The position numbers and the translations under genes were made by a program. From contig CALAGR010000288.1 in the NCBI GenBank assembly GCA_937891735.1, positions 1-56,470 of the forward strand: a DNA stretch of 56,470 nucleotides, in the 5' to 3' direction. Position 1 is the stretch's first letter; the number at the start of each line of letters is the position of its first letter. Below, piece after piece: positions 1 to 56,470 of the stretch. The stretch is from an uncultured Pseudomonadota bacterium (GTDB lineage Bacteria; Myxococcota_A; UBA796; UBA9615). A model generated the notes under the pieces. It was not told where the DNA came from. It made no database searches and worked only from the letters and a program-made list of their open reading frames with translations.

Positions 1-1325
1 TGGCCGCCTGCGACGGCTCCGCGAGCAACGCTGGCGCTGGCGCCACGGGCATCGTGGCCTGGGTCGAGTCGATCCTCGCGGGGGCCGAGGGCAGCAGCTT
101 CCTGGCCTTCCTGGCCATCGTGTTCCTCGGGGGGCTGGCCTCGTCGCTGACGCCCTGCGTGTACCCGATGATCCCCATCACGATCTCCGTCATCGGGGCC
201 AGCTCCGACCAGGGCAAGCTCAAGAGCTTCTCCCTGTCGCTGGTCTACGTGCTCGGCATCGCGGCCACCTACACCGTGCTGGGCCTCGCCGCGGCCTACT
301 CGGGCTCCCTGTTCGGCGGGATGATGCAGAACCCGTGGGTGATCATCGGGGTGTCGGTGGTGTTCTTCGCGCTGGCGGCGGCCATGTTCGGCTTCTACGA
401 GTTCGCCCTGCCGAGCTCGTTGACGACGAAGGCCTCGATGATGGGCGGCGGCGGCTACGGCGGCGCGTTCGTGGTGGGCACCGTGGCCGGCGTCGTGGCT
501 GCGCCGTGCACGGGGCCCATCGTGGCCCTGCTGCTGGTCAAGATCGCCTCGGACTACACCGTCATGCAGGGCGTGGCGATCATGCTGGCGTACTCGCTGG
601 GCCTGGGTCAGATCTTCCTGGTCATCGGGACCTTCGCCGGCATCATCGGTTCCCTGCCGCGCTCCGGCGCGTGGATGGTCGAGGTCAAGCACGTCTTCGG
701 CGTGGTGATGGTGGCCGTGGGCATCTGGTATCTGGGCCAGCTCATCCCCGCCGCGATCATGAGCGGCCTGTGGGTCGGTGTGGCGCTGCTCGTGGCCTGG
801 GAGGCCGGCGGCCGCATGGCGCTGGTCAAGGGGCCGCGCAAGGCGGGCCGGGTGGCACTGGCCGCCGTGCTCCTGCTGGCGGGGCTGTACTTCGCGCTCA
901 AGCCGGCCCCGGTGGTCGACGAGACCGCCGTCGCGGAGCAGCACGTCACCTGGGGCAGCGATCACGAGCAGGGCGCCACCCTCGCGGCGCAGGCCGGAAA
1001 GCCCATGATCGTCGACTTCACGGCGGACTGGTGCGCCGCCTGCAAGGAGCTGGAGCACTTCACCTACACCGATCCGGCGGTGGTGCAGTGCAGCGCGGAG
1101 TTCGTGCCGGTCATGGTGGACGGCACCGACAAGACCCCCGAGTTCGAGCGTCTGCGCAAGCACTACAAGGTGCGCGGGCTACCGGCGGTGTACTTCGTGT
1201 GCCCCGAGGGCGAGGTGGTCGGGGACCTGACCCTGAAGGGCTTCGAGCCCGCCGACTCGTTCCTGGCGAAGATGAACAGGGCGCTGGCCGCCTGCGGTAC
1301 GGCCGCCGCCGCCACCGAGGGCTAG
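1..1325 (+). CDS. dsbD: DsbD-like thiol:disulfide interchange protein (5' end outside window)
   Basis: The protein passes electrons across the inner membrane to periplasmic disulfide reductases. The frame is open to the left edge and reads x-A-A-C-D-G-S at the first complete codons (3-20), a lipobox-like motif, so the gene starts upstream. GTG at 54 is only an internal start. Counting from that GTG, the membrane domain has the paired cysteines C34 (LTPCVYPMIP) and C152 (APCTGPIVAL) of the DsbD beta/CcdA domain, with about eight hydrophobic segments. The C-terminus is a thioredoxin domain with C327-A-A-C330 (ADWCAACKE). The classical periplasmic alpha domain is absent, because the membrane part begins about 20 residues after the putative lipid cysteine. 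It ends 28 nt before a converging gene. The family assignment is firm; lipidation is inferred from a partial signal. Confidence 0.9.
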   Translation, partial: AACDGSASNAGAGATGIVAWVESILAGAEGSSFLAFLAIVFLGGLASSLTPCVYPMIPITISVIGASSDQGKLKSFSLSLVYVLGIAATYTVLGLAAAYSGSLFGGMMQNPWVIIGVSVVFFALAAAMFGFYEFALPSSLTTKASMMGGGGYGGAFVVGTVAGVVAAPCTGPIVALLLVKIASDYTVMQGVAIMLAYSLGLGQIFLVIGTFAGIIGSLPRSGAWMVEVKHVFGVVMVAVGIWYLGQLIPAAIMSGLWVGVALLVAWEAGGRMALVKGPRKAGRVALAAVLLLAGLYFALKPAPVVDETAVAEQHVTWGSDHEQGATLAAQAGKPMIVDFTADWCAACKELEHFTYTDPAVVQCSAEFVPVMVDGTDKTPEFERLRKHYKVRGLPAVYFVCPEGEVVGDLTLKGFEPADSFLAKMNRALAACGTAAAATEG

Positions 1326-1353
1326 ATTCGAGGGCGGGGGCGCCCGCTCCGGG

Positions 1354-1893
1354 TCAGTCCGGGCAGCCGTCCTCGTCGCCGCGGCCGTTCTTCGTCTCGG
1401 CGTTGTCCGGGCAGGCGTCCACCGCGTCGGGGATGCCGTCGCCGTCGTTGTCCGGGTCCGGGCAGCCGCCGAGGTCCTCGAACCCGTCCATGTCTTCGGC
1501 CTGGTTCGGGCAGCCGTCGAGCATGTCCGGGATCCCGTCCATGTCGTTGTCCGGGTCGGGGCAGCCGTCTTCGTCCTGGAACCCGTCGAAGTCCTCTTTC
1601 TCGTTCGGACACTGGTCGTACGCGTCCGGGATGAGGTCGCCGTCGTTGTCCATCTCGGGACAGCCGTCCTGGTCCTCGAAGTCGTCGAAGTCCTCCCGCT
1701 GCCCGGGGCAGGCGTCGAAGGCGTCCGGGATCCCGTCCCGGTCCAGGTCCTCCTTCATCGCCTGCTCGCGCGTCTTCTTGACCTTGGGGCCATAGCGCGC
1801 CGCGTCGGCGGGTGAGGAGGGCAGGGACAGCGACAGCAGCACCGCGGAGCCCAGGCCGAGCAAAGCGATGCGCAAGGAGCGGGATGAAGTCAT
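1354..1893 (-). CDS. Exported thrombospondin type-3 repeat protein
   Basis: This 179-residue protein has an N-terminal signal peptide (hydrophobic core near residues 9-25, cleavage probably after SPADA or nearby). The rest is almost entirely calcium-binding type-3 repeats of the form D-x-D-G-I-P-D...C-P...D-x-D-G-C-P-D, with four full units and a partial last one. Such repeats usually bind Ca2+ and often precede an OmpA-like peptidoglycan-binding domain in outer-membrane proteins of this kind of organism. Here the reading frame stops right after the last CPD, so no anchor domain is present. The function is unknown; a periplasmic or surface structural or Ca-binding role is an inference. Confidence 0.8.
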   Translation of the reverse strand: MTSSRSLRIALLGLGSAVLLSLSLPSSPADAARYGPKVKKTREQAMKEDLDRDGIPDAFDACPGQREDFDDFEDQDGCPEMDNDGDLIPDAYDQCPNEKEDFDGFQDEDGCPDPDNDMDGIPDMLDGCPNQAEDMDGFEDLGGCPDPDNDGDGIPDAVDACPDNAETKNGRGDEDGCPD

Positions 1894-1941
1894 CCGCGCA
1901 AGCCTACACCTGTTGCACGGCGACGAGAACGGGCGCGCCGG

Positions 1942-2541
1942 TCAGGGCACGGACGCGACCACCCGTTCCCGGAGCGCGGCCAACGCAGCCTCGGTGTCCC
2001 TGACCATCACGACCCCGTCCAAGAAGAGCAGCCGGCCCCTCCGTGTGGCGTGCTGGCTGCGGTGCCGCTCCATGTCGGCCCGCTCCAGATCCGGCGCTGG
2101 CAGGATCAGCAGGTACAGCGCAGGGGGATCCTCCACGGCCGGGCGACCGGAGCGGGGAGCCGACTCGACCCCACGCACGCTGGCCCACGAGCACGCGAAG
2201 CTCGACGTGTGGGTCCCAGGGAGGGTCGGCTGCAGCGCGAGCAACGAATCCCACAGCGGATCGCGCAGCGGCTGTTGCTGCTGCATGCGCAAGGACACCT
2301 CGGCGCCCTTCCACTTCGCCTGCACCACGCCGTCGCCGAAGGCGCAGGCGAACCACCCCGCGAGCCGGGCCTGGGCGGGATCGGCCATCTTCCGGGTGAC
2401 GACCCAGGGCTCGACCACATCGTCGGGAGCGGGGCGCCAGACCCCGTCACAGCGGCGCGGAGCGGCGTCGGCAGCGCTGGGCGCGACGAGCGCCGTCAGG
2501 ACGACGAGGAGGACCAGACCGTGGGCCTGGAACCTGCTCAG
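1942..2541 (-). CDS. Exported protein of unknown function, probable CTG start
   Basis: About 199 residues. The frame is clearly coding: a signal-peptide-like segment (GLVLLVVLTALVAP...ADA) is followed by a soluble domain with C and W residues (RRCDGVW, GWFACAFGDG) and an amphipathic end. There is no ATG, GTG or TTG between the stop of the upstream gene and the signal peptide. The best start is CTG at 2541-2539, which overlaps the upstream TGA as CTGA, exactly the geometry of the ATGA/GTGA couplings elsewhere in this window. The frame stays open further upstream, but only inside the neighbouring gene. No family is recognised. It is co-transcribed with the lipoprotein gene before it. Confidence 0.6.
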   Translation of the reverse strand: MSRFQAHGLVLLVVLTALVAPSAADAAPRRCDGVWRPAPDDVVEPWVVTRKMADPAQARLAGWFACAFGDGVVQAKWKGAEVSLRMQQQQPLRDPLWDSLLALQPTLPGTHTSSFACSWASVRGVESAPRSGRPAVEDPPALYLLILPAPDLERADMERHRSQHATRRGRLLFLDGVVMVRDTEAALAALRERVVASVP

Positions 2542-3716
2542 ATCTCGAATCGCTGGAAGACGAAGTTCGTCGTCGTGTGGTCGAAGCAGGCCCAGTTGAG
2601 CCGACCGCTGCCGTCGATCTCGAGGTTGTTGTGGAAGCCCACTGCTCCGTCGGCCATGTGCGTGGTCAGCGTCCAGCCGCCCAGCCCGTCCATGACCGCG
2701 AGCTTGGCGTCGTTGGTCTGGCTGTCCTGGTACATGATGACGGCGTTGCCATCGACCCAGACGATGGCGCTGTCGGCCCCCGTGAAGGTGCCGCTGTCGA
2801 TCTCGGTGGCGGTGATGGTGCTGCCCGCCACCGCGCCCCACCACATCGTGTGGGAGTCGAGGCTCTGGAAGGCGACGTAGATGCTGCCTGCGTTCTCGGT
2901 GAGCACGGGCCACGCGCCGGTGTTCTCCCCGAGGCCGTAGCTGGCCACCACGCTCCAGTTGCCGAAGCCGCCGCTCGCGACCTTCAGATCGCCGTTGGCG
3001 CGGTCGTGGTAGGCGATCCAGGCCAGGCCGGCGGAGTCGATGAAGAGGTTGGCGTAGCGACCCACGTCCGGGGCGTCGAGCGCCGCTTCGACCGCGTCGG
3101 GGCCGACGTCGCCGCCGTCCACGACCTCGGTCATCCAGCCGGTGTCCGTCTTGCGGGCGGCCTTCAGGGCGCCGGAGTCATAGTCGTAGTAGGCGATGAG
3201 GGGCTGGCCACCGACGATCTCGATGTCGGTGAACTGGCCGACCTCGCCCGTCTCGACGTCTTCGCCCCACCAGACATCGCCCGTCAGGGTGACGTAGCGC
3301 AACCCGCCGTCCTCCTGGTTCCAGTGCGCGACGTGGGGCACGTTGGAGGCGTCGACGGTGATGGAGGCGTAGTAGCCGCCCTCGAACCCGCCCACGGGGA
3401 TGGGACCGCTCGTGTCCTGCATGCCGTCGGCGTCCCAGACTTCGTCGAAGGTGGGCGACTCGCCGGCGCCGCGCGCTACCTGGAGGATGCCCTTCTCGCC
3501 GCTGCGGAAGGCCAGCCAGACCCGCCCCTCGCTGTCCAGGGCCATGTCGAGGTAGTAGCCGCGGTCGTACTGCACATCGACGGTGTCGTCGTCATCCACC
3601 GTGGTCAGCGGGGGACCCGGATCGACCTCGGGACCGCAGCCCGCGCAGCCCGGAGCGAAGGAGGCACCGAGCAGGAGCGCGGTGGCGAGGGCGTACGTGG
3701 TCGACATGGGACGCAT
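2538..3716 (-). CDS. Putative lipoprotein with beta-propeller-like repeats
   Basis: 392 residues, unknown function. The N-terminus has a hydrophobic stretch ending in APGC (C24), an imperfect lipobox, then an Asp-rich linker (TTVDDDDTVDV). The body contains recurring units of about 45-50 residues with patterns such as G-x-x-W-I-A-Y-H-D, P-L-I-A-Y-Y-D-Y-D-S-G, and D-L-K-V-A, which resemble blades of a secreted beta-propeller. ATG at 3716 and ATG at 3707 are both possible starts; a purine-rich GGAAGAAGG precedes the first. The gene lies upstream of and overlaps the exported-protein gene at 1942-2541, so the two probably form one transcript. Confidence 0.65.
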   Translation of the reverse strand: MRPMSTTYALATALLLGASFAPGCAGCGPEVDPGPPLTTVDDDDTVDVQYDRGYYLDMALDSEGRVWLAFRSGEKGILQVARGAGESPTFDEVWDADGMQDTSGPIPVGGFEGGYYASITVDASNVPHVAHWNQEDGGLRYVTLTGDVWWGEDVETGEVGQFTDIEIVGGQPLIAYYDYDSGALKAARKTDTGWMTEVVDGGDVGPDAVEAALDAPDVGRYANLFIDSAGLAWIAYHDRANGDLKVASGGFGNWSVVASYGLGENTGAWPVLTENAGSIYVAFQSLDSHTMWWGAVAGSTITATEIDSGTFTGADSAIVWVDGNAVIMYQDSQTNDAKLAVMDGLGGWTLTTHMADGAVGFHNNLEIDGSGRLNWACFDHTTTNFVFQRFEI

Positions 3717-3822
3717 AGGGAGCCTTCTTCCGGCGCCGCGCCCGATGAGGCACGGAAAGCCAGCGAAGGGTTAGCACCCGGGATGAAGACCGGTCAAGGT
3801 GCTACTCGGTGCCCTGTCGGGG

Positions 3823-3851
3823 TTGAAATGCGGGTCCCGCTGGGCCAGTCT
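3823..3851 (+). promoter_or_regulatory. Possible sigma-70 promoter of the tRNA-Arg gene
   Basis: TTGAAA (3823-3828) is followed after 17 nt by CAGTCT (3846-3851), a poor -10 match. The predicted start falls a few bases before the tRNA 5' end at 3861, which is the right geometry, and the stretch between is GC-rich. This is weak evidence. Confidence 0.3.
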
Positions 3852-3860
3852 CCCGGACGC

Positions 3861-3936
3861 GCTCCCGTAGCTCAGTGGATAGAGCAACCGCCTCCTAAGC
3901 GGTAGGCCGCAGGTTCGATTCCTGCCGGGAGTACCA
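3861..3936 (+). tRNA. tRNA-Arg (anticodon CCU)
   Basis: The 76-nt cloverleaf has a 7-bp acceptor stem GCTCCCG/CGGGAGT (one G-U pair at the end), D arm GCTC...GAGC, anticodon stem ACCGC/GCGGT with loop CTCCTAA giving anticodon CCT, and T arm GCAGG-TTCGATT-CCTGC. CCA is encoded at 3934-3936. It reads the rare AGG arginine codon. It is a single tRNA, not part of a visible cluster, sitting between a leftward lipoprotein gene and a rightward carboxypeptidase gene. Confidence 0.96.
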
Positions 3937-3940
3937 CTTC

Positions 3941-3960
3941 GTACGATCCCGTACCCTTTC
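3941..3960 (+). terminator. Possible weak stem-loop after tRNA-Arg
   Basis: GTACG (3941-3945) and CGTAC (3950-3954) form a 5-bp stem with a 4-nt loop, followed by a short pyrimidine run CCTTTC. It lies 5 nt after the tRNA and 4 nt before the next start codon. The stem is short and there is no clear T tract. Confidence 0.25.
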
Positions 3961-3963
3961 CCG

Positions 3964-4911
3964 ATGCCCCGGTCCAAGCTCGCCAAGCCCGCACCCCTGT
4001 CGCACGGCGACGTGGTGCGTGTCGTCGCGCCATCCTCGCCCCTGGCCAATCCCGAGCGCCTCGCTGCGGGCGTCGCCACCCTGGAGTCCTGGGGCCTGCG
4101 GGTGCGCATGCGGCCGGGGCTCTTCGAGCGGCGGCACCTGTACTTCGCAGGCCGCCCCGAGGAGCGCGCCGGCGAGCTCATGGAGGCCCTGCTCGACCCC
4201 GAAGCGAAGGCCATCTTCCCTATCCGCGGGGGCTACGGGGTCACGACCCTGCTTCCGCTCCTGGACGCCGCCGCGGTGGCCGCCGCGCCGCCCAAGATCG
4301 TCGTCGGCTGCTCGGACCTCACCGCCCTGCTGACGTGGCTGGTGCAGGACGTCGGACAGACCTGCGTGCACGGCCCCATGGTGGGCTCCCTGGGGTCGGG
4401 CCGGGACGAGCAGGGGGCTGCGCGGCTCCGCTCGCTGCTCTTCGACGGCGGACGGCCGTCCGACATCACCGCCGGGCAGCACGCCGCGGACTCCTTCTGC
4501 GTCTCGCCGGGCGTGGCCACGGGCCGCGCCGTGGGGGGCTCCCTGTCGCTGCTGGCGGCCCAGTGCGGCACTCCGTGGCAGGTGGACGCGACGGACGCGG
4601 TGCTCTTCCTCGAGGACGTGGGGGAGCGCCCCTACCGCATCGACCGGCTGCTCGTGCAGCTGGAGCAGGCTGGCCTGTTCGCCCAGGCGGCGGGCGTGGT
4701 GCTCGGCGACTTCACCGGGTGCGACGAGCCCAACGGCACGATCAGCTGGCGCCACGCCGCGCAGCGGGTGTTCCGCCGCCTGCCGATCCCGGTGCTGGCG
4801 GGGCTGCCGTTCGGCCACGGCAACCCCAACCTCGCCTGGCCCCTGGGAGTGCGGGTCCACATGGACGCGGGCGCGGGCGTGGTCAGCTTCCGCGAGGCGC
4901 CCCTTGCCTGA
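3964..4911 (+). CDS. LD-carboxypeptidase / MccF-like peptidase, family S66
   Basis: 315 residues. Family S66 members cleave the L-Lys/Dap-D-Ala bond of muropeptides (LdcA, peptidoglycan recycling) or related amide bonds (MccF, resistance to microcin-like compounds). The expected triad is visible: nucleophile S117 in VGCSDLTAL, E217 in FLEDVGERPYRID, and H285 in LPFGHGNPN. The N-terminal GDVVRVVAPSSP and IRGGYGVTTLLP stretches are typical. No signal peptide is seen, so it should be cytoplasmic. It overlaps the following serine hydrolase gene by 8 nt, which suggests a joint cell-wall role. I cannot separate LdcA from MccF function by eye. Confidence 0.88.
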   Translation: MPRSKLAKPAPLSHGDVVRVVAPSSPLANPERLAAGVATLESWGLRVRMRPGLFERRHLYFAGRPEERAGELMEALLDPEAKAIFPIRGGYGVTTLLPLLDAAAVAAAPPKIVVGCSDLTALLTWLVQDVGQTCVHGPMVGSLGSGRDEQGAARLRSLLFDGGRPSDITAGQHAADSFCVSPGVATGRAVGGSLSLLAAQCGTPWQVDATDAVLFLEDVGERPYRIDRLLVQLEQAGLFAQAAGVVLGDFTGCDEPNGTISWRHAAQRVFRRLPIPVLAGLPFGHGNPNLAWPLGVRVHMDAGAGVVSFREAPLA

Positions 4912-5956
4912 TCCTGCAGCGCTCCTGGACGCGGCGGCGGCGGACGGCGTGTTCTCGGGAGCCGTGCTGCGGGTGGAGGACCTGGCGACGCCGACGACCC
5001 TGCTGGAGCACGTGGTGGGGCGCACGAGCGCGGAGCCGCAGGGAGCGCCGGTCCGGGCGGACAGCCTCTTCGACCTCGCCTCCCTCACCAAGCTCGTCAC
5101 CGCCACCACGACGCTCCGACTCGTGGCCCAGAGCCTGCTGGATCTCGACGCGGATGTCGGCGCGCTGCTCGACGCCCCCACGGGCCTGCATCAGGGCATC
5201 ACCGTGCGCCACCTCCTGGAGCACACCTCGGGCCTGCCCGCGTGGGCCCCGCTGTGGCAAGCCGGGCCCGTGATGGACGTGGCCCTGGCCACCCCGCGGG
5301 AGGCGGCTCCGGGCAGCCGGCACTGCTACTCGGACATCGGCTTCCTGGTGCTCATGCGGGTTCTGGAGACCGTGACCGGGGCAGGCTTGCGGGCGCTGCA
5401 GCGCGATCTCGTGCTGGAGCCCTTCGGGCTGACGCGGACGGACTACCGCGGCGTCGGCCCCGGGGCCCCCGAGCTGCTCCAGAGCGGCGACGTCGTCGCC
5501 ACCGAGCGCTGCCCCGAGCGCGGACTCCTGATCGGCGCCGCCTCGGACCGGAACACGTGGCACATGGGTGGAGTCGCGCCGCACGCCGGCCTGTTCGGGC
5601 CCGCCGGAGACCTCGCCACCTTCGCCCGCCGGTGGTGGACCGCGCCGTCCCGCGGGCTGCTTCCGGCGTCCCTGTGGCAGGCCGTGTGGCGACCCCCGGC
5701 GCACCCCGGCGGCCACGTGCTGGGGTGGGACACCGTGCCGCCGCAGGGGTACACCTCGGCCGGCCGGCGCCTCTCCCCGCGGTCCCGCGGCCACCTCGGC
5801 TTCAGCGGCTGCAGCATCTGGATCGATCCGGACCGGGCCGTGGCCGTCATCCTGTTGAGCAACCGCATTCACCCGCACCGCGACGACACCCGCATCCGCG
5901 ATCTGCGGCCAGCCCTGCACGACGCGGTAGCCAGCGCGGTGGATGCGGTGCGATGA
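4904..5956 (+). CDS. Serine beta-lactamase-like hydrolase (class C / esterase type)
   Basis: 350 residues with a TTG start inside the end of the preceding gene. The SxxK motif is S60-L-T-K63 (ASLTKLV), the second motif is Y142-S-D144, and the third is H297-L-G299 in place of KTG, the set seen in the beta-lactamase-related family (PF00144: DD-peptidases, esterases, EstB-like enzymes). No clear signal peptide follows the TTG, so unlike classical DD-peptidases it may be cytoplasmic. Being coupled to an S66 LD-carboxypeptidase, it could act on peptidoglycan fragments. The substrate is unknown. Confidence 0.82.
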   Translation: MPDPAALLDAAAADGVFSGAVLRVEDLATPTTLLEHVVGRTSAEPQGAPVRADSLFDLASLTKLVTATTTLRLVAQSLLDLDADVGALLDAPTGLHQGITVRHLLEHTSGLPAWAPLWQAGPVMDVALATPREAAPGSRHCYSDIGFLVLMRVLETVTGAGLRALQRDLVLEPFGLTRTDYRGVGPGAPELLQSGDVVATERCPERGLLIGAASDRNTWHMGGVAPHAGLFGPAGDLATFARRWWTAPSRGLLPASLWQAVWRPPAHPGGHVLGWDTVPPQGYTSAGRRLSPRSRGHLGFSGCSIWIDPDRAVAVILLSNRIHPHRDDTRIRDLRPALHDAVASAVDAVR

Positions 5957-6004
5957 TGCGCGGCCATCGGGGCCCCGGATGCCCCGGACGAGCGAGGATC
6001 GAGC

Positions 6005-6886
6005 ATGACCGATCAGACTGACGGCGTCGGAGTGGAGTGGTTTCACCGCGAGCACGGAGGCCAGGTCCCCAGCAACGAGGACTCCAGGCCCCCGTCCCAG
6101 GCCGTCACGGGCATGTGGACGAAGTGCCAGGAGTGCGCGGAGTTCCTCCGGAACGAGGACCTCGACCAGAACCTGCAGGTCTGCCCGCTGTGCGGCTTCC
6201 ACCACAAGGTCGCCGCGCACCAGCGGCTCGAGGCGATCATCGACACGGGCAGCTTCGAGGAACTCGACACGCTGATCACCTCGGCGGATCCGCTGGAGTT
6301 CACCGACACCGAGCCCTACGCGGCCCGATTGGCCCGCACGCTGGCCAAGACCCGCGAGAACTCGGCCTTCATCTATGGCCGGGCCACCATCCACGGTCGC
6401 CCGGTGATGATCGGCACGTTCAACTTCGCCTTCATGGGGGGCTCCATGGGCTCCGCGGTGGGCGAGAAGATCACGCTGCTCTTCGAGCACGCCCTCGCCG
6501 AGGGCCGGCCGTCCATCGTCATCAACGCCTCGGGCGGCGCGCGCATGCAGGAGGGCGTGCTGTCCCTGATGCAGATGGCGCGCACCACCGCCGCCCTGGC
6601 CCGGGTCCGGGACGCGGGGCTGCCCTACATCTCCGTGCTCACCAACCCCACCACCGGGGGCGTGGCCGCGTCCTTCGCGATGCTCGGGGACATGCACCTC
6701 GCCGAGCCCCGGGCGCTCATCGGATTCGCGGGCCCGCGGGTGATCGAGCAGACCATCCGCGAGATCCTCCCCGAGGGGTTTCAGACCAGCGAGTTCCTGA
6801 TCGACCACGGGATGATCGATCAGATCGTCGATCGCAGGCACCTTCGGGAGCGCATCGCCAGCATCCTGGCCCTGCTCCTCGATTGA
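6005..6886 (+). CDS. accD: Acetyl-CoA carboxylase carboxyltransferase subunit beta
   Basis: 293 residues. AccD works with AccA to transfer the carboxyl group from carboxybiotin to acetyl-CoA, the first step of fatty acid synthesis. The N-terminal zinc ribbon is intact (C41, C44, C60, C63: KCQEC...VCPLC). It is followed by the crotonase-like carboxyltransferase domain with GSMGSAVGEKI, NASGGARMQEG and NPTTGGVAASF. The N-terminal 37 residues before MWTK are longer than usual but polar and have a good ribosome site (GAGGA) before the ATG. It is followed by folC, the common accD-folC order. Confidence 0.96.
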   Translation: MTDQTDGVGVEWFHREHGGQVPSNEDSRPPSQAVTGMWTKCQECAEFLRNEDLDQNLQVCPLCGFHHKVAAHQRLEAIIDTGSFEELDTLITSADPLEFTDTEPYAARLARTLAKTRENSAFIYGRATIHGRPVMIGTFNFAFMGGSMGSAVGEKITLLFEHALAEGRPSIVINASGGARMQEGVLSLMQMARTTAALARVRDAGLPYISVLTNPTTGGVAASFAMLGDMHLAEPRALIGFAGPRVIEQTIREILPEGFQTSEFLIDHGMIDQIVDRRHLRERIASILALLLD

Positions 6887-6905
6887 GGCGGATCCGCACG
6901 TCGGC

Positions 6906-8195
6906 ATGAGCGACTTCGACCTGCCGGGCTGGCTGCAGCGGGCCCAGGTCCAGGGCATCAAGCTCGGCCTGGACAACATGCACGCCGCGCTGGACGCGCT
7001 GGATCGGCCCCAGCGGCGCTACCCGGTGCTGCTCGTCGGGGGCACGAACGGCAAGGGCTCGGTCGTGGCGATGTGCGAGGCCATGCTGCGGGCCCAGGGG
7101 CTGCGGGTCGGCGCGACCATCTCTCCCCACCTCAGCTCGTTTCGCGAGCGCTTCCGCGTGGACGGGCGCAGCATCGAGCAGGCCGAACTGGTCCAGGTCG
7201 CCCGGTCCGTGGCAGAGGTCATCGACGACGACCCGGACTGCACCGAGATCACCTTGTTCGAGCTGGGCATCGTGCTCGCCTTGCAGTGGTTCGCCCTGCG
7301 GGAGGTCGACTGCGCGGTGGTCGAGGTGGGCATGGGCGGTGAGTTCGACGCCACTCGCGCCGCCGAGCCGCTGGTGGCTGCCCTGGTGTCCGTCGATCTG
7401 GACCACGAGCGGCACCTGGGCCCCACGGTGGCGGACATCGCACGCACCAAGGCGCGGGTGGCGGAGGCCGGGATGCCGGTGGTGGTCGGCGAACGCCGGT
7501 CGGATCGCCTGGACCCGATCCTCGAGGAACTGCTGCGGGCCCACGCCTCGCCGATCCTCGCGGGCCGCGACTTCGACCTGGCGCCGGGTGCCGACGGCTT
7601 GCTGTTCACGGGGTTGGAGCGCCACATCGCGGGCCTGCACCTGGGTCTGCGGGGTGCCCACCAGCGGGGAAACGCAGCGGTGGCGGTGGCCTCGGCGATC
7701 ACGTTCGCCCAGCGGGCGGGGCTCGGCCCCCTCACCGACGACGCGGTGCGACGCGGGCTCGCGGACGCGTTCGTCCCCGGACGCCTGGAGGAGGTGGCGC
7801 TCGACACCGGCGTGCCCGCGCTGCTGGACGGCGCCCACAACGGCGCGGGGGCTCGGGCGCTGGCGGACGCGCTGCAGCTCCGCGCTCCGCGGCGCCGGGT
7901 GTGGCTCTTCGCCTCGATGGAGGACAAGGATCGTCGCCCCATGTACGAGGCGCTGGTGCCGCACGTGCACGAGGTGTGGTGCTGTAAGGGGAGCAGCACC
8001 CCGCGGTTCGCCGACCCTGCGGACCTCGTGCAGGAGCTGGAGGCCTGGCCGGTGCGCGCCACGAACGTCGGCACGCCCGAGGCGGGGCTGCGCCTGGCCG
8101 CGGCTCAGCTCGGTCCCGAGGACGAGCTCCTGATCGCGGGCAGCCTGTACCTCATCGGTGACGTGCGGCCGCTCCTGGGGCTACCGGCCCCCTGA
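6906..8195 (+). CDS. folC: Folylpolyglutamate synthase / dihydrofolate synthase
   Basis: 429 residues. FolC adds glutamate to dihydropteroate and/or to tetrahydrofolate. The Mur-ligase-like ATP loop GGTNGKGS (45-52) is intact. The motifs TISPHLSSFRERF, VVEVGMGGEFDATR and VDLDHERHLGPTV follow in order, and the C-terminal ligase domain has the DGAHNGAGARAL motif. It begins 19 nt after accD and ends 12 nt before the converging PP-loop gene. Whether it is bifunctional cannot be read from the sequence; the family default is both activities. Confidence 0.95.
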   Translation: MSDFDLPGWLQRAQVQGIKLGLDNMHAALDALDRPQRRYPVLLVGGTNGKGSVVAMCEAMLRAQGLRVGATISPHLSSFRERFRVDGRSIEQAELVQVARSVAEVIDDDPDCTEITLFELGIVLALQWFALREVDCAVVEVGMGGEFDATRAAEPLVAALVSVDLDHERHLGPTVADIARTKARVAEAGMPVVVGERRSDRLDPILEELLRAHASPILAGRDFDLAPGADGLLFTGLERHIAGLHLGLRGAHQRGNAAVAVASAITFAQRAGLGPLTDDAVRRGLADAFVPGRLEEVALDTGVPALLDGAHNGAGARALADALQLRAPRRRVWLFASMEDKDRRPMYEALVPHVHEVWCCKGSSTPRFADPADLVQELEAWPVRATNVGTPEAGLRLAAAQLGPEDELLIAGSLYLIGDVRPLLGLPAP

Positions 8196-8207
8196 GGCCC
8201 CGACCGG

Positions 8208-9338
8208 CTACTGGATCAGCCAGCCGCGCTCGTCGCCCCGGGGCAGGGGCACGACCTGCGCGTATCCCTTGATGACCTCATCGTGGGGCTCCAGCAGCTC
8301 CAACCGCGCCGCCTCGCCCGCCGGAGCATCCCCGTACCGGGCGGTGATGCTCAGGGCCAACGCGTGGTCGTCGGCGGTCTCGTCGCCGATGTACAGGCCC
8401 AGGGGACCCATGTGGTCCGCCAGCCGGTGAAAGGAGCCCAGCTTCCAGTACCCGAGCATCATCTCGTTCTCGTCGTGGTTGCGGCCCACGATCAGCTTGT
8501 TGCCGCCGGGCAGCCGGAAGTGCCGGCCGAGCTTGAGCACCAGCACGTCTTCGAAGTCCACCTCGGCCGCGCCCATGTGGTCGATGGTGTCCCGCAGCCG
8601 CTTTCCGTAGTTCCCGTCCGTCAGGAAGCAGCAGCCCCCGGCGGGCTGGGGGAAGTCGAGCACGCCGAGCTCCTTGGCCAGCTGGATCTGTGGCTTCCGG
8701 CCCCTGCCGGTGATGGAGAGCATCTGCGCGGTGTCGATCCAACCCTTCTTCTCGGGGATGGTCTCCCACAGGTTCGTCTGACACAGGGGGCGCACGATGA
8801 GGCCCTCGAGCCCGGCCTCCCGCTCGATGAGGCCGAGCTGGCGCCGCTGCTGGGTCATGGGGCGCTGCCCGAGCACCTCGCCGGTGACCAGGAAGTGCGC
8901 GTCGTACTCGGACATGAGCTCGCGCTCGGCCTTGCTGAACATGTGGATGCGGCAGTCGATGCAGGGGTTCATGGCGGAGCCCCAGCCGTGCTTCGGCTCC
9001 GTCAGGACCTTGAGGTAGCCCTCGCGCACGTCCACCACCTCGACGGGGATCCGAAGGCCCGCGGCGCCCACGATGGCCTCGTTCTGATAGGCGCTGCCGT
9101 CAGGGCGGGTGTGGCCCATCTTGCGCTTGTGGTCCGTGAGGCAGAAGCCCGTGAACATGTTGATCGCCACCACGTCCACGCCCTGCATCTTCATGAGGAT
9201 GCCGGCGAGGGTCGAGTCGAGGCCGCCCGAGTACATCAGGAGGCATCGGATCGGCTTGCCGTCCTCATCGAAGCGCTGGGGATGCGCAGCTTCGAGGCGG
9301 GCGAGGATCTCGGGGTCGAACTCGGGGACGTTGCTCAT
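8208..9338 (-). CDS. PP-loop ATPase of the MnmA/ThiI-like tRNA-thiolation superfamily
   Basis: 376 residues. The ATP-pyrophosphatase loop S37-G-G-L-D-S42 marks a PP-loop enzyme that activates a substrate by adenylation. N124-P-C126-I-D-C129 resembles the NPCxxC motif of MnmA-type tRNA 2-thiouridylases, and a second motif G-G-C236-C237-F carries further cysteines. This pattern fits either persulfide chemistry or a [4Fe-4S]-dependent thiolase. The C-terminal 100 residues (VLKLGRHFRLPGGNKLIVGRN) form an extra module not typical of MnmA. Databases often name such proteins tRNA methyltransferases in error. The modified base is unknown. Confidence 0.75.
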   Translation of the reverse strand: MSNVPEFDPEILARLEAAHPQRFDEDGKPIRCLLMYSGGLDSTLAGILMKMQGVDVVAINMFTGFCLTDHKRKMGHTRPDGSAYQNEAIVGAAGLRIPVEVVDVREGYLKVLTEPKHGWGSAMNPCIDCRIHMFSKAERELMSEYDAHFLVTGEVLGQRPMTQQRRQLGLIEREAGLEGLIVRPLCQTNLWETIPEKKGWIDTAQMLSITGRGRKPQIQLAKELGVLDFPQPAGGCCFLTDGNYGKRLRDTIDHMGAAEVDFEDVLVLKLGRHFRLPGGNKLIVGRNHDENEMMLGYWKLGSFHRLADHMGPLGLYIGDETADDHALALSITARYGDAPAGEAARLELLEPHDEVIKGYAQVVPLPRGDERGWLIQ

Positions 9339-9346
9339 GGTGCGGG

Positions 9347-9375
9347 TCTTTAGCCTCTGTTGACGGCAGTTTCAA
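9347..9375 (-). promoter_or_regulatory. Candidate sigma-70 promoter for the PP-loop gene
   Basis: On the minus strand TTGAAA (9375-9370) is followed after 17 nt by TAAAGA (9352-9347), one of the few AT-rich patches in this gap. The expected transcription start lies only a few nucleotides before the ATG at 9338, and no Shine-Dalgarno sequence precedes that ATG, so the mRNA may be almost leaderless. Confidence 0.4.
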
Positions 9376-9509
9376 GGGCCCCGCCGCCGCGACCGCCCAC
9401 CGCGGCACCGTCGAACGCGGCGGGGGTGGGCGTTGCTACCCTGGACCGCGCGCACAGACGGCGTGCCCTTCGCTCCGGGGGGCTCGCCTCGTCGCATGGG
9501 AGCCCGCAC

Positions 9510-10337
9510 GTGACCGACCCGTTCCTCGCCGCCGTCGTGCAGATGACCACCACCGCCGACGTGCCGGCCAACCGCGCCGCGGCCCAGGCCCTGGTGCGCC
9601 GGGCGGCCGGGTTGGGGGCCGCGGTCGTGGCCCTGCCGGAGATGTGGCCGTTCATCGGCAACAACCAGATCCGGCTGAAGGCCTCCGAGTCCCTGGATGG
9701 GCCCACCGTCGGCCTGCTGTCCGACCTCGCCAGGGAGCTCGGGATCTGGCTCTTCGGCGGCTCGTTCGCAGAGCGCAGCGAGGACCCGGACCGGGTCTAC
9801 AACACCGCCGTGGCGATGGGGCCGGACGGGGCCCTGGTCGGCGTGTACCGGAAGATCCACCTGTTCGACATCGAGGTGCCGGGGGCCGCGTTCGTGGAGT
9901 CGGACGACGTGCTGCCCGGCGATCAGGCGGTCCTGGTGCGTACGCCGCTGGGCACCTTCGGCATGAGCACCTGCTACGACCTCAGGTTCCCCCTCCTGTA
10001 CGAGCAGCTGCGGCAGGGCGGCGCGGACTACATCCTCGTGCCGAGCGCGTTCATGGCCCAGACCGGCAAGGCGCACTGGGAGGTGCTGCTCCGGGCCCGC
10101 GCGATCGAGCAGCAGGTCTACGTGCTCGCCCCCGACCAGGGAGGGCACCACAACCGGACTCGGGAGTCCCACGGGCACTCCATGATCGTCGATCCGTGGG
10201 GTGTGGTCGTGGCGCGCTGCCCCGATGGTCCCGGAGTGGCCCTGGGGCAGATCGACCGCGAACGCCTGGCCCTGGTGCGCCGGCAGCTTCCCTGTGGAGA
10301 GCATCGACGCCCCTTCGTGCCGCCCGCATTGGCTTGA
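9510..10337 (+). CDS. Carbon-nitrogen hydrolase, Nit1-type (deaminated glutathione amidase-like)
   Basis: 275 residues from the GTG at 9510, which is preceded by GGGAG; a longer open frame upstream is not needed. The nitrilase triad is visible: E44 (ALPEMWPF), K115 (YRKIHLFD) and C155 (STCYDLRF). The block TGKAHWEVLLRARAIE...GHSMIVDPWG matches the Nit1 branch, whose known members hydrolyse deaminated glutathione, a metabolite-repair reaction. That substrate is inferred from family likeness. It is a cytoplasmic enzyme with no signal peptide, and divergent from the PP-loop gene. Confidence 0.87.
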   Translation: MTDPFLAAVVQMTTTADVPANRAAAQALVRRAAGLGAAVVALPEMWPFIGNNQIRLKASESLDGPTVGLLSDLARELGIWLFGGSFAERSEDPDRVYNTAVAMGPDGALVGVYRKIHLFDIEVPGAAFVESDDVLPGDQAVLVRTPLGTFGMSTCYDLRFPLLYEQLRQGGADYILVPSAFMAQTGKAHWEVLLRARAIEQQVYVLAPDQGGHHNRTRESHGHSMIVDPWGVVVARCPDGPGVALGQIDRERLALVRRQLPCGEHRRPFVPPALA

Positions 10338-10408
10338 CGGAGGCGCAGGGCGTCAGTATGGTGCCGCCGCTCGCGGTGCTGGTCGCCGGAGCCCCGCTGG
10401 AGATTCCG

Positions 10409-10561
10409 ATGGCTTCCCTTCGTACCCGCACCCGCAAGATCCGGAACAGCAAGAACAAGAAGGCCGGCAGCGCGCGCAAGACCGCCATGGAGACCAAGGG
10501 CACCACGCCCGTGTTTCCGATCCACAAGGATGGGGAAAAGAACCCGCCGAACAAGAGCTGA
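10409..10561 (+). CDS. Small, highly basic 50-residue protein
   Basis: The ATG at 10409 has a good ribosome site (CTGGAG, 6 nt upstream) and gives a 50-residue product with about 14 Lys/Arg, starting MASLRTRTRKIRNSK and containing RKTAMETKGTTPVFPIHKDG. The charge and size are like those of small ribosomal or nucleic-acid-binding proteins. The clean start, stop and codon use make a real gene likely. I do not recognise the family. It sits alone between a Nit1-type amidase and a receiver-domain protein on the same strand. Function unknown; RNA or DNA binding is an inference from composition only. Confidence 0.6.
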   Translation: MASLRTRTRKIRNSKNKKAGSARKTAMETKGTTPVFPIHKDGEKNPPNKS

Positions 10562-10626
10562 GGCTCGGCTTCGGGGGAATCGCCGGACCCGGTGGCTGAG
10601 AGGCTGCCGGTTTTCGTGCTTGGGGG

Positions 10627-11817
10627 ATGGTCATGACGACCCGACAGACTGGCTTGCCGCCCGTCCTGCTTGTGGCCGAGGACGACGACGCGCTCCGCAC
10701 GCTGTTGAGCGCGCTGCTCCGCCGCAACTTCAAGGGCTACGAGGTCATCGCCTGCGCCGACGGCGTGGACGCGGATCTGGCGGACGTCCGGCTGCGCGAA
10801 CAGGGGCGGGACATCGCCCTGGTCCTGTCGGATCTCGTGATGCCGCGCATGGATGGCCTCGAGCTCTTCGGGCGCATCGCCGAGCGGGACCCACACTGCT
10901 CGCTGGTGATCCTGACCGGCGAGGCCGCGGTGGAGTCCGCGGTCGCTTCGCTGCGCCTCGGCGTCGAGGACTACCTCACCAAGCCCTTCACCGAGCGCGA
11001 GCTCGTGCACGCCCTGGCCCGCCATCTGGAGCGGCGTCGGCTGCGCCGCGCGAACGAGCGCCTCGCGCGGGAGCTGGTCTTCACCTATCGGTTCGTGAGC
11101 CGGCTCGTGGAGGCCGCCCTGGACCGCATGAGCGACTCGCTCACCGACGTGCTGGAGCTGCCGACCGTCGGCGATGACCGGCGCCGGGACATCCTGGCCG
11201 GCCGACGGGCCCTGGACCAGCTGGCCCGGGCCTACCGGATCGCGCCGGGAGCCGGTGGCGTAGCCGAGCCGTCCGAGGTGCTCACCCTCCAGGCCCTCGT
11301 GGAGGGGTGCGTGAGGGGTGCGCTCACGGCTCACGAGTACCGTGAGGATCGCGTCACGGTGCAGGCCCCCGAGCGCAGCGTGAACCTGTCCGTGGACGCC
11401 GCCGGCGCCCGGGTCGCGCTCACGCAGCTGATCGAGAACGCCCTGGAGCAGGGTCCGGGACGGGCCGAGATCGCCCTGCTGGGGGAGGGCCGGAACTGGC
11501 CCGCGGGGTTCAGCGACGAGGACGTGCCGACCGCGGTGCGGCAAGAGCTCGCTCACGGTCACGTGGCCGTGAGTGTGCGTAACACGGCCGGACTCACGCG
11601 AGATGACGAGGCGTACATCCGGCGGGTGCTCGAAGGCCGACCGGAAGCGCAGGACCGGTTCCGGGGCCTCGGGCTCCCGCTGGCCCGCCTCTACGCGACC
11701 ATCCTCGGCGGACAGATCATCTTCCAGTGGCGGCCGTCGCGCTCGGAGGTCACGTTCACGCTCGTCTTGCCACGGGTCACCGAGCCGCTCCCGGAGCGCC
11801 GCGGGGGACCTCGCTAG
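10627..11817 (+). CDS. Response-regulator receiver fused to a degenerate histidine-kinase-like ATPase domain
   Basis: 396 residues. An N-terminal receiver domain (about 12-130) has the acidic pair E18-D19-D20, phospho-acceptor D69 (LVLSDLVMP), T97 and K119 (TKPF). A helical region (135-200) occupies the place of a dimerisation domain but has no histidine. The C-terminus resembles a GHKL ATPase with an N-box (QLIENALEQG, N271) and a G2-like RGLGLPLARLY, but the Mg/ATP box DxGxG is replaced by VRNTAGLT. It may therefore bind without catalysing autophosphorylation. ATG at 10633 is an alternative start with better spacing from GGGGGA. No partner kinase is adjacent. It ends 16 nt before the converging metG. 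Confidence 0.8.
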   Translation: MVMTTRQTGLPPVLLVAEDDDALRTLLSALLRRNFKGYEVIACADGVDADLADVRLREQGRDIALVLSDLVMPRMDGLELFGRIAERDPHCSLVILTGEAAVESAVASLRLGVEDYLTKPFTERELVHALARHLERRRLRRANERLARELVFTYRFVSRLVEAALDRMSDSLTDVLELPTVGDDRRRDILAGRRALDQLARAYRIAPGAGGVAEPSEVLTLQALVEGCVRGALTAHEYREDRVTVQAPERSVNLSVDAAGARVALTQLIENALEQGPGRAEIALLGEGRNWPAGFSDEDVPTAVRQELAHGHVAVSVRNTAGLTRDDEAYIRRVLEGRPEAQDRFRGLGLPLARLYATILGGQIIFQWRPSRSEVTFTLVLPRVTEPLPERRGGPR

Positions 11818-11833
11818 GAGTCCGGAAGGGGTG

Positions 11834-13366
11834 CTACTCGGCGAGCAGGGTGTCCAGGCGAGGGAAGAGGGGCATCGGCTTGTTCAACGGGGCGCCGGTC
11901 TGCAGACCACCCCAGGTGAGCAGCTCCGCGCCGGTCCGCTCACGGTCCCGCTCGCAGCCCAGCGCATCCTGAAGGGCCGCGCACTTGCCCGGCATCACCG
12001 GCGAGAGGAGGGCCGAGGAGATCCGCAGGGACTCCAGCAGCGCGTACAGGAAGCTCGCCAGGGCCTCCCGCTGGCTGTCGTCCTTGGCCATCGTCCAGGG
12101 CTGCCGCACGGTGATCTGCTCGTTGCACTCACGCACCAGTCGCCACGCCGAGTTGACGGCGTCGGTGATCTGGAGCTGGTCGTAGGCCTGCGTGGCCTCC
12201 GCCACGACCTCCTCGCACAGCGCCTGCAGGCTCGGGTCTGCAGGCCCCTCGGGCACGCACCCGAAGTACTTGATGGCCATGGACACCGAACGCGACAGCA
12301 GGTTGCCGATCCCGTTGGCCAGGAACGCGGTGTAGGTGGCCTCGAACCGCTCCCAGGTGAACTCGCCGTCCTTGCCCCAGGTGACCTGGCTCATCAGGTA
12401 GAAGCGGACCGGGTCGGCGCCGTAGCGCTGGGCCATGGCCAGGGGCTCGACCCCCGTGCCCGATGTCTTGGACATCTTCTCGCCGCTCTGCAACACCCAG
12501 CCGTGGGCGAAGATCTGCAGCGGCAGGGGGATCCCGGCGGCCAGCAGCATCGCGGGCCACAGAACGCAGTGAAAGCGGGTGACGTCCTTGCCCAGCACGT
12601 GCACCGCGGGCCAGCGGTACGCGAACCGCTCCTCATCGACCCCGTAGCCGGCGCCCGTGAGGTAGTTGATGAGGGCCTCGAACCACACGTAGATGACGCT
12701 GTCCGGCCGGAAGGGGATGGAGATCCCCCACGCCACGCTCGCGGACGATCGACTCACGCTCACGTCCTTGAGGCCTCCGCGGATCAGCGACAGGACCTCG
12801 TTCTTGCGGAACTCCGGCAGCACGAAGTCCGGGTGGGCTTCGTAGTGGGCGAGGAGCTGGTCTTCGAACGCGGACAGCCGGAAGAAGAGGTTCGTTTCCT
12901 CCAGCCACTTCGGCTCCAGCGACTTGTGATCCGGGCAGCGCCCGTCGATCAGGTCCTTGTCGGTCTTGTAGCCCTCACAGCCGTCGCAGTACCAGCCCTC
13001 GTACTTCTTCTCGAGCAGGTACCCCGCGTCGCGGATCCGCGCGAGCAGGGCCACGGCGGCTGCGGCGTGGTCGGGATCGGTGGTGCGGATGAAGCGGTCG
13101 TACTGCACATCCAACGCCGCCCAGGCGTCCTTGAACGCGGGGATGAGGGAGTCGGTGTACTCCTTTGGCTGCATTCCGGCGGCCGCAGCGGTCTTCTCGA
13201 CCTTGCTTCCGTGCTCGTCGGTGCCCGTCAGGAAGAACACGTCGTCCCCCATGACGCGACGCCAGCGGGCGATGACGTCCGCGCCGATCTTCTCGTAGGC
13301 GTGGCCGAGGTGGGGCTTGCCGTTGACGTAATCGATGGCGGTGGTGATGTAGAAGCTGCTGGTCAT
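11834..13366 (-). CDS. metG: Methionyl-tRNA synthetase
   Basis: 510 residues. It charges tRNA-Met. The class I signatures are H19-L-G-H22 (HIGH) and K297-M-S-K-T301 (KMSKS type). A zinc knuckle of the CxxC...CxxH kind is present (C127, C130, C144, H147), similar to the Thermus-type enzyme. It lacks the C-terminal EMAP-like tRNA-binding domain of the longer MetRS, which explains the length. Its ATG overlaps the ricT stop as ATGA, so it is translated as the last gene of the JAMM-tmk-holB-ricT-metG run. Confidence 0.96.
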   Translation of the reverse strand: MTSSFYITTAIDYVNGKPHLGHAYEKIGADVIARWRRVMGDDVFFLTGTDEHGSKVEKTAAAAGMQPKEYTDSLIPAFKDAWAALDVQYDRFIRTTDPDHAAAAVALLARIRDAGYLLEKKYEGWYCDGCEGYKTDKDLIDGRCPDHKSLEPKWLEETNLFFRLSAFEDQLLAHYEAHPDFVLPEFRKNEVLSLIRGGLKDVSVSRSSASVAWGISIPFRPDSVIYVWFEALINYLTGAGYGVDEERFAYRWPAVHVLGKDVTRFHCVLWPAMLLAAGIPLPLQIFAHGWVLQSGEKMSKTSGTGVEPLAMAQRYGADPVRFYLMSQVTWGKDGEFTWERFEATYTAFLANGIGNLLSRSVSMAIKYFGCVPEGPADPSLQALCEEVVAEATQAYDQLQITDAVNSAWRLVRECNEQITVRQPWTMAKDDSQREALASFLYALLESLRISSALLSPVMPGKCAALQDALGCERDRERTGAELLTWGGLQTGAPLNKPMPLFPRLDTLLAE

Positions 13367-14400
13367 GATGGGTCGCGGTCCTTGTTCGTTCTGCGGCGTC
13401 GCCGTCGCGCAGGCTTCTTCCTGGTCGGGCCCTGCGGTGCGGTCCGAACCTGGGTCGGGGGCGCGGAGGGGAGGGGAGGCGGCGCGGCGTACGTCGGCTC
13501 GGCGCTGGCCTCGGGGGCAGGGTCCGCGGACTCGTCGAGGGGAAGCTCCTGGCCTGCGTTCCGCTCCCAGTCCCTGGCGTGCACGGAGTGCCGGTTGTGA
13601 CGATCATCGAGCAGCGTGAAGGTCAGGGCCATCACGTCCACCCCGATCACCTTGCCTTCCAGGCTGCCGTCCGCGGTCTTCGCGCGGCGGCCCAGCTTCG
13701 GCATCCACCGACGCATCTCCTTGTAGGTCTCGTGCTCGTAGGAGAGGCAGCACAGCGTGCGGCTGCACACGCCGCTGGTGCGGTCGTCGGCGAGGGCCAT
13801 GTTCTGGTCCTTCGCCATGCGCACCGAGGTGTGCGGGTACTCGGTCAGGAAGGTCGAGCAGCACAGCTCGCCCCCGCAGCGGCCGAGGCCTCCGACCGCA
13901 CGGGCGACGTCTCGCATGCCCAGCTGCCGGACCTCCGTCTTCAGCTTCAGCCGGCGGGACAGCACGTCCGCGAGATCCCGGAGCTCCAGCTTGCTGGGGG
14001 CGGCCACGAAGAACGTCGCCCGCCCCGCCACGCCATCCAGGGCCACCCGCAGCAGCTTCAGGGGCAAGCCCCGGTCCCGGGCGAGGGTCAGGGCGAGGCG
14101 GAAGGCCTCGGGTTCCCGCTCCAGGGCCATCGTCTGGGTGTGCAGGTCGGCTTCCCGGGCGACCCGGATCACCCGGCGGATCCGTCCGCCCCCGGTCTTG
14201 CCTGCCGCCCGCGGCGGCGTGGTCACGCGCCCCATGCGCAGGCCGCGACCGCTCTCCACGATGACGACGCTGCCCGGCACGGTCTGCACGTGGTCGGGAT
14301 CGATGGCGAAGTCTCCCGCCTGCCCCCACTGGTCGAAGGTCACGCCGACCACGGTGCGTTCCTCGCTGGGAGGACGAGCCTGGCCCTGGGGCGCGATCAC
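13363..14400 (-). CDS. ricT: RicT/PSP1-family protein
   Basis: 345 residues from a GTG that overlaps the holB stop as GTGA; the open frame extends upstream only inside holB. The PSP1 domain carries the conserved cysteine pattern RCGGELCCSTFL (C175, C180, C181) and CSRTLCCLSYE (C212, C217, C218), which in the Bacillus RicAFT complex helps bind iron-sulfur clusters and acts in RNase Y-dependent mRNA maturation. The C-terminus is a low-complexity Pro/Ala tail ending in a basic run (KKPARRRRRRTNK), likely nucleic-acid contacting. In many genomes this gene also lies next to holB and tmk, as here. Confidence 0.93.
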   Translation of the reverse strand: MIAPQGQARPPSEERTVVGVTFDQWGQAGDFAIDPDHVQTVPGSVVIVESGRGLRMGRVTTPPRAAGKTGGGRIRRVIRVAREADLHTQTMALEREPEAFRLALTLARDRGLPLKLLRVALDGVAGRATFFVAAPSKLELRDLADVLSRRLKLKTEVRQLGMRDVARAVGGLGRCGGELCCSTFLTEYPHTSVRMAKDQNMALADDRTSGVCSRTLCCLSYEHETYKEMRRWMPKLGRRAKTADGSLEGKVIGVDVMALTFTLLDDRHNRHSVHARDWERNAGQELPLDESADPAPEASAEPTYAAPPPLPSAPPTQVRTAPQGPTRKKPARRRRRRTNKDRDPS

Positions 14401-15416
14401 GTCAGCCTTCCCGTCATTCTCAGGAGCACATCCTCCATCAGCGCGCCCGGATGCACGTTCCTGGACAGCATCTCCTGGACCACCTCGATCCGGTCGATCC
14501 AGGCGGCGTAGTGCGCGGGCGCCAGACCCTGCAGCTGTCCGACCCGCGCGTCCACGTCGGCATGAATGCGCCGCGCTCCGCTCTCGGAGGCGAGCACCAT
14601 GGCGTCCCGAAGCAGCTCCTGCAGCAGCACGAACGCGTCGGCGCACCCGCTGAGGTCCCGGTCCACGGCCCGGATCTGCTCGGCGATCGCCTGCTCATCC
14701 CCGTGCAGGGCCGCGATCATGTGACGCAGACGGACCTGCCGAAGCTCGGCGGTCTCCATGTCGAGCAGCTCCAGGGCCCGTCCTGGAATGCCCTGGGACC
14801 CCGCCGCGGCGGCCCTTGCGGCGCCTGCGTGAGCGCCGTGAGTGTTCACCAGCCAGGCTGCGAGAGCGTCGTCATCCACCGGTCCGAGGCTCAGCTTCTG
14901 GCAGCGGGAGCGCACCGTCTGCAGCAGCTGGGCGGGATGCAGGGCGCACAGCACCAGCACCGTGCCCTCAGGAGGCTCCTCCAGCGTCTTGAGGAGCTTG
15001 TTCTGGGCGGTCTCGTTCATCGTGCCGGCGTCGTCCACGAGGACCACCCGCCAGGCCCCCTGCAGCCGGCGATACGACAGCTTGCGCTGGATCTCCTGGA
15101 TCTGGTCCACCTGGATGGTGTTCGACTTGCCCCCGGGCACGATCTCGTGCAGCGCGGTGTGCATGCCCTGGCGGACCTTGCTGCAGCCGGGACACGCCCC
15201 GCAGGCGCCGTCCCGCTGCGTCTCGCACAGCAGCGCCGCGGCCAGGGCGCGGGCCACGGTCATCTTGCCGAGCCCCACCGGACCCAGCAGCAGGTAGGCG
15301 TGGTGCGGCCGGTCCGCGACCACGGCGCGCGACAGGGCGCTCACCACGCGTGAGTGGCCGACGATCTCGGACCAGTGCGGTGCCGTGAGGGGCCGGTCGT
15401 CCATCGGTTCGGTCAC
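14397..15416 (-). CDS. holB: DNA polymerase III, delta-prime subunit
   Basis: 339 residues. It is part of the clamp-loader complex. The AAA+ core has a P-loop-like GPVGLGKM (45-52) in which the usual Thr/Ser after Lys is Met, compatible with delta-prime not hydrolysing ATP. Four cysteines (C64, C72, C75, C78) form the zinc site. The VDDAGTMNETAQNKLLKTLEEPP and R-S-R-C arginine-finger-like stretches are typical of the DnaX/HolB family. The GTG start overlaps the tmk stop (GTGA); ATG five codons in is an alternative. Confidence 0.92.
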   Translation of the reverse strand: MTEPMDDRPLTAPHWSEIVGHSRVVSALSRAVVADRPHHAYLLLGPVGLGKMTVARALAAALLCETQRDGACGACPGCSKVRQGMHTALHEIVPGGKSNTIQVDQIQEIQRKLSYRRLQGAWRVVLVDDAGTMNETAQNKLLKTLEEPPEGTVLVLCALHPAQLLQTVRSRCQKLSLGPVDDDALAAWLVNTHGAHAGAARAAAAGSQGIPGRALELLDMETAELRQVRLRHMIAALHGDEQAIAEQIRAVDRDLSGCADAFVLLQELLRDAMVLASESGARRIHADVDARVGQLQGLAPAHYAAWIDRIEVVQEMLSRNVHPGALMEDVLLRMTGRLT

Positions 15417-16045
15417 GACACGAGCCCCAGCCGGGGGGCGACGGCGGCGAGCACCTGCTCGAAGACCGCGTCGGCAGACCCCGTGGCGTCAATGGTGCAG
15501 AAGCGGGTCGGATCCAGCTCCCGCTCGGCGTGAAAGCCCGCCCGCACGGCGTCGTGGAAGGCGCGCCCGGCCTGCTCGATGCGGTCCAACCGCCCGCGCT
15601 CTGCGGCGCGCGAGAACGCGTCCTGCACGGGCATGTCCAGCAGCAGGACGAGACCGGGGAGCAGGCCATCCACCGCCGGGGCGTTGGCGGCGAGGACGGC
15701 GTCCCGGCCGAGCCGTCGCGCCCAGGCCTGGTAGGCGAGGCTGCTGTGCAGGTAGCGGTCGCACAGCACGACGGCGCCCCGGGCCAGCGCAGGCCGGAGC
15801 AGCTCGCGCACGTGCTGGGCGCGGGACGCAGCGAACAGCAGCATCTCGGTGGTGGGCGTCAGCTCGGCGAGGGCGGGGTCGAGCAGCACGGCCCGGATCC
15901 GGTCTCCGGTCGCGGTGCCCCCGGGTTCGCGGGTGCACACGACGTCGTGACCGAGGCGCTCGAGGTGCTCCGCGAGCCGGATCTGCTGCGTGGACTTTCC
16001 GCTCCCCTCGATGCCTTCGAACGCGATGAAGAGGCCAGGGTTCAT
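15413..16045 (-). CDS. tmk: Thymidylate kinase
   Basis: 210 residues. It phosphorylates dTMP to dTDP for DNA synthesis. The P-loop GIEGSGKST (11-19), the REPGGT substrate motif and the DRYLHSSLAYQ (DRY) motif are all present, with a short lid region. I chose ATG at 16045 because it overlaps the stop of the upstream gene as ATGA, the pattern of the whole operon. A second ATG at 16060 would add five residues. Confidence 0.95.
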   Translation of the reverse strand: MNPGLFIAFEGIEGSGKSTQQIRLAEHLERLGHDVVCTREPGGTATGDRIRAVLLDPALAELTPTTEMLLFAASRAQHVRELLRPALARGAVVLCDRYLHSSLAYQAWARRLGRDAVLAANAPAVDGLLPGLVLLLDMPVQDAFSRAAERGRLDRIEQAGRAFHDAVRAGFHAERELDPTRFCTIDATGSADAVFEQVLAAVAPRLGLVS

Positions 16046-16446
16046 GGGCGCGCGGAACATAGCAAACCGGCGGTCTCCTCACAGGTGACGGGCACCTCGA
16101 TCAGTCCCCCGGATGACCACATCCATGCCCGCAGCGTGCGGCCCAGGACCAGATGCACCAGATCGGGCCACTGGCGCATCGACCGCCGATCCGCCGCCGA
16201 GGGCACCGCGGGCCCCGCCGGGTGGGTGTGCCAGCAGCCGATCAGTCGACCACTCACGGCCGCCTCGAGGAGGGCGGTGGGATCGATGAGGAAGGCGTCG
16301 GCAGGGGAGGTGGCCAGGTTCGCCGTAGGCAACACCTCGACCGCGCCGTTCGGCAGGCCCAGGAGCAGCCCGCAGCGCTCCTCCGACCCGGCGGGCGAGC
16401 CCATCAAGGCCGTCATGGCGGAGGGGCCGAGGTGCAGCGTGCCCAA
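16042..16446 (-). CDS. JAMM/MPN+ metalloprotease-like protein
   Basis: 134 residues. The JAMM zinc motif is complete: E23 (EERCGLLLG) and H73-T-H75-(7)-S83-(2)-D86. Bacterial JAMM enzymes cut ubiquitin-like sulfur carriers or C-terminal tails of small proteins (for example Mec/CysO processing), but no ThiS/MoaD-like partner lies nearby, so the substrate is unknown. The start is probably TTG at 16446, preceded by AGGA; an ATG ten codons in would remove part of the first strand. It heads the tmk-holB-ricT-metG series with a 4-nt overlap and follows a lipoprotein gene by 21 nt. Confidence 0.82.
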   Translation of the reverse strand: MGTLHLGPSAMTALMGSPAGSEERCGLLLGLPNGAVEVLPTANLATSPADAFLIDPTALLEAAVSGRLIGCWHTHPAGPAVPSAADRRSMRQWPDLVHLVLGRTLRAWMWSSGGLIEVPVTCEETAGLLCSARP

Positions 16447-16467
16447 GGCGGCGGTCCTGTCAGCCCC

Positions 16468-17247
16468 TCAGGGGGACGTCACGACCGGCAGCACGGTCAT
16501 CTGACCGGCCGCGAAGTTGCTGACCAGGGGGTTGAACTCGTCGAAGGCGCTGTTCGGCGCCTTGTCCACCCCCGCCACGCCCACCGCGTACGCAGCGCCC
16601 GCGTCCGGGAACGCCGACGCGGGGATCTCGACGGTGGTGACCGAGCCCGCGCCGATCCAGTCCAGGTAGCCGCCGACGTCCTGGGGGCGGCTGTCCCAGG
16701 TCACGTTGCCGTCCTGGTCCACGACCACCGTCAGCTCGTTGTCGAACTCGCGACCCAGATCGAGGATCAGGGCGGTGTTCGCCACATGCTGCCCGTCGTG
16801 GGTGATCTGCGGGGCCGCGGGCAGGGTGTGCACCACGGTAAACGTCTTGCCGTGGTCGTTGACCGTGTGCGTCACGGTGGCGCCGACGGTGTACTGAAGG
16901 GCCGCGTCCTCGCTCGTGGCGAGGTACAGCCCGCTGCCCTGGGAGGCCAGCGCGGCGGTGCCGAAGTCGCCCGACACGGACACGCTCTCGGCGTCGTCGA
17001 ACAGGTTCGACTCGATGTCACTGAGGGACCGGGCCCGGGCCAGGAACGCGCTGGCCGCGGCACCCTGGACCTGATCGAACCCGAGCTGTGCGGCGGCCTC
17101 GGGATCATCGACGCCCACGTACAGCGCCTCGGTGACCACGTTGCTGAAGTAGTCGCCGATGTCGTCGGTCACGCTGCAGCCCGAGAGCGTCGCGGCCGAG
17201 AGCAGGGGGACCCAGGCCGCCAGGGTCCACGAACGCGCTGGGAGCAT
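16468..17247 (-). CDS. Lipoprotein of unknown function
   Basis: 259 residues with a clear lipobox L-S-G-C (C24) after a hydrophobic core, so it should be an envelope lipoprotein. The remainder is predicted to be soluble, with a beta-rich middle (LQYTVGATVTHTVNDHGKTF; ALILDLGREFDNELTVVVD) and few charged lysines. No family is recognised. Its ATG shares one base with the sppA stop (TGATG), so its translation is likely coupled to sppA. A role in envelope quality control is suggested only by this position. Confidence 0.75.
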   Translation of the reverse strand: MLPARSWTLAAWVPLLSAATLSGCSVTDDIGDYFSNVVTEALYVGVDDPEAAAQLGFDQVQGAAASAFLARARSLSDIESNLFDDAESVSVSGDFGTAALASQGSGLYLATSEDAALQYTVGATVTHTVNDHGKTFTVVHTLPAAPQITHDGQHVANTALILDLGREFDNELTVVVDQDGNVTWDSRPQDVGGYLDWIGAGSVTTVEIPASAFPDAGAAYAVGVAGVDKAPNSAFDEFNPLVSNFAAGQMTVLPVVTSP

Positions 17248-19181
17248 CAATACACCTCGAGGTGGTAGGGGGCCAGGAGCACGGGCTGGCCGGAGCTGAG
17301 CAGCGGCGCCGAGAGGAGCAGGGCTTCCGCCGCGCGCACCTGGGCTCCCAGGGGACCAGGTCCATCGTCGAGCGTGCCCAGGACCACTCCGTCGAGGCCG
17401 CCGGCGGCCTGAAGCGCCCCCAGCGGTCCCTTGTTGCCCGCCAGCAGTTCCTCCCAGAAGCTCGGCTGCCGCGGGTACAGGAGCAGGCGGGCGTCCTTGT
17501 CGATGCCCGCCTTGTCCGTGGCGAGGTTGATGGCCGTTCGCAGCGAGCCCATGGCGTCGACGAGGCCGATGTCGTCGGCCTGCTCGCCCAACCACACGCG
17601 CCCCTGGGCGACGGTGTGAATGTCCGCCCGGGAGGCCCCGCGCCCCTGCGCAGCCTTGTTCAGGAAGGTGTCGTAGAAGCCATCGACGAACTGCTCCATC
17701 TTCAGGGTGCCGTCGGGCCCCAGGGAGTGGCTCATGTCGAACAGATCGCTGTACTCGCCGCGCTTGATCGAGGCGGTGGTCAGGCCGAGCTTCTCGTACA
17801 GGCCCCCGAGGCTGTACTTCCCGGCGAACACCCCGATGGACCCGGTCAGCGTCGTGGGCTGGGCGACGATGGCGTCCGCGCCCATGGCGATGTAGTAGCC
17901 GCCGCTGGCGGCCAGATCCGACATGGACACCACCACCGGCAGGCCCTTGGCCTGGGCCAGCTCCACCTCCCGCCAGATGATGTCGCTGGCGAGGCCGCTG
18001 CCGCCCGGGGAGTTGACGCGCAGCACGATCGCGGCCACGTCGTCGTTCTCGCGGGCTCGGCGGATCGCCTTGGCGATGGTGTCGCTGCCCATCGACTTGC
18101 CGATGCGGCTCGCGCCGGAGGTGATCTGGCCCTCGCAGAAGATGACCGCGACCTTGGCGCCGCTCCCGGTGCCCTTGCCGACGCTTCCCAGGTACGTACG
18201 CAGGGAGATGCGATCCACCAGGTCGTCGCTGTCGGAGCGGGCGGGGATCCGCGGGTCACGCGGGCCCGGGCCGTCAGCCACCGCGCCCGCGCTGTCGTCG
18301 TCGCCGCTCTCCGGGGAGGCGACCGCGTCCGCGCCGCTGTCGTCGTCGTCCCCGGTGCTCGGGCCGAGCGTCGCGGATCGCACGGCCTTCCCGGAGATGT
18401 CGTCGAGCAGCTGGTCCCGGTAGTACAGACCGTCGATCAGTCCATGGGCGAGAGCGCCCCGGGCTGTCATCGGCGGATCGTCGATGATCGCGCGGACCCG
18501 CTCGGAGGTGAATCCCCGGCTCTGGGCGATGGTGTCCACCATGTAGCCGTACAGGCTGTCGGCCATCGAGTTCATCATCTCGCGGAAGGGGGCCGACATC
18601 TCCGTGGAGATCATCGGCTCGACCGCGCTCTTGTACTTGCCGGCCCTGGTGAACTCGGCCTTGACCCCGATCTTGTCCAGCGTGCCCTTGTAGAAGGTCA
18701 CTCCCAGGTGAAGCCCGTTGACCAGGAAGAACCCCTCGGGGGCCATGAACACCCGGTCACAGGCCGTGGCGAGCACGTACTCCTTGTTGCCCGCGACCTC
18801 CATCCAGCAGGTGACGGGCTTGTCGGAGTCGGTGCTGAATCGCTCGATGATGTCGCGAAGCTCGGCGATCTTGCCGTACCCGATCCCGAGCGCGTCGATG
18901 ATGATCAGGACCTGGGCGACGCCGTCGTCCGCCGCGGCCCGCTTCATGGCGGTGTCCACCTCGAAGATGGACAGGGAGTGGTTGCCGAACCCGGGGATCG
19001 GCTGGTCGGGGGCCGGCTGGTCGGGCATCGAGCCCCCCAGGTGCACCTCGAGGACGGTCTGGTCGCCGACGTCCGGCCCAGTCCCCCCCTTGAGCATCAC
19101 GACGATCGCGACGACGCTGCCGACGAACACCAGCAGGAGGAAGACCAGGAGGACGAAGACGAGGAGGCGACCGTTTTTCAC
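17247..19181 (-). CDS. sppA: Signal peptide peptidase SppA, 67-kDa type
   Basis: 644 residues. SppA degrades signal peptides left in the membrane. An N-terminal anchor (5-30) is followed by two S49 peptidase repeats. The general base is K184 (GKYKSAVEP) in the first repeat and the nucleophile is S426 (DLAASGGYYI) in the second, as in the E. coli enzyme. The two repeats are separated by an acidic, disordered linker (about 277-320) rich in DDDDSG and SGDDDSAG, an unusual insertion. The GTG start has AGGA 7 nt upstream. It lies downstream of ppiD and is coupled to a lipoprotein gene. Confidence 0.94.
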   Translation of the reverse strand: MKNGRLLVFVLLVFLLLVFVGSVVAIVVMLKGGTGPDVGDQTVLEVHLGGSMPDQPAPDQPIPGFGNHSLSIFEVDTAMKRAAADDGVAQVLIIIDALGIGYGKIAELRDIIERFSTDSDKPVTCWMEVAGNKEYVLATACDRVFMAPEGFFLVNGLHLGVTFYKGTLDKIGVKAEFTRAGKYKSAVEPMISTEMSAPFREMMNSMADSLYGYMVDTIAQSRGFTSERVRAIIDDPPMTARGALAHGLIDGLYYRDQLLDDISGKAVRSATLGPSTGDDDDSGADAVASPESGDDDSAGAVADGPGPRDPRIPARSDSDDLVDRISLRTYLGSVGKGTGSGAKVAVIFCEGQITSGASRIGKSMGSDTIAKAIRRARENDDVAAIVLRVNSPGGSGLASDIIWREVELAQAKGLPVVVSMSDLAASGGYYIAMGADAIVAQPTTLTGSIGVFAGKYSLGGLYEKLGLTTASIKRGEYSDLFDMSHSLGPDGTLKMEQFVDGFYDTFLNKAAQGRGASRADIHTVAQGRVWLGEQADDIGLVDAMGSLRTAINLATDKAGIDKDARLLLYPRQPSFWEELLAGNKGPLGALQAAGGLDGVVLGTLDDGPGPLGAQVRAAEALLLSAPLLSSGQPVLLAPYHLEVY

Positions 19182-19251
19182 GGACCGATCCTAGGGACAG
19201 CGGGCCGAGCCCGCGACCCCACCGGACGATCAGGCTGGCCCGAGGAGGTGA

Positions 19252-20742
19252 TCAGACCCCACCCGCGACGTTGATCGTCGCGGTGGCCTTGAGCTGATCC
19301 CGCCAGGCGGTGATGGCCCGCACCTGCTTGGTGCGGATCAGGCGGCCCCGGATCTCTTCCTTCTTCTCTTCGAAGGCGTCCATGTCCACCTCGGTGGCAG
19401 CGGTGAGCTTGATGACCGCGTAGCCGTTGCCGATGTCCACGGGCTCGGACGTCACGTCACCGACCTTGCTCAGGGCGAAGACGGCAGACAGGGCGTCCTT
19501 GCTCGTTCCGAGCTTGGGCACCCGCCGGTCCTGCTTGCTGAACTCGCCCGAGCTCTGCACCGTCAGGCTGTTCTCGGCGAGCAGGGCGTCGGCCTCCTCG
19601 CCCTCCACTCCGCCCGTCAGGACCGGCAGCAGGGTGCGGGCGTGGGCCAGGGCGAGCTCCGGGGCCTTCTCGTCGAGCATCAGTTCCCGGGCGATGTCCA
19701 GCTTGACGGTGTCCAGGGACTTGACCTCGGCCTCCTGGATCTCCTCGGCCTTGATGATGTGCAGGCCGTACTGGGTGTCCACGAGGCCGCTGACCTCGCC
19801 GACCCCCAGCGCGAACGCGGCGTCCGTGAAGGGCTTGACCATCCGCTTGTCGTCGAACAGCCCGAGATCGCCCCCGCGGCTGGCCGAGCCGTCCTCGGAG
19901 TACTTCTTGGCGAGCTGCTCGAAGTCGACGCCGGCCTTCGCTTCGGCGAGCACGGCCTCCATCTTCGCGCGGACCGCAGCCTTGATGTCGTCCGAGTCGC
20001 TCGCTTCGAACTTCATGAGGATGTGGCGGGCGCGGACCTGCTTGGGCAGGTTGTACCGGGCGTCGTAGTCGAGGTCGTAGCGGTCGGTGATGGCGTTGTC
20101 GTTCTCGGCCGCCCAGGCGCTCGCCTCCTCGTCGGAGATGACCACCGCGTCCTTGAACAGAGAGGTGGGAACCCGGATGAAGTCCACCTCGCGCTTGCTG
20201 CTCTCCTCGACGAAGGCCTCCTTGACCTCGCCTTCGGAGACCCGCGCGGAGCGCCGGATGAAGTCCTGCACCGCCTGGATCAGCAGGCTCTCGCGCACGT
20301 CACGCTCGTACCCCTGGGCGCCGGTCCGGCCGGTCAGCTTCGCGTACAGCTCGGCGTCGAACTTGCCCGCGTCGTCCTGGAAGCTCGGGTTCTCCATGAT
20401 GGAGCGCCGGACCTCCTTGTCCGAGATGACGAAGCCCTCCCGCTGAGCGGCCTGGAGCAGGAGGCGGCGGTCGATCATCTCGTCCAGCGCCTGCTGCTGG
20501 ATCCGGGCGATGTCGGCGTCGCCGAGGTTCGGGTTGAACTGCTGCTGCTGACGGACCCGGTTGCGCACGACCTGGGTCAGCTCCACGTCCCGAATGGGCT
20601 CGCCGTTCACGTTCGCCACCACCTTGGTGCGGTCGCCGAACAGCGCGGAGCTCCCGAAGAAGAACACGAAGGTCAGGGACAGCACGACAAGGATGACCTT
20701 GACGAAGGGGCTGTCCGAATTGCGCCTGATGTAGTCGAGCAT
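19252..20742 (-). CDS. ppiD: Peptidyl-prolyl isomerase / chaperone, PpiD (SurA-like)
   Basis: 496 residues. PpiD is an inner-membrane-anchored periplasmic chaperone for proteins leaving the Sec channel. One membrane helix (13-31) is preceded by the typical MLDYIRRNSDSPFVKVI. A SurA-N-like chaperone region follows, then a parvulin domain beginning near KQVRARHILMKFEA with GGDLGLFDDKRMVKPF and YGLHIIKAEEI. The C-terminal region resembles a second, degenerate segment. It has a good ribosome site (GAGGGA). It is placed between the rod-shape operon and sppA, which fits an envelope-biogenesis block. Confidence 0.92.
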   Translation of the reverse strand: MLDYIRRNSDSPFVKVILVVLSLTFVFFFGSSALFGDRTKVVANVNGEPIRDVELTQVVRNRVRQQQQFNPNLGDADIARIQQQALDEMIDRRLLLQAAQREGFVISDKEVRRSIMENPSFQDDAGKFDAELYAKLTGRTGAQGYERDVRESLLIQAVQDFIRRSARVSEGEVKEAFVEESSKREVDFIRVPTSLFKDAVVISDEEASAWAAENDNAITDRYDLDYDARYNLPKQVRARHILMKFEASDSDDIKAAVRAKMEAVLAEAKAGVDFEQLAKKYSEDGSASRGGDLGLFDDKRMVKPFTDAAFALGVGEVSGLVDTQYGLHIIKAEEIQEAEVKSLDTVKLDIARELMLDEKAPELALAHARTLLPVLTGGVEGEEADALLAENSLTVQSSGEFSKQDRRVPKLGTSKDALSAVFALSKVGDVTSEPVDIGNGYAVIKLTAATEVDMDAFEEKKEEIRGRLIRTKQVRAITAWRDQLKATATINVAGGV

Positions 20743-20869
20743 GGAGTCCCTCTAGGGGCCGACGGCGCGCGATCCTCGCGCGTACGGCCGCGGGAAGCTA
20801 GGTGGCGGGGGGGGGCGAGTCAAGCCGTGGGGGTCTCGCCTGCTCCCAGCGCACGGCTTCGGCCGGGCT
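20743..20869 (-). other. Gap between rodA and ppiD with two inverted repeats
   Basis: AAGCCGTG (20822-20829) pairs with CACGGCTT (20852-20859), an 8-bp stem with a 22-nt loop just after the rodA stop; there is no T run, so a classic terminator is doubtful. CGCGCGA (20766-20772) pairs with TCGCGCG (20776-20782), a tight 7-bp hairpin with a 3-nt loop, 24 nt before the ppiD start. No convincing -35/-10 pair is visible. Confidence 0.4.
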
Positions 20870-21991
20870 TCAGCCCGCCGAGCCGACCCGCCGCATGCTC
20901 ACCGACAGCAGCAGCCCGACGGAAAAAAGCAAGGTCATGACCGAGCTTCCGCCATAGGACATGAAGGGAAGGGTGACCCCCGTGATCGGCAGCAGGCCCA
21001 GCACTCCGCCGAGGTTGATGCAGACCTGGCAGAACAAGATCGTCACGACGCCCGCCGCGAGGAGCGACCCGAACCGGTCCCGAGCGTTCCAGGCGACCAC
21101 CAGCCCCAGCAGCATCTGGCCGAAGTACAGCAGGAGCAGCGCGAACGAGCCGACGAAGCCCCGTTCCTCTGCGTAGACGCTGAAGATGAAGTCCGTGTGC
21201 TGCTCGGGCAGGAAGCGCAGCCGGCCCTGGGTGCCTTCGCGCCAGCCCTTGCCCCAGGTCTGCCCGCTCCCGATGGCCCACTTTCCCTGGATCGCCTGGT
21301 AGCCCTTGCCGCTGGGGTCCTCGTCGGGCGCGAAGAGCACGTCCACCCGCTTTCGCTGGTAGTCGGACAGCACGAACTGGTACGCCATGGGGGCGGCGAT
21401 CACCCCGATCAGCAAGATCACCGCCATGGTGCGCCAGCGCAGGCCCACCACGAACGACAGGCCCGCGAAGATGAAGCAGAGGAACAGGCTGGTGCCCAGG
21501 TCCGGCTCCAGGAAGGTCATCAACGCCATGGGCCCCAGGAACAGAAGGGCTGGCTGCATCAGCTCCTTGAAGCCCCACCCGTCCTCGCGGGAGCGGGTCG
21601 AGAACCAGCGCGCCGTGGCCAACACGAGGGCGATCTTGGCGAGCTCGGACGGCTGCAGGCGGATCGGACCCAGGGGGAGCCAGCGGTGGCTGCCGTTCAC
21701 GGATGGTCCCACCAGGAGCACGAGCACGAGCAGCACGAGGACCACGCCGTAGAACACGTAGGCGCCCCGTTCGAACACCCGCGGGTCGACGAAGGCAAGG
21801 ATCGCCATGCCAGCGAGCCCCACGCCGATGAACAGCGCCTGACGCGCAACGGCGCTCGGCAGCTCATCGCTCAGCGGGCTGGCGGCCGCCGCCACGAGGG
21901 TGATGAGGCCGATCGTGAGCAGCCCGAGGGTCGCCAGGATCAGCGGCCAGTCGACGTGCCGACCGGCGCGCCGCACCACGATGTTGGTCAT
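20870..21991 (-). CDS. rodA: Rod shape-determining protein RodA (SEDS glycosyltransferase)
   Basis: 373 residues with about ten membrane helices. RodA polymerises lipid II glycans in the elongasome together with PBP2. SEDS hallmarks are visible: LGPIRLQPSELAKIALVL, LEPDLGTSLF, YQRKRV...FAPDEDPSGKGYQ, AEERGFVGSF, and the end motif GVTLPFMSYGGSSV. The ATG at 21991 overlaps the stop of mrdA (ATGA); longer open reading upstream lies inside mrdA. It is the last gene of the mre cluster. Confidence 0.95.
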   Translation of the reverse strand: MTNIVVRRAGRHVDWPLILATLGLLTIGLITLVAAAASPLSDELPSAVARQALFIGVGLAGMAILAFVDPRVFERGAYVFYGVVLVLLVLVLLVGPSVNGSHRWLPLGPIRLQPSELAKIALVLATARWFSTRSREDGWGFKELMQPALLFLGPMALMTFLEPDLGTSLFLCFIFAGLSFVVGLRWRTMAVILLIGVIAAPMAYQFVLSDYQRKRVDVLFAPDEDPSGKGYQAIQGKWAIGSGQTWGKGWREGTQGRLRFLPEQHTDFIFSVYAEERGFVGSFALLLLYFGQMLLGLVVAWNARDRFGSLLAAGVVTILFCQVCINLGGVLGLLPITGVTLPFMSYGGSSVMTLLFSVGLLLSVSMRRVGSAG

Positions 21992-24189
21992 CGCTCCCCC
22001 CCGATGGCCGCAGGGGCCGGGACGGGGGTCAGCGCGGGGTGCGTGGGGTCGCCGATCCTGACGCCGTCGATGGCCGCCTGGGCGATCCGATCCTCGAAGT
22101 AGTGCTCGAACATCTGCCGGGCGATGGGCGCTGCTGTTGATGAACCGTGCTCGCCGTGCTCCACAAGCACGGCCACCGCCACCTCGGGGTTCTCGAACGG
22201 CGCGAACGCCACGAACCATGCGTGATCCCGGTACTCCTTCTTGTTTGAGGACCCGAGGCGCACCACCTGGGCCGTGCCGGTCTTGCCGGCAAAGGCGAGG
22301 TGCTTGAGCCGCTGGCGGCGCGCCGTCCCCCCCACCTCCTCCAGGACCCCGTACATGCCGGCCTGGATCGCCGCGAAGTGCTCCGGGGCCAGATCGACGG
22401 TGCGCGCGACGGTCGGCTCGCCCCGATGCACCACCTGCCCGTCGGGGGCGACGACCCGATCCACGAGCTGCGGCTGGTAGACGACCCCGCCGTTGGCGAG
22501 GGCCGCGGTCATCTGCGCCATCTGCATGGGCGTCGCGAGGGTGAACCCCTGGCCGATCACCGCCGAGGCCGTATCCCCACCGGTCCAGACCGCGGCCTGG
22601 GGGTCGCTGTAGCGCCGCTTCTTCCAGGCGGTGCTGGAGTTGAGGCCCCCGGACTCGGAGTTGATGCCGACGCCGGTGGGCTCACCCATGCCGAACATCG
22701 CGGCGTAGCGCGCCACGGTGTCGATGCCCATGGCGAGTCCGGCCCGGTAGAAGTACACGTCGCAGGAGCCGCGGATGGCCCCCTGGAGGTTGACGGTGCC
22801 GTGGCCGCGCCGGTTCCAGCAGTGGAACCTCCTGCGCCCCACCATGTGGTAGCCCGGACACGTCACCGTCGTGTCCTTCGTCCAGGTGCCGCTGCCGAGC
22901 ACCGCCGCGGCGACGATCATCTTCCAGGTCGAGCCGGGGGGATAGACGCCCTGGAGCGTCTTGTCGACCATCGGCCGCTTCGGGTCCTCCTGCATGGCCT
23001 TCCACACCTCGGGCGGAAGGCGGGAGCTGAAGAGCTCCGGATCGAAGGTGGGGGCGTTGGCCATGGCGAGCACGCGGCCCGTGTCCACCTCCATCATGAC
23101 CACCGAGCCGCTCTCGTCCCCCAGCAGATCCACGCCGAGCTGCTGCAGGTCGCGACGCACGGTCAGGTGCAGGTCGTGGCCGGGCACCTCGGGGATGATC
23201 GAGCGGTCCAGGAAGTGCGTGATGCTCTTGAAGTACTCGGCGCCGGGCTGGTCGGGGGGAGCGGAGCGGCCCAGCTCACGGCCGTGCACGTCCACCTGCA
23301 CCCAGTACGCGCCGTCGGTGCCGTGCAGCCACTCCTCGAAGGCCGCCTCGAGCCCGTACTTGCCGATCAGATCGCCCGACTCGTACCAGTCGATGCCGTG
23401 CTCGGTGTCCTCGTAGCGCTCCCGCAGGGTGGCCAGCTCATCGGCGCGCACCTCCCGCTGGTAGCCGACCAGGTGCGCGAACAACCCCGCGTCGGGGTAG
23501 CTGCGCCGGTGACGGGTCACGATCGAGACGCCGGGAAGGCGCGGGCGGTTCGCCAGCACGCGCTCCAGCTCGGTCAGGGACAGGTCCGTGGCCAGGGTGG
23601 CGTGGCGCCAACGCGAGAGCTTCCGGGCCTCCTCCCAGCGCTCGATGATGTCGTCGGGGGTCGCTCCGTCGAGCAGCGGCGCGAGCCGGTCGGCCAGCGT
23701 CGCCACGTCCGTGTGGTCCTCGATGGTCCACTTGTCGTCGAGATAGGGACCAGAGAGCAACGCTGCGTCGCCGTCGCCGTCGGCGGCCGCCACCCCCTGG
23801 TCTGCGCCCGGCAGGTCGGAGCGTCGCGGACGGGGAACGGAGCCCGGCGTGGGGGCCAACACGTCCCGGGGGGACACGACGAGGTCGTAGGACGCCCGCA
23901 CCTCGGCGATGCGCTCGCCCAGGGCGTCATAGATCGCACCCCGGGGCGCGGGGATCTCGCGCTGCTTGAGGTGGTTGGACTGCGCCTGGGTCGCGTATTC
24001 CTCGCCGCGGATCACCTGGAGCACCCACAGACGGCCGAGCAGCACACACAGGACCAGCATCATCAGACCCGCGAAGGCCGACAGGCGGTTGCGCAGGTCC
24101 TGGGGCCGCGCTTCCTGGCGCAGGTTCGGCACCACCGTCTGGCTGCGGGTGCCGACGACGCCCCCCATGCGCTGGCCGCGACCCATCAC
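21988..24189 (-). CDS. mrdA: Penicillin-binding protein 2 (elongation transpeptidase)
   Basis: 733 residues. It cross-links peptidoglycan with RodA. A single N-terminal helix (about 40-60) is followed by a pedestal/dimerisation region starting at the typical REIPAPRGAIYD. The transpeptidase domain has S420-T-W-K423 (the acylated serine), RGSCDVYFY at the SxN position, and FAGKTGTAQV as KTG. A Pro/Asp-rich insertion near residues 115-150 (ADQGVAAADGDGDAAL) makes it longer than E. coli PBP2 (about 630). The start is GTG at 24189 (GTGA overlap with mreD) or ATG three bases on. Confidence 0.95.
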   Translation of the reverse strand: MMGRGQRMGGVVGTRSQTVVPNLRQEARPQDLRNRLSAFAGLMMLVLCVLLGRLWVLQVIRGEEYATQAQSNHLKQREIPAPRGAIYDALGERIAEVRASYDLVVSPRDVLAPTPGSVPRPRRSDLPGADQGVAAADGDGDAALLSGPYLDDKWTIEDHTDVATLADRLAPLLDGATPDDIIERWEEARKLSRWRHATLATDLSLTELERVLANRPRLPGVSIVTRHRRSYPDAGLFAHLVGYQREVRADELATLRERYEDTEHGIDWYESGDLIGKYGLEAAFEEWLHGTDGAYWVQVDVHGRELGRSAPPDQPGAEYFKSITHFLDRSIIPEVPGHDLHLTVRRDLQQLGVDLLGDESGSVVMMEVDTGRVLAMANAPTFDPELFSSRLPPEVWKAMQEDPKRPMVDKTLQGVYPPGSTWKMIVAAAVLGSGTWTKDTTVTCPGYHMVGRRRFHCWNRRGHGTVNLQGAIRGSCDVYFYRAGLAMGIDTVARYAAMFGMGEPTGVGINSESGGLNSSTAWKKRRYSDPQAAVWTGGDTASAVIGQGFTLATPMQMAQMTAALANGGVVYQPQLVDRVVAPDGQVVHRGEPTVARTVDLAPEHFAAIQAGMYGVLEEVGGTARRQRLKHLAFAGKTGTAQVVRLGSSNKKEYRDHAWFVAFAPFENPEVAVAVLVEHGEHGSSTAAPIARQMFEHYFEDRIAQAAIDGVRIGDPTHPALTPVPAPAAIGGER

Positions 24190-24746
24190 AGCGACCTCCG
24201 CCGGGCCCGGGTGAGGCGGTCATCCTCCCAGCCTGCGATGCGTCGATACAGGGGCCAGCAGATGAAGGCGGCGGCCGCCGTACCGAGGCTCTCGATGGGC
24301 ACCTTGGCCCAGTCTGCGGTGTGCTCCGCGCCCATCAAGGTGAGCAGCACGAGCAGGAGCGTGCCCGCGACCGCGCTGAAGATCGCGACGCCGAACACCG
24401 GAGCGAAGCGGTCTCGCAGGACCACGCGGCCGTGCAGCGGCAGCGCCATGCAGACCACGAGCGCATAGCGGAGCAGGATCCGGCCGGAGCTGGCGCCGCC
24501 GAAGAAGTCGGACAGGTAGCCCAGGAACAGGGCCAGGATCCACGCCTCCACCCGCCGCCCGCCCAGGGCGAACGCCGCCACCAGGGGCAGCAGCGGATCG
24601 AAGGGCAGGCTCCACAGCCCGACCTGGGGCAGCACGGAGCTCTGGAAGATCAGCCACAGGGTGCCCGCGAGGGCCGCGATCACGGCCCGTCCCGGGCGGA
24701 TCTCGGACCGGGTGCGCTCGCCGGGAAGGAGCAGCGCAGCGCTCAT
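24186..24746 (-). CDS. mreD: Rod shape-determining protein MreD
   Basis: 186 residues, five to six hydrophobic helices, poorly conserved as usual for MreD. The position between mreC and mrdA, with 4-nt overlaps on both sides, makes the call secure. The segments LPFDPLLPLVAAFALGG and ILALFLGYLSDFFGGASSG are MreD-like. It links the cytoplasmic MreB filament to the periplasmic MreC. Confidence 0.88.
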   Translation of the reverse strand: MSAALLLPGERTRSEIRPGRAVIAALAGTLWLIFQSSVLPQVGLWSLPFDPLLPLVAAFALGGRRVEAWILALFLGYLSDFFGGASSGRILLRYALVVCMALPLHGRVVLRDRFAPVFGVAIFSAVAGTLLLVLLTLMGAEHTADWAKVPIESLGTAAAAFICWPLYRRIAGWEDDRLTRARRRSL

Positions 24747-25600
24747 GGCTCCTCGGCCACCTCCGGCAGCAGGGGATAGGGTCCGGCTCCCGGGTCGAGC
24801 ACGATGGCGACCTCTTCGACGCTCTCCAAGGCCACGAGGGGCTGTACGACGACGTGTACGAACAGGCCGGTCTCGGGCGCGCTGGCGGTGATCACGGTGG
24901 CCAGGGGCACTCCCTCTGGGAAGACACCGTCTTCACCCGACGTGACGACCAGATCTCCCTCGGAGACGCCTGCCAGATCCGCGCGCCGCACGTATCCCAG
25001 CTCCATGTGATCCGCGCCGTCCCCCGCCGCCACGGCCCGAAGTCGGGTGCGCTGCACGACCGCGCCCACCCCGGACAGACCGTCGGTGATCAGCAGGACG
25101 TCGGCGTAGTGGGCGCTGGCCCTCAGGATCCGGCCCACCGCGCCGTCGATGCCCAGCACCGCCAGGCCGGGCTCCACGCCGTCCGCGGTGCCCCGGTCCA
25201 CCCTCAGGGTGCGGAACCGCGCCGACGTGCCGCGTCCGATCACGGAGGCCCCCAGGGTGCGCCCGGGGATCCGCGCCTTGAGGTCCGCGAGGACGCGAAG
25301 CCGGTCGTTCTCGGCCCGGAGCTCGGCGAGCTCGGCGACCGAGGCCCGGGTGGTCGCCAGGAGGGCCCGGAGTTCCTCGTTCTCCGCGGCGGTGCCGACG
25401 AGAGCGATGTACCCGGTGAAGAAGCCGCTGGCGCCCTTGCCGACGCCGGCCAGGGCGCTCTGCACGGGCCCCGTGACGGTCAACAGGAGGCGATCCGCCG
25501 CGTTGACGTCCGCTTCGGGCTTCAGCCGCGCGTGCACGTGCCAGCCGAGGACGGCCAGCAGGGCGAGAACGAGGGCTGCTCGGAGGGCAGGACGCGACAC
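24743..25600 (-). CDS. mreC: Rod shape-determining protein MreC
   Basis: 285 residues. An N-terminal anchor (6-24) is followed by a coiled coil (about 70-105, ENEELRALLATTRASVAELAELRAENDRL) and the paired beta-barrel periplasmic domain (VDRGTADGVEPGLAVL; GDLVVTSGEDGVFPEGVPLATV). MreC activates PBP2 in the elongasome. The GTG start has GAGGAT 5 nt upstream, and its stop overlaps the mreD ATG. It lies 57 nt after mreB. Confidence 0.93.
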   Translation of the reverse strand: MSRPALRAALVLALLAVLGWHVHARLKPEADVNAADRLLLTVTGPVQSALAGVGKGASGFFTGYIALVGTAAENEELRALLATTRASVAELAELRAENDRLRVLADLKARIPGRTLGASVIGRGTSARFRTLRVDRGTADGVEPGLAVLGIDGAVGRILRASAHYADVLLITDGLSGVGAVVQRTRLRAVAAGDGADHMELGYVRRADLAGVSEGDLVVTSGEDGVFPEGVPLATVITASAPETGLFVHVVVQPLVALESVEEVAIVLDPGAGPYPLLPEVAEEP

Positions 25601-25657
25601 ACGCGATCCTCGGAAAACGGAGGAATGGCAGCCACCTGGAGGGTGACCTCGAACAAA

Positions 25658-26710
<1,053 letters not shown>

Positions 26711-26717
26711 TCAGCAG

Positions 26718-26736
26718 GGGGGCTGAGCGAGCCCCC
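26718..26736 (-). promoter_or_regulatory. Stem-loop in the mreB 5' leader
   Basis: On the transcript GGGGGCT and AGCCCCC form a 7-bp, nearly all-GC stem with a 5-nt loop. It ends just before the GAGGTG ribosome site of mreB. There is no U run, so it is more likely a translational or stability element than a terminator. Confidence 0.5.
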
Positions 26737-26806
26737 GGTTCTACATCCACAGCAGCGCTGCCGAGGGACCCTGCGCCCGTGTTGGCAGTTTCTACCAGAG
26801 CCCCCC

Positions 26807-26830
26807 GAACGGTGTGACTTTGCACCGTTC
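26807..26830. promoter_or_regulatory. Perfect inverted repeat, candidate operator upstream of mreB
   Basis: GAACGGTG (26807-26814) and CACCGTTC (26823-26830) are exact reverse complements separated by TGACTTTG. The dyad covers the candidate -10 of mreB (26817-26822). It could be a repressor site or the first hairpin of the leader. Confidence 0.45.
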
Positions 26831-26846
26831 CCGAAGGCGGTGTCAA
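26817..26846 (-). promoter_or_regulatory. Candidate mreB promoter
   Basis: A perfect TTGACA -35 (26846-26841) is followed after 18 nt by CAAAGT (26822-26817), a weak -10. Transcription would start near 26810, leaving a leader of about 110 nt before the mreB start. Confidence 0.45.
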
Positions 26847-26949
26847 TGGAGAAACGCAGGGTGGATCCACATTTGTTGCCTTGCGCAAGCACACCTCCCC
26901 GGATGGGTCTTTCCCCCACGAATTCCCACGCCCCGGGGCGAGCGCGCAG

Positions 26950-26980
26950 GTGACCGCCAAGGCCGACGATCTGCTATATG
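26950..26980 (+). promoter_or_regulatory. Candidate promoter for the lipoprotein-fabD-miaB run
   Basis: GTGACC (26950-26955) and TATATG (26975-26980) are separated by 19 nt. The TATATG is an isolated AT patch in GC-rich DNA. A start near 26987 would give a leader of about 40 nt before the ATG at 27029, which has AGGAGA as ribosome site. Confidence 0.4.
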
Positions 26981-27028
26981 CCCGACGCGTGCGGGCGGTC
27001 CGAGCCCCCGAGTACGCAGGAGATCCGA

Positions 27029-27853
27029 ATGCGCTCTCGATCCTTGCTCGTCGCCCTGGGCGGCCTGCTGTTCGCCCCCGGATGCATCGACATTCCGAGC
27101 GACGCTCCGCCCCAGGTGATCGTCCGACACCGCTGCGGCGACACGGACTTCAAGAACATCAACGGCACCTACGGGAAGATGCAGGGTGAGAACGGCATCA
27201 ACGCGAAGTACCGCGTGCTGTTCAACACCACCGACGGCGTCCTGACCGCGAAGTGGGTGACCGGCGGGCACGACCGGTTCGGGCTGGTGGGGGAACGACA
27301 GGACATCGACCACGCGGTGTTCACGGAGCCGGGAACCGGTCGGCGCGCGCGGATCTGGGCGACGATCACGAACGACTGCCGCATCGAGGCCCAGGTGGGG
27401 TGGGTGGACGGCGCCGGCGTCGAAGAGAAGAGCCCCGAGCCGCCTGCGAAGTACGCCGCCTTCCCCGGCCTGGAGAGTCGCGACTTCGAGCCCTGCACGG
27501 AGCGTCTGTACTACGGGGGCGCCGCGAAGTCGTGGTCCGCGGCGAAGGGCAGCCCCGAGCCGAAGGGCACCCCGTCGGTGCGGTCTAGCGACATGGTGAT
27601 CGCGGCGTTCGGCCCCAACGGTGAGGTCGGCCCCGGCTGTACGGCCACCTTCGATGTGTGGACCGACGGTCAAGCCATGGACGCCCAGGGGCTGACGGAC
27701 GTCGAGCCGTCCGGGGACAAGCTGCGCTGGTCCATGAAGTACACCAACGACTACGTGGGAAAACACGGGATCGCCCTGCATCGGCACGTGAAGTGCGAAG
27801 GCGGCGATCGACAGCTGCTCGGCGTCGCGTGCGTCGAGATCGAGGTGAAGTGA
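27029..27853 (+). CDS. Lipoprotein of unknown function
   Basis: 274 residues. The ATG at 27029 has a strong AGGAGA site; an open frame from 26978 is not needed. The signal peptide ends in F-A-P-G-C (C19). The mature part contains four or more spaced cysteines (RHRCGD, TNDCRIEA, FEPCTER, GPGCTAT, VKCEGG, GVACVE), suggesting several disulfides, and a beta-rich layout. No family is recognised. The stop shares one base with the fabD ATG (TGATG), so it is coupled to fatty acid synthesis and tRNA modification genes, perhaps only for expression. Confidence 0.7.
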   Translation: MRSRSLLVALGGLLFAPGCIDIPSDAPPQVIVRHRCGDTDFKNINGTYGKMQGENGINAKYRVLFNTTDGVLTAKWVTGGHDRFGLVGERQDIDHAVFTEPGTGRRARIWATITNDCRIEAQVGWVDGAGVEEKSPEPPAKYAAFPGLESRDFEPCTERLYYGGAAKSWSAAKGSPEPKGTPSVRSSDMVIAAFGPNGEVGPGCTATFDVWTDGQAMDAQGLTDVEPSGDKLRWSMKYTNDYVGKHGIALHRHVKCEGGDRQLLGVACVEIEVK

Positions 27854-28754
27854 TGAGCACGGCCTACATGTTCCCCGGACAGGGGAGCCAGACGGTGGGG
27901 ATGGGCGCGGACTGGCTGGGTCGGTCCGCCGTCGTGAAGCAGACCTTCGACGAGGCCGATGACGCGCTGGGCGAGGCGCTCTCCAAGACGATCCTGTCGG
28001 GCCCCCTGGAGGACCTGACCCGGACGGAGAACACCCAGCCGGCGCTGCTGACGGTCTCGGTCGCGTACTGGCGGGTCCTCCAGGCCGAGGGCCTGATGCC
28101 TGACGTGGTCGCCGGACACAGCCTGGGCGAGTACTCGGCGCTGGTGTGCGCGGGCGCCATGGAGTTCGCCGACGCGGTCCGGGTGACGCGCCTCCGCGGT
28201 CAGGCGATGCAGAGCGCGGTCCCGGTGGGCGTGGGCTCGATGGCCGCCGTCCTGCTGATCAAGGAGGTGGAGACGATCCAGGCCCTCTGTGAACGCGCCG
28301 CTGAGGGCCAGGTCCTGGAGCCCGCCGGCTTCAACACCCTGGGGCAGACGGTGATCGCGGGCAACACCGAGGCGGTGGAGCGGGCCGTCGCCCTCGCCCG
28401 CGAGTACAAGGGCAGCGCCGTGCAGCTGAACGTGAGCGCCCCCTTCCACTGCGCGCTCCTGGAGCCGGCGGAGGCGCCCCTGGCGGCGGCCCTGGCGAAC
28501 GTCGAGATCGGGCCGCTGCGGGTGCCGTACGTGCCCAACGTGACCGGCGAGTGGACCGAGGCGCCCGATGGGGACGCGGTCCGGGCCAACCTCGTGGCCC
28601 AGGTGTCCAAGCCGGTGCGCTGGCTCCAGAGCATGCAGAGCATGGTGGATCACGGCGTGGATCGGTGGCTCGAGGTGGGTCATGGCCGCACCCTGGTGGG
28701 CTTCGTGAAGCGGTTCGACCGCAAGGCCGACATGAACGCGTTCGAGGCGGAGCA

Positions 28755-28767
<13 letters not shown>
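27853..28767 (+). CDS. fabD: Malonyl-CoA:ACP transacylase
   Basis: 304 residues. It loads malonate on acyl carrier protein for fatty acid elongation. The nucleophile is S90 in AGHSLGEYSAL and the histidine is H199 in VSAPFHC; the N-terminal FPGQGSQ and C-terminal EVGHGRTLVGFVKR are typical. The start is ATG at 27853, overlapping the upstream stop. No fabH, fabG or acpP follows, so it is separated from the usual fab cluster. Confidence 0.95.
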
Positions 28768-30143
<1,376 letters not shown>

Positions 30144-30150
30144 GGCCGCC

Positions 30151-32157
<2,007 letters not shown>

Positions 32158-32196
32158 CCCTGCGCACACGCCGGGAACCTGAGGGTGGGCGCAGGG
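32158..32196 (+). repeat. Inverted repeat after the ABC-F gene
   Basis: CCCTGCGC (32158-32165) and GCGCAGGG (32189-32196) are exact reverse complements with a 23-nt loop, directly after the stop codon. No T tract follows, so terminator function is uncertain. Confidence 0.35.
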
Positions 32197-32234
32197 GTCC
32201 AGTCGATGCACTCAACCCGTCCGGGGAACCGCCG

Positions 32235-33380
32235 ATGAATTGCACTGCCATGCGCGCCGCCCCTCACCTCCTCGTGCTCCTCCTGCTGTCCGGCGGCTGC
32301 GCCCACCCGCGCAGCCCCACGAGCAGCGGTGCGGCCTCGGCGGCTCGACCGAGCGGGCCACGCACGGCGGTGCGGCTGGGCAACACGCGGATCACGTCAG
32401 GCCAGGACTCGCTGCTCGGCACGACGGCCTACGACGCCAAGGACCTGTTCGAGTACGGGCTGGCCCAGCTGCAGGCCGGTGAGGCAGGGCTCGCCCGGGT
32501 GGCCTTTGCGCGGGTGGTGGCGGAGTTTCCAGGCGATCCCCTGGGGGCCCCCGCCCGGTACAACCAGGCGCTGTCGGCGGAGAAGCAGGGCATGCCGGTG
32601 GACGCCGCGGCCCTGTACGGCGAGTACGCCGTGGTGACGGAGCCCACCGACGCGGTCGAGGCGGCGCAGGTTCGCCTGCACGAAGGTGAGCTGCTGTTCG
32701 AGGCGCAGCGGTTCGCCGACGCCTGGCTTCCGCTCCAGAAGGCGCTGGCCAGCGGGCACCTGGACCAGCCCCAGACCTGGCAGGCGCGCATCCATGCGGC
32801 CCGGATCAGCGGCCGGGGAGGGGAGTTCCGGACCGCCGAGGGCGAGCTCAGCGCGGTTCGACGCGAGATCAAGCGGGCCACCCGAAGCACCGGAGAGCGC
32901 TTCCCCTGGTACTCGGCGATGGTGTGGTTCCACGCTGGGGAGCTGTACCGGGACCGCGCCGAGTCGGTGCAGCTCCTGGACGTCGACGACCTGCGGGCGG
33001 CGCGCGGATGGCTCGACGAGACCGCGACGTGGTTCCTGGAGGCGAGGCGCTGCTACAAGCGCGTCCTCGATCACCGCCTGGTGGAGTGGAGCGGGCCCTC
33101 AGCCCTCGCCCTGGGTCGCATCAACGAGGACTTCCGGGCCACGATGCTGGCCGCAGACACCCCCTCGGCCCTGGACACCGACGCCACGGTGGTCTACCTG
33201 GAGCTGCTCGAGGGCCAGACCCGCTCCTTCCTCGAAAAGGCCGTCCTGGACTACCGCTGGCTTCTCCGGGACGCGCGGGATCTGCGGATCGAGGGCGACT
33301 GGATCGACGAGCTCCGGCAGGCCCTGGGCCGGGTCGAAGCTCAGCTCGACCGGTCGGGCGCGGCCACCGTGTCCAGGTAG
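32235..33380 (+). CDS. TPR-like lipoprotein
   Basis: 381 residues from the ATG at 32235 (GGGGAA upstream); a long open frame before it is a shadow of the ABC-F gene. The signal peptide ends in L-S-G-G-C (C22). The body is all-helical with repeated A-x-x-x-Y/F-x-x-G-x-A patterns (FEYGLAQLQAGEAGLARVAF; ARYNQALSAEKQG), indicating TPR-type repeats, a scaffold for envelope complexes. Function unknown. Its 3' end overlaps the converging kinase gene by 40 nt. Confidence 0.7.
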   Translation: MNCTAMRAAPHLLVLLLLSGGCAHPRSPTSSGAASAARPSGPRTAVRLGNTRITSGQDSLLGTTAYDAKDLFEYGLAQLQAGEAGLARVAFARVVAEFPGDPLGAPARYNQALSAEKQGMPVDAAALYGEYAVVTEPTDAVEAAQVRLHEGELLFEAQRFADAWLPLQKALASGHLDQPQTWQARIHAARISGRGGEFRTAEGELSAVRREIKRATRSTGERFPWYSAMVWFHAGELYRDRAESVQLLDVDDLRAARGWLDETATWFLEARRCYKRVLDHRLVEWSGPSALALGRINEDFRATMLAADTPSALDTDATVVYLELLEGQTRSFLEKAVLDYRWLLRDARDLRIEGDWIDELRQALGRVEAQLDRSGAATVSR

Positions 33381-35068
33381 CTCCGAGGCAGACGCAGGGT
33401 GAAGCACGCGCCGCCGAGCTCCTCGCTCGCGCCCGCCTCGACCGTTCCGCCGTGCTCCAGCGCGATGCGGTGCACCAGCGCGAGGCCCAGCCCGGTGCCG
33501 CGGCTGCCCTTCGTGGTCACGTAGGGGGTGAACAGGCGGTCCGCGACGGACGGCGCGATCCCTGGCCCCGAGTCATGGATCGCCACGGACAGCCATCCCT
33601 CCACCTCGCTCACGCCCACGAGCAGCCGTCGGGGCTCGGGCGTCTCGTTGACGGCGTCCACCGCGTTCTTCACGAGGTTCGTCAAGGCGGTCTGGATCTG
33701 GGTGCGGTCGGCCGATGCGGGGCCCACGCCGGCGCCGTGATCCCGGGTCACCTCGATGTTGGTGTCGACGCTCGCGTACAGGGACAGGACGCCGTCGAGC
33801 ATCGCGGGCAGGTCCAGGGGCTCGGGCCGCGGGTCCGGCAGCCGCGCGAAGTTGGCGAACGAGTCGGCCAGCTCCTTGAGCCGGTGCACCTCCTGCACGA
33901 CGGCGGTGGCCTGCTCCTCGAGGATCTCGTCGAAGTCCTCCCGGTCCAGCCGACGGGCCCTGCGGATCACGTCCATCGACGCCTGGATCGGCGTCAGGGG
34001 GTTCTTGAGCTCGTGGGCCAGACCCCGGGCGATCTCTCGCCACGCCGCCACCCGCTCCGCCTGCACGAGCTCCTTGCGGCTCTGGTCCATGTCCCGGGCC
34101 ATCTGCTGGAACGCCGACACGAGCCCCTCGACCTCGGAGATGGTCGAACTGGGCACCGCCTCGGCCGCGCCGAGGTCGCCGCGAGCGAGCGCCGCCGCGG
34201 CCGCCGCCAGGGCTTCTACGGGACGCACGATGCGCCGGGCCAGGGCGAGCCCCACGCCCATCGCCAGGAGCGCGCCCAGGATGGCGATCCCCAGGGCGCG
34301 CAGCCGCAGCCCCGCCTGCAGCCGCGCCAGCCCCGCCCGATCCACGCCGACCCAGAAGTCCCCCGTGGCGGGCACCAGGCGCAGGCGCCGCGTCCATTCG
34401 GGCGCGGTGGGGTCGAAGGGGGACGTCGTGTCGGCCAGCGTCGGGCCGCGACTGTCGAGGCACTCACGGCCGCTCACGCAGAGGGCCACGAGGTCCGCGC
34501 CGGTCATCTCCCTGAGGATGGCCAGACCCCCTGCGTCCACCTGGCGCCCCGCCACGGCGATCACCTCCTGGTCCCCCCATTGTCCGCTGCGCCACCGGAC
34601 CAGGGTGGCGACGGTTCCGGTGGGCACGGCTTCGAGCGTCAGCACCGGGGCCCGACCCGGCGCCGGCGCGCGGTACATCTCGACGTCCGGATCCAGGGCG
34701 CCCAGTGACGCGGGCCAGTGACCCGATGTGAGCACCACGCCCTGCGGCCCCAGGACCTTCAGGACGTCCAGGCGGCCCGGCTCCAGGCGATCCGAGGCCC
34801 ACACCCAGCGCCGCGCCGCGCTGCCGTCCCCTGCGAGTTGGGCCGCGTCGCCCCGCGGATCGAGCACCTTGTCGAGCTCGCGCTCGAGGCGGTCTGCGAG
34901 CCGGACGAGGTCCGCGTCCAGGACCGCGGCCGCGCTGGCGGCCTTGGATGCCTGGTCCTGATCGAGTCGGCCGGACACCTCGTCGAGGTAGACCGCCGTG
35001 GCGGTGCCGATGGCGAGCAGCACCACGATGAGGAGCGCGAGGACGAGGCGGACGCGCAGGGAGGTCAC
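33341..35068 (-). CDS. NtrY-like sensor histidine kinase
   Basis: 575 residues from a GTG overlapping the upstream stop (GTGA). TM1 (about 6-28), a periplasmic sensor of about 220 residues and TM2 (255-280) lead into a HAMP segment (RRIVRPVEAL), a coiled linker and a HisKA domain with H352 (GLAHELKNPLTP), then an HATPase with LTNLVKNAVDAVN, DSGPGIAP and GTGLGLALV. The H-E-L-K-N-P-L-T-P box is like NtrY. It should phosphorylate an NtrC-family regulator; the NtrX-like gene lies 3.8 kb upstream in the same run. Start choice: the upstream open frame is a shadow of the overlapping gene. Confidence 0.9.
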   Translation of the reverse strand: MTSLRVRLVLALLIVVLLAIGTATAVYLDEVSGRLDQDQASKAASAAAVLDADLVRLADRLERELDKVLDPRGDAAQLAGDGSAARRWVWASDRLEPGRLDVLKVLGPQGVVLTSGHWPASLGALDPDVEMYRAPAPGRAPVLTLEAVPTGTVATLVRWRSGQWGDQEVIAVAGRQVDAGGLAILREMTGADLVALCVSGRECLDSRGPTLADTTSPFDPTAPEWTRRLRLVPATGDFWVGVDRAGLARLQAGLRLRALGIAILGALLAMGVGLALARRIVRPVEALAAAAAALARGDLGAAEAVPSSTISEVEGLVSAFQQMARDMDQSRKELVQAERVAAWREIARGLAHELKNPLTPIQASMDVIRRARRLDREDFDEILEEQATAVVQEVHRLKELADSFANFARLPDPRPEPLDLPAMLDGVLSLYASVDTNIEVTRDHGAGVGPASADRTQIQTALTNLVKNAVDAVNETPEPRRLLVGVSEVEGWLSVAIHDSGPGIAPSVADRLFTPYVTTKGSRGTGLGLALVHRIALEHGGTVEAGASEELGGACFTLRLPRSYLDTVAAPDRSS

Positions 35069-36423
35069 GGTGCGGTCCAGGACGCGTCGTCGAGCAGCGG
35101 GACCCCGTCTCCGCGGATCCGCACCCCCCGCAGCAGCGGGTGCAGGACGAGCCAGCGTGAGGCCGTGAGCAGGGGCACCACGCGCCGCTCCGAGATCCAC
35201 GCGCGCTCCAGGGTCAGGGCCGCGCTCGCCCGCTCCGAGGCGGTCCCCGCGAGGAGCTGACCGGCGTCGGCAGGGTCGATGACCAGCCCGGGGAGCAGGT
35301 CGCCCAGCACGAGCAGCGCCAACCCCGCGTCGGCGACGGGCGGACGCCAGCGGACGATCTGTGCGGTGGGGCCGGCCTCAGCGGTCCTGTCCGTGGCCCA
35401 GCCCCGGGCCCGCAGCAACAGGGCCAGCCGGTCCGCCACCCCCAGCGCGAGGCGGTCGTCGGAGGCCACGCGGAGGGCGAGGCGGGGCGCGTCCTCCGAC
35501 AGCGCGCGCAGCTGCAGGGGCTGAGGTGGAGAGAGCTCCCGCGCGCCGGGCGGCGGGCCATCCGGACCCACCCCCGGGGGCAGCAGGCTCCGGGTCCCCG
35601 CGCCGCGACCCCCGTGAGCGACCGCCAGCAGCAGCTCCGGGGCGAGCTCGCGCTGGAAGCGAACGAGGGCATCTCCTGCGTCGCCCAGCCCCAGGGGGTC
35701 CGAGGCCCTGGCGCTGCCGTCCAGCACGAGCAGCAGCACGTCGGGCCAGGTTGCCACCAGCAGGCTGCCGCCCTCCCGCAGCGGGTCGCCGTGGGTCACG
35801 TCCGCGGGGCTGCCGGGATCTCCGAGGGAGACCGCGTGCAGCAGCGGTGGTCCGCCGGATGCGTCGGGGCGCGCCACCAGGACGCCTCCGTCGCCCTCCT
35901 CGAAGGCTCCCGTGGGTCCCGCCGGGGACCGCAGCCAGCACCCCGTGAGCAGCTGTGGGAGCACCGATACGGCCGCGGAGAACGTCGCCCGAAGGTCGGC
36001 CCCGTCGGCGCGCACGCTCACGCTCACGCCCGCCGCGGCGAGGGCCCGTCGGGGCCAGCCGGGGGTCTCGGTGGTGGTGGACAGACACGCGCGCACGGAC
36101 TCCAGGAGGTCGGGCTGCACGCCGTGAGGCGTGAGCATCCAACTCACGCCATCGTCCGCGGTGTCGATCCGGTCCAGCACGTGGGACCGCACCTGCGTCC
36201 CGGGCACCAGGGGCCGGGCTGCGCGCACGGTGGGGGAGAGCGCCGCGTCGTCGGCCTCGGCCAGGGGGAGGAGCAGCAGGGCGTCCCGGGTCGCCCCGCG
36301 CAGGGGGTCCGGCAGCGCCACCTGCACCCGCCCCCCGGAGGAGGGCTGCCGGCGCGCATGGGACGGCGTCGGGGCGACGAGGCACGACAGGATCGCCGCC
36401 AGGAGCAGGGCCCGGCGGCTCAT
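35065..36423 (-). CDS. Exported protein resembling a degenerate family-5 solute-binding protein
   Basis: 452 residues from an ATG overlapping the previous stop (ATGA). A signal peptide (about 1-22) is followed by a protein whose C-terminus, RRVVPLLTASRWLVLHPLLRG with RGDGVPLLDD, resembles the end of OppA/DppA-type binding proteins (SBP_bac_5), which bind peptides or other solutes. The N-terminal half is less clear. There is no permease or ATPase gene nearby, and the next gene is a sensor kinase, so a sensory rather than a transport role is an inference. Family likeness is judged by eye from limited motifs. Confidence 0.5.
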   Translation of the reverse strand: MSRRALLLAAILSCLVAPTPSHARRQPSSGGRVQVALPDPLRGATRDALLLLPLAEADDAALSPTVRAARPLVPGTQVRSHVLDRIDTADDGVSWMLTPHGVQPDLLESVRACLSTTTETPGWPRRALAAAGVSVSVRADGADLRATFSAAVSVLPQLLTGCWLRSPAGPTGAFEEGDGGVLVARPDASGGPPLLHAVSLGDPGSPADVTHGDPLREGGSLLVATWPDVLLLVLDGSARASDPLGLGDAGDALVRFQRELAPELLLAVAHGGRGAGTRSLLPPGVGPDGPPPGARELSPPQPLQLRALSEDAPRLALRVASDDRLALGVADRLALLLRARGWATDRTAEAGPTAQIVRWRPPVADAGLALLVLGDLLPGLVIDPADAGQLLAGTASERASAALTLERAWISERRVVPLLTASRWLVLHPLLRGVRIRGDGVPLLDDASWTAP

Positions 36424-37682
36424 CGGCGACGCGCGACCAGCCACAGGAGCGCGCCTCCTTCCGTCTGCTCCACCACGACGAGCTCGCGGCGCCCATCGAA
36501 GTCGAGGTCCCCGGTCCCCATGGCGACGATGCTGCCGCCCACGGGCGAGTCGAAGATCACCTGCATGGTCCCCAGCGCTGGCCCCACCCGCAGGATCCGC
36601 ACCCGGTCCGGCGCGCCGGGGGGGCTCGCGCTGGTCGTCACGAGCTCCGGGCCCGCCTCTCCGTCCAGGTCCGCGAGCTCCAGGCGGTCTCCCACGCGGG
36701 TGGGCTCGAAGCCCGACGGGCCGTCCGGGCCCAGCCCCCCGAGCAGGCCGTCAGTGTCCACCCAGAGCCATGTGTCGTCGCGCCCGGGCCACCGGGCGAG
36801 GTCCCGGACGACGAGCGGAGAGCCCGGCGGCGGCTCCGTGAGCTGCAGGTCCGGCGCCGGGGGGAGCCAGCGGGCGGTCAGGTGCGGGGCCCGGGACGAA
36901 TCGAGAGGCTGGGACAGGAGCACGGCGTCCTGCCTGGCGCGGGTCGCCCCGGAGCGGGGGTCGAGCAGCAGCCGGTGCCCTGCGCTGGTGGCCACCGCGA
37001 TGTCGTCCCCGTCCAGCGCGAGCCAGCCCGTGGGCACCCGGCCCCAGTCCTCGCCTCCGGGCAGCAGGAACGGTCCTCCCAGGGGCACCGGGCGCCCCTC
37101 GATGGTGCTCCACGACAGGGTCCGCACGCCATCGACGGAGAGCACCACGAGGTCGTCTCCGCCGTCGCCGTCCAGGTCCACCAGGATCAGATCGAGGACC
37201 CCCGCGGGGAGCGTGCCCAGCCGGTCCATGGTCCAGCGACCCTGCCCCGCCCGCGTCGCGTGAGCCCCGAGGATGGCCTCCAGCTCACGGTCCACCGGCC
37301 AGGCCTGGGCGACCGCCACCGGCGCAGCCAGCGCCCCGCCCTCCAGGAGCCCCACCGCCCACACCGAGTCGCCCTCCAAGGAGAGCGTCACCGTCAGCGT
37401 GAGCTGGCCGTGATCGAGGCTCACGACCCGCGACCCACGGCTCAAGCGCTGGAGCAGGTGGCGCCCGGCGACCTGCCGGGCCTTGCGGTCGTCCACCCCG
37501 CGGCCCGCTTGCACCACGAGCCGCAGGTCTCCTGGCCCCGCGTGCAGGAGGCGGGCCTCGGTGGTGCTCGCGAAGGCGTCGATCCAGCTGAGCAGGGAGC
37601 TGTCCGAGGCGTCCTGGGCCACCGACGGGACCGGGGACGCCACGAACAGCAGCGCCCCCAGTCCGGCCAGTGTGCGTGTCAC
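36420..37682 (-). CDS. Exported VCBS/FG-GAP-like repeat protein
   Basis: 420 residues from a GTG that overlaps the TPR gene stop (GTGA). A signal peptide (LAGLGALLFVASPVPSVAQ) precedes the mature part. Two or more calcium-loop-like repeats of the FG-GAP kind are visible: ILVDLDGDGGDDLVVL, LELADLDGEAGPELVTT and GDLDFDGRRELVVVEQ. These usually form beta-propellers. The N-terminal part of the mature protein is unassigned. It lies between a TPR lipoprotein and a binding-protein-like gene. Confidence 0.65.
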   Translation of the reverse strand: MTRTLAGLGALLFVASPVPSVAQDASDSSLLSWIDAFASTTEARLLHAGPGDLRLVVQAGRGVDDRKARQVAGRHLLQRLSRGSRVVSLDHGQLTLTVTLSLEGDSVWAVGLLEGGALAAPVAVAQAWPVDRELEAILGAHATRAGQGRWTMDRLGTLPAGVLDLILVDLDGDGGDDLVVLSVDGVRTLSWSTIEGRPVPLGGPFLLPGGEDWGRVPTGWLALDGDDIAVATSAGHRLLLDPRSGATRARQDAVLLSQPLDSSRAPHLTARWLPPAPDLQLTEPPPGSPLVVRDLARWPGRDDTWLWVDTDGLLGGLGPDGPSGFEPTRVGDRLELADLDGEAGPELVTTSASPPGAPDRVRILRVGPALGTMQVIFDSPVGGSIVAMGTGDLDFDGRRELVVVEQTEGGALLWLVARRR

Positions 37683-38686
37683 GGAGTCAGGATGCCAGAC
37701 GCCACCGACTCGGTCGGCTCCGGAGCGCCCCGGCGCGCCGCCAGGATGCGCGCCACCTCGTCGGCGACCTCCACATCCACCAGGATCTGCATGCGGTCGC
37801 GGTTCGCGGCGGCCTTGACGTAGGACGGATCCAGGGCCGCTGCGCGGGACCACACGGCCAGGGCGTCCCCGTTGCGCTCCATGCGCTCGTAGGCGATCCC
37901 GAGGTTGTTGAGCATGTAGGGCTCGATGGGGCTCAGCTCCGATGCCGCCTCCAGGTACTGCACCGCGAGCACGTCCCGTCCCACCTGCAGGGCCGCGAAC
38001 CCGACGTTGTTGTAGGCGTAGACGAACTCGGGGTTCAAGGAGATCGAGCGGCGGCCCGCGGCGATGGCCTCCTCCCACATGCTCAGGCCGGCGAACACCC
38101 GGCTGCGCAGGTAGTGCGACCGGAAGTCGTCGCGGGCGATGGCGACCAGCTTGTCCGCGTGGGGGCGGGCCAGCGCGGGCTCTCCCTGGTCGAGCCAGTG
38201 GCGGGCCAGGAACCGGCGGGCCTCGATGTGTCGGGGCTCGTGCACCACCGCTTCGGTGATGCAGGCCACGCCCTGGGTCCGGCGGCCCGCGCCGACGTAG
38301 GCCTCGCCGAGGGCGTACCAGGTCGCGGCGGAGTCAGGCGCATCGAACAAGGCCATGCGCAGGGCATCGATGGCCTGGCCCGCGTCCCCCTGGTCCACGA
38401 GGATCAGCGCCTCCTGGTAGTGGTCGTGAAAGCGAGGGTCGTGATGCGGGATGGACTCCTGGGCCAGCAGGGAGCCCGGCTCGCCGGCGGGCAGCGACAG
38501 ATCGGGCGTCGAGCTCTCCGTCTGCGGGGGTCCGCCGGACACGACGGCGTCGGCCATGAGCGCGGCCATCGCCTGGGCATCGGGCCCGGACGCGGCGGGG
38601 GGCAAGTCCTGGGTTGGCTCGCAGGCGGCGAAGAGGGTGACGGCCAGCAGGGCCAGGCAGCCGGGGCGGACAACGAGTGCAGCCAT
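37679..38686 (-). CDS. TPR-repeat lipoprotein
   Basis: 335 residues. The lipobox is L-F-A-A-C (C22). After a Ser/Pro-rich linker, at least five TPR-like units can be read (YQEALILVDQGDAGQAIDALRMALFDAP; TWYALGEAYVGAGRRTQG; AYNNVGFAALQVGRD; MLNNLGIAYERMERNGDAL). TPRs serve as protein-interaction scaffolds. It begins the group TPR lipoprotein-VCBS-like-binding-protein-like-kinase and is separated by 176 nt from the NtrX-like gene upstream. Confidence 0.8.
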   Translation of the reverse strand: MAALVVRPGCLALLAVTLFAACEPTQDLPPAASGPDAQAMAALMADAVVSGGPPQTESSTPDLSLPAGEPGSLLAQESIPHHDPRFHDHYQEALILVDQGDAGQAIDALRMALFDAPDSAATWYALGEAYVGAGRRTQGVACITEAVVHEPRHIEARRFLARHWLDQGEPALARPHADKLVAIARDDFRSHYLRSRVFAGLSMWEEAIAAGRRSISLNPEFVYAYNNVGFAALQVGRDVLAVQYLEAASELSPIEPYMLNNLGIAYERMERNGDALAVWSRAAALDPSYVKAAANRDRMQILVDVEVADEVARILAARRGAPEPTESVASGILTP

Positions 38687-38862
38687 GGGGTCTTCTCCAA
38701 CAGGGCCGCATCAGCGCGGCTCGCCTCGTTGGAGTTCACGTCGCGTGCCAGATCACCAAGGTGTTGATCTTGCTCGACAAGTCCAGGAATGGGCCGGCGC
38801 CGGTGTGTCCCGGGGTCCACGGCGCGCGGGCCTCGTCGGCCAGCCGGACACAGCAGCCGTCG

Positions 38863-40233
38863 CTACTCGTCGCGCTTGATGCCGAGCCGCTTGACCTTCT
38901 TGTACAGGTGGCTGCGCTCGAGGCCCAGGTCCGTCGCGGCCGCCGTCATGCTGCCCTCGAACCGCTCGATCCGCTCCTCGATCACGCGCCGCTCGTAGGC
39001 CAGCAGGATCTCCGTCAGCGTGCCCTCGGCGGGGACGTCCGCGCCGTCGGCGTGCTGGGCTCCTGCCAACGCCGCCCGCACGTCGTCGCCGCGGATCACG
39101 GGCCCACGAACCATGATCGCCAGCCGCGAGACCACGTTGCCGAGCTCTCGGATGTTGCCCGGCCAGTCGTGGCCCTGCAGGGCCCGCAGCGCGTTGTCCG
39201 ACCAGTCCTTGTCCGGCAGGCCGTTCTCCTCGATGGAGCGGGCGAGCAGGAACGCCGCCAGGGGAGGGATGTCGGCAACCCGGGCCCGCAGCGGGGGCAC
39301 CTGTATGGGCAGCACCGCGAGGCGGTAGTACAGGTCCTCCCGGAAGCGTCCGTTCGCCACCTCGGCGGCGAGATCCCGGTTGGTGGCAGCGATCACCCGC
39401 ACGTCCACCGGCACCGTCTGGGAGCCGCCCACCCGCTCGATCTCGCCCTCCTGCAGGACCCGCAGCAGCCGGGACTGCAAGGCCATCGGCATCTCGCCGA
39501 TCTCGTCGAGGAAGAGCGTCCCTCCGTCGGCGCGCTCGAAGCGCCCGAGGCGCCGTCGATCGGCTCCTGTGAAGGCCCCGCGCTCGTGCCCGAACAGCTC
39601 CGACTCCACCAGCTGCTCGGGGATCGCGGCGCAGTTCATCTTGGAGAAGGGACCCGTGGCCCGGCGGCTGGAGTCGTGGATCGCCCGCGCCACCAGCTCC
39701 TTGCCCACGCCGCTCTCGCCGGTGATCAGCACCCGGGCCCGGGTGGGGGCAGCCCGGCGCACGGCCTCGATGACCCGGGTCAGCCCCGCGGAGGTGCCGA
39801 CCATGCCATGCCGCAACACCACCGCCCGCCGCAGCGCGCCAACGTCCTTGTCCAGCCCGTCGAGCCGCAGCACGTTGCCCACGGTGATCAGCAGGCGGTC
39901 CACCTGGACGGGCTTCTCCAGGAAGTCCAGGGCCCCCAGGCGCGTGGCCTTGACCGCCGACTCGAGGGTGCCGTGGCCGCTCATCATCACGACGGGCGGG
40001 GGAGTCGGCAGCTTCTGCAGCTCCGCCAGGACCCACAGCCCGTCGTGGTCCGGAAGGCGCAGGTCCAGCAGCACGAGGTCCGGCTCGAACCGCTCCGCCT
40101 CCACCAGGGCCGTCGCTGCGTCCTTGGCGGTGGCGACGGCGAAGCCCTCGAGATCCAGCGCCCGCGAAAAGGTCGTGCGGATGTTGGGCTCGTCGTCCAC
40201 CACGAGCACACGAACGGCCCGGGGCTCGCTCAC
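38863..40233 (-). CDS. NtrC/NtrX-type sigma-54-dependent response regulator
   Basis: 456 residues from a GTG overlapping the previous stop (GTGA). The receiver domain has D13-D14 and phospho-acceptor D57 (LVLLDLRLP) and K107 (EKPV). The AAA+ domain has Walker A GESGVGKE (172-179) and the sigma-54 contact loop G219-A-F-T-G-A224, followed by an arginine-finger region (FREDLYYRLAVLP). A Fis-type helix-turn-helix ends the protein (AATDLGLERSHLYKKVKRLGI). It fits as partner of the NtrY-like kinase in the same block. The 176-nt gap after it shows no clear terminator. Confidence 0.92.
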   Translation of the reverse strand: MSEPRAVRVLVVDDEPNIRTTFSRALDLEGFAVATAKDAATALVEAERFEPDLVLLDLRLPDHDGLWVLAELQKLPTPPPVVMMSGHGTLESAVKATRLGALDFLEKPVQVDRLLITVGNVLRLDGLDKDVGALRRAVVLRHGMVGTSAGLTRVIEAVRRAAPTRARVLITGESGVGKELVARAIHDSSRRATGPFSKMNCAAIPEQLVESELFGHERGAFTGADRRRLGRFERADGGTLFLDEIGEMPMALQSRLLRVLQEGEIERVGGSQTVPVDVRVIAATNRDLAAEVANGRFREDLYYRLAVLPIQVPPLRARVADIPPLAAFLLARSIEENGLPDKDWSDNALRALQGHDWPGNIRELGNVVSRLAIMVRGPVIRGDDVRAALAGAQHADGADVPAEGTLTEILLAYERRVIEERIERFEGSMTAAATDLGLERSHLYKKVKRLGIKRDE

Positions 40234-40865
40234 TTGAACAGGTCCTCGAGCTTGCTCTTCGCCTCGGACGCCTTGTGGTTGCGCAGCTTGTACTCGACGG
40301 CCTTGTGCAGCTGGTACATCTCGTCGTCGATGCCCTGCACCACGTCCCAGTCCTTGACGTCGTCAAGGGCCTGCAGCGCCGCCCGCAAGGCCGACATCTG
40401 CTCCTTGATGACGGCCGGGTCACGGCTGGTCTCGCCCTGGTGGGTGCTGCCGCGCCCCATCTTCGCGTCCACCGCGGCCTGCAGGGCGGCCGACGACAGG
40501 TCCAGGCTCGGCTTGGGGCTCGGCGCCGGGTCGCTCGACGCGCCGTCACTCGGGGGCTCACCGGTGGTGTCGGCCTGCCGCTCCTGGCGCTTGCGCACGC
40601 GGTCGTTGTAGTTGGAGCGGGGGTTGTCCGCGAAGCCCGGCCCCTCCCGACGTACCACGGCGATGCCATCCCGGCGCACGTGGAACTCCTGGGCGCCCCA
40701 GGCCACGCGCACCTGGGGCCGCATCCCCGCGACCCAGGTCACCAGGAACGGGGCGACGGTCCTGGCGAGCCGCCCGAGCCCCCGCGCCACGGCGCCGCCG
40801 CGGGCCTTGGGGGGCGTCTGCGCGCCAGGCTTCCACATCGGATCGACAGAGCTCACATCACGCAT
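40230..40865 (-). CDS. Hypothetical protein overlapping an NtrX-like gene
   Basis: 211 residues, no family recognised. A basic N-terminal half with one weakly hydrophobic segment (VAPFLVTWVAGM) is followed by a Pro/Ser-rich middle (DGASSDPAPSPKPS) and a charged, probably coiled-coil C-terminus (YQLHKAVEYKLRNHKASEAKSKLEDLFK). ATG at 40865 lacks a clear ribosome site and a later ATG (40838) is possible. The stop overlaps the regulator's GTG, so the two are translated together. Confidence 0.55.
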   Translation of the reverse strand: MRDVSSVDPMWKPGAQTPPKARGGAVARGLGRLARTVAPFLVTWVAGMRPQVRVAWGAQEFHVRRDGIAVVRREGPGFADNPRSNYNDRVRKRQERQADTTGEPPSDGASSDPAPSPKPSLDLSSAALQAAVDAKMGRGSTHQGETSRDPAVIKEQMSALRAALQALDDVKDWDVVQGIDDEMYQLHKAVEYKLRNHKASEAKSKLEDLFK

Positions 40866-40901
40866 GGCCGGGCAGCGTACACGCTCCTTCCGGGGCCGCG
40901 C

Positions 40902-42986
40902 TCAGGCTGCGCGCACCTGGACCAGGACCCCCCGGAACGCGATCCCTTCCGGAAACCCCCGCAGACCGGGGGTGTCGACCGACGGCGGCGCATCGAGCAC
41001 CGAGCCCGCCATCCGGCCCCCGTCCCGCAGTCCTGCTTCCACCTGCTGGCGCAGCCAACCCGGCTTGAGGCCCTTGAGGTTGACGATGGCCAGCAGCCAG
41101 CCCCCCTCGGGCGGCAGGACCGCGGCGCAGGCGGCCACGAGGGAGCGGTAGTCGCGGCGGGCGTTCCACCCCCGAGAGCCGCCCCGCCCCCGGGCGAAGG
41201 CGGGGGGATCGAGGACCACGAAGTCGAACCGCTCCTCGGTCTGGGCCAGCCACACGTCCGAGGCCGCGGCGATCACCGGGTGCTGTGCGGGATCGAGCCG
41301 GTTGCGCAGCAGGTTCTCGCTAGTCCAGTCGCAGTAGCGGGGCGACAGGTCCACGCTGGTGGCGCGCTGCGCCCCGGCGGCGGCCGCCCGCACCGAGAAG
41401 GCTCCGGTGTGAGCGAACAGGTTGAGGACCCGGGCCCCCGGGGCGAGCCGCTGCACCATGCGCCGACGGTTCTCCCGCTGGTCGGGGTACAGCCCCGTGG
41501 TCAGCCCCGCCCAGGGGGTCACCCGGTAGGCCAGGCCGTCTTCGCGCACCACGAGCGGCGCCTTGGGCTCGGCTCCGCGCAACCAGCGACCGGGCAGCGC
41601 GTCCCCCTCCTGGCCCTGGCCTCGGGCCCGCAGGTCCTGGACGTGATCCTTCTCGTACAGCGGGCCCGCTCCAAGGGCCTCGTCCAGGGCCGTGAAGGCC
41701 GCGTGAGTCAGCTGGCTCACGGCGTGAGTGGCGCGGGTGGCCACCCGCAGATCGCCCCACTGGTCGATGACGAGGCCCGGCAGGCCGTCGGCCTCGGCGT
41801 TCACCAGGCGCAGGCAGTCCGTGGCGGGATCGTCCAGGAGGGGGCGGCGTCGCTCAAGCGCGGCGCTCACCCTGCGATGCACGTCCTCGTCGGTGATCGG
41901 CTCGGTCCTGTCCAGGGCGAGGAGCCGGGCGCAGACCGACGCCGCGGGATCGATCAGCGCCACCCCCACGGCGTCTCCGGCCTGGTCCACCAGCAGGGCC
42001 TGATCTCCTGCGGTGAACCGGCCCAGGTCGCCCGTGTCCCGATCCGGCAGCACCCAGGGGTGACCGGAGCGCAGGATCCGCGCGCTCGCCCGGCTGATCT
42101 TCAGCCGCCGCAGGGGTCCGCTGGCCGGCCGCGGGGGCGCCTGCCGTGCAGGGCGGTCGGGGAGCGCTGGGCTCGCTGGAGGCACCACCCCCTGGATCAG
42201 CTCGTCCCACCCCGCCGGGGGCGGCGCGATCACCTCGTGCCCGTCCCACCGCAGCGCCTCGCAGTGCAGCCCCAGCCGCGCCGCGCCGTCCGGCAGCGCG
42301 CGCCCGTAGACGAGGTCGCCGACGATGGGGGTGCCTGCCGCGGCCAGCTGCCGCCGCACCTGGTGGGTGCGTCCCTCCCTCGGCTCCACCGCCAGCTCGG
42401 CGCGCCGGCCGTCGGCGCTCCGCCGCAGGAGGGTCCAGGACAGGTGGATGGGCCCGCGCTCGTCCGGGTCCTCCCGTTGCCCCGCGTCTTGTAGCGGGGC
42501 CGGGCTGACGATGGCGCGGTAGGTCTTCTTGATGGCCCGGTCCGCGAACTGCGCCGCGAGGTGGGCCGCCGCGTCCCGGTCCAGGGCCAGGAGCAGCACC
42601 CCCGAGGTGCCCCGATCCAGCCGATGCACCACCAGCAGGTCCATGCCGAGGGCCTCCGGCACGCCGGTCCCGCCCTCTTCGGTGCGGTGGGTGGGCAGGC
42701 CGGTGGGCTTGTGCACCGCGAGCCAGCCGGGGCCCCGGGCGATGATGTCGGCCTCGGACAGGGAAGGGGAGTCGAGCAGGGACGGACGAAAGGACAGCTG
42801 CACGACCTCGCCGGTCCGCAGCGCGCGCCCTGCTCTCCGCTCCACCCGGTCCGCCACCCGCACCTGACCCGCGTCGAGCAAGGCCTTGATCTTGCGGCGC
42901 GAGAGCCCGGCGACGTTGGCGACGAGGAAGCGGTCGAGGCGCTCGGGTCGGGCTGGCGACGGCACTTCGAGCGTGATCTCGCGCAC
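40902..42986 (-). CDS. Fusion of RluA-type pseudouridine synthase and RlmI/RlmK-type rRNA methyltransferase
   Basis: One uninterrupted frame of 694 residues from a GTG with GGAG 6 nt upstream. Residues 1-70 are an S4 RNA-binding domain (RLDRFLVANVAGLSRRKIKALL). Residues 80-265 are an RluA-family pseudouridine synthase with the catalytic D124 in HRLDRGTSG and EGRTHQVRRQL. After a Pro-rich linker (about 265-290), residues 290-360 are a PUA-like domain (LKISRASARILRSGHPWV), then an RlmI-like methyltransferase: RLVNAEADGLPGLVIDQWG, LNLFAHTGAFS (SAM-binding) and FDFVVLDPPAF (591-597). Near the end FPEGIAFRGVLVQV matches the RlmI tail. The motif-VI position reads IVNLKGL with no cysteine, so m5C formation as in RlmI is doubtful. 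Confidence 0.88.
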   Translation of the reverse strand: MREITLEVPSPARPERLDRFLVANVAGLSRRKIKALLDAGQVRVADRVERRAGRALRTGEVVQLSFRPSLLDSPSLSEADIIARGPGWLAVHKPTGLPTHRTEEGGTGVPEALGMDLLVVHRLDRGTSGVLLLALDRDAAAHLAAQFADRAIKKTYRAIVSPAPLQDAGQREDPDERGPIHLSWTLLRRSADGRRAELAVEPREGRTHQVRRQLAAAGTPIVGDLVYGRALPDGAARLGLHCEALRWDGHEVIAPPPAGWDELIQGVVPPASPALPDRPARQAPPRPASGPLRRLKISRASARILRSGHPWVLPDRDTGDLGRFTAGDQALLVDQAGDAVGVALIDPAASVCARLLALDRTEPITDEDVHRRVSAALERRRPLLDDPATDCLRLVNAEADGLPGLVIDQWGDLRVATRATHAVSQLTHAAFTALDEALGAGPLYEKDHVQDLRARGQGQEGDALPGRWLRGAEPKAPLVVREDGLAYRVTPWAGLTTGLYPDQRENRRRMVQRLAPGARVLNLFAHTGAFSVRAAAAGAQRATSVDLSPRYCDWTSENLLRNRLDPAQHPVIAAASDVWLAQTEERFDFVVLDPPAFARGRGGSRGWNARRDYRSLVAACAAVLPPEGGWLLAIVNLKGLKPGWLRQQVEAGLRDGGRMAGSVLDAPPSVDTPGLRGFPEGIAFRGVLVQVRAA

Positions 42987-43042
42987 GTCTGTCTCCGGGT
43001 GACGGGGCGGGGAGGATACCGCGCCCGCCCGCAGGCCACAGG

Positions 43043-44230
43043 TCAGGGTGCGGGCACCCGCAGGATCGCGACGTCCCCCTGGATCTCCAAGGGCGTCGGT
43101 CCCTGCCGGGCGAGGCGCTCCAGGACCTGCCGCGCGACGTCCCGCGGGGCGGGGCGGCTTCGGTATCCGGTGGTGGCGGGATCGGTCTGGATCACCATCA
43201 ACTCGAACCGGTCGATGCGGCCATTCGCGACGACCATCCGAGCGAGCAGCCCGTACCCGTCGTCCCCGCTGAAGCGCCCCGAGCTGCCGAACGCGGCGTT
43301 CCCGAGTCCCCACACCACAGGCATGCCCTCGTGCAGCGACCATCCCTGCCCGACGTGGCTGTGGTGCCCCACCAGCGCGTCGCTGCCCGCCTGCGCGGCC
43401 CAGCTCGCTTCGACCCGTTGAGAGGCGTGCACCCCCTGGTACTCACGGCCCGTGTGTGCGTACAGGACGACCAGATCGGCCACCTCGTGAGCCCGGCTCA
43501 CGGCCGCCTGGATCGCCGCGGGCTCCAGGAACAGCAGGCCTGCATTGTTCGGGGTCACCCCCCAGCCGGCCTTGCGGTACTTCGGCCAGGGGTGCAGCAG
43601 ACCGACGATGGCCACGCGGGTGTCTCCCACCTGCACCACCTCGGGCGCCAGGGCCTCATCGAGCGTCTCTCCCCAACCGAAGTCCTGGACCCCCGCCGCC
43701 CGCAGGTGCCGGGCAGTGTCCCGCAGGCCGTCCAGCCCCTGGTCCAGGGCGTGGTTGTTGGCGAGGGATGCGTGCGTGACGCCCGCGTCCGCCAACGCCT
43801 GGGCGGCGCGAGGATCCCCGCGGTATCCGTGCTTCCTGCCGTTGGGTCCGGAGAACCGCGCGCGCGTGGTGAGCGCACCTTCGTGGTTGACGATGACCGC
43901 GCTCGCGTCGGCTCCCGCAAACACCGGCGCGAGGCCCACCAGGGGGGCCGAGGGCCCGTGCTTCGCCATCAGCGGGTCCGCGCTCAGGCCCAGGAAGGTG
44001 TCACCGGCGAACAGGATCGCGCCCTCGGAGGGGCCCAGGGGCGGAAACGTGACCTCGGCAGGGGGAGGCTCGGGCTCGAGGCCCCGCCGGTGGGTCAGGA
44101 ACGCCCCGATCCCCAGGAGCACCGCCGCCGCAGCGGCGACGACGGCGACCATGGCGCGCTGGTTCCGTTCCTTCACCGGGGGAGCATACGCCGCCGGATC
44201 CACGACCCCGATGGGGGGCTGCGATGACAT
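43043..44230 (-). CDS. CapA-family (poly-gamma-glutamate synthesis-like) metallophosphoesterase protein
   Basis: 395 residues from the ATG at 44230; the open frame continues upstream but is a shadow. One membrane helix (about 29-47) anchors a periplasmic CapA-type domain with metal-binding motifs FAGDTFLG, VNHEGALT, LANNHALDQG, YAHTGREYQ and GHHSHVGQG. CapA proteins belong to capsule or poly-glutamate assembly or act as lipid/phosphate esterases. No capB/capC genes are beside it, so a capsule role is unsupported. It diverges from the glycoside-hydrolase gene over only 40 nt. Confidence 0.85.
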   Translation of the reverse strand: MSSQPPIGVVDPAAYAPPVKERNQRAMVAVVAAAAAVLLGIGAFLTHRRGLEPEPPPAEVTFPPLGPSEGAILFAGDTFLGLSADPLMAKHGPSAPLVGLAPVFAGADASAVIVNHEGALTTRARFSGPNGRKHGYRGDPRAAQALADAGVTHASLANNHALDQGLDGLRDTARHLRAAGVQDFGWGETLDEALAPEVVQVGDTRVAIVGLLHPWPKYRKAGWGVTPNNAGLLFLEPAAIQAAVSRAHEVADLVVLYAHTGREYQGVHASQRVEASWAAQAGSDALVGHHSHVGQGWSLHEGMPVVWGLGNAAFGSSGRFSGDDGYGLLARMVVANGRIDRFELMVIQTDPATTGYRSRPAPRDVARQVLERLARQGPTPLEIQGDVAILRVPAP

Positions 44231-44270
44231 TGCCCGAGCCCCGGGGGCCACCGGTGGGCACCATCGGGGC

Positions 44271-45728
44271 ATGAACCGTCGCGCCCCGTTCCTGCTCGCC
44301 GCCCTGTGGGCCGGCTGCTCCCCGACGCCGCCCGTGGTCTCCGAGCCAACCCCCGCCCCGGAGGAGGTCCCGCCGGTCCGGGACTGCGCCACGGCGCCGG
44401 TGCAGGTCTTCGAGCTGGACCGGTGGGGAGGGTTGACGGCGTACCCCCGCGAGGCGACCGGCTTCTTCCGGGTGGAGGAGATCGAGGGACGTTGGTGGTT
44501 CGTGAGCCCCGATGGCGGCCCGCTCCTCGTCCAGGGGGTGAACTCGATGGGCCCTGGCAGCGGCGTGGACCAACAGACGGGCACGGACGCGTACGCCCAG
44601 ACGGTCCAGGCCAACTACGCCGACACGGCGGCCTGGGCGGACGCCACCGTGGCGCGGCTGGGGGAGTGGGGCTTCAACGGCGGCGCCGCCTGGATGCACA
44701 GCTCCCTGCGGGGCCTCACCACCGACGCGCCGGTCCTGTACCTGGGGGGCACGTCCTGGCTGGACGGCGACATCGCCGACGTGTTCGACCCCGAGTGGGC
44801 CCTGGCCGTCGAGGAGCGCGCGGCGAGCGGGGTCGAAGGGCGCGTGGACGACCCGAGCATCCTGGGGTGGTTTCTCGACAACGAGATGCGCTGGGGCAAG
44901 GACTGGCGGGGCACCGAGGACCTGCTGGAGCTGACCTGGGCGTTGCCCGCGCAGGGAGCCGGGCGGGCGGAGCTCATGGAGCTGCTGCGGGCGCGTCACG
45001 CCGACGACTTCACGGATCTCGCCACCACCTGGGGGTTCTCGCCGGGACAGGACGGCCCCGCGGACTGGGACGAGTGGGAGGCGCTGCCCGAGCTGCCCCA
45101 GGGCGGTCAGGAGGACCGGGAGGCCTGGACGTTCCACTACGCCCGCCGCTACTTCGAGGTGACCACAGGCGCCGTGCGGGCGGTCGATCCGAACCACCTG
45201 CTGCTGGGGGTGAGGTGGATCGGCCAGATGACCCCCCGAGCGGTGGTGGAGGCCGCCGCCGGCCTCATCGATGTGGCTTCGGTCAACCCATACACCCTGG
45301 TGGACGGCCTGGAGGAGATCCTGCAGGAGCAGACCCCCTCCTTCGTGCGCTCCGGGGAGGCCCTGCGCGCGGTGCACGACGCGTCGGGCGGTCTGCCCGT
45401 CCTGATCTCGGAGTTCGGGTTTCGCGCCCGGGACTCGGGCCTGCCGAACACGCTGCCTCCCATCCAGCTGACCCTGGACACGCAGACCGAGCGGGCCGCG
45501 GCGTTCACCGAGTACGCCCACCGATACCTGCGTGAGCCGTGGATGGTGGGCCTGCAGTGGTTCAAGTGGACCGACCAGCCCGCAGGTGGGCGCTTCGACG
45601 GCGAGAACTCCAACTGGGGCCTCGTGGACAGTGAGGACGTCCCATGGTCCGAGCTCACGGACGCCACTGCCACCCAGGGCGTGGCCTGGGCGTACTCCTG
45701 CTGGGCGGACACGCTGCAGGCGCAGTAG
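44271..45728 (+). CDS. Lipoprotein glycoside hydrolase, clan GH-A (agarase/beta-glycosidase-like)
   Basis: 485 residues. The lipobox is L-W-A-G-C (C16). The fold has the TIM-barrel signatures of clan GH-A: acid/base E205 in WFLDNEMRWG and nucleophile E381 in LISEFGFRARDSG. FFRVEEIEGRWWFVSPDGGPLLVQGVNSMG near the start resembles the beginning of beta-agarases and related enzymes. It is probably an outer-membrane lipoprotein acting on an extracellular polysaccharide. The substrate is unknown. Confidence 0.8.
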   Translation: MNRRAPFLLAALWAGCSPTPPVVSEPTPAPEEVPPVRDCATAPVQVFELDRWGGLTAYPREATGFFRVEEIEGRWWFVSPDGGPLLVQGVNSMGPGSGVDQQTGTDAYAQTVQANYADTAAWADATVARLGEWGFNGGAAWMHSSLRGLTTDAPVLYLGGTSWLDGDIADVFDPEWALAVEERAASGVEGRVDDPSILGWFLDNEMRWGKDWRGTEDLLELTWALPAQGAGRAELMELLRARHADDFTDLATTWGFSPGQDGPADWDEWEALPELPQGGQEDREAWTFHYARRYFEVTTGAVRAVDPNHLLLGVRWIGQMTPRAVVEAAAGLIDVASVNPYTLVDGLEEILQEQTPSFVRSGEALRAVHDASGGLPVLISEFGFRARDSGLPNTLPPIQLTLDTQTERAAAFTEYAHRYLREPWMVGLQWFKWTDQPAGGRFDGENSNWGLVDSEDVPWSELTDATATQGVAWAYSCWADTLQAQ

Positions 45729-45763
45729 CCCGGCGGAGCGGTTCGCGCGCGTCGCCCGAAGGG

Positions 45764-45973
45764 TCAGTAGTGAGGCGGCCGCTCCTGGTCGGCGGTGCCC
45801 ATCGGCTCCATGCCCTCGGTCATCGTGGCCCGCATCAGCCTGATCTCGCTCTCCAGGGCCGTGATCCGCTGCTCGTAGGCTTCCACGAACCGCTCGAGCC
45901 GGCTCACGTCCTCGCGGCGTTCCTCGCTGCGGGTCTCCAGCTCGATCAGTCGCCTCTCCAACTCTTCGTTCAT
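45764..45973 (-). CDS. slyX: SlyX-family protein
   Basis: 69 residues, a short coiled coil (ERRLIELETRSEERREDVSRLERFVEAYEQRI) ending in the family hallmark P-P-H-Y. The start ATG at 45973 follows a weak site. SlyX function is unresolved. It faces the glycoside hydrolase 3' end and is divergent from the cystathionine beta-synthase gene. Confidence 0.85.
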   Translation of the reverse strand: MNEELERRLIELETRSEERREDVSRLERFVEAYEQRITALESEIRLMRATMTEGMEPMGTADQERPPHY

Positions 45974-45995
45974 CGCCTGCTCTCCGGGGGCGGGG

Positions 45996-46011
45996 CATGG
46001 GCAGTCCCATG
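45996..46011. promoter_or_regulatory. Hyphenated palindrome between slyX and the CBS gene
   Basis: CATGGG (45996-46001) and CCCATG (46006-46011) are perfect reverse complements separated by CAGT. It lies in the 120-nt divergent region and could be a regulator site for either gene. I see no clear promoter elements with it. Confidence 0.35.
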
Positions 46012-46093
46012 GACTCGCGCGCGGGTGCGTGTTACCACTCGCCCGCCTGCGACGCTGGCGCTCCGCCTCCGCAGCCCATCCGACGGAGACTCC

Positions 46094-47506
46094 ATGGCCG
46101 ACCCCACCGCCCCGTCCACTCCCCGGCGTCACCGCGTCTACGACACTGTGCTGGAGGCCATCGGGGACACCCCGATCGTGCGCCTGAACCGCGTCACGGA
46201 GGGGCTCACGTCCGAGGTGTACGCCAAGCTCGAATTCATGAACCCGGGCGGATCGGTCAAGGACCGGATCGCGGCCCACATGATCGACAAGGCGGAGCGC
46301 TCGGGGGCCATCAAGCCCGGCGGCACGATCGTGGAGGGCACCTCCGGCAACACCGGCATGGGGCTCGCCATGTGCGCCGCCATCAAGGGCTACCAGGCCG
46401 TGTTCGTGATGCCCGACAAGCAGAGCATCGAGAAGGTCCAGGCGCTGCGCGCCTTCGGCAGCAAGGTGGTGGTGACGCCCACCGCGGTCGAGCCCGAAGA
46501 CCCCCGCAGCTACTACTCCGTGTCCAGCAAGCTGGGCACCGAGACGCCCAACGGCTTCTTCGCCAACCAGTATCACAACGCCGACAACCCCGAGGCCCAC
46601 TACCTGTACACGGGGCCCGAGATCTGGAAGCAGATGGGGGAGCGGATCGACGTGTTCATCGCGGGCATGGGCACCGGCGGCACGCTCACGGGCGTGGGGC
46701 GCTTCCTCAAGGAGAAGAACCCCAACATCAAGATCGTGGGCGTGGATCCCGTCGGGTCCATCTACTACGACTTCTTCAAGACCGGCAAGCTCACCGAGGC
46801 GTACAGCTACGTCCTCGAGGGCATCGGCGAGGACTTCCTGCCCAGCACCATGGACATGGACGTGCTCGACGACTGCGTGCGGGTCTCGGACAAGGAGAGC
46901 TTCCTGACCACCCGCGAGGTGGTGCGGCGTGAGGGGATCTTCATCGGAGGCTCCGGAGGCGCGGCCGTGGCTGGCGCCTTGAAGTGGCTGCGGCACAACG
47001 ACGTGGAGGGGCAGCAGGTCCTCATCCTCATGCCGGACACGGGCCGTCAGTACCTCGGCAAGATCTTCAACGACGACTGGATGCGGGAGAACCGCTACCT
47101 GGAGCAGCCCAGCGACTTCGGGACCGTGCGGGACCTGCTGGGCCAGACCCTGAACCGCAAGATCATCTCGGTGGCGGACACCGACACGGTGCGTGAGGCC
47201 GCCGGCCAGATGAAGAAGCACGGCGTGAGCCAGGTGCCGGTGATGGACTCCGCCGGAGCCGTGGCCGGGATCCTGACCGAGAGCCGCGTGCTCTCCCACC
47301 TGCTCGACCGCACCGGAGCCGCGGACGACGCGGTGGCCGGCCTCATCGAGATCAGCTACTCGGTGGTGGATCCGGACACCACCATCCCCGTGCTGTCGGA
47401 CATGTTCACCCGGGTCAAGCTGGCGTTGGTGCTGGACGGCGCCAAGATCGTGAACGTGATTACGAAGATCGACCTGATCGACTACGTGAGCAAGATCGGC
47501 CGCTGA
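46094..47506 (+). CDS. cbs: Cystathionine beta-synthase with CBS-domain pair
   Basis: 470 residues. The N-terminal PLP fold has the Schiff-base lysine K56 (GGSVKDRIA), the substrate loop EGTSGNTGMGLA and GMGTGGTLTGVG phosphate loop, matching cystathionine beta-synthase and cysteine synthase. The C-terminal 120 residues are two CBS domains (SQVPVMDSAGAVAGILTESRVL), which in CBS enzymes sense S-adenosylmethionine. It is followed 22 nt later by a gamma-lyase/synthase gene, which supports the reverse transsulfuration route from homocysteine to cysteine. The ATG has GGAG 6 nt upstream. Confidence 0.9.
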   Translation: MADPTAPSTPRRHRVYDTVLEAIGDTPIVRLNRVTEGLTSEVYAKLEFMNPGGSVKDRIAAHMIDKAERSGAIKPGGTIVEGTSGNTGMGLAMCAAIKGYQAVFVMPDKQSIEKVQALRAFGSKVVVTPTAVEPEDPRSYYSVSSKLGTETPNGFFANQYHNADNPEAHYLYTGPEIWKQMGERIDVFIAGMGTGGTLTGVGRFLKEKNPNIKIVGVDPVGSIYYDFFKTGKLTEAYSYVLEGIGEDFLPSTMDMDVLDDCVRVSDKESFLTTREVVRREGIFIGGSGGAAVAGALKWLRHNDVEGQQVLILMPDTGRQYLGKIFNDDWMRENRYLEQPSDFGTVRDLLGQTLNRKIISVADTDTVREAAGQMKKHGVSQVPVMDSAGAVAGILTESRVLSHLLDRTGAADDAVAGLIEISYSVVDPDTTIPVLSDMFTRVKLALVLDGAKIVNVITKIDLIDYVSKIGR

Positions 47507-47528
47507 GGCCGCGCTCAGCGAGGACCCC

Positions 47529-48737
47529 ATGAGCAAGTTCGACATCGACCCCGGGGCCCCGTGGCCGCCGCGTGACTATCTGCTGCCGGACCTCGGCTTC
47601 GGCACCCGCGCCGTGCACGCCGGGCAGCCCCCAGAGCCCCGAACGGGCGCGGTGATGGTGCCCATCTACCAGACCAGCACCTACGCGCAGCCGGGGGTCG
47701 GTGATCACCTGGGCTACGAGTACGCGCGCACCGGAAACCCCACGCGCACCGCCCTGGAGACCTGCCTCGCGAGCCTGGAGCACGCGACCCACGGCGTGTG
47801 CTTCTCGTCGGGCTGCGCGGCCACCTCGATGATGTGCCACACCCTTCGGCCGGGCGATCACGTCGTGAGCAGCGACGACGTGTACGGCGGAACGTGGCGC
47901 CTGTTCACGAGCATCTTCGAGCCCCTGGGCATCGGGTTCACCTTCGTGGACATGACCGACCACGACGCGGTGCGGGCCGCCGTGCGTCCCAGCACGAAGA
48001 TGCTGTGGGTGGAGACCCCCACCAACCCGCTCCTCAAGATCGTGGACATCGCGGCCATGGCGAACATCGCCCACGCCGGCGGCGCGCGGTGCGTGGTCGA
48101 CAACACGTTCGCCACGCCCTACTTCCAGAGCCCCCTTCGCCTCGGCGCGGACGCGGTCGTGCACAGCACCACGAAGTACATCGGAGGTCACAGCGACGTG
48201 GTCGGCGGCGCGGTGCTCACCTCGGACGACGACCTCGCGAACCGGCTGTTCACCCTGCAGAACTCCATGGGCGCCATGCCCGGTCCCCAGGACTGCTTCC
48301 TTCAGCTGCGTGGCCTGAAGACCCTGCACTTGCGCATGCGGCAGCATGCAGCGTCGGCCGGGGCCCTCGCCGACTGGTTGAGCGATCACGCCGAGGTGGA
48401 CGCGGTCATCTACCCCGGCCTGCCTGGCCACCCCCAGCACGCCATCGCAGCCTCCCAGATGCGGGGCTTCGGCGGCATGGTGAGCTTCGAGCTCCGGGGC
48501 AGCCTGGCCCGCGCCGAGGCGTTTGTGGCGGCGACCCGGGTGTTCACGCTTGCCGAGAGCCTGGGGGGTGTGGAGAGTCTCATCGAAGTGCCCGCGGCCA
48601 TGACCCACGCGTCCGTGCCGCCGGCGGTGCGCAAGAAGATCGGCATCGCAGACGGGCTGATCCGGCTGTCGGTCGGTGTCGAGGAACTGGTGGATCTGAA
48701 GTCCGATCTCACCGCAGCGTTCGAGGAGACCCGATGA
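47529..48737 (+). CDS. Cystathionine gamma-lyase / gamma-synthase (PLP enzyme)
   Basis: 402 residues of the Cys/Met-metabolism PLP family. The lysine is K216 in HSTTKYIGGHSD. Other family motifs are YARTGNPTR, SSGCAATS, WVETPTNPLLK, VDNTFATPYFQ and SLGGVESLIEVP. Coupled to a CBS gene, a gamma-lyase role making cysteine is the best guess, but gamma-synthase cannot be excluded from sequence. Its stop overlaps the next ATG (ATGA). Confidence 0.88.
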   Translation: MSKFDIDPGAPWPPRDYLLPDLGFGTRAVHAGQPPEPRTGAVMVPIYQTSTYAQPGVGDHLGYEYARTGNPTRTALETCLASLEHATHGVCFSSGCAATSMMCHTLRPGDHVVSSDDVYGGTWRLFTSIFEPLGIGFTFVDMTDHDAVRAAVRPSTKMLWVETPTNPLLKIVDIAAMANIAHAGGARCVVDNTFATPYFQSPLRLGADAVVHSTTKYIGGHSDVVGGAVLTSDDDLANRLFTLQNSMGAMPGPQDCFLQLRGLKTLHLRMRQHAASAGALADWLSDHAEVDAVIYPGLPGHPQHAIAASQMRGFGGMVSFELRGSLARAEAFVAATRVFTLAESLGGVESLIEVPAAMTHASVPPAVRKKIGIADGLIRLSVGVEELVDLKSDLTAAFEETR

Positions 48738-49675
48738 GCTACCGCATGATGACCCTCGCCCTCGCCGTCCTGCTGGCCGGTCCTGGCTGTGTGGGCAAGG
48801 CGAAGTACGAGGACGCCCTCGCCGCCGGAGTGTCCCTGGAGCAGCAGCTGGAGGACCTGCAGGAGGCCTACGCCGCCGAGCTGGCCCACGCCGCCGATCT
48901 GCAGGCCCAGCTCGACTCCGAGGTGGGGCGGGCCGCCGAGCTGACCCAGCTGCTCGCGTCGCTGGAGCGCCGCAACAGCGAGCTCAAGGGCAACCTCGTC
49001 GATCTGTCCGGCCGGGTCGCGGATCTGAAGGCTCGGGGCCAGGCGGACAGCGCCAAGAAGGCAGAGCTCGACGCGATGGTCGCGGCGCTGCAGGCCCAGT
49101 CGGCCGAGACGAGCGCCGACATGGACGCCTCCCGCGCGCGCATCGCCGAGCTGGACGCCGAGCGCAGCCGCCTGGCCGCCGAAGCGGATCGGCTCCGGGC
49201 CGACAAGGAGGCCCTGGCCGCCAAGACGAAGGCCTACGACGACCTCGTGGCGGCGCTGCAGCAGGAGATCGAGGCCGGGCAGATCGAGATCACGGAGCTG
49301 TCCGGTCGTCTGACGGTCAACGTCAGCAACGCGATCCTGTTCGACTCGGGCAAGTACGGTCTGAAGGCCGCGGGCATCGAGGCGCTCAAGAAGGTCGCCG
49401 GCGTGCTCGCCTCGGTGGGTGACCGGGCGATCCAGGTCGAAGGCCACACCGACGACGATGTCGTGCGCGCGGGCGCCCCCTACGCGGACAACTGGGCCCT
49501 GAGCGCGCTGCGCGCTTCGACCGTGGTGTCGCTGCTGGTGACGGAGGGCGTGGCCCCCCTCAACGTCAGGGCCGTGGGGCTGGGCGAGTTCCGCCCCGTG
49601 GTGCCCAACGACACCCCGGAGGGCAAGGCCTCCAACCGACGCACGGAGATCGTGCTGGTCCCCAAGCTCGACTGA
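48734..49675 (+). CDS. OmpA-domain lipoprotein with long coiled coil
   Basis: 313 residues. The lipobox is L-A-G-P-G-C (C19). A coiled coil fills about residues 30-185 (LEQQLEDLQEAYAAEL; ELDAERSRLAAEADRLRADKEAL). The C-terminus is an OmpA-like peptidoglycan-binding domain (ILFDSGKYGLKAAGIEALKKVAGVL; VEGHTDDDVV; ALSALRASTVVSLLV; NRRTEIVLVP). It probably bridges the outer membrane and the cell wall. It is coupled to the transsulfuration genes by a 4-nt overlap, which looks like co-expression rather than shared function. Confidence 0.88.
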   Translation: MSYRMMTLALAVLLAGPGCVGKAKYEDALAAGVSLEQQLEDLQEAYAAELAHAADLQAQLDSEVGRAAELTQLLASLERRNSELKGNLVDLSGRVADLKARGQADSAKKAELDAMVAALQAQSAETSADMDASRARIAELDAERSRLAAEADRLRADKEALAAKTKAYDDLVAALQQEIEAGQIEITELSGRLTVNVSNAILFDSGKYGLKAAGIEALKKVAGVLASVGDRAIQVEGHTDDDVVRAGAPYADNWALSALRASTVVSLLVTEGVAPLNVRAVGLGEFRPVVPNDTPEGKASNRRTEIVLVPKLD

Positions 49676-49690
49676 CCGCCGACCCCTGAC

Positions 49691-51865
49691 TCAGGGGCAG
49701 GTGCCGGGGTGCAGCGTGGGGTTGGTGTCGTCGCAGTCGCCACCCTGCAGGGCGCCGCCGCAGCCGTTGTTCATGGACGACACCATGTTGCGCAGCATGG
49801 CGGGCAGGTCCGCGTCGAAGCTGCTGTTCCAGTCGCCCAGGTCGGGGTTGCCGTTCCAGTAGGCGACCACGCCGCCGTTGAGCACCGGCCGCCAGATGAT
49901 CTTCGCCCGGCTGCCCACCGAAGCCACCCGGACCGCGCCCACCGCGCCGTTGACGTTGGCGTTGTCGTGCACCGTGCTCGATGCCGTGAACGAGTAGGCC
50001 GCCGTCCAGGACCCGTAGGGGCCGGACGTGGCGGGGCTCGCGGTCGAGGTGATGGTGCAGGCGGCGGTCTCGGGACCTAGCCCCGTGGTGAGGGAGCCGA
50101 CCAGGGTCGCCATCAAGGTCGCGTCCACGCCGCTGGACGCCGCGGGGGCGGCGGAGTCGTCGTCGTCGCCCACGGCGGAGTCGTCGTCGTCGCCCACGGC
50201 GGAGTCGTCGTCGTCGCCGAAGACCGCGTCCTCTTCGTACAGAACGCCCTCTCCGGTGATGATGAGGTTGCCGCCCCCAGCGACCCAGCTCGCCAGCGTG
50301 TCGTACTCGGTCTGCAGCAGCTGCCGGTAGCCGGTGTGCCAGATCATGACCCTGGAGTCGTCGAAGTTCGCCGTGTCGGTGAGCCAGCCGCTGGCTTCGG
50401 CGCCGCTGGCCATGACCGTGTCGATGCCCGTCGGGTCCAGGGCCGAGAACCCGTCCCAGAACGTGGCCTCGGCCGAGTCCGTGACCAGGGAGATGGTGCA
50501 CCCGAGCGGCGTGCAGCCGATGAACCCGTCGAGGTCATCGTCCTGCTCGTCGGCGGGCACGACGCCGTCGCAGTCGTCATCGATGGTGTTGCAGATCTCC
50601 ACCGCGCCGGGGTTCACGTCCACCGACGTCTCGTTACAGTCCCCGTCGCAGGCGCTGTAGGTGTCGCCGTCCTGGTCGGACTCGTTCGCGCCGGGGGAGC
50701 CGTTGCAGTCGTTGTCGAGGCCGTCGCACAGCTCGGGCGCGCCCAGATACACCGTCGGGTCGTTGGGGTCGCAGTCCCCCGCGCACTGGGACTGGCCGTC
50801 GCCGTCGGTGTCGAAGCCCTCGTCGATGACGCCGTCGCAGTTGTTGTCGATGCCGTCGCAGGCCTCGATCGCGTTGGGGTTGACGTTCCCGTTCAAGGAG
50901 TCGCAGTCCCCCTGGCACGAGGTGAAGCCGTCGAGGTCGAAGTCCAGGTTCTCGTCGATCTGCCCGTTGCAGTTGTTGTCCTGGCCGTCGCAGATCTCGG
51001 CGTTTCCGGGGGCGACGGTGGCGTCGAGATCGTCGCAGTCCACCGACCCGTACGTGTTCAGGCATCCGGGGTACGGCCCCGCGGATCCGTCTCCGTCCAT
51101 GTCGAGGAGCTCTTCGTTGTCCTCCACGCCGTCGCAGTCGTTGTCCTTCTCGTCGCACGCCTCCTGCGCCCCCGGGTAGCTGAGCCAGCCGTCCACCGGG
51201 TTGTCGTCGCAGTCGTCGCTGCACGGCGTGAACCCGTCCGAGTCCTGGTCCAGGAACTCGGTGCCCAGGCCGTTGTCGATCACGCCGTCGCAGTTGTCGT
51301 CCTCCCCGTCGCAGGTCTCGGCCGCGCCGGGGTAGGTCAGGGGATCGCTGTCGTCGCAGTCGGAGGGCGCGTCGCAGACCCGGAAGCCGTCGAAGTCCTG
51401 GTCCAGCCCGTCGTCGATCAGCCCGTTGCAGTCGGTGTCGTTGCCGTCACAGGTCTCAGCGGCGTCCGGGTTGATGGCCGCGATCAGATCGTTGCAGTCG
51501 AGTTCCTCGGGCGGGTAGGAGCCCACGCACTCGGGCTCGGAGATGTCCACGAAGCCGTCCTGGTCGGCGTCGAAGTTCTCGTCGATCCGGCCGTCGCAGT
51601 CGTCATCCACGCCGTTGCAGCGCTCGGAGGCGTCGGGGTTGACGTCCGCGTCGTTGTCGTCGCAGTCGCCGGGCTCGAGGTCCTCGTCCGAGCACGGCTC
51701 GTCGCCAAAGCAGAAGCCGTCGCCGTCCCCGTCCGCGCCATCGACGCTCGCCGAGTCGTCGTCGTCGGCCGTGGTGTCGTCGTCGTCGCGCCCGGTGGGA
51801 CACGCCATGAGGCAGGCACTGCACAGCGCGGCTGTCAGCAGGTGCAGGAGTGAGCGATTCAGCAT
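49691..51865 (-). CDS. MopE-like repeat lipoprotein with embedded globular domain
   Basis: 724 residues; ATG at 51865 chosen because it directly precedes the signal peptide, with lipobox L-M-A-C (C22). After an Asp-rich linker come eight Cys/Asp repeats of the MopE type (P-x-A-x-E-x-C-D-G-x-D-N-D-C-D-G), which in Methylococcus MopE are linked with copper/calcium binding and in myxobacteria are common in surface proteins. A globular region follows (LVTDSAEATFWDGF...WVAGGGNLIITGEGV) resembling a ThuA/GATase-like fold, then three DDDDSA tracts, a beta-rich region, and a closing GGDCDDTNPTLHPG motif. Surface adhesion or metal binding is inferred. Confidence 0.8.
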   Translation of the reverse strand: MLNRSLLHLLTAALCSACLMACPTGRDDDDTTADDDDSASVDGADGDGDGFCFGDEPCSDEDLEPGDCDDNDADVNPDASERCNGVDDDCDGRIDENFDADQDGFVDISEPECVGSYPPEELDCNDLIAAINPDAAETCDGNDTDCNGLIDDGLDQDFDGFRVCDAPSDCDDSDPLTYPGAAETCDGEDDNCDGVIDNGLGTEFLDQDSDGFTPCSDDCDDNPVDGWLSYPGAQEACDEKDNDCDGVEDNEELLDMDGDGSAGPYPGCLNTYGSVDCDDLDATVAPGNAEICDGQDNNCNGQIDENLDFDLDGFTSCQGDCDSLNGNVNPNAIEACDGIDNNCDGVIDEGFDTDGDGQSQCAGDCDPNDPTVYLGAPELCDGLDNDCNGSPGANESDQDGDTYSACDGDCNETSVDVNPGAVEICNTIDDDCDGVVPADEQDDDLDGFIGCTPLGCTISLVTDSAEATFWDGFSALDPTGIDTVMASGAEASGWLTDTANFDDSRVMIWHTGYRQLLQTEYDTLASWVAGGGNLIITGEGVLYEEDAVFGDDDDSAVGDDDDSAVGDDDDSAAPAASSGVDATLMATLVGSLTTGLGPETAACTITSTASPATSGPYGSWTAAYSFTASSTVHDNANVNGAVGAVRVASVGSRAKIIWRPVLNGGVVAYWNGNPDLGDWNSSFDADLPAMLRNMVSSMNNGCGGALQGGDCDDTNPTLHPGTCP
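50151..50218 (-). repeat. 24-nt tandem repeat coding for GDDDDSAV
   Basis: Two full copies and a 20-nt third copy of a 24-nt unit (on the plus strand starting GCGGAGTCGTCGTCG) encode the linker AVGDDDDS repeats. The copies are almost identical, so copy number may vary between strains. Confidence 0.85.
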
Positions 51866-51912
51866 GTGCAGCGAAACTCCGCGAAAGCTACGGGCAGGCC
51901 GTACTTCAAGGC

Positions 51913-51941
51913 ATTGTTCCCGTTCCATCTAGCATTGTAAA
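51913..51941 (-). promoter_or_regulatory. Candidate promoter of the MopE-repeat lipoprotein gene
   Basis: TTTACA (51941-51936) is separated by exactly 17 nt from AACAAT (51918-51913), 4 of 6 matches to the -10 consensus. The predicted start is about 40 nt before the ATG at 51865, which is preceded by GGAG. Confidence 0.5.
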
Positions 51942-51983
51942 ACGCTGCCCCCCAGGGCCGACCGTTGCCCGAGGCGCTGACTG

Positions 51984-53111
51984 ATGTCTTCCAACTTCAT
52001 CCCGCTGGACCGTCTGACCGCCCGCGGGAGGGAGCTGGGGCTCGTGGTGGGGGCGTCTCCAGCCCCTCCGGGTCCCGAGCAGGGGCGGTTGCTGAGCTGG
52101 CTGGAGCAGGGCAGCCACGCGGACATGGCCTGGCTGGCCCGCGACCCGGAGCGGCGCGCCGACCCCCGCCGTGTGCTGCCCGAGGCCCGCACGGTCATCT
52201 CGGTGGGGCTCGACTACTTCCAGGGGACCCTGCCCGATGCCGACAGATCCCGGCCCACGGGGCTGGTCGCGCGCTACGCCCTGGGCGACGACTACCACGG
52301 GGTGCTGCTGGACGCGGTGCGCGCGTTGGCCGAGGAACTGGACGATCCCCTGGCCAGGCCCTACGTGGACACGGGCCCGGTCATGGAGAAGCCCCGCGCC
52401 CAGCGGGCCGGCCTGGGGTGGATCGGCAAGCACACCAACTGCGTGTCCCGCGAGCACGGCAGCTGGTGGTTCCTGGGCGCGATCATCACCCAGGCGCAGG
52501 TGGAGCCCTCCGAGCCCCACGCCGACCACTGCGGCTCCTGCACCCGGTGTCTCGACGTGTGCCCCACCCGCGCGATCCGGGCGGATCGCCCCTACCAGAT
52601 GGACGCGCGCCTCTGCATCTCCTACCTCACCATCGAGTTCCGGGGGCCGATCCCGCGAGAGCTGCGGCCCCTCATCGGCACCTGGATCTACGGCTGCGAC
52701 CTCTGCCTGGACGTGTGTCCCTGGAACAAGTTCGCCACGCCCACCCGGGAGGAGCGCTTCCGCCCCCGCCCCCACCTCGTGCACCCCCCGCTGGAGGAGA
52801 TGCTGTCGTGGGACCAGGAGACGTTCTCCCGCCTGATGAAGGACAGCCCCATCAAGCGCACGAAGCGGCGCGGGCTGCTGCGCAACGTCTGCGTGGCCCT
52901 GGGCAACGCGCAGGATCGTGGCGCCGTGCCAGCCCTCGCCCACACCCTCGCCAACGAAGCCGAAGCCCTCGTGCGCGGCCACGCCGCCTGGGCGCTGGGG
53001 GTGCTCGGGGGCGCCGAGGCGAAGCGGGCGCTCCAGGCCGGGCTGAGCGACGATGATCCGTGGGTCTGCGAAGAGATCGCGCTCGCCCTGCAGGAGATCC
53101 AGACACCGTGA
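51984..53111 (+). CDS. queG: Epoxyqueuosine reductase
   Basis: 375 residues. QueG reduces epoxyqueuosine to queuosine in tRNA wobble position 34, using cobalamin and two [4Fe-4S] clusters. The cluster motifs are HCGSCTRCLDVCPT and YGCDLCLDVCPWN, with the conserved C in LCISYLTIEFRG between. The VDTGPVMEKPRAQRAGLGWIGKH block is characteristic. A C-terminal HEAT-like repeat region (about 310-370) supports tRNA binding. Its stop overlaps the next gene (GTGA). Confidence 0.95.
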   Translation: MSSNFIPLDRLTARGRELGLVVGASPAPPGPEQGRLLSWLEQGSHADMAWLARDPERRADPRRVLPEARTVISVGLDYFQGTLPDADRSRPTGLVARYALGDDYHGVLLDAVRALAEELDDPLARPYVDTGPVMEKPRAQRAGLGWIGKHTNCVSREHGSWWFLGAIITQAQVEPSEPHADHCGSCTRCLDVCPTRAIRADRPYQMDARLCISYLTIEFRGPIPRELRPLIGTWIYGCDLCLDVCPWNKFATPTREERFRPRPHLVHPPLEEMLSWDQETFSRLMKDSPIKRTKRRGLLRNVCVALGNAQDRGAVPALAHTLANEAEALVRGHAAWALGVLGGAEAKRALQAGLSDDDPWVCEEIALALQEIQTP

Positions 53112-54358
53112 GATCAGCCAGCCTCCGCATCATCGTGGGAACGCTCGCCGCCGTGTGGGTGCTCGTATCCTGGGCGGGCGCCGCGTCGGCAGGCCCCCCG
53201 TCCGACCCCGGCGGCAGCATCGCCACCGTCGTCGCCGAGCCCCCGCCGTCGGTGACCTGGTCCCCAGCCGACCTGCCCACCCCCGACGGCGAGGGAGTCC
53301 GGCTCACCCAGGGCCCGGGGGGCGTCGTGCTCTCCTGGGCGCAGCAGGGACCCAAGGGCCCGATCCTGCGCGCGTCCAGCTGGTCCGCGAGGGGATGGAG
53401 CAGGCCGGAGACCGTGGCCGTCGTGCCGGGGCTCGTCGTGTCGTGGGCGGATCCCCCGACGGTCATCGACGGGGTCGGCCACCGCGCCGCCACCTGGCTC
53501 GTCGAAGCGGGCCACGGCGCGCACATGCAGGCCAGCCGCCGGGCCGCGAAGGGCCGTTGGTCGACGCCAGTGCGCGTGCACAGCGACCAGAGCGAGACCG
53601 AACACGGCTTCGCGACCCTGTTTCCCCTCGCCGACGGCACCACCGACATCGCGTGGCTCGATGGCCGCGACCAGGCGGCGGGGGGAGCGGGACGGACCGG
53701 GCTGTACCGGCGGATCCTGGGGGCTGACGGCGCGCTCGGACCCGAGCAGATCGTGGATCCGCGGACCTGCGACTGCTGCCCCACGAGCGGGGTGAAGCTC
53801 GCTGGCGAGGCGCCGTTGCTGGCCTGGCGGGACCGACTGGGCGGTGAAGTGCGCGACATCTCCACGACCCACCTCGGCGCGGGCACCGACCCCCTGCGGG
53901 TCTCCGAGGACGGCTGGGAGTTTGGCGGATGCCCCGTCAATGGCCCCGCGGTGGCTCCGTACCACGACGGATTCGCGGTGGCGTGGATGACCGAGGCGGG
54001 CGGGCCCCGGGTGCGCTACGCGTTCGGGCGCGGAGTCGAGGCGTTCACTCCACCCACCGATCTGGCCGTGGGCGAGGACGTGCTGGGCCGGGTCGCGAGC
54101 ACGGCCCTGCCGGGGGACCAGCTCCTCATCACCTGGGTGGAGGGCACCGAGGAGTCGGCCACGCTGCGCGGGGTCGTGTTCGGCGAGCTGACCCGCAGCG
54201 CGCCGGTGATCCTGGGGCCGGTGCCGGGGCCGCGCAGCGCGGGCTTTCACCGCCTCGCCACGCGGCAGGACGACGTGCTGGTGGTGTTCGGCGAGGCTGG
54301 CCACGCGGTCGGCCGGTCGATCCCGCTCGATCAACTTCACCGGCTCATCCCCGAGTAG
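53108..54358 (+). CDS. Exported sialidase-like beta-propeller protein
   Basis: 416 residues from a GTG overlapping queG. The signal peptide (about 1-27, ending ASA) is followed by a beta-propeller with repeats such as TDIAWLDGRD, APLLAWRDR and QLLITWVEGTEE. Cysteine motifs CDCCPT and FGGCPVNGPA lie in the middle, a pattern seen in exported proteins often annotated as exo-alpha-sialidases. No catalytic Asp/Arg set of true sialidases is obvious, so enzymatic function is uncertain. The next gene begins 10 nt later. Confidence 0.65.
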   Translation: MRSASLRIIVGTLAAVWVLVSWAGAASAGPPSDPGGSIATVVAEPPPSVTWSPADLPTPDGEGVRLTQGPGGVVLSWAQQGPKGPILRASSWSARGWSRPETVAVVPGLVVSWADPPTVIDGVGHRAATWLVEAGHGAHMQASRRAAKGRWSTPVRVHSDQSETEHGFATLFPLADGTTDIAWLDGRDQAAGGAGRTGLYRRILGADGALGPEQIVDPRTCDCCPTSGVKLAGEAPLLAWRDRLGGEVRDISTTHLGAGTDPLRVSEDGWEFGGCPVNGPAVAPYHDGFAVAWMTEAGGPRVRYAFGRGVEAFTPPTDLAVGEDVLGRVASTALPGDQLLITWVEGTEESATLRGVVFGELTRSAPVILGPVPGPRSAGFHRLATRQDDVLVVFGEAGHAVGRSIPLDQLHRLIPE

Positions 54359-54368
54359 CATCCGGTTC

Positions 54369-55310
54369 ATGCGACGCACTCTGCTTCCCCTGGGTCTGCT
54401 GCTCGCCGCCTGCCCCGGGCCCCAGGACCCGCCGGTGCCGCCTCCCGTCGACTTTCCGCCCGTCCGGTTCATCGCGATGGGCGACACCGGCGAGGGAAAC
54501 CAGGCCCAGCTCGACGTGGCCACGGTGATCGAGCAGGTCTGCGCGGAGCAGGGCTGCGACTTCGTGCTGCTGCTCGGGGACAACATCTACGACACCGGCG
54601 TGACCGCCCTGGGCGACGTGCAGTGGCAGGACAAGTTCGAGATCCCCTACGAGGGCCTGGATCTGCCGTTCTACGCCGTCCTGGGCAACCACGACTACGC
54701 CCTGACGACCAACCAGGAGAGCGCCGACTTCCAGGTCGAGTACTCCAAGGTCTCGGACAAGTGGGTCATGCCCGCCCGTCACTACGCCCACCGCCACGCC
54801 AACGTGGAGTTCCTGGCGTTGGACACCCAGGCCATGAACTTCCCCACGACCCTGGTGGACGAGTTCGAGGCCCAGGAGCGCTGGATGGAGGAGCGGCTGG
54901 GGACCCCCGCCGACGGCTGGCGCATCGTGTACGGCCACCATCCCTACATCTCCAACGGAGAGCACGGGAACGCCGGGGCGTTCGACAACTTCCCGTCCGA
55001 GTTCGACATCAGCGGGATCCGCCTCAAGGAGCGGTTCGAGGCCACCGTGTGCGGCGCGGCGGACCTGTACGTGTGCGGACACGATCACGACCGCGAGTGG
55101 CTGGAGCAGCGCTGCGATGGCACCCGCTTCATCGTCTCGGGCGCGGGCAGCAAGCTGCGGGAGTTCGACGATGCCCAGCCCGTGCACTTCGGCGACGCCA
55201 CCACCGAGGGATTCGCGTGGTTTCAGATCGACGACGACGAGCTGACCGTGCAGTTCTGGGATCGCACCGGAGCGATGAACTACGAGGGTGGGTGGACGCG
55301 CGGCGAGTAG
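54369..55310 (+). CDS. Lipoprotein metallophosphoesterase (purple acid phosphatase-like)
   Basis: 313 residues with lipobox L-L-A-A-C (C15). The calcineurin-type metal motifs are in order: AMGDTGEG, LLGDNIYDTG, LGNHDYAL, VYGHHPYIS and CGHDHDRE. Purple acid phosphatase-like enzymes of this type hydrolyse phosphate esters outside the cytoplasm. The C-terminal strand region AWFQIDDDELTVQFWD is also family-like. It follows the exported propeller by 10 nt and overlaps the next gene. Confidence 0.88.
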   Translation: MRRTLLPLGLLLAACPGPQDPPVPPPVDFPPVRFIAMGDTGEGNQAQLDVATVIEQVCAEQGCDFVLLLGDNIYDTGVTALGDVQWQDKFEIPYEGLDLPFYAVLGNHDYALTTNQESADFQVEYSKVSDKWVMPARHYAHRHANVEFLALDTQAMNFPTTLVDEFEAQERWMEERLGTPADGWRIVYGHHPYISNGEHGNAGAFDNFPSEFDISGIRLKERFEATVCGAADLYVCGHDHDREWLEQRCDGTRFIVSGAGSKLREFDDAQPVHFGDATTEGFAWFQIDDDELTVQFWDRTGAMNYEGGWTRGE

Positions 55311-55774
55311 GGCGGGGAGCGAGCGGGTCGCGCCGGGCGTGGGCCCTGGCCGCGGCGCTCGCCGTGGTGCTGGGCGGCTGTCCTGCCGCCAACGACGACG
55401 ACTCAACGCCCACCGACGACGACGATGACGACGCCAGCGCCACGCCGTTGGAGCCGACCTGGGACAACGTCTTCGACCTCCTCAGCTTTCGCTGCGGGTG
55501 CCACGACGCCGAGCAGCGGGAGGGGGGCATGTACGACCTGACGGACGCAGCCACGGCGTGGTCGGTGATCGTGGACGTGCCGAGCGAGGCGCTGCCGTCG
55601 ATGGACCGGATCGAGCCCGGCGACCCCGAAGCCTCCTACCTGCTCCTCAAGGTGCAGGACCGCCACCGGAGCGTCGGCGGAGACGGTGCTCGCATGCCGC
55701 CCACGGGCTTCGCGCTGACGCCCACCAGGATCGCGCTGATCCGCGACTGGATCGAGGACGGCGCCCCTGACTGA
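55292..55774 (+). CDS. Small lipoprotein related to planctomycete-type cytochrome domains, heme motif degenerate
   Basis: 160 residues from a GTG at 55292 that overlaps the phosphatase gene by 19 nt, with GAGG upstream. The lipobox is L-G-G-C (C30), followed by an Asp tract (NDDDSTPTDDDDDDAS). The rest reads like the cytochrome-C-like domain of exported proteins: LSFRCGCHD, IEPGDPEASYLLLKVQ, RMPPTGFALT and IRDWIEDGAPD. The canonical CxxCH heme site is CGCH here, one residue short, so covalent heme binding is unlikely. Function unknown. Confidence 0.65.
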   Translation: MDARRVGRGASGSRRAWALAAALAVVLGGCPAANDDDSTPTDDDDDDASATPLEPTWDNVFDLLSFRCGCHDAEQREGGMYDLTDAATAWSVIVDVPSEALPSMDRIEPGDPEASYLLLKVQDRHRSVGGDGARMPPTGFALTPTRIALIRDWIEDGAPD

Positions 55775-55781
55775 AGCTCAG

Positions 55782-56470
55782 TCAGAAGTCCGCTTGTCCG
55801 GGGGTGCGCGGATAGGGGATGGAGTCCCGGATGTTCTGCATGCCCGTCAGGTACATCAGCATGCGCTCGAACCCGAGCCCGAAGCCCGCGTGGGGCGTGG
55901 TGCCGTACTTGCGCAGGTCGGAGTACCACCAGTAGGGGGCCTGCTCCATGCCGCGCCGGTCCAGCTCCGAGACCAGCACGTCCAGGCGCTCCTCGCGCTG
56001 ACTGCCGCCGATGATCTCGCCGAGCCGGGGCACGACGAGGTCGGTGGCCGCCACGGTGCGGTGGTCCTCGGACAGGCGCATGTAGAACGCCTTCTGGTCC
56101 GTGGGGTAGTCGGTGATGAACACCGGCCCTCCCACGTGGCTCTCGGCGAGCCAGCGCTCGTGCTCCGTCTGGATCGGGGCGCCCCACTCGGTGCTGTTCT
56201 CGAAGGTCTCGCCGCTGCCGGCCAGGGCCTTCATGGCCTCGGTGTAGGTGATCCGCTCGAACGGCTTGTTCACCGTCGAGGACACCTCCTCGAGCACGCC
56301 CTTGCTCACCCACTGGGTGAAGAACTCCATGTCCTCGGCACACCGCCCGTGCACGGAGTTGGTGATGTCCCGGATGAAGTCCTCAGCGAGGTCCATCAGG
56401 TCCGACAGATCGGCGAACGCGATCTCCGGCTCGATCATCCAGAACTCGGAGGCGTGCCGGGTGGTGTTGC
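55782..56470 (-). CDS. asnS: Asparaginyl-tRNA synthetase, C-terminal part (5' end outside window)
   Basis: The gene enters from the right edge; ATG at 56438 is only internal, since the frame continues as [10 protein letters not shown] before it. This is the class II catalytic core and matches Asn[32 protein letters not shown], and motif 3 [28 protein letters not shown]. It charges tRNA-Asn, and its presence suggests that direct charging is available, though a Gln/Asn amidotransferase route elsewhere is not excluded. Confidence 0.95.

What the first reader, a model, noticed from the sequence alone, without database searches (positions are those of the whole stretch)
40902..42986. Pseudouridine synthase fused in one frame to an RlmI/RlmK-like methyltransferase
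A single 694-residue frame carries a full S4 + RluA synthase (catalytic D124 in HRLDRGTSG) and a full PUA + class I SAM methyltransferase, joined by a Pro-rich linker and without an internal stop. In E. coli these are separate proteins (RluC/RluD; RlmI/RlmK), and I do not recall this combination. It may couple two nearby 23S rRNA modifications.
Basis: partly seen in the sequence, partly recalled or inferred. Interest (0 to 1): 0.75.

Follow-up and report, generated by a model that had tools for sequence, protein, structure and literature searches.

The report
Pseudouridine synthase–rRNA methyltransferase fusion enzyme
One bacterial gene joins two enzymes that usually sit apart, one making pseudouridine and one adding a methyl group to ribosomal RNA; the fusion is old in its phylum (Myxococcota), and in most relatives the pseudouridine half has lost its catalytic residues, been cut down or disappeared.

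Summary
It has a weak S4 hit, an RluA-type pseudouridine synthase (PUS) with D124, Y156 and GRTHQ present, a Pro-rich linker, then PUA and a class I methyltransferase. It is not an assembly error: single-frame orthologues occur in six other genomes with the PUS motifs intact and in 20 with full-length but degraded PUS halves, of 379 genomes of the phylum (Myxococcota). None was found in 343 Planctomycetota or 399 Pseudomonadota genomes. Trees favour one ancient fusion followed by repeated loss of the PUS half. In Bradymonas and its kin the domain remains but HRLD, KxY and GRTHQ are all gone; in others the catalytic segment is cut out, or the whole domain is missing, once at the syntenic locus in the window's own family. 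No split PUS gene replaces it. The methyltransferase is not RlmI-like in its chemistry: the m5C cysteine is replaced by asparagine (N636), as in E. coli RlmK. Best reading: a two-activity rRNA-modifying enzyme whose PUS half is dispensable. rRNA targets are unknown. I found no paper describing it.

The parts
40902..42986 (-). fusion gene, 694 aa (GTG start at 42986, stop ends at 40902)
42796..42944 (-). S4-like RNA-binding domain (aa ~15-64)
   Evidence: weak Pfam hit in the window, above cut-off in orthologues L015 and L062
42339..42722 (-). RluA-type pseudouridine synthase domain PF00849 (aa 89-216)
   Evidence: active-site motifs
42600..42626 (-). HRLDRGTSG, catalytic Asp124
42513..42530 (-). 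KKTYRA, active-site Tyr156
42360..42374 (-). GRTHQ motif (aa 205-209)
42114..42194 (-). Pro-rich linker (aa ~265-291)
   Evidence: position inferred from domain ends
41919..42101 (-). PUA_3 domain (aa 296-356)
41046..41603 (-). class I SAM methyltransferase domain PF10672 (aa 462-647)
   Evidence: motifs NLFAHTGAFS and DPPAFA
41079..41081 (-). Asn636 at the position of the RlmI m5C catalytic cysteine
   Evidence: invariant in the nine-member fused alignment
40230..40865 (-). conserved 211-aa protein of unknown family directly downstream, kept next to the fusion in G001 (59%) and G002 (44% over 101 aa)

Best explanation
A bifunctional RNA-modification enzyme, most likely acting on 23S rRNA. The N-terminal S4 + RluA-type domain isomerises a uridine (Asp124 as nucleophile, Tyr156 and the GRTHQ region in the active site). 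The C-terminal PUA + RlmK-type methyltransferase methylates a base without a cysteine nucleophile, so probably not m5C; a guanine N7 (RlmK-like) is the leading guess. One polypeptide presumably binds one stretch of rRNA, or one assembly intermediate, and carries out or assists both reactions, as RlmK+RlmL do in E. coli. The fusion arose once early in the phylum. The methyltransferase is the part usually kept; the pseudouridine synthase is dispensable and has repeatedly decayed into a non-catalytic, probably RNA-binding, appendage or been lost. SHOWN: architecture, motif retention or loss, distribution, trees, loss at a syntenic locus. INFERRED: catalytic activity of both halves, rRNA as substrate, proximity of the two sites, RNA binding by the decayed domain.
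For: Domains. Full-length single-frame orthologues in 27 of 379 phylum genomes counting this one, seven with HRLD, KxY and GRTHQ all present (window, L014, L015, L062, L019, L055, L060). In the f16 genomes and L029/L066 these motifs are lost, so they are kept or lost as a set, which suggests selection for activity where kept. In the window lineage the PUS half is as conserved as the methyltransferase half (60% vs 58% to G001; 47% vs 43% to G002). Degenerate N-domains are real RluA homologues end to end (hhalign 99.4%, P 1.4e-21; reversed control P 0.4), and the partial ones align with a gap over the catalytic segment (98.3%, P 1.3e-14). Single origin: methyltransferase clade of 53 rows SH-aLRT 86; fused PUS domains one group 99/96, 78/91 with intact ones only. 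Same-locus loss in G003: cystathionine beta-synthase-like neighbour kept, PUS gone. Cys to Asn at motif VI as in RlmK; Cys-type enzymes form a separate starred group 97/93. The fused methyltransferase, or its solo form in G003, is the best hit of E. coli RlmK in all seven genomes tested and the only one in the two single-contig f16 genomes.
Against: No activity or substrate data. The fused PUS is below NCBIfam's TIGR00005 cut-off (104 vs 193 bits) and the methyltransferase is below every RlmI/RlmK equivalog cut-off. By full-length score the methyltransferase is nearer RlmI than RlmK (216 vs 138 bits), and RlmK's place in the tree is unsupported (72/66). Frequent PUS loss argues against strong coupling of the two reactions. 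Single-origin support is moderate without the degenerate sequences. The single-sequence AlphaFold model was useless (pLDDT 35).
Confidence: 0.7

Rival explanations
1. The methyltransferase is the only physiologically important activity everywhere; even where motifs are intact the PUS half mainly serves as an S4/PUS-fold RNA-binding platform, and pseudouridylation is a minor relic.
For: PUS loss or decay in most family members, including deletion in the window's own family (L016). RlmKL precedent: the RlmL part stimulates assembly independently of methylation (PMC11194073).
Against: All three active-site motifs are kept in seven members from four families, and the PUS half is as conserved as the methyltransferase half in the window's lineage.
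Confidence: 0.2
2. Two independent fusions of RluA-type synthases to the same methyltransferase lineage (window clade and f16/f18 clade).
For: Intact-only PUS tree supports one origin only at 78/91; identity between the two clades' PUS domains is about 30%.
Against: Same order, same junction, methyltransferase clade support 86, fused PUS group 99/96 with degenerate ones included.
Confidence: 0.12
3. A chance read-through, assembly or frameshift join of two neighbouring genes.
For: The genome is a 542-contig assembly.
Against: Same fusion in independent genomes, no stop, constant codon-position GC across the junction.
Confidence: 0.01

Closest known systems
E. coli RlmKL (YcbY), fused m2G2445 (RlmL) + m7G2069 (RlmK) methyltransferase
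   Same: Two rRNA-modifying domains in one chain; C-terminal PF10672-type methyltransferase with Asn, not Cys, in motif VI
   Different: N-terminal partner is THUMP + RlmL methyltransferase in RlmKL, S4 + RluA pseudouridine synthase here; a PUA domain precedes the methyltransferase here; targets unknown
TrcP, Vibrio cholerae cytidine deaminase-pseudouridine synthase tRNA editor (PMC9553926)
   Same: Pseudouridine synthase fused to another base-modifying enzyme, reactions likely coupled on one RNA
   Different: Partner is a deaminase acting on the same base of tRNA-Tyr; here the partner is a methyltransferase and the substrate is unknown
E. coli RlmI (YccW), 23S m5C1962 methyltransferase
   Same: PUA + PF10672 architecture, best PDB sequence match (3c0k, 130 bits)
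   Different: Catalytic Cys replaced by Asn; not fused to a synthase in E. coli
RluA/RluC/RluD family pseudouridine synthases
   Same: S4 + PF00849, HRLD/KxY/GRTHQ
   Different: Forms its own branch, not orthologous to RluC or RluD; fused

Membership tests
RluA-type pseudouridine synthase (PF00849) | Pfam PF00849 above curated cut-off | tested here: met
   83.5 vs 26.8 bits
RluA-type pseudouridine synthase (PF00849) | catalytic Asp in HRLD, active-site Tyr (KxY), GRTHQ motif | tested here: met
   D124, Y156, 205-209; aligned with E. coli RluA/C/D
RluA-type pseudouridine synthase (PF00849) | S4 domain N-terminal (RluC/RluD type) | tested here: inconclusive
   17.8 vs 22.8 bits in the window; above cut-off in L015 and L062
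RluA-type pseudouridine synthase (PF00849) | NCBIfam TIGR00005 rluA_subfam cut-off | tested here: not met
   104 vs 193 bits; so a divergent PF00849 member, not filed in the TIGR00005 subfamily
RluA-type pseudouridine synthase (PF00849) | makes pseudouridine | not testable with these tools
   needs biochemistry
RlmI (23S m5C1962 methyltransferase) | PUA + PF10672 domains | tested here: met
RlmI (23S m5C1962 methyltransferase) | catalytic Cys in motif VI (SCS) | tested here: not met
   Asn636 at that column; invariant Asn in the nine-member fused alignment
RlmI (23S m5C1962 methyltransferase) | NCBIfam RlmI equivalog cut-off | tested here: not met
   124 vs 712 bits
RlmK (m7G2069) | Asn at motif VI in place of Cys | tested here: met
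   E. coli RlmK SNNKRG aligned
RlmK (m7G2069) | best hit of E. coli RlmK in its genome | tested here: met
   seven genomes
RlmK (m7G2069) | groups with RlmK in a tree / reverse best hit | tested here: inconclusive
   72/66 support; reverse score favours RlmI
RlmKL fused enzyme | THUMP + RlmL methyltransferase N-terminal half | tested here: not met
   no such domain in the protein; THUMP proteins lie elsewhere in these genomes

The most novel reading that the evidence does not exclude
A previously undescribed dual rRNA-modification enzyme (pseudouridine + methylation in one chain), founded once in Myxococcota, in which one catalytic half has decayed several times in parallel, from active enzyme through catalytically dead full-length fold and excised active site to complete loss, in places with both halves decayed. 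This is a natural series for asking whether a modification enzyme's fold (RNA binding, assembly help) matters more than its product.
Probability: 0.55. Interest if true: 0.68.

Novelty: new variant of a known kind. Interest (0 to 1): 0.55.

Why it matters
Whether rRNA-modification enzymes matter for their products or for binding and folding rRNA is an open question; in E. coli RlmB and RlmKL act in assembly independently of methylation (PMC11194073). This family offers orthologues with the synthase half live, dead, cut down or absent on the same methyltransferase, so the question can be tested by swapping natural variants. It also adds a domain combination for which I found no description in the papers searched.

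Tried and rejected
RlmI-type m5C chemistry (Cys absent). RluC orthology of the PUS half (weakest listed hit in this genome). Split-gene alternative (no close separate PUS in G003 or G080). Frameshift or assembly artefact. Fusions in Planctomycetota (343) or Pseudomonadota (399): only stand-alone methyltransferases. Plasmids: only stand-alone RlmI-like matches. The one scan of genome contigs used single-sequence patterns and found only distant relatives. Papers: searches gave no description of this fusion.

Full report
CHECK. Translating 40902-42986 on + gives a frame with a stop that is not the protein. On - there is one frame of 694 residues beginning GTG at 42986 and stopping at 40902. Pfam places PF00849 at 89-216, PUA_3 at 296-356 and PF10672 at 462-647, all above curated cut-offs; S4 is below its cut-off here but above it in orthologues. 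D124, Y156, GRTHQ (205-209) and N636 were located exactly, and codon-position GC is constant through the two halves.

NOT AN ARTEFACT. The nearest genomes carry the same fusion in one frame: G001 (58% identity) and G002 (45%); G295 has a third close one. In G001 the PUS half is 60% and the methyltransferase half 58% identical; in G002 47% and 43%, so both halves are similarly constrained. The downstream 211-aa gene is kept in G001 and G002, the response-regulator gene after it in G001, and a cystathionine beta-synthase-like gene lies beside the locus in G002 and G003.

DISTRIBUTION. A profile of nine fused proteins was run on 379 genomes of the phylum. Twenty-seven genomes, the window's included, have a full-length fused frame. 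Seven keep all three PUS motifs: the window, L014, L015, L062, L019, L055, L060. The f16 group, L029 and L066 keep the length but have lost HRLD, KxY and GRTHQ, and PF00849 no longer hits those that were scanned. Many f18 and f14 members keep only parts; others have the methyltransferase alone. Four f16 members (L067, L069, L076, L093) have lost methyltransferase motifs too. No fusion was seen in 343 Planctomycetota or 399 Pseudomonadota genomes or on plasmids. Other phyla were not surveyed.

THE DECAYED DOMAIN IS A TRUE RELIC. Profiles of the degenerate N-domains align end to end with stand-alone RluA-family synthases (99.4%, P 1.4e-21; reversed control P 0.4). The partial ones align (98.3%, P 1.3e-14) with a gap that removes the segment containing the catalytic Asp.

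HISTORY. In the methyltransferase tree all fused or partly fused members sit in one clade (53 rows, SH-aLRT 86), with stand-alone planctomycete and other myxococcotan enzymes outside. Intact PUS occurs on both sides of its deepest fork, and L016 (no PUS) is nested among intact members. Fused PUS domains form one group against stand-alone ones (99/96; 78/91 with intact ones only). The simplest reading is one fusion and at least three separate losses: in L016, in f16, and in the f18/f14 lineages. In G003 the loss is at the same locus, and no separate close PUS gene exists in G003 or G080.

METHYLTRANSFERASE TYPE. At the column of RlmI's motif VI cysteine the fused family has Asn, as E. coli RlmK does; it is invariant in the nine-member alignment. 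Cys-type enzymes form their own starred group (97/93). E. coli RlmK's best hit in all seven genomes tested is this methyltransferase or its solo form, and the only hit in the two single-contig f16 genomes. But RlmI scores higher in the reverse direction and RlmK's tree position is unsupported. I therefore say 'RlmK-type chemistry likely', not 'is RlmK'. That the motif VI Cys is the m5C nucleophile in RlmI-type enzymes is recalled knowledge, not tested here. THUMP proteins (candidate RlmL or ThiI) lie elsewhere in the same genomes.

MECHANISM. Shown: architecture, motif sets, history. Inferred: pseudouridine formation by D124; base methylation without a cysteine adduct; binding of one rRNA region by S4 and PUA; sites close together by analogy with RlmKL, whose two domains act on m7G2069 and m2G2445 (PMC11194073), and TrcP, a deaminase-PUS fusion working in sequence on one RNA (PMC9553926). 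The PUS target cannot be named; RluC orthology is rejected. The repeated PUS loss shows the methyltransferase does not need pseudouridine formation in most lineages, and suggests the dead fold may still help binding where it is kept; that last step is untested.

VERDICT. Real, conserved, apparently undescribed domain combination with an instructive decay series; a new variant of a known kind (fused rRNA-modification enzymes), not a new kind of system.

Noticed in passing
L067, L069, L076, L093 (f16 genomes G148, G238, G144, G246): Fusion orthologues in which both the synthase and the methyltransferase motifs are degenerate, though the frame is full-length and open; possible fully non-catalytic RNA-binding protein.
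   Followed up: partly
L007:1330-2337 (window's own genome, contig C380): Stand-alone RluA-family protein with HRLG instead of HRLD (catalytic Asp replaced by Gly).
   Followed up: no
window 40230-40865 (-): 211-aa protein without any Pfam or NCBIfam hit, 36 bases downstream of the fusion and conserved next to it in G001 and G002.
   Followed up: partly
L062 (G295, family f55): Fusion from a genome placed in another family of the phylum, yet its PUS half (55%) is closer to the window's than that of G002 in the same family (49%); horizontal transfer, mis-binning or misplacement.
   Followed up: no
L115-L121 (Planctomycetota): Stand-alone Asn-type methyltransferases that are among the nearest outgroups to the fused family; 22 of 343 planctomycete genomes have a match at the threshold used.
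   Followed up: partly
L002:349-2673 (window's own genome, contig C349): Cys-type (RlmI-like) methyltransferase in a 775-residue open frame whose first ~380 residues match no Pfam family; start codon not checked.
   Followed up: no
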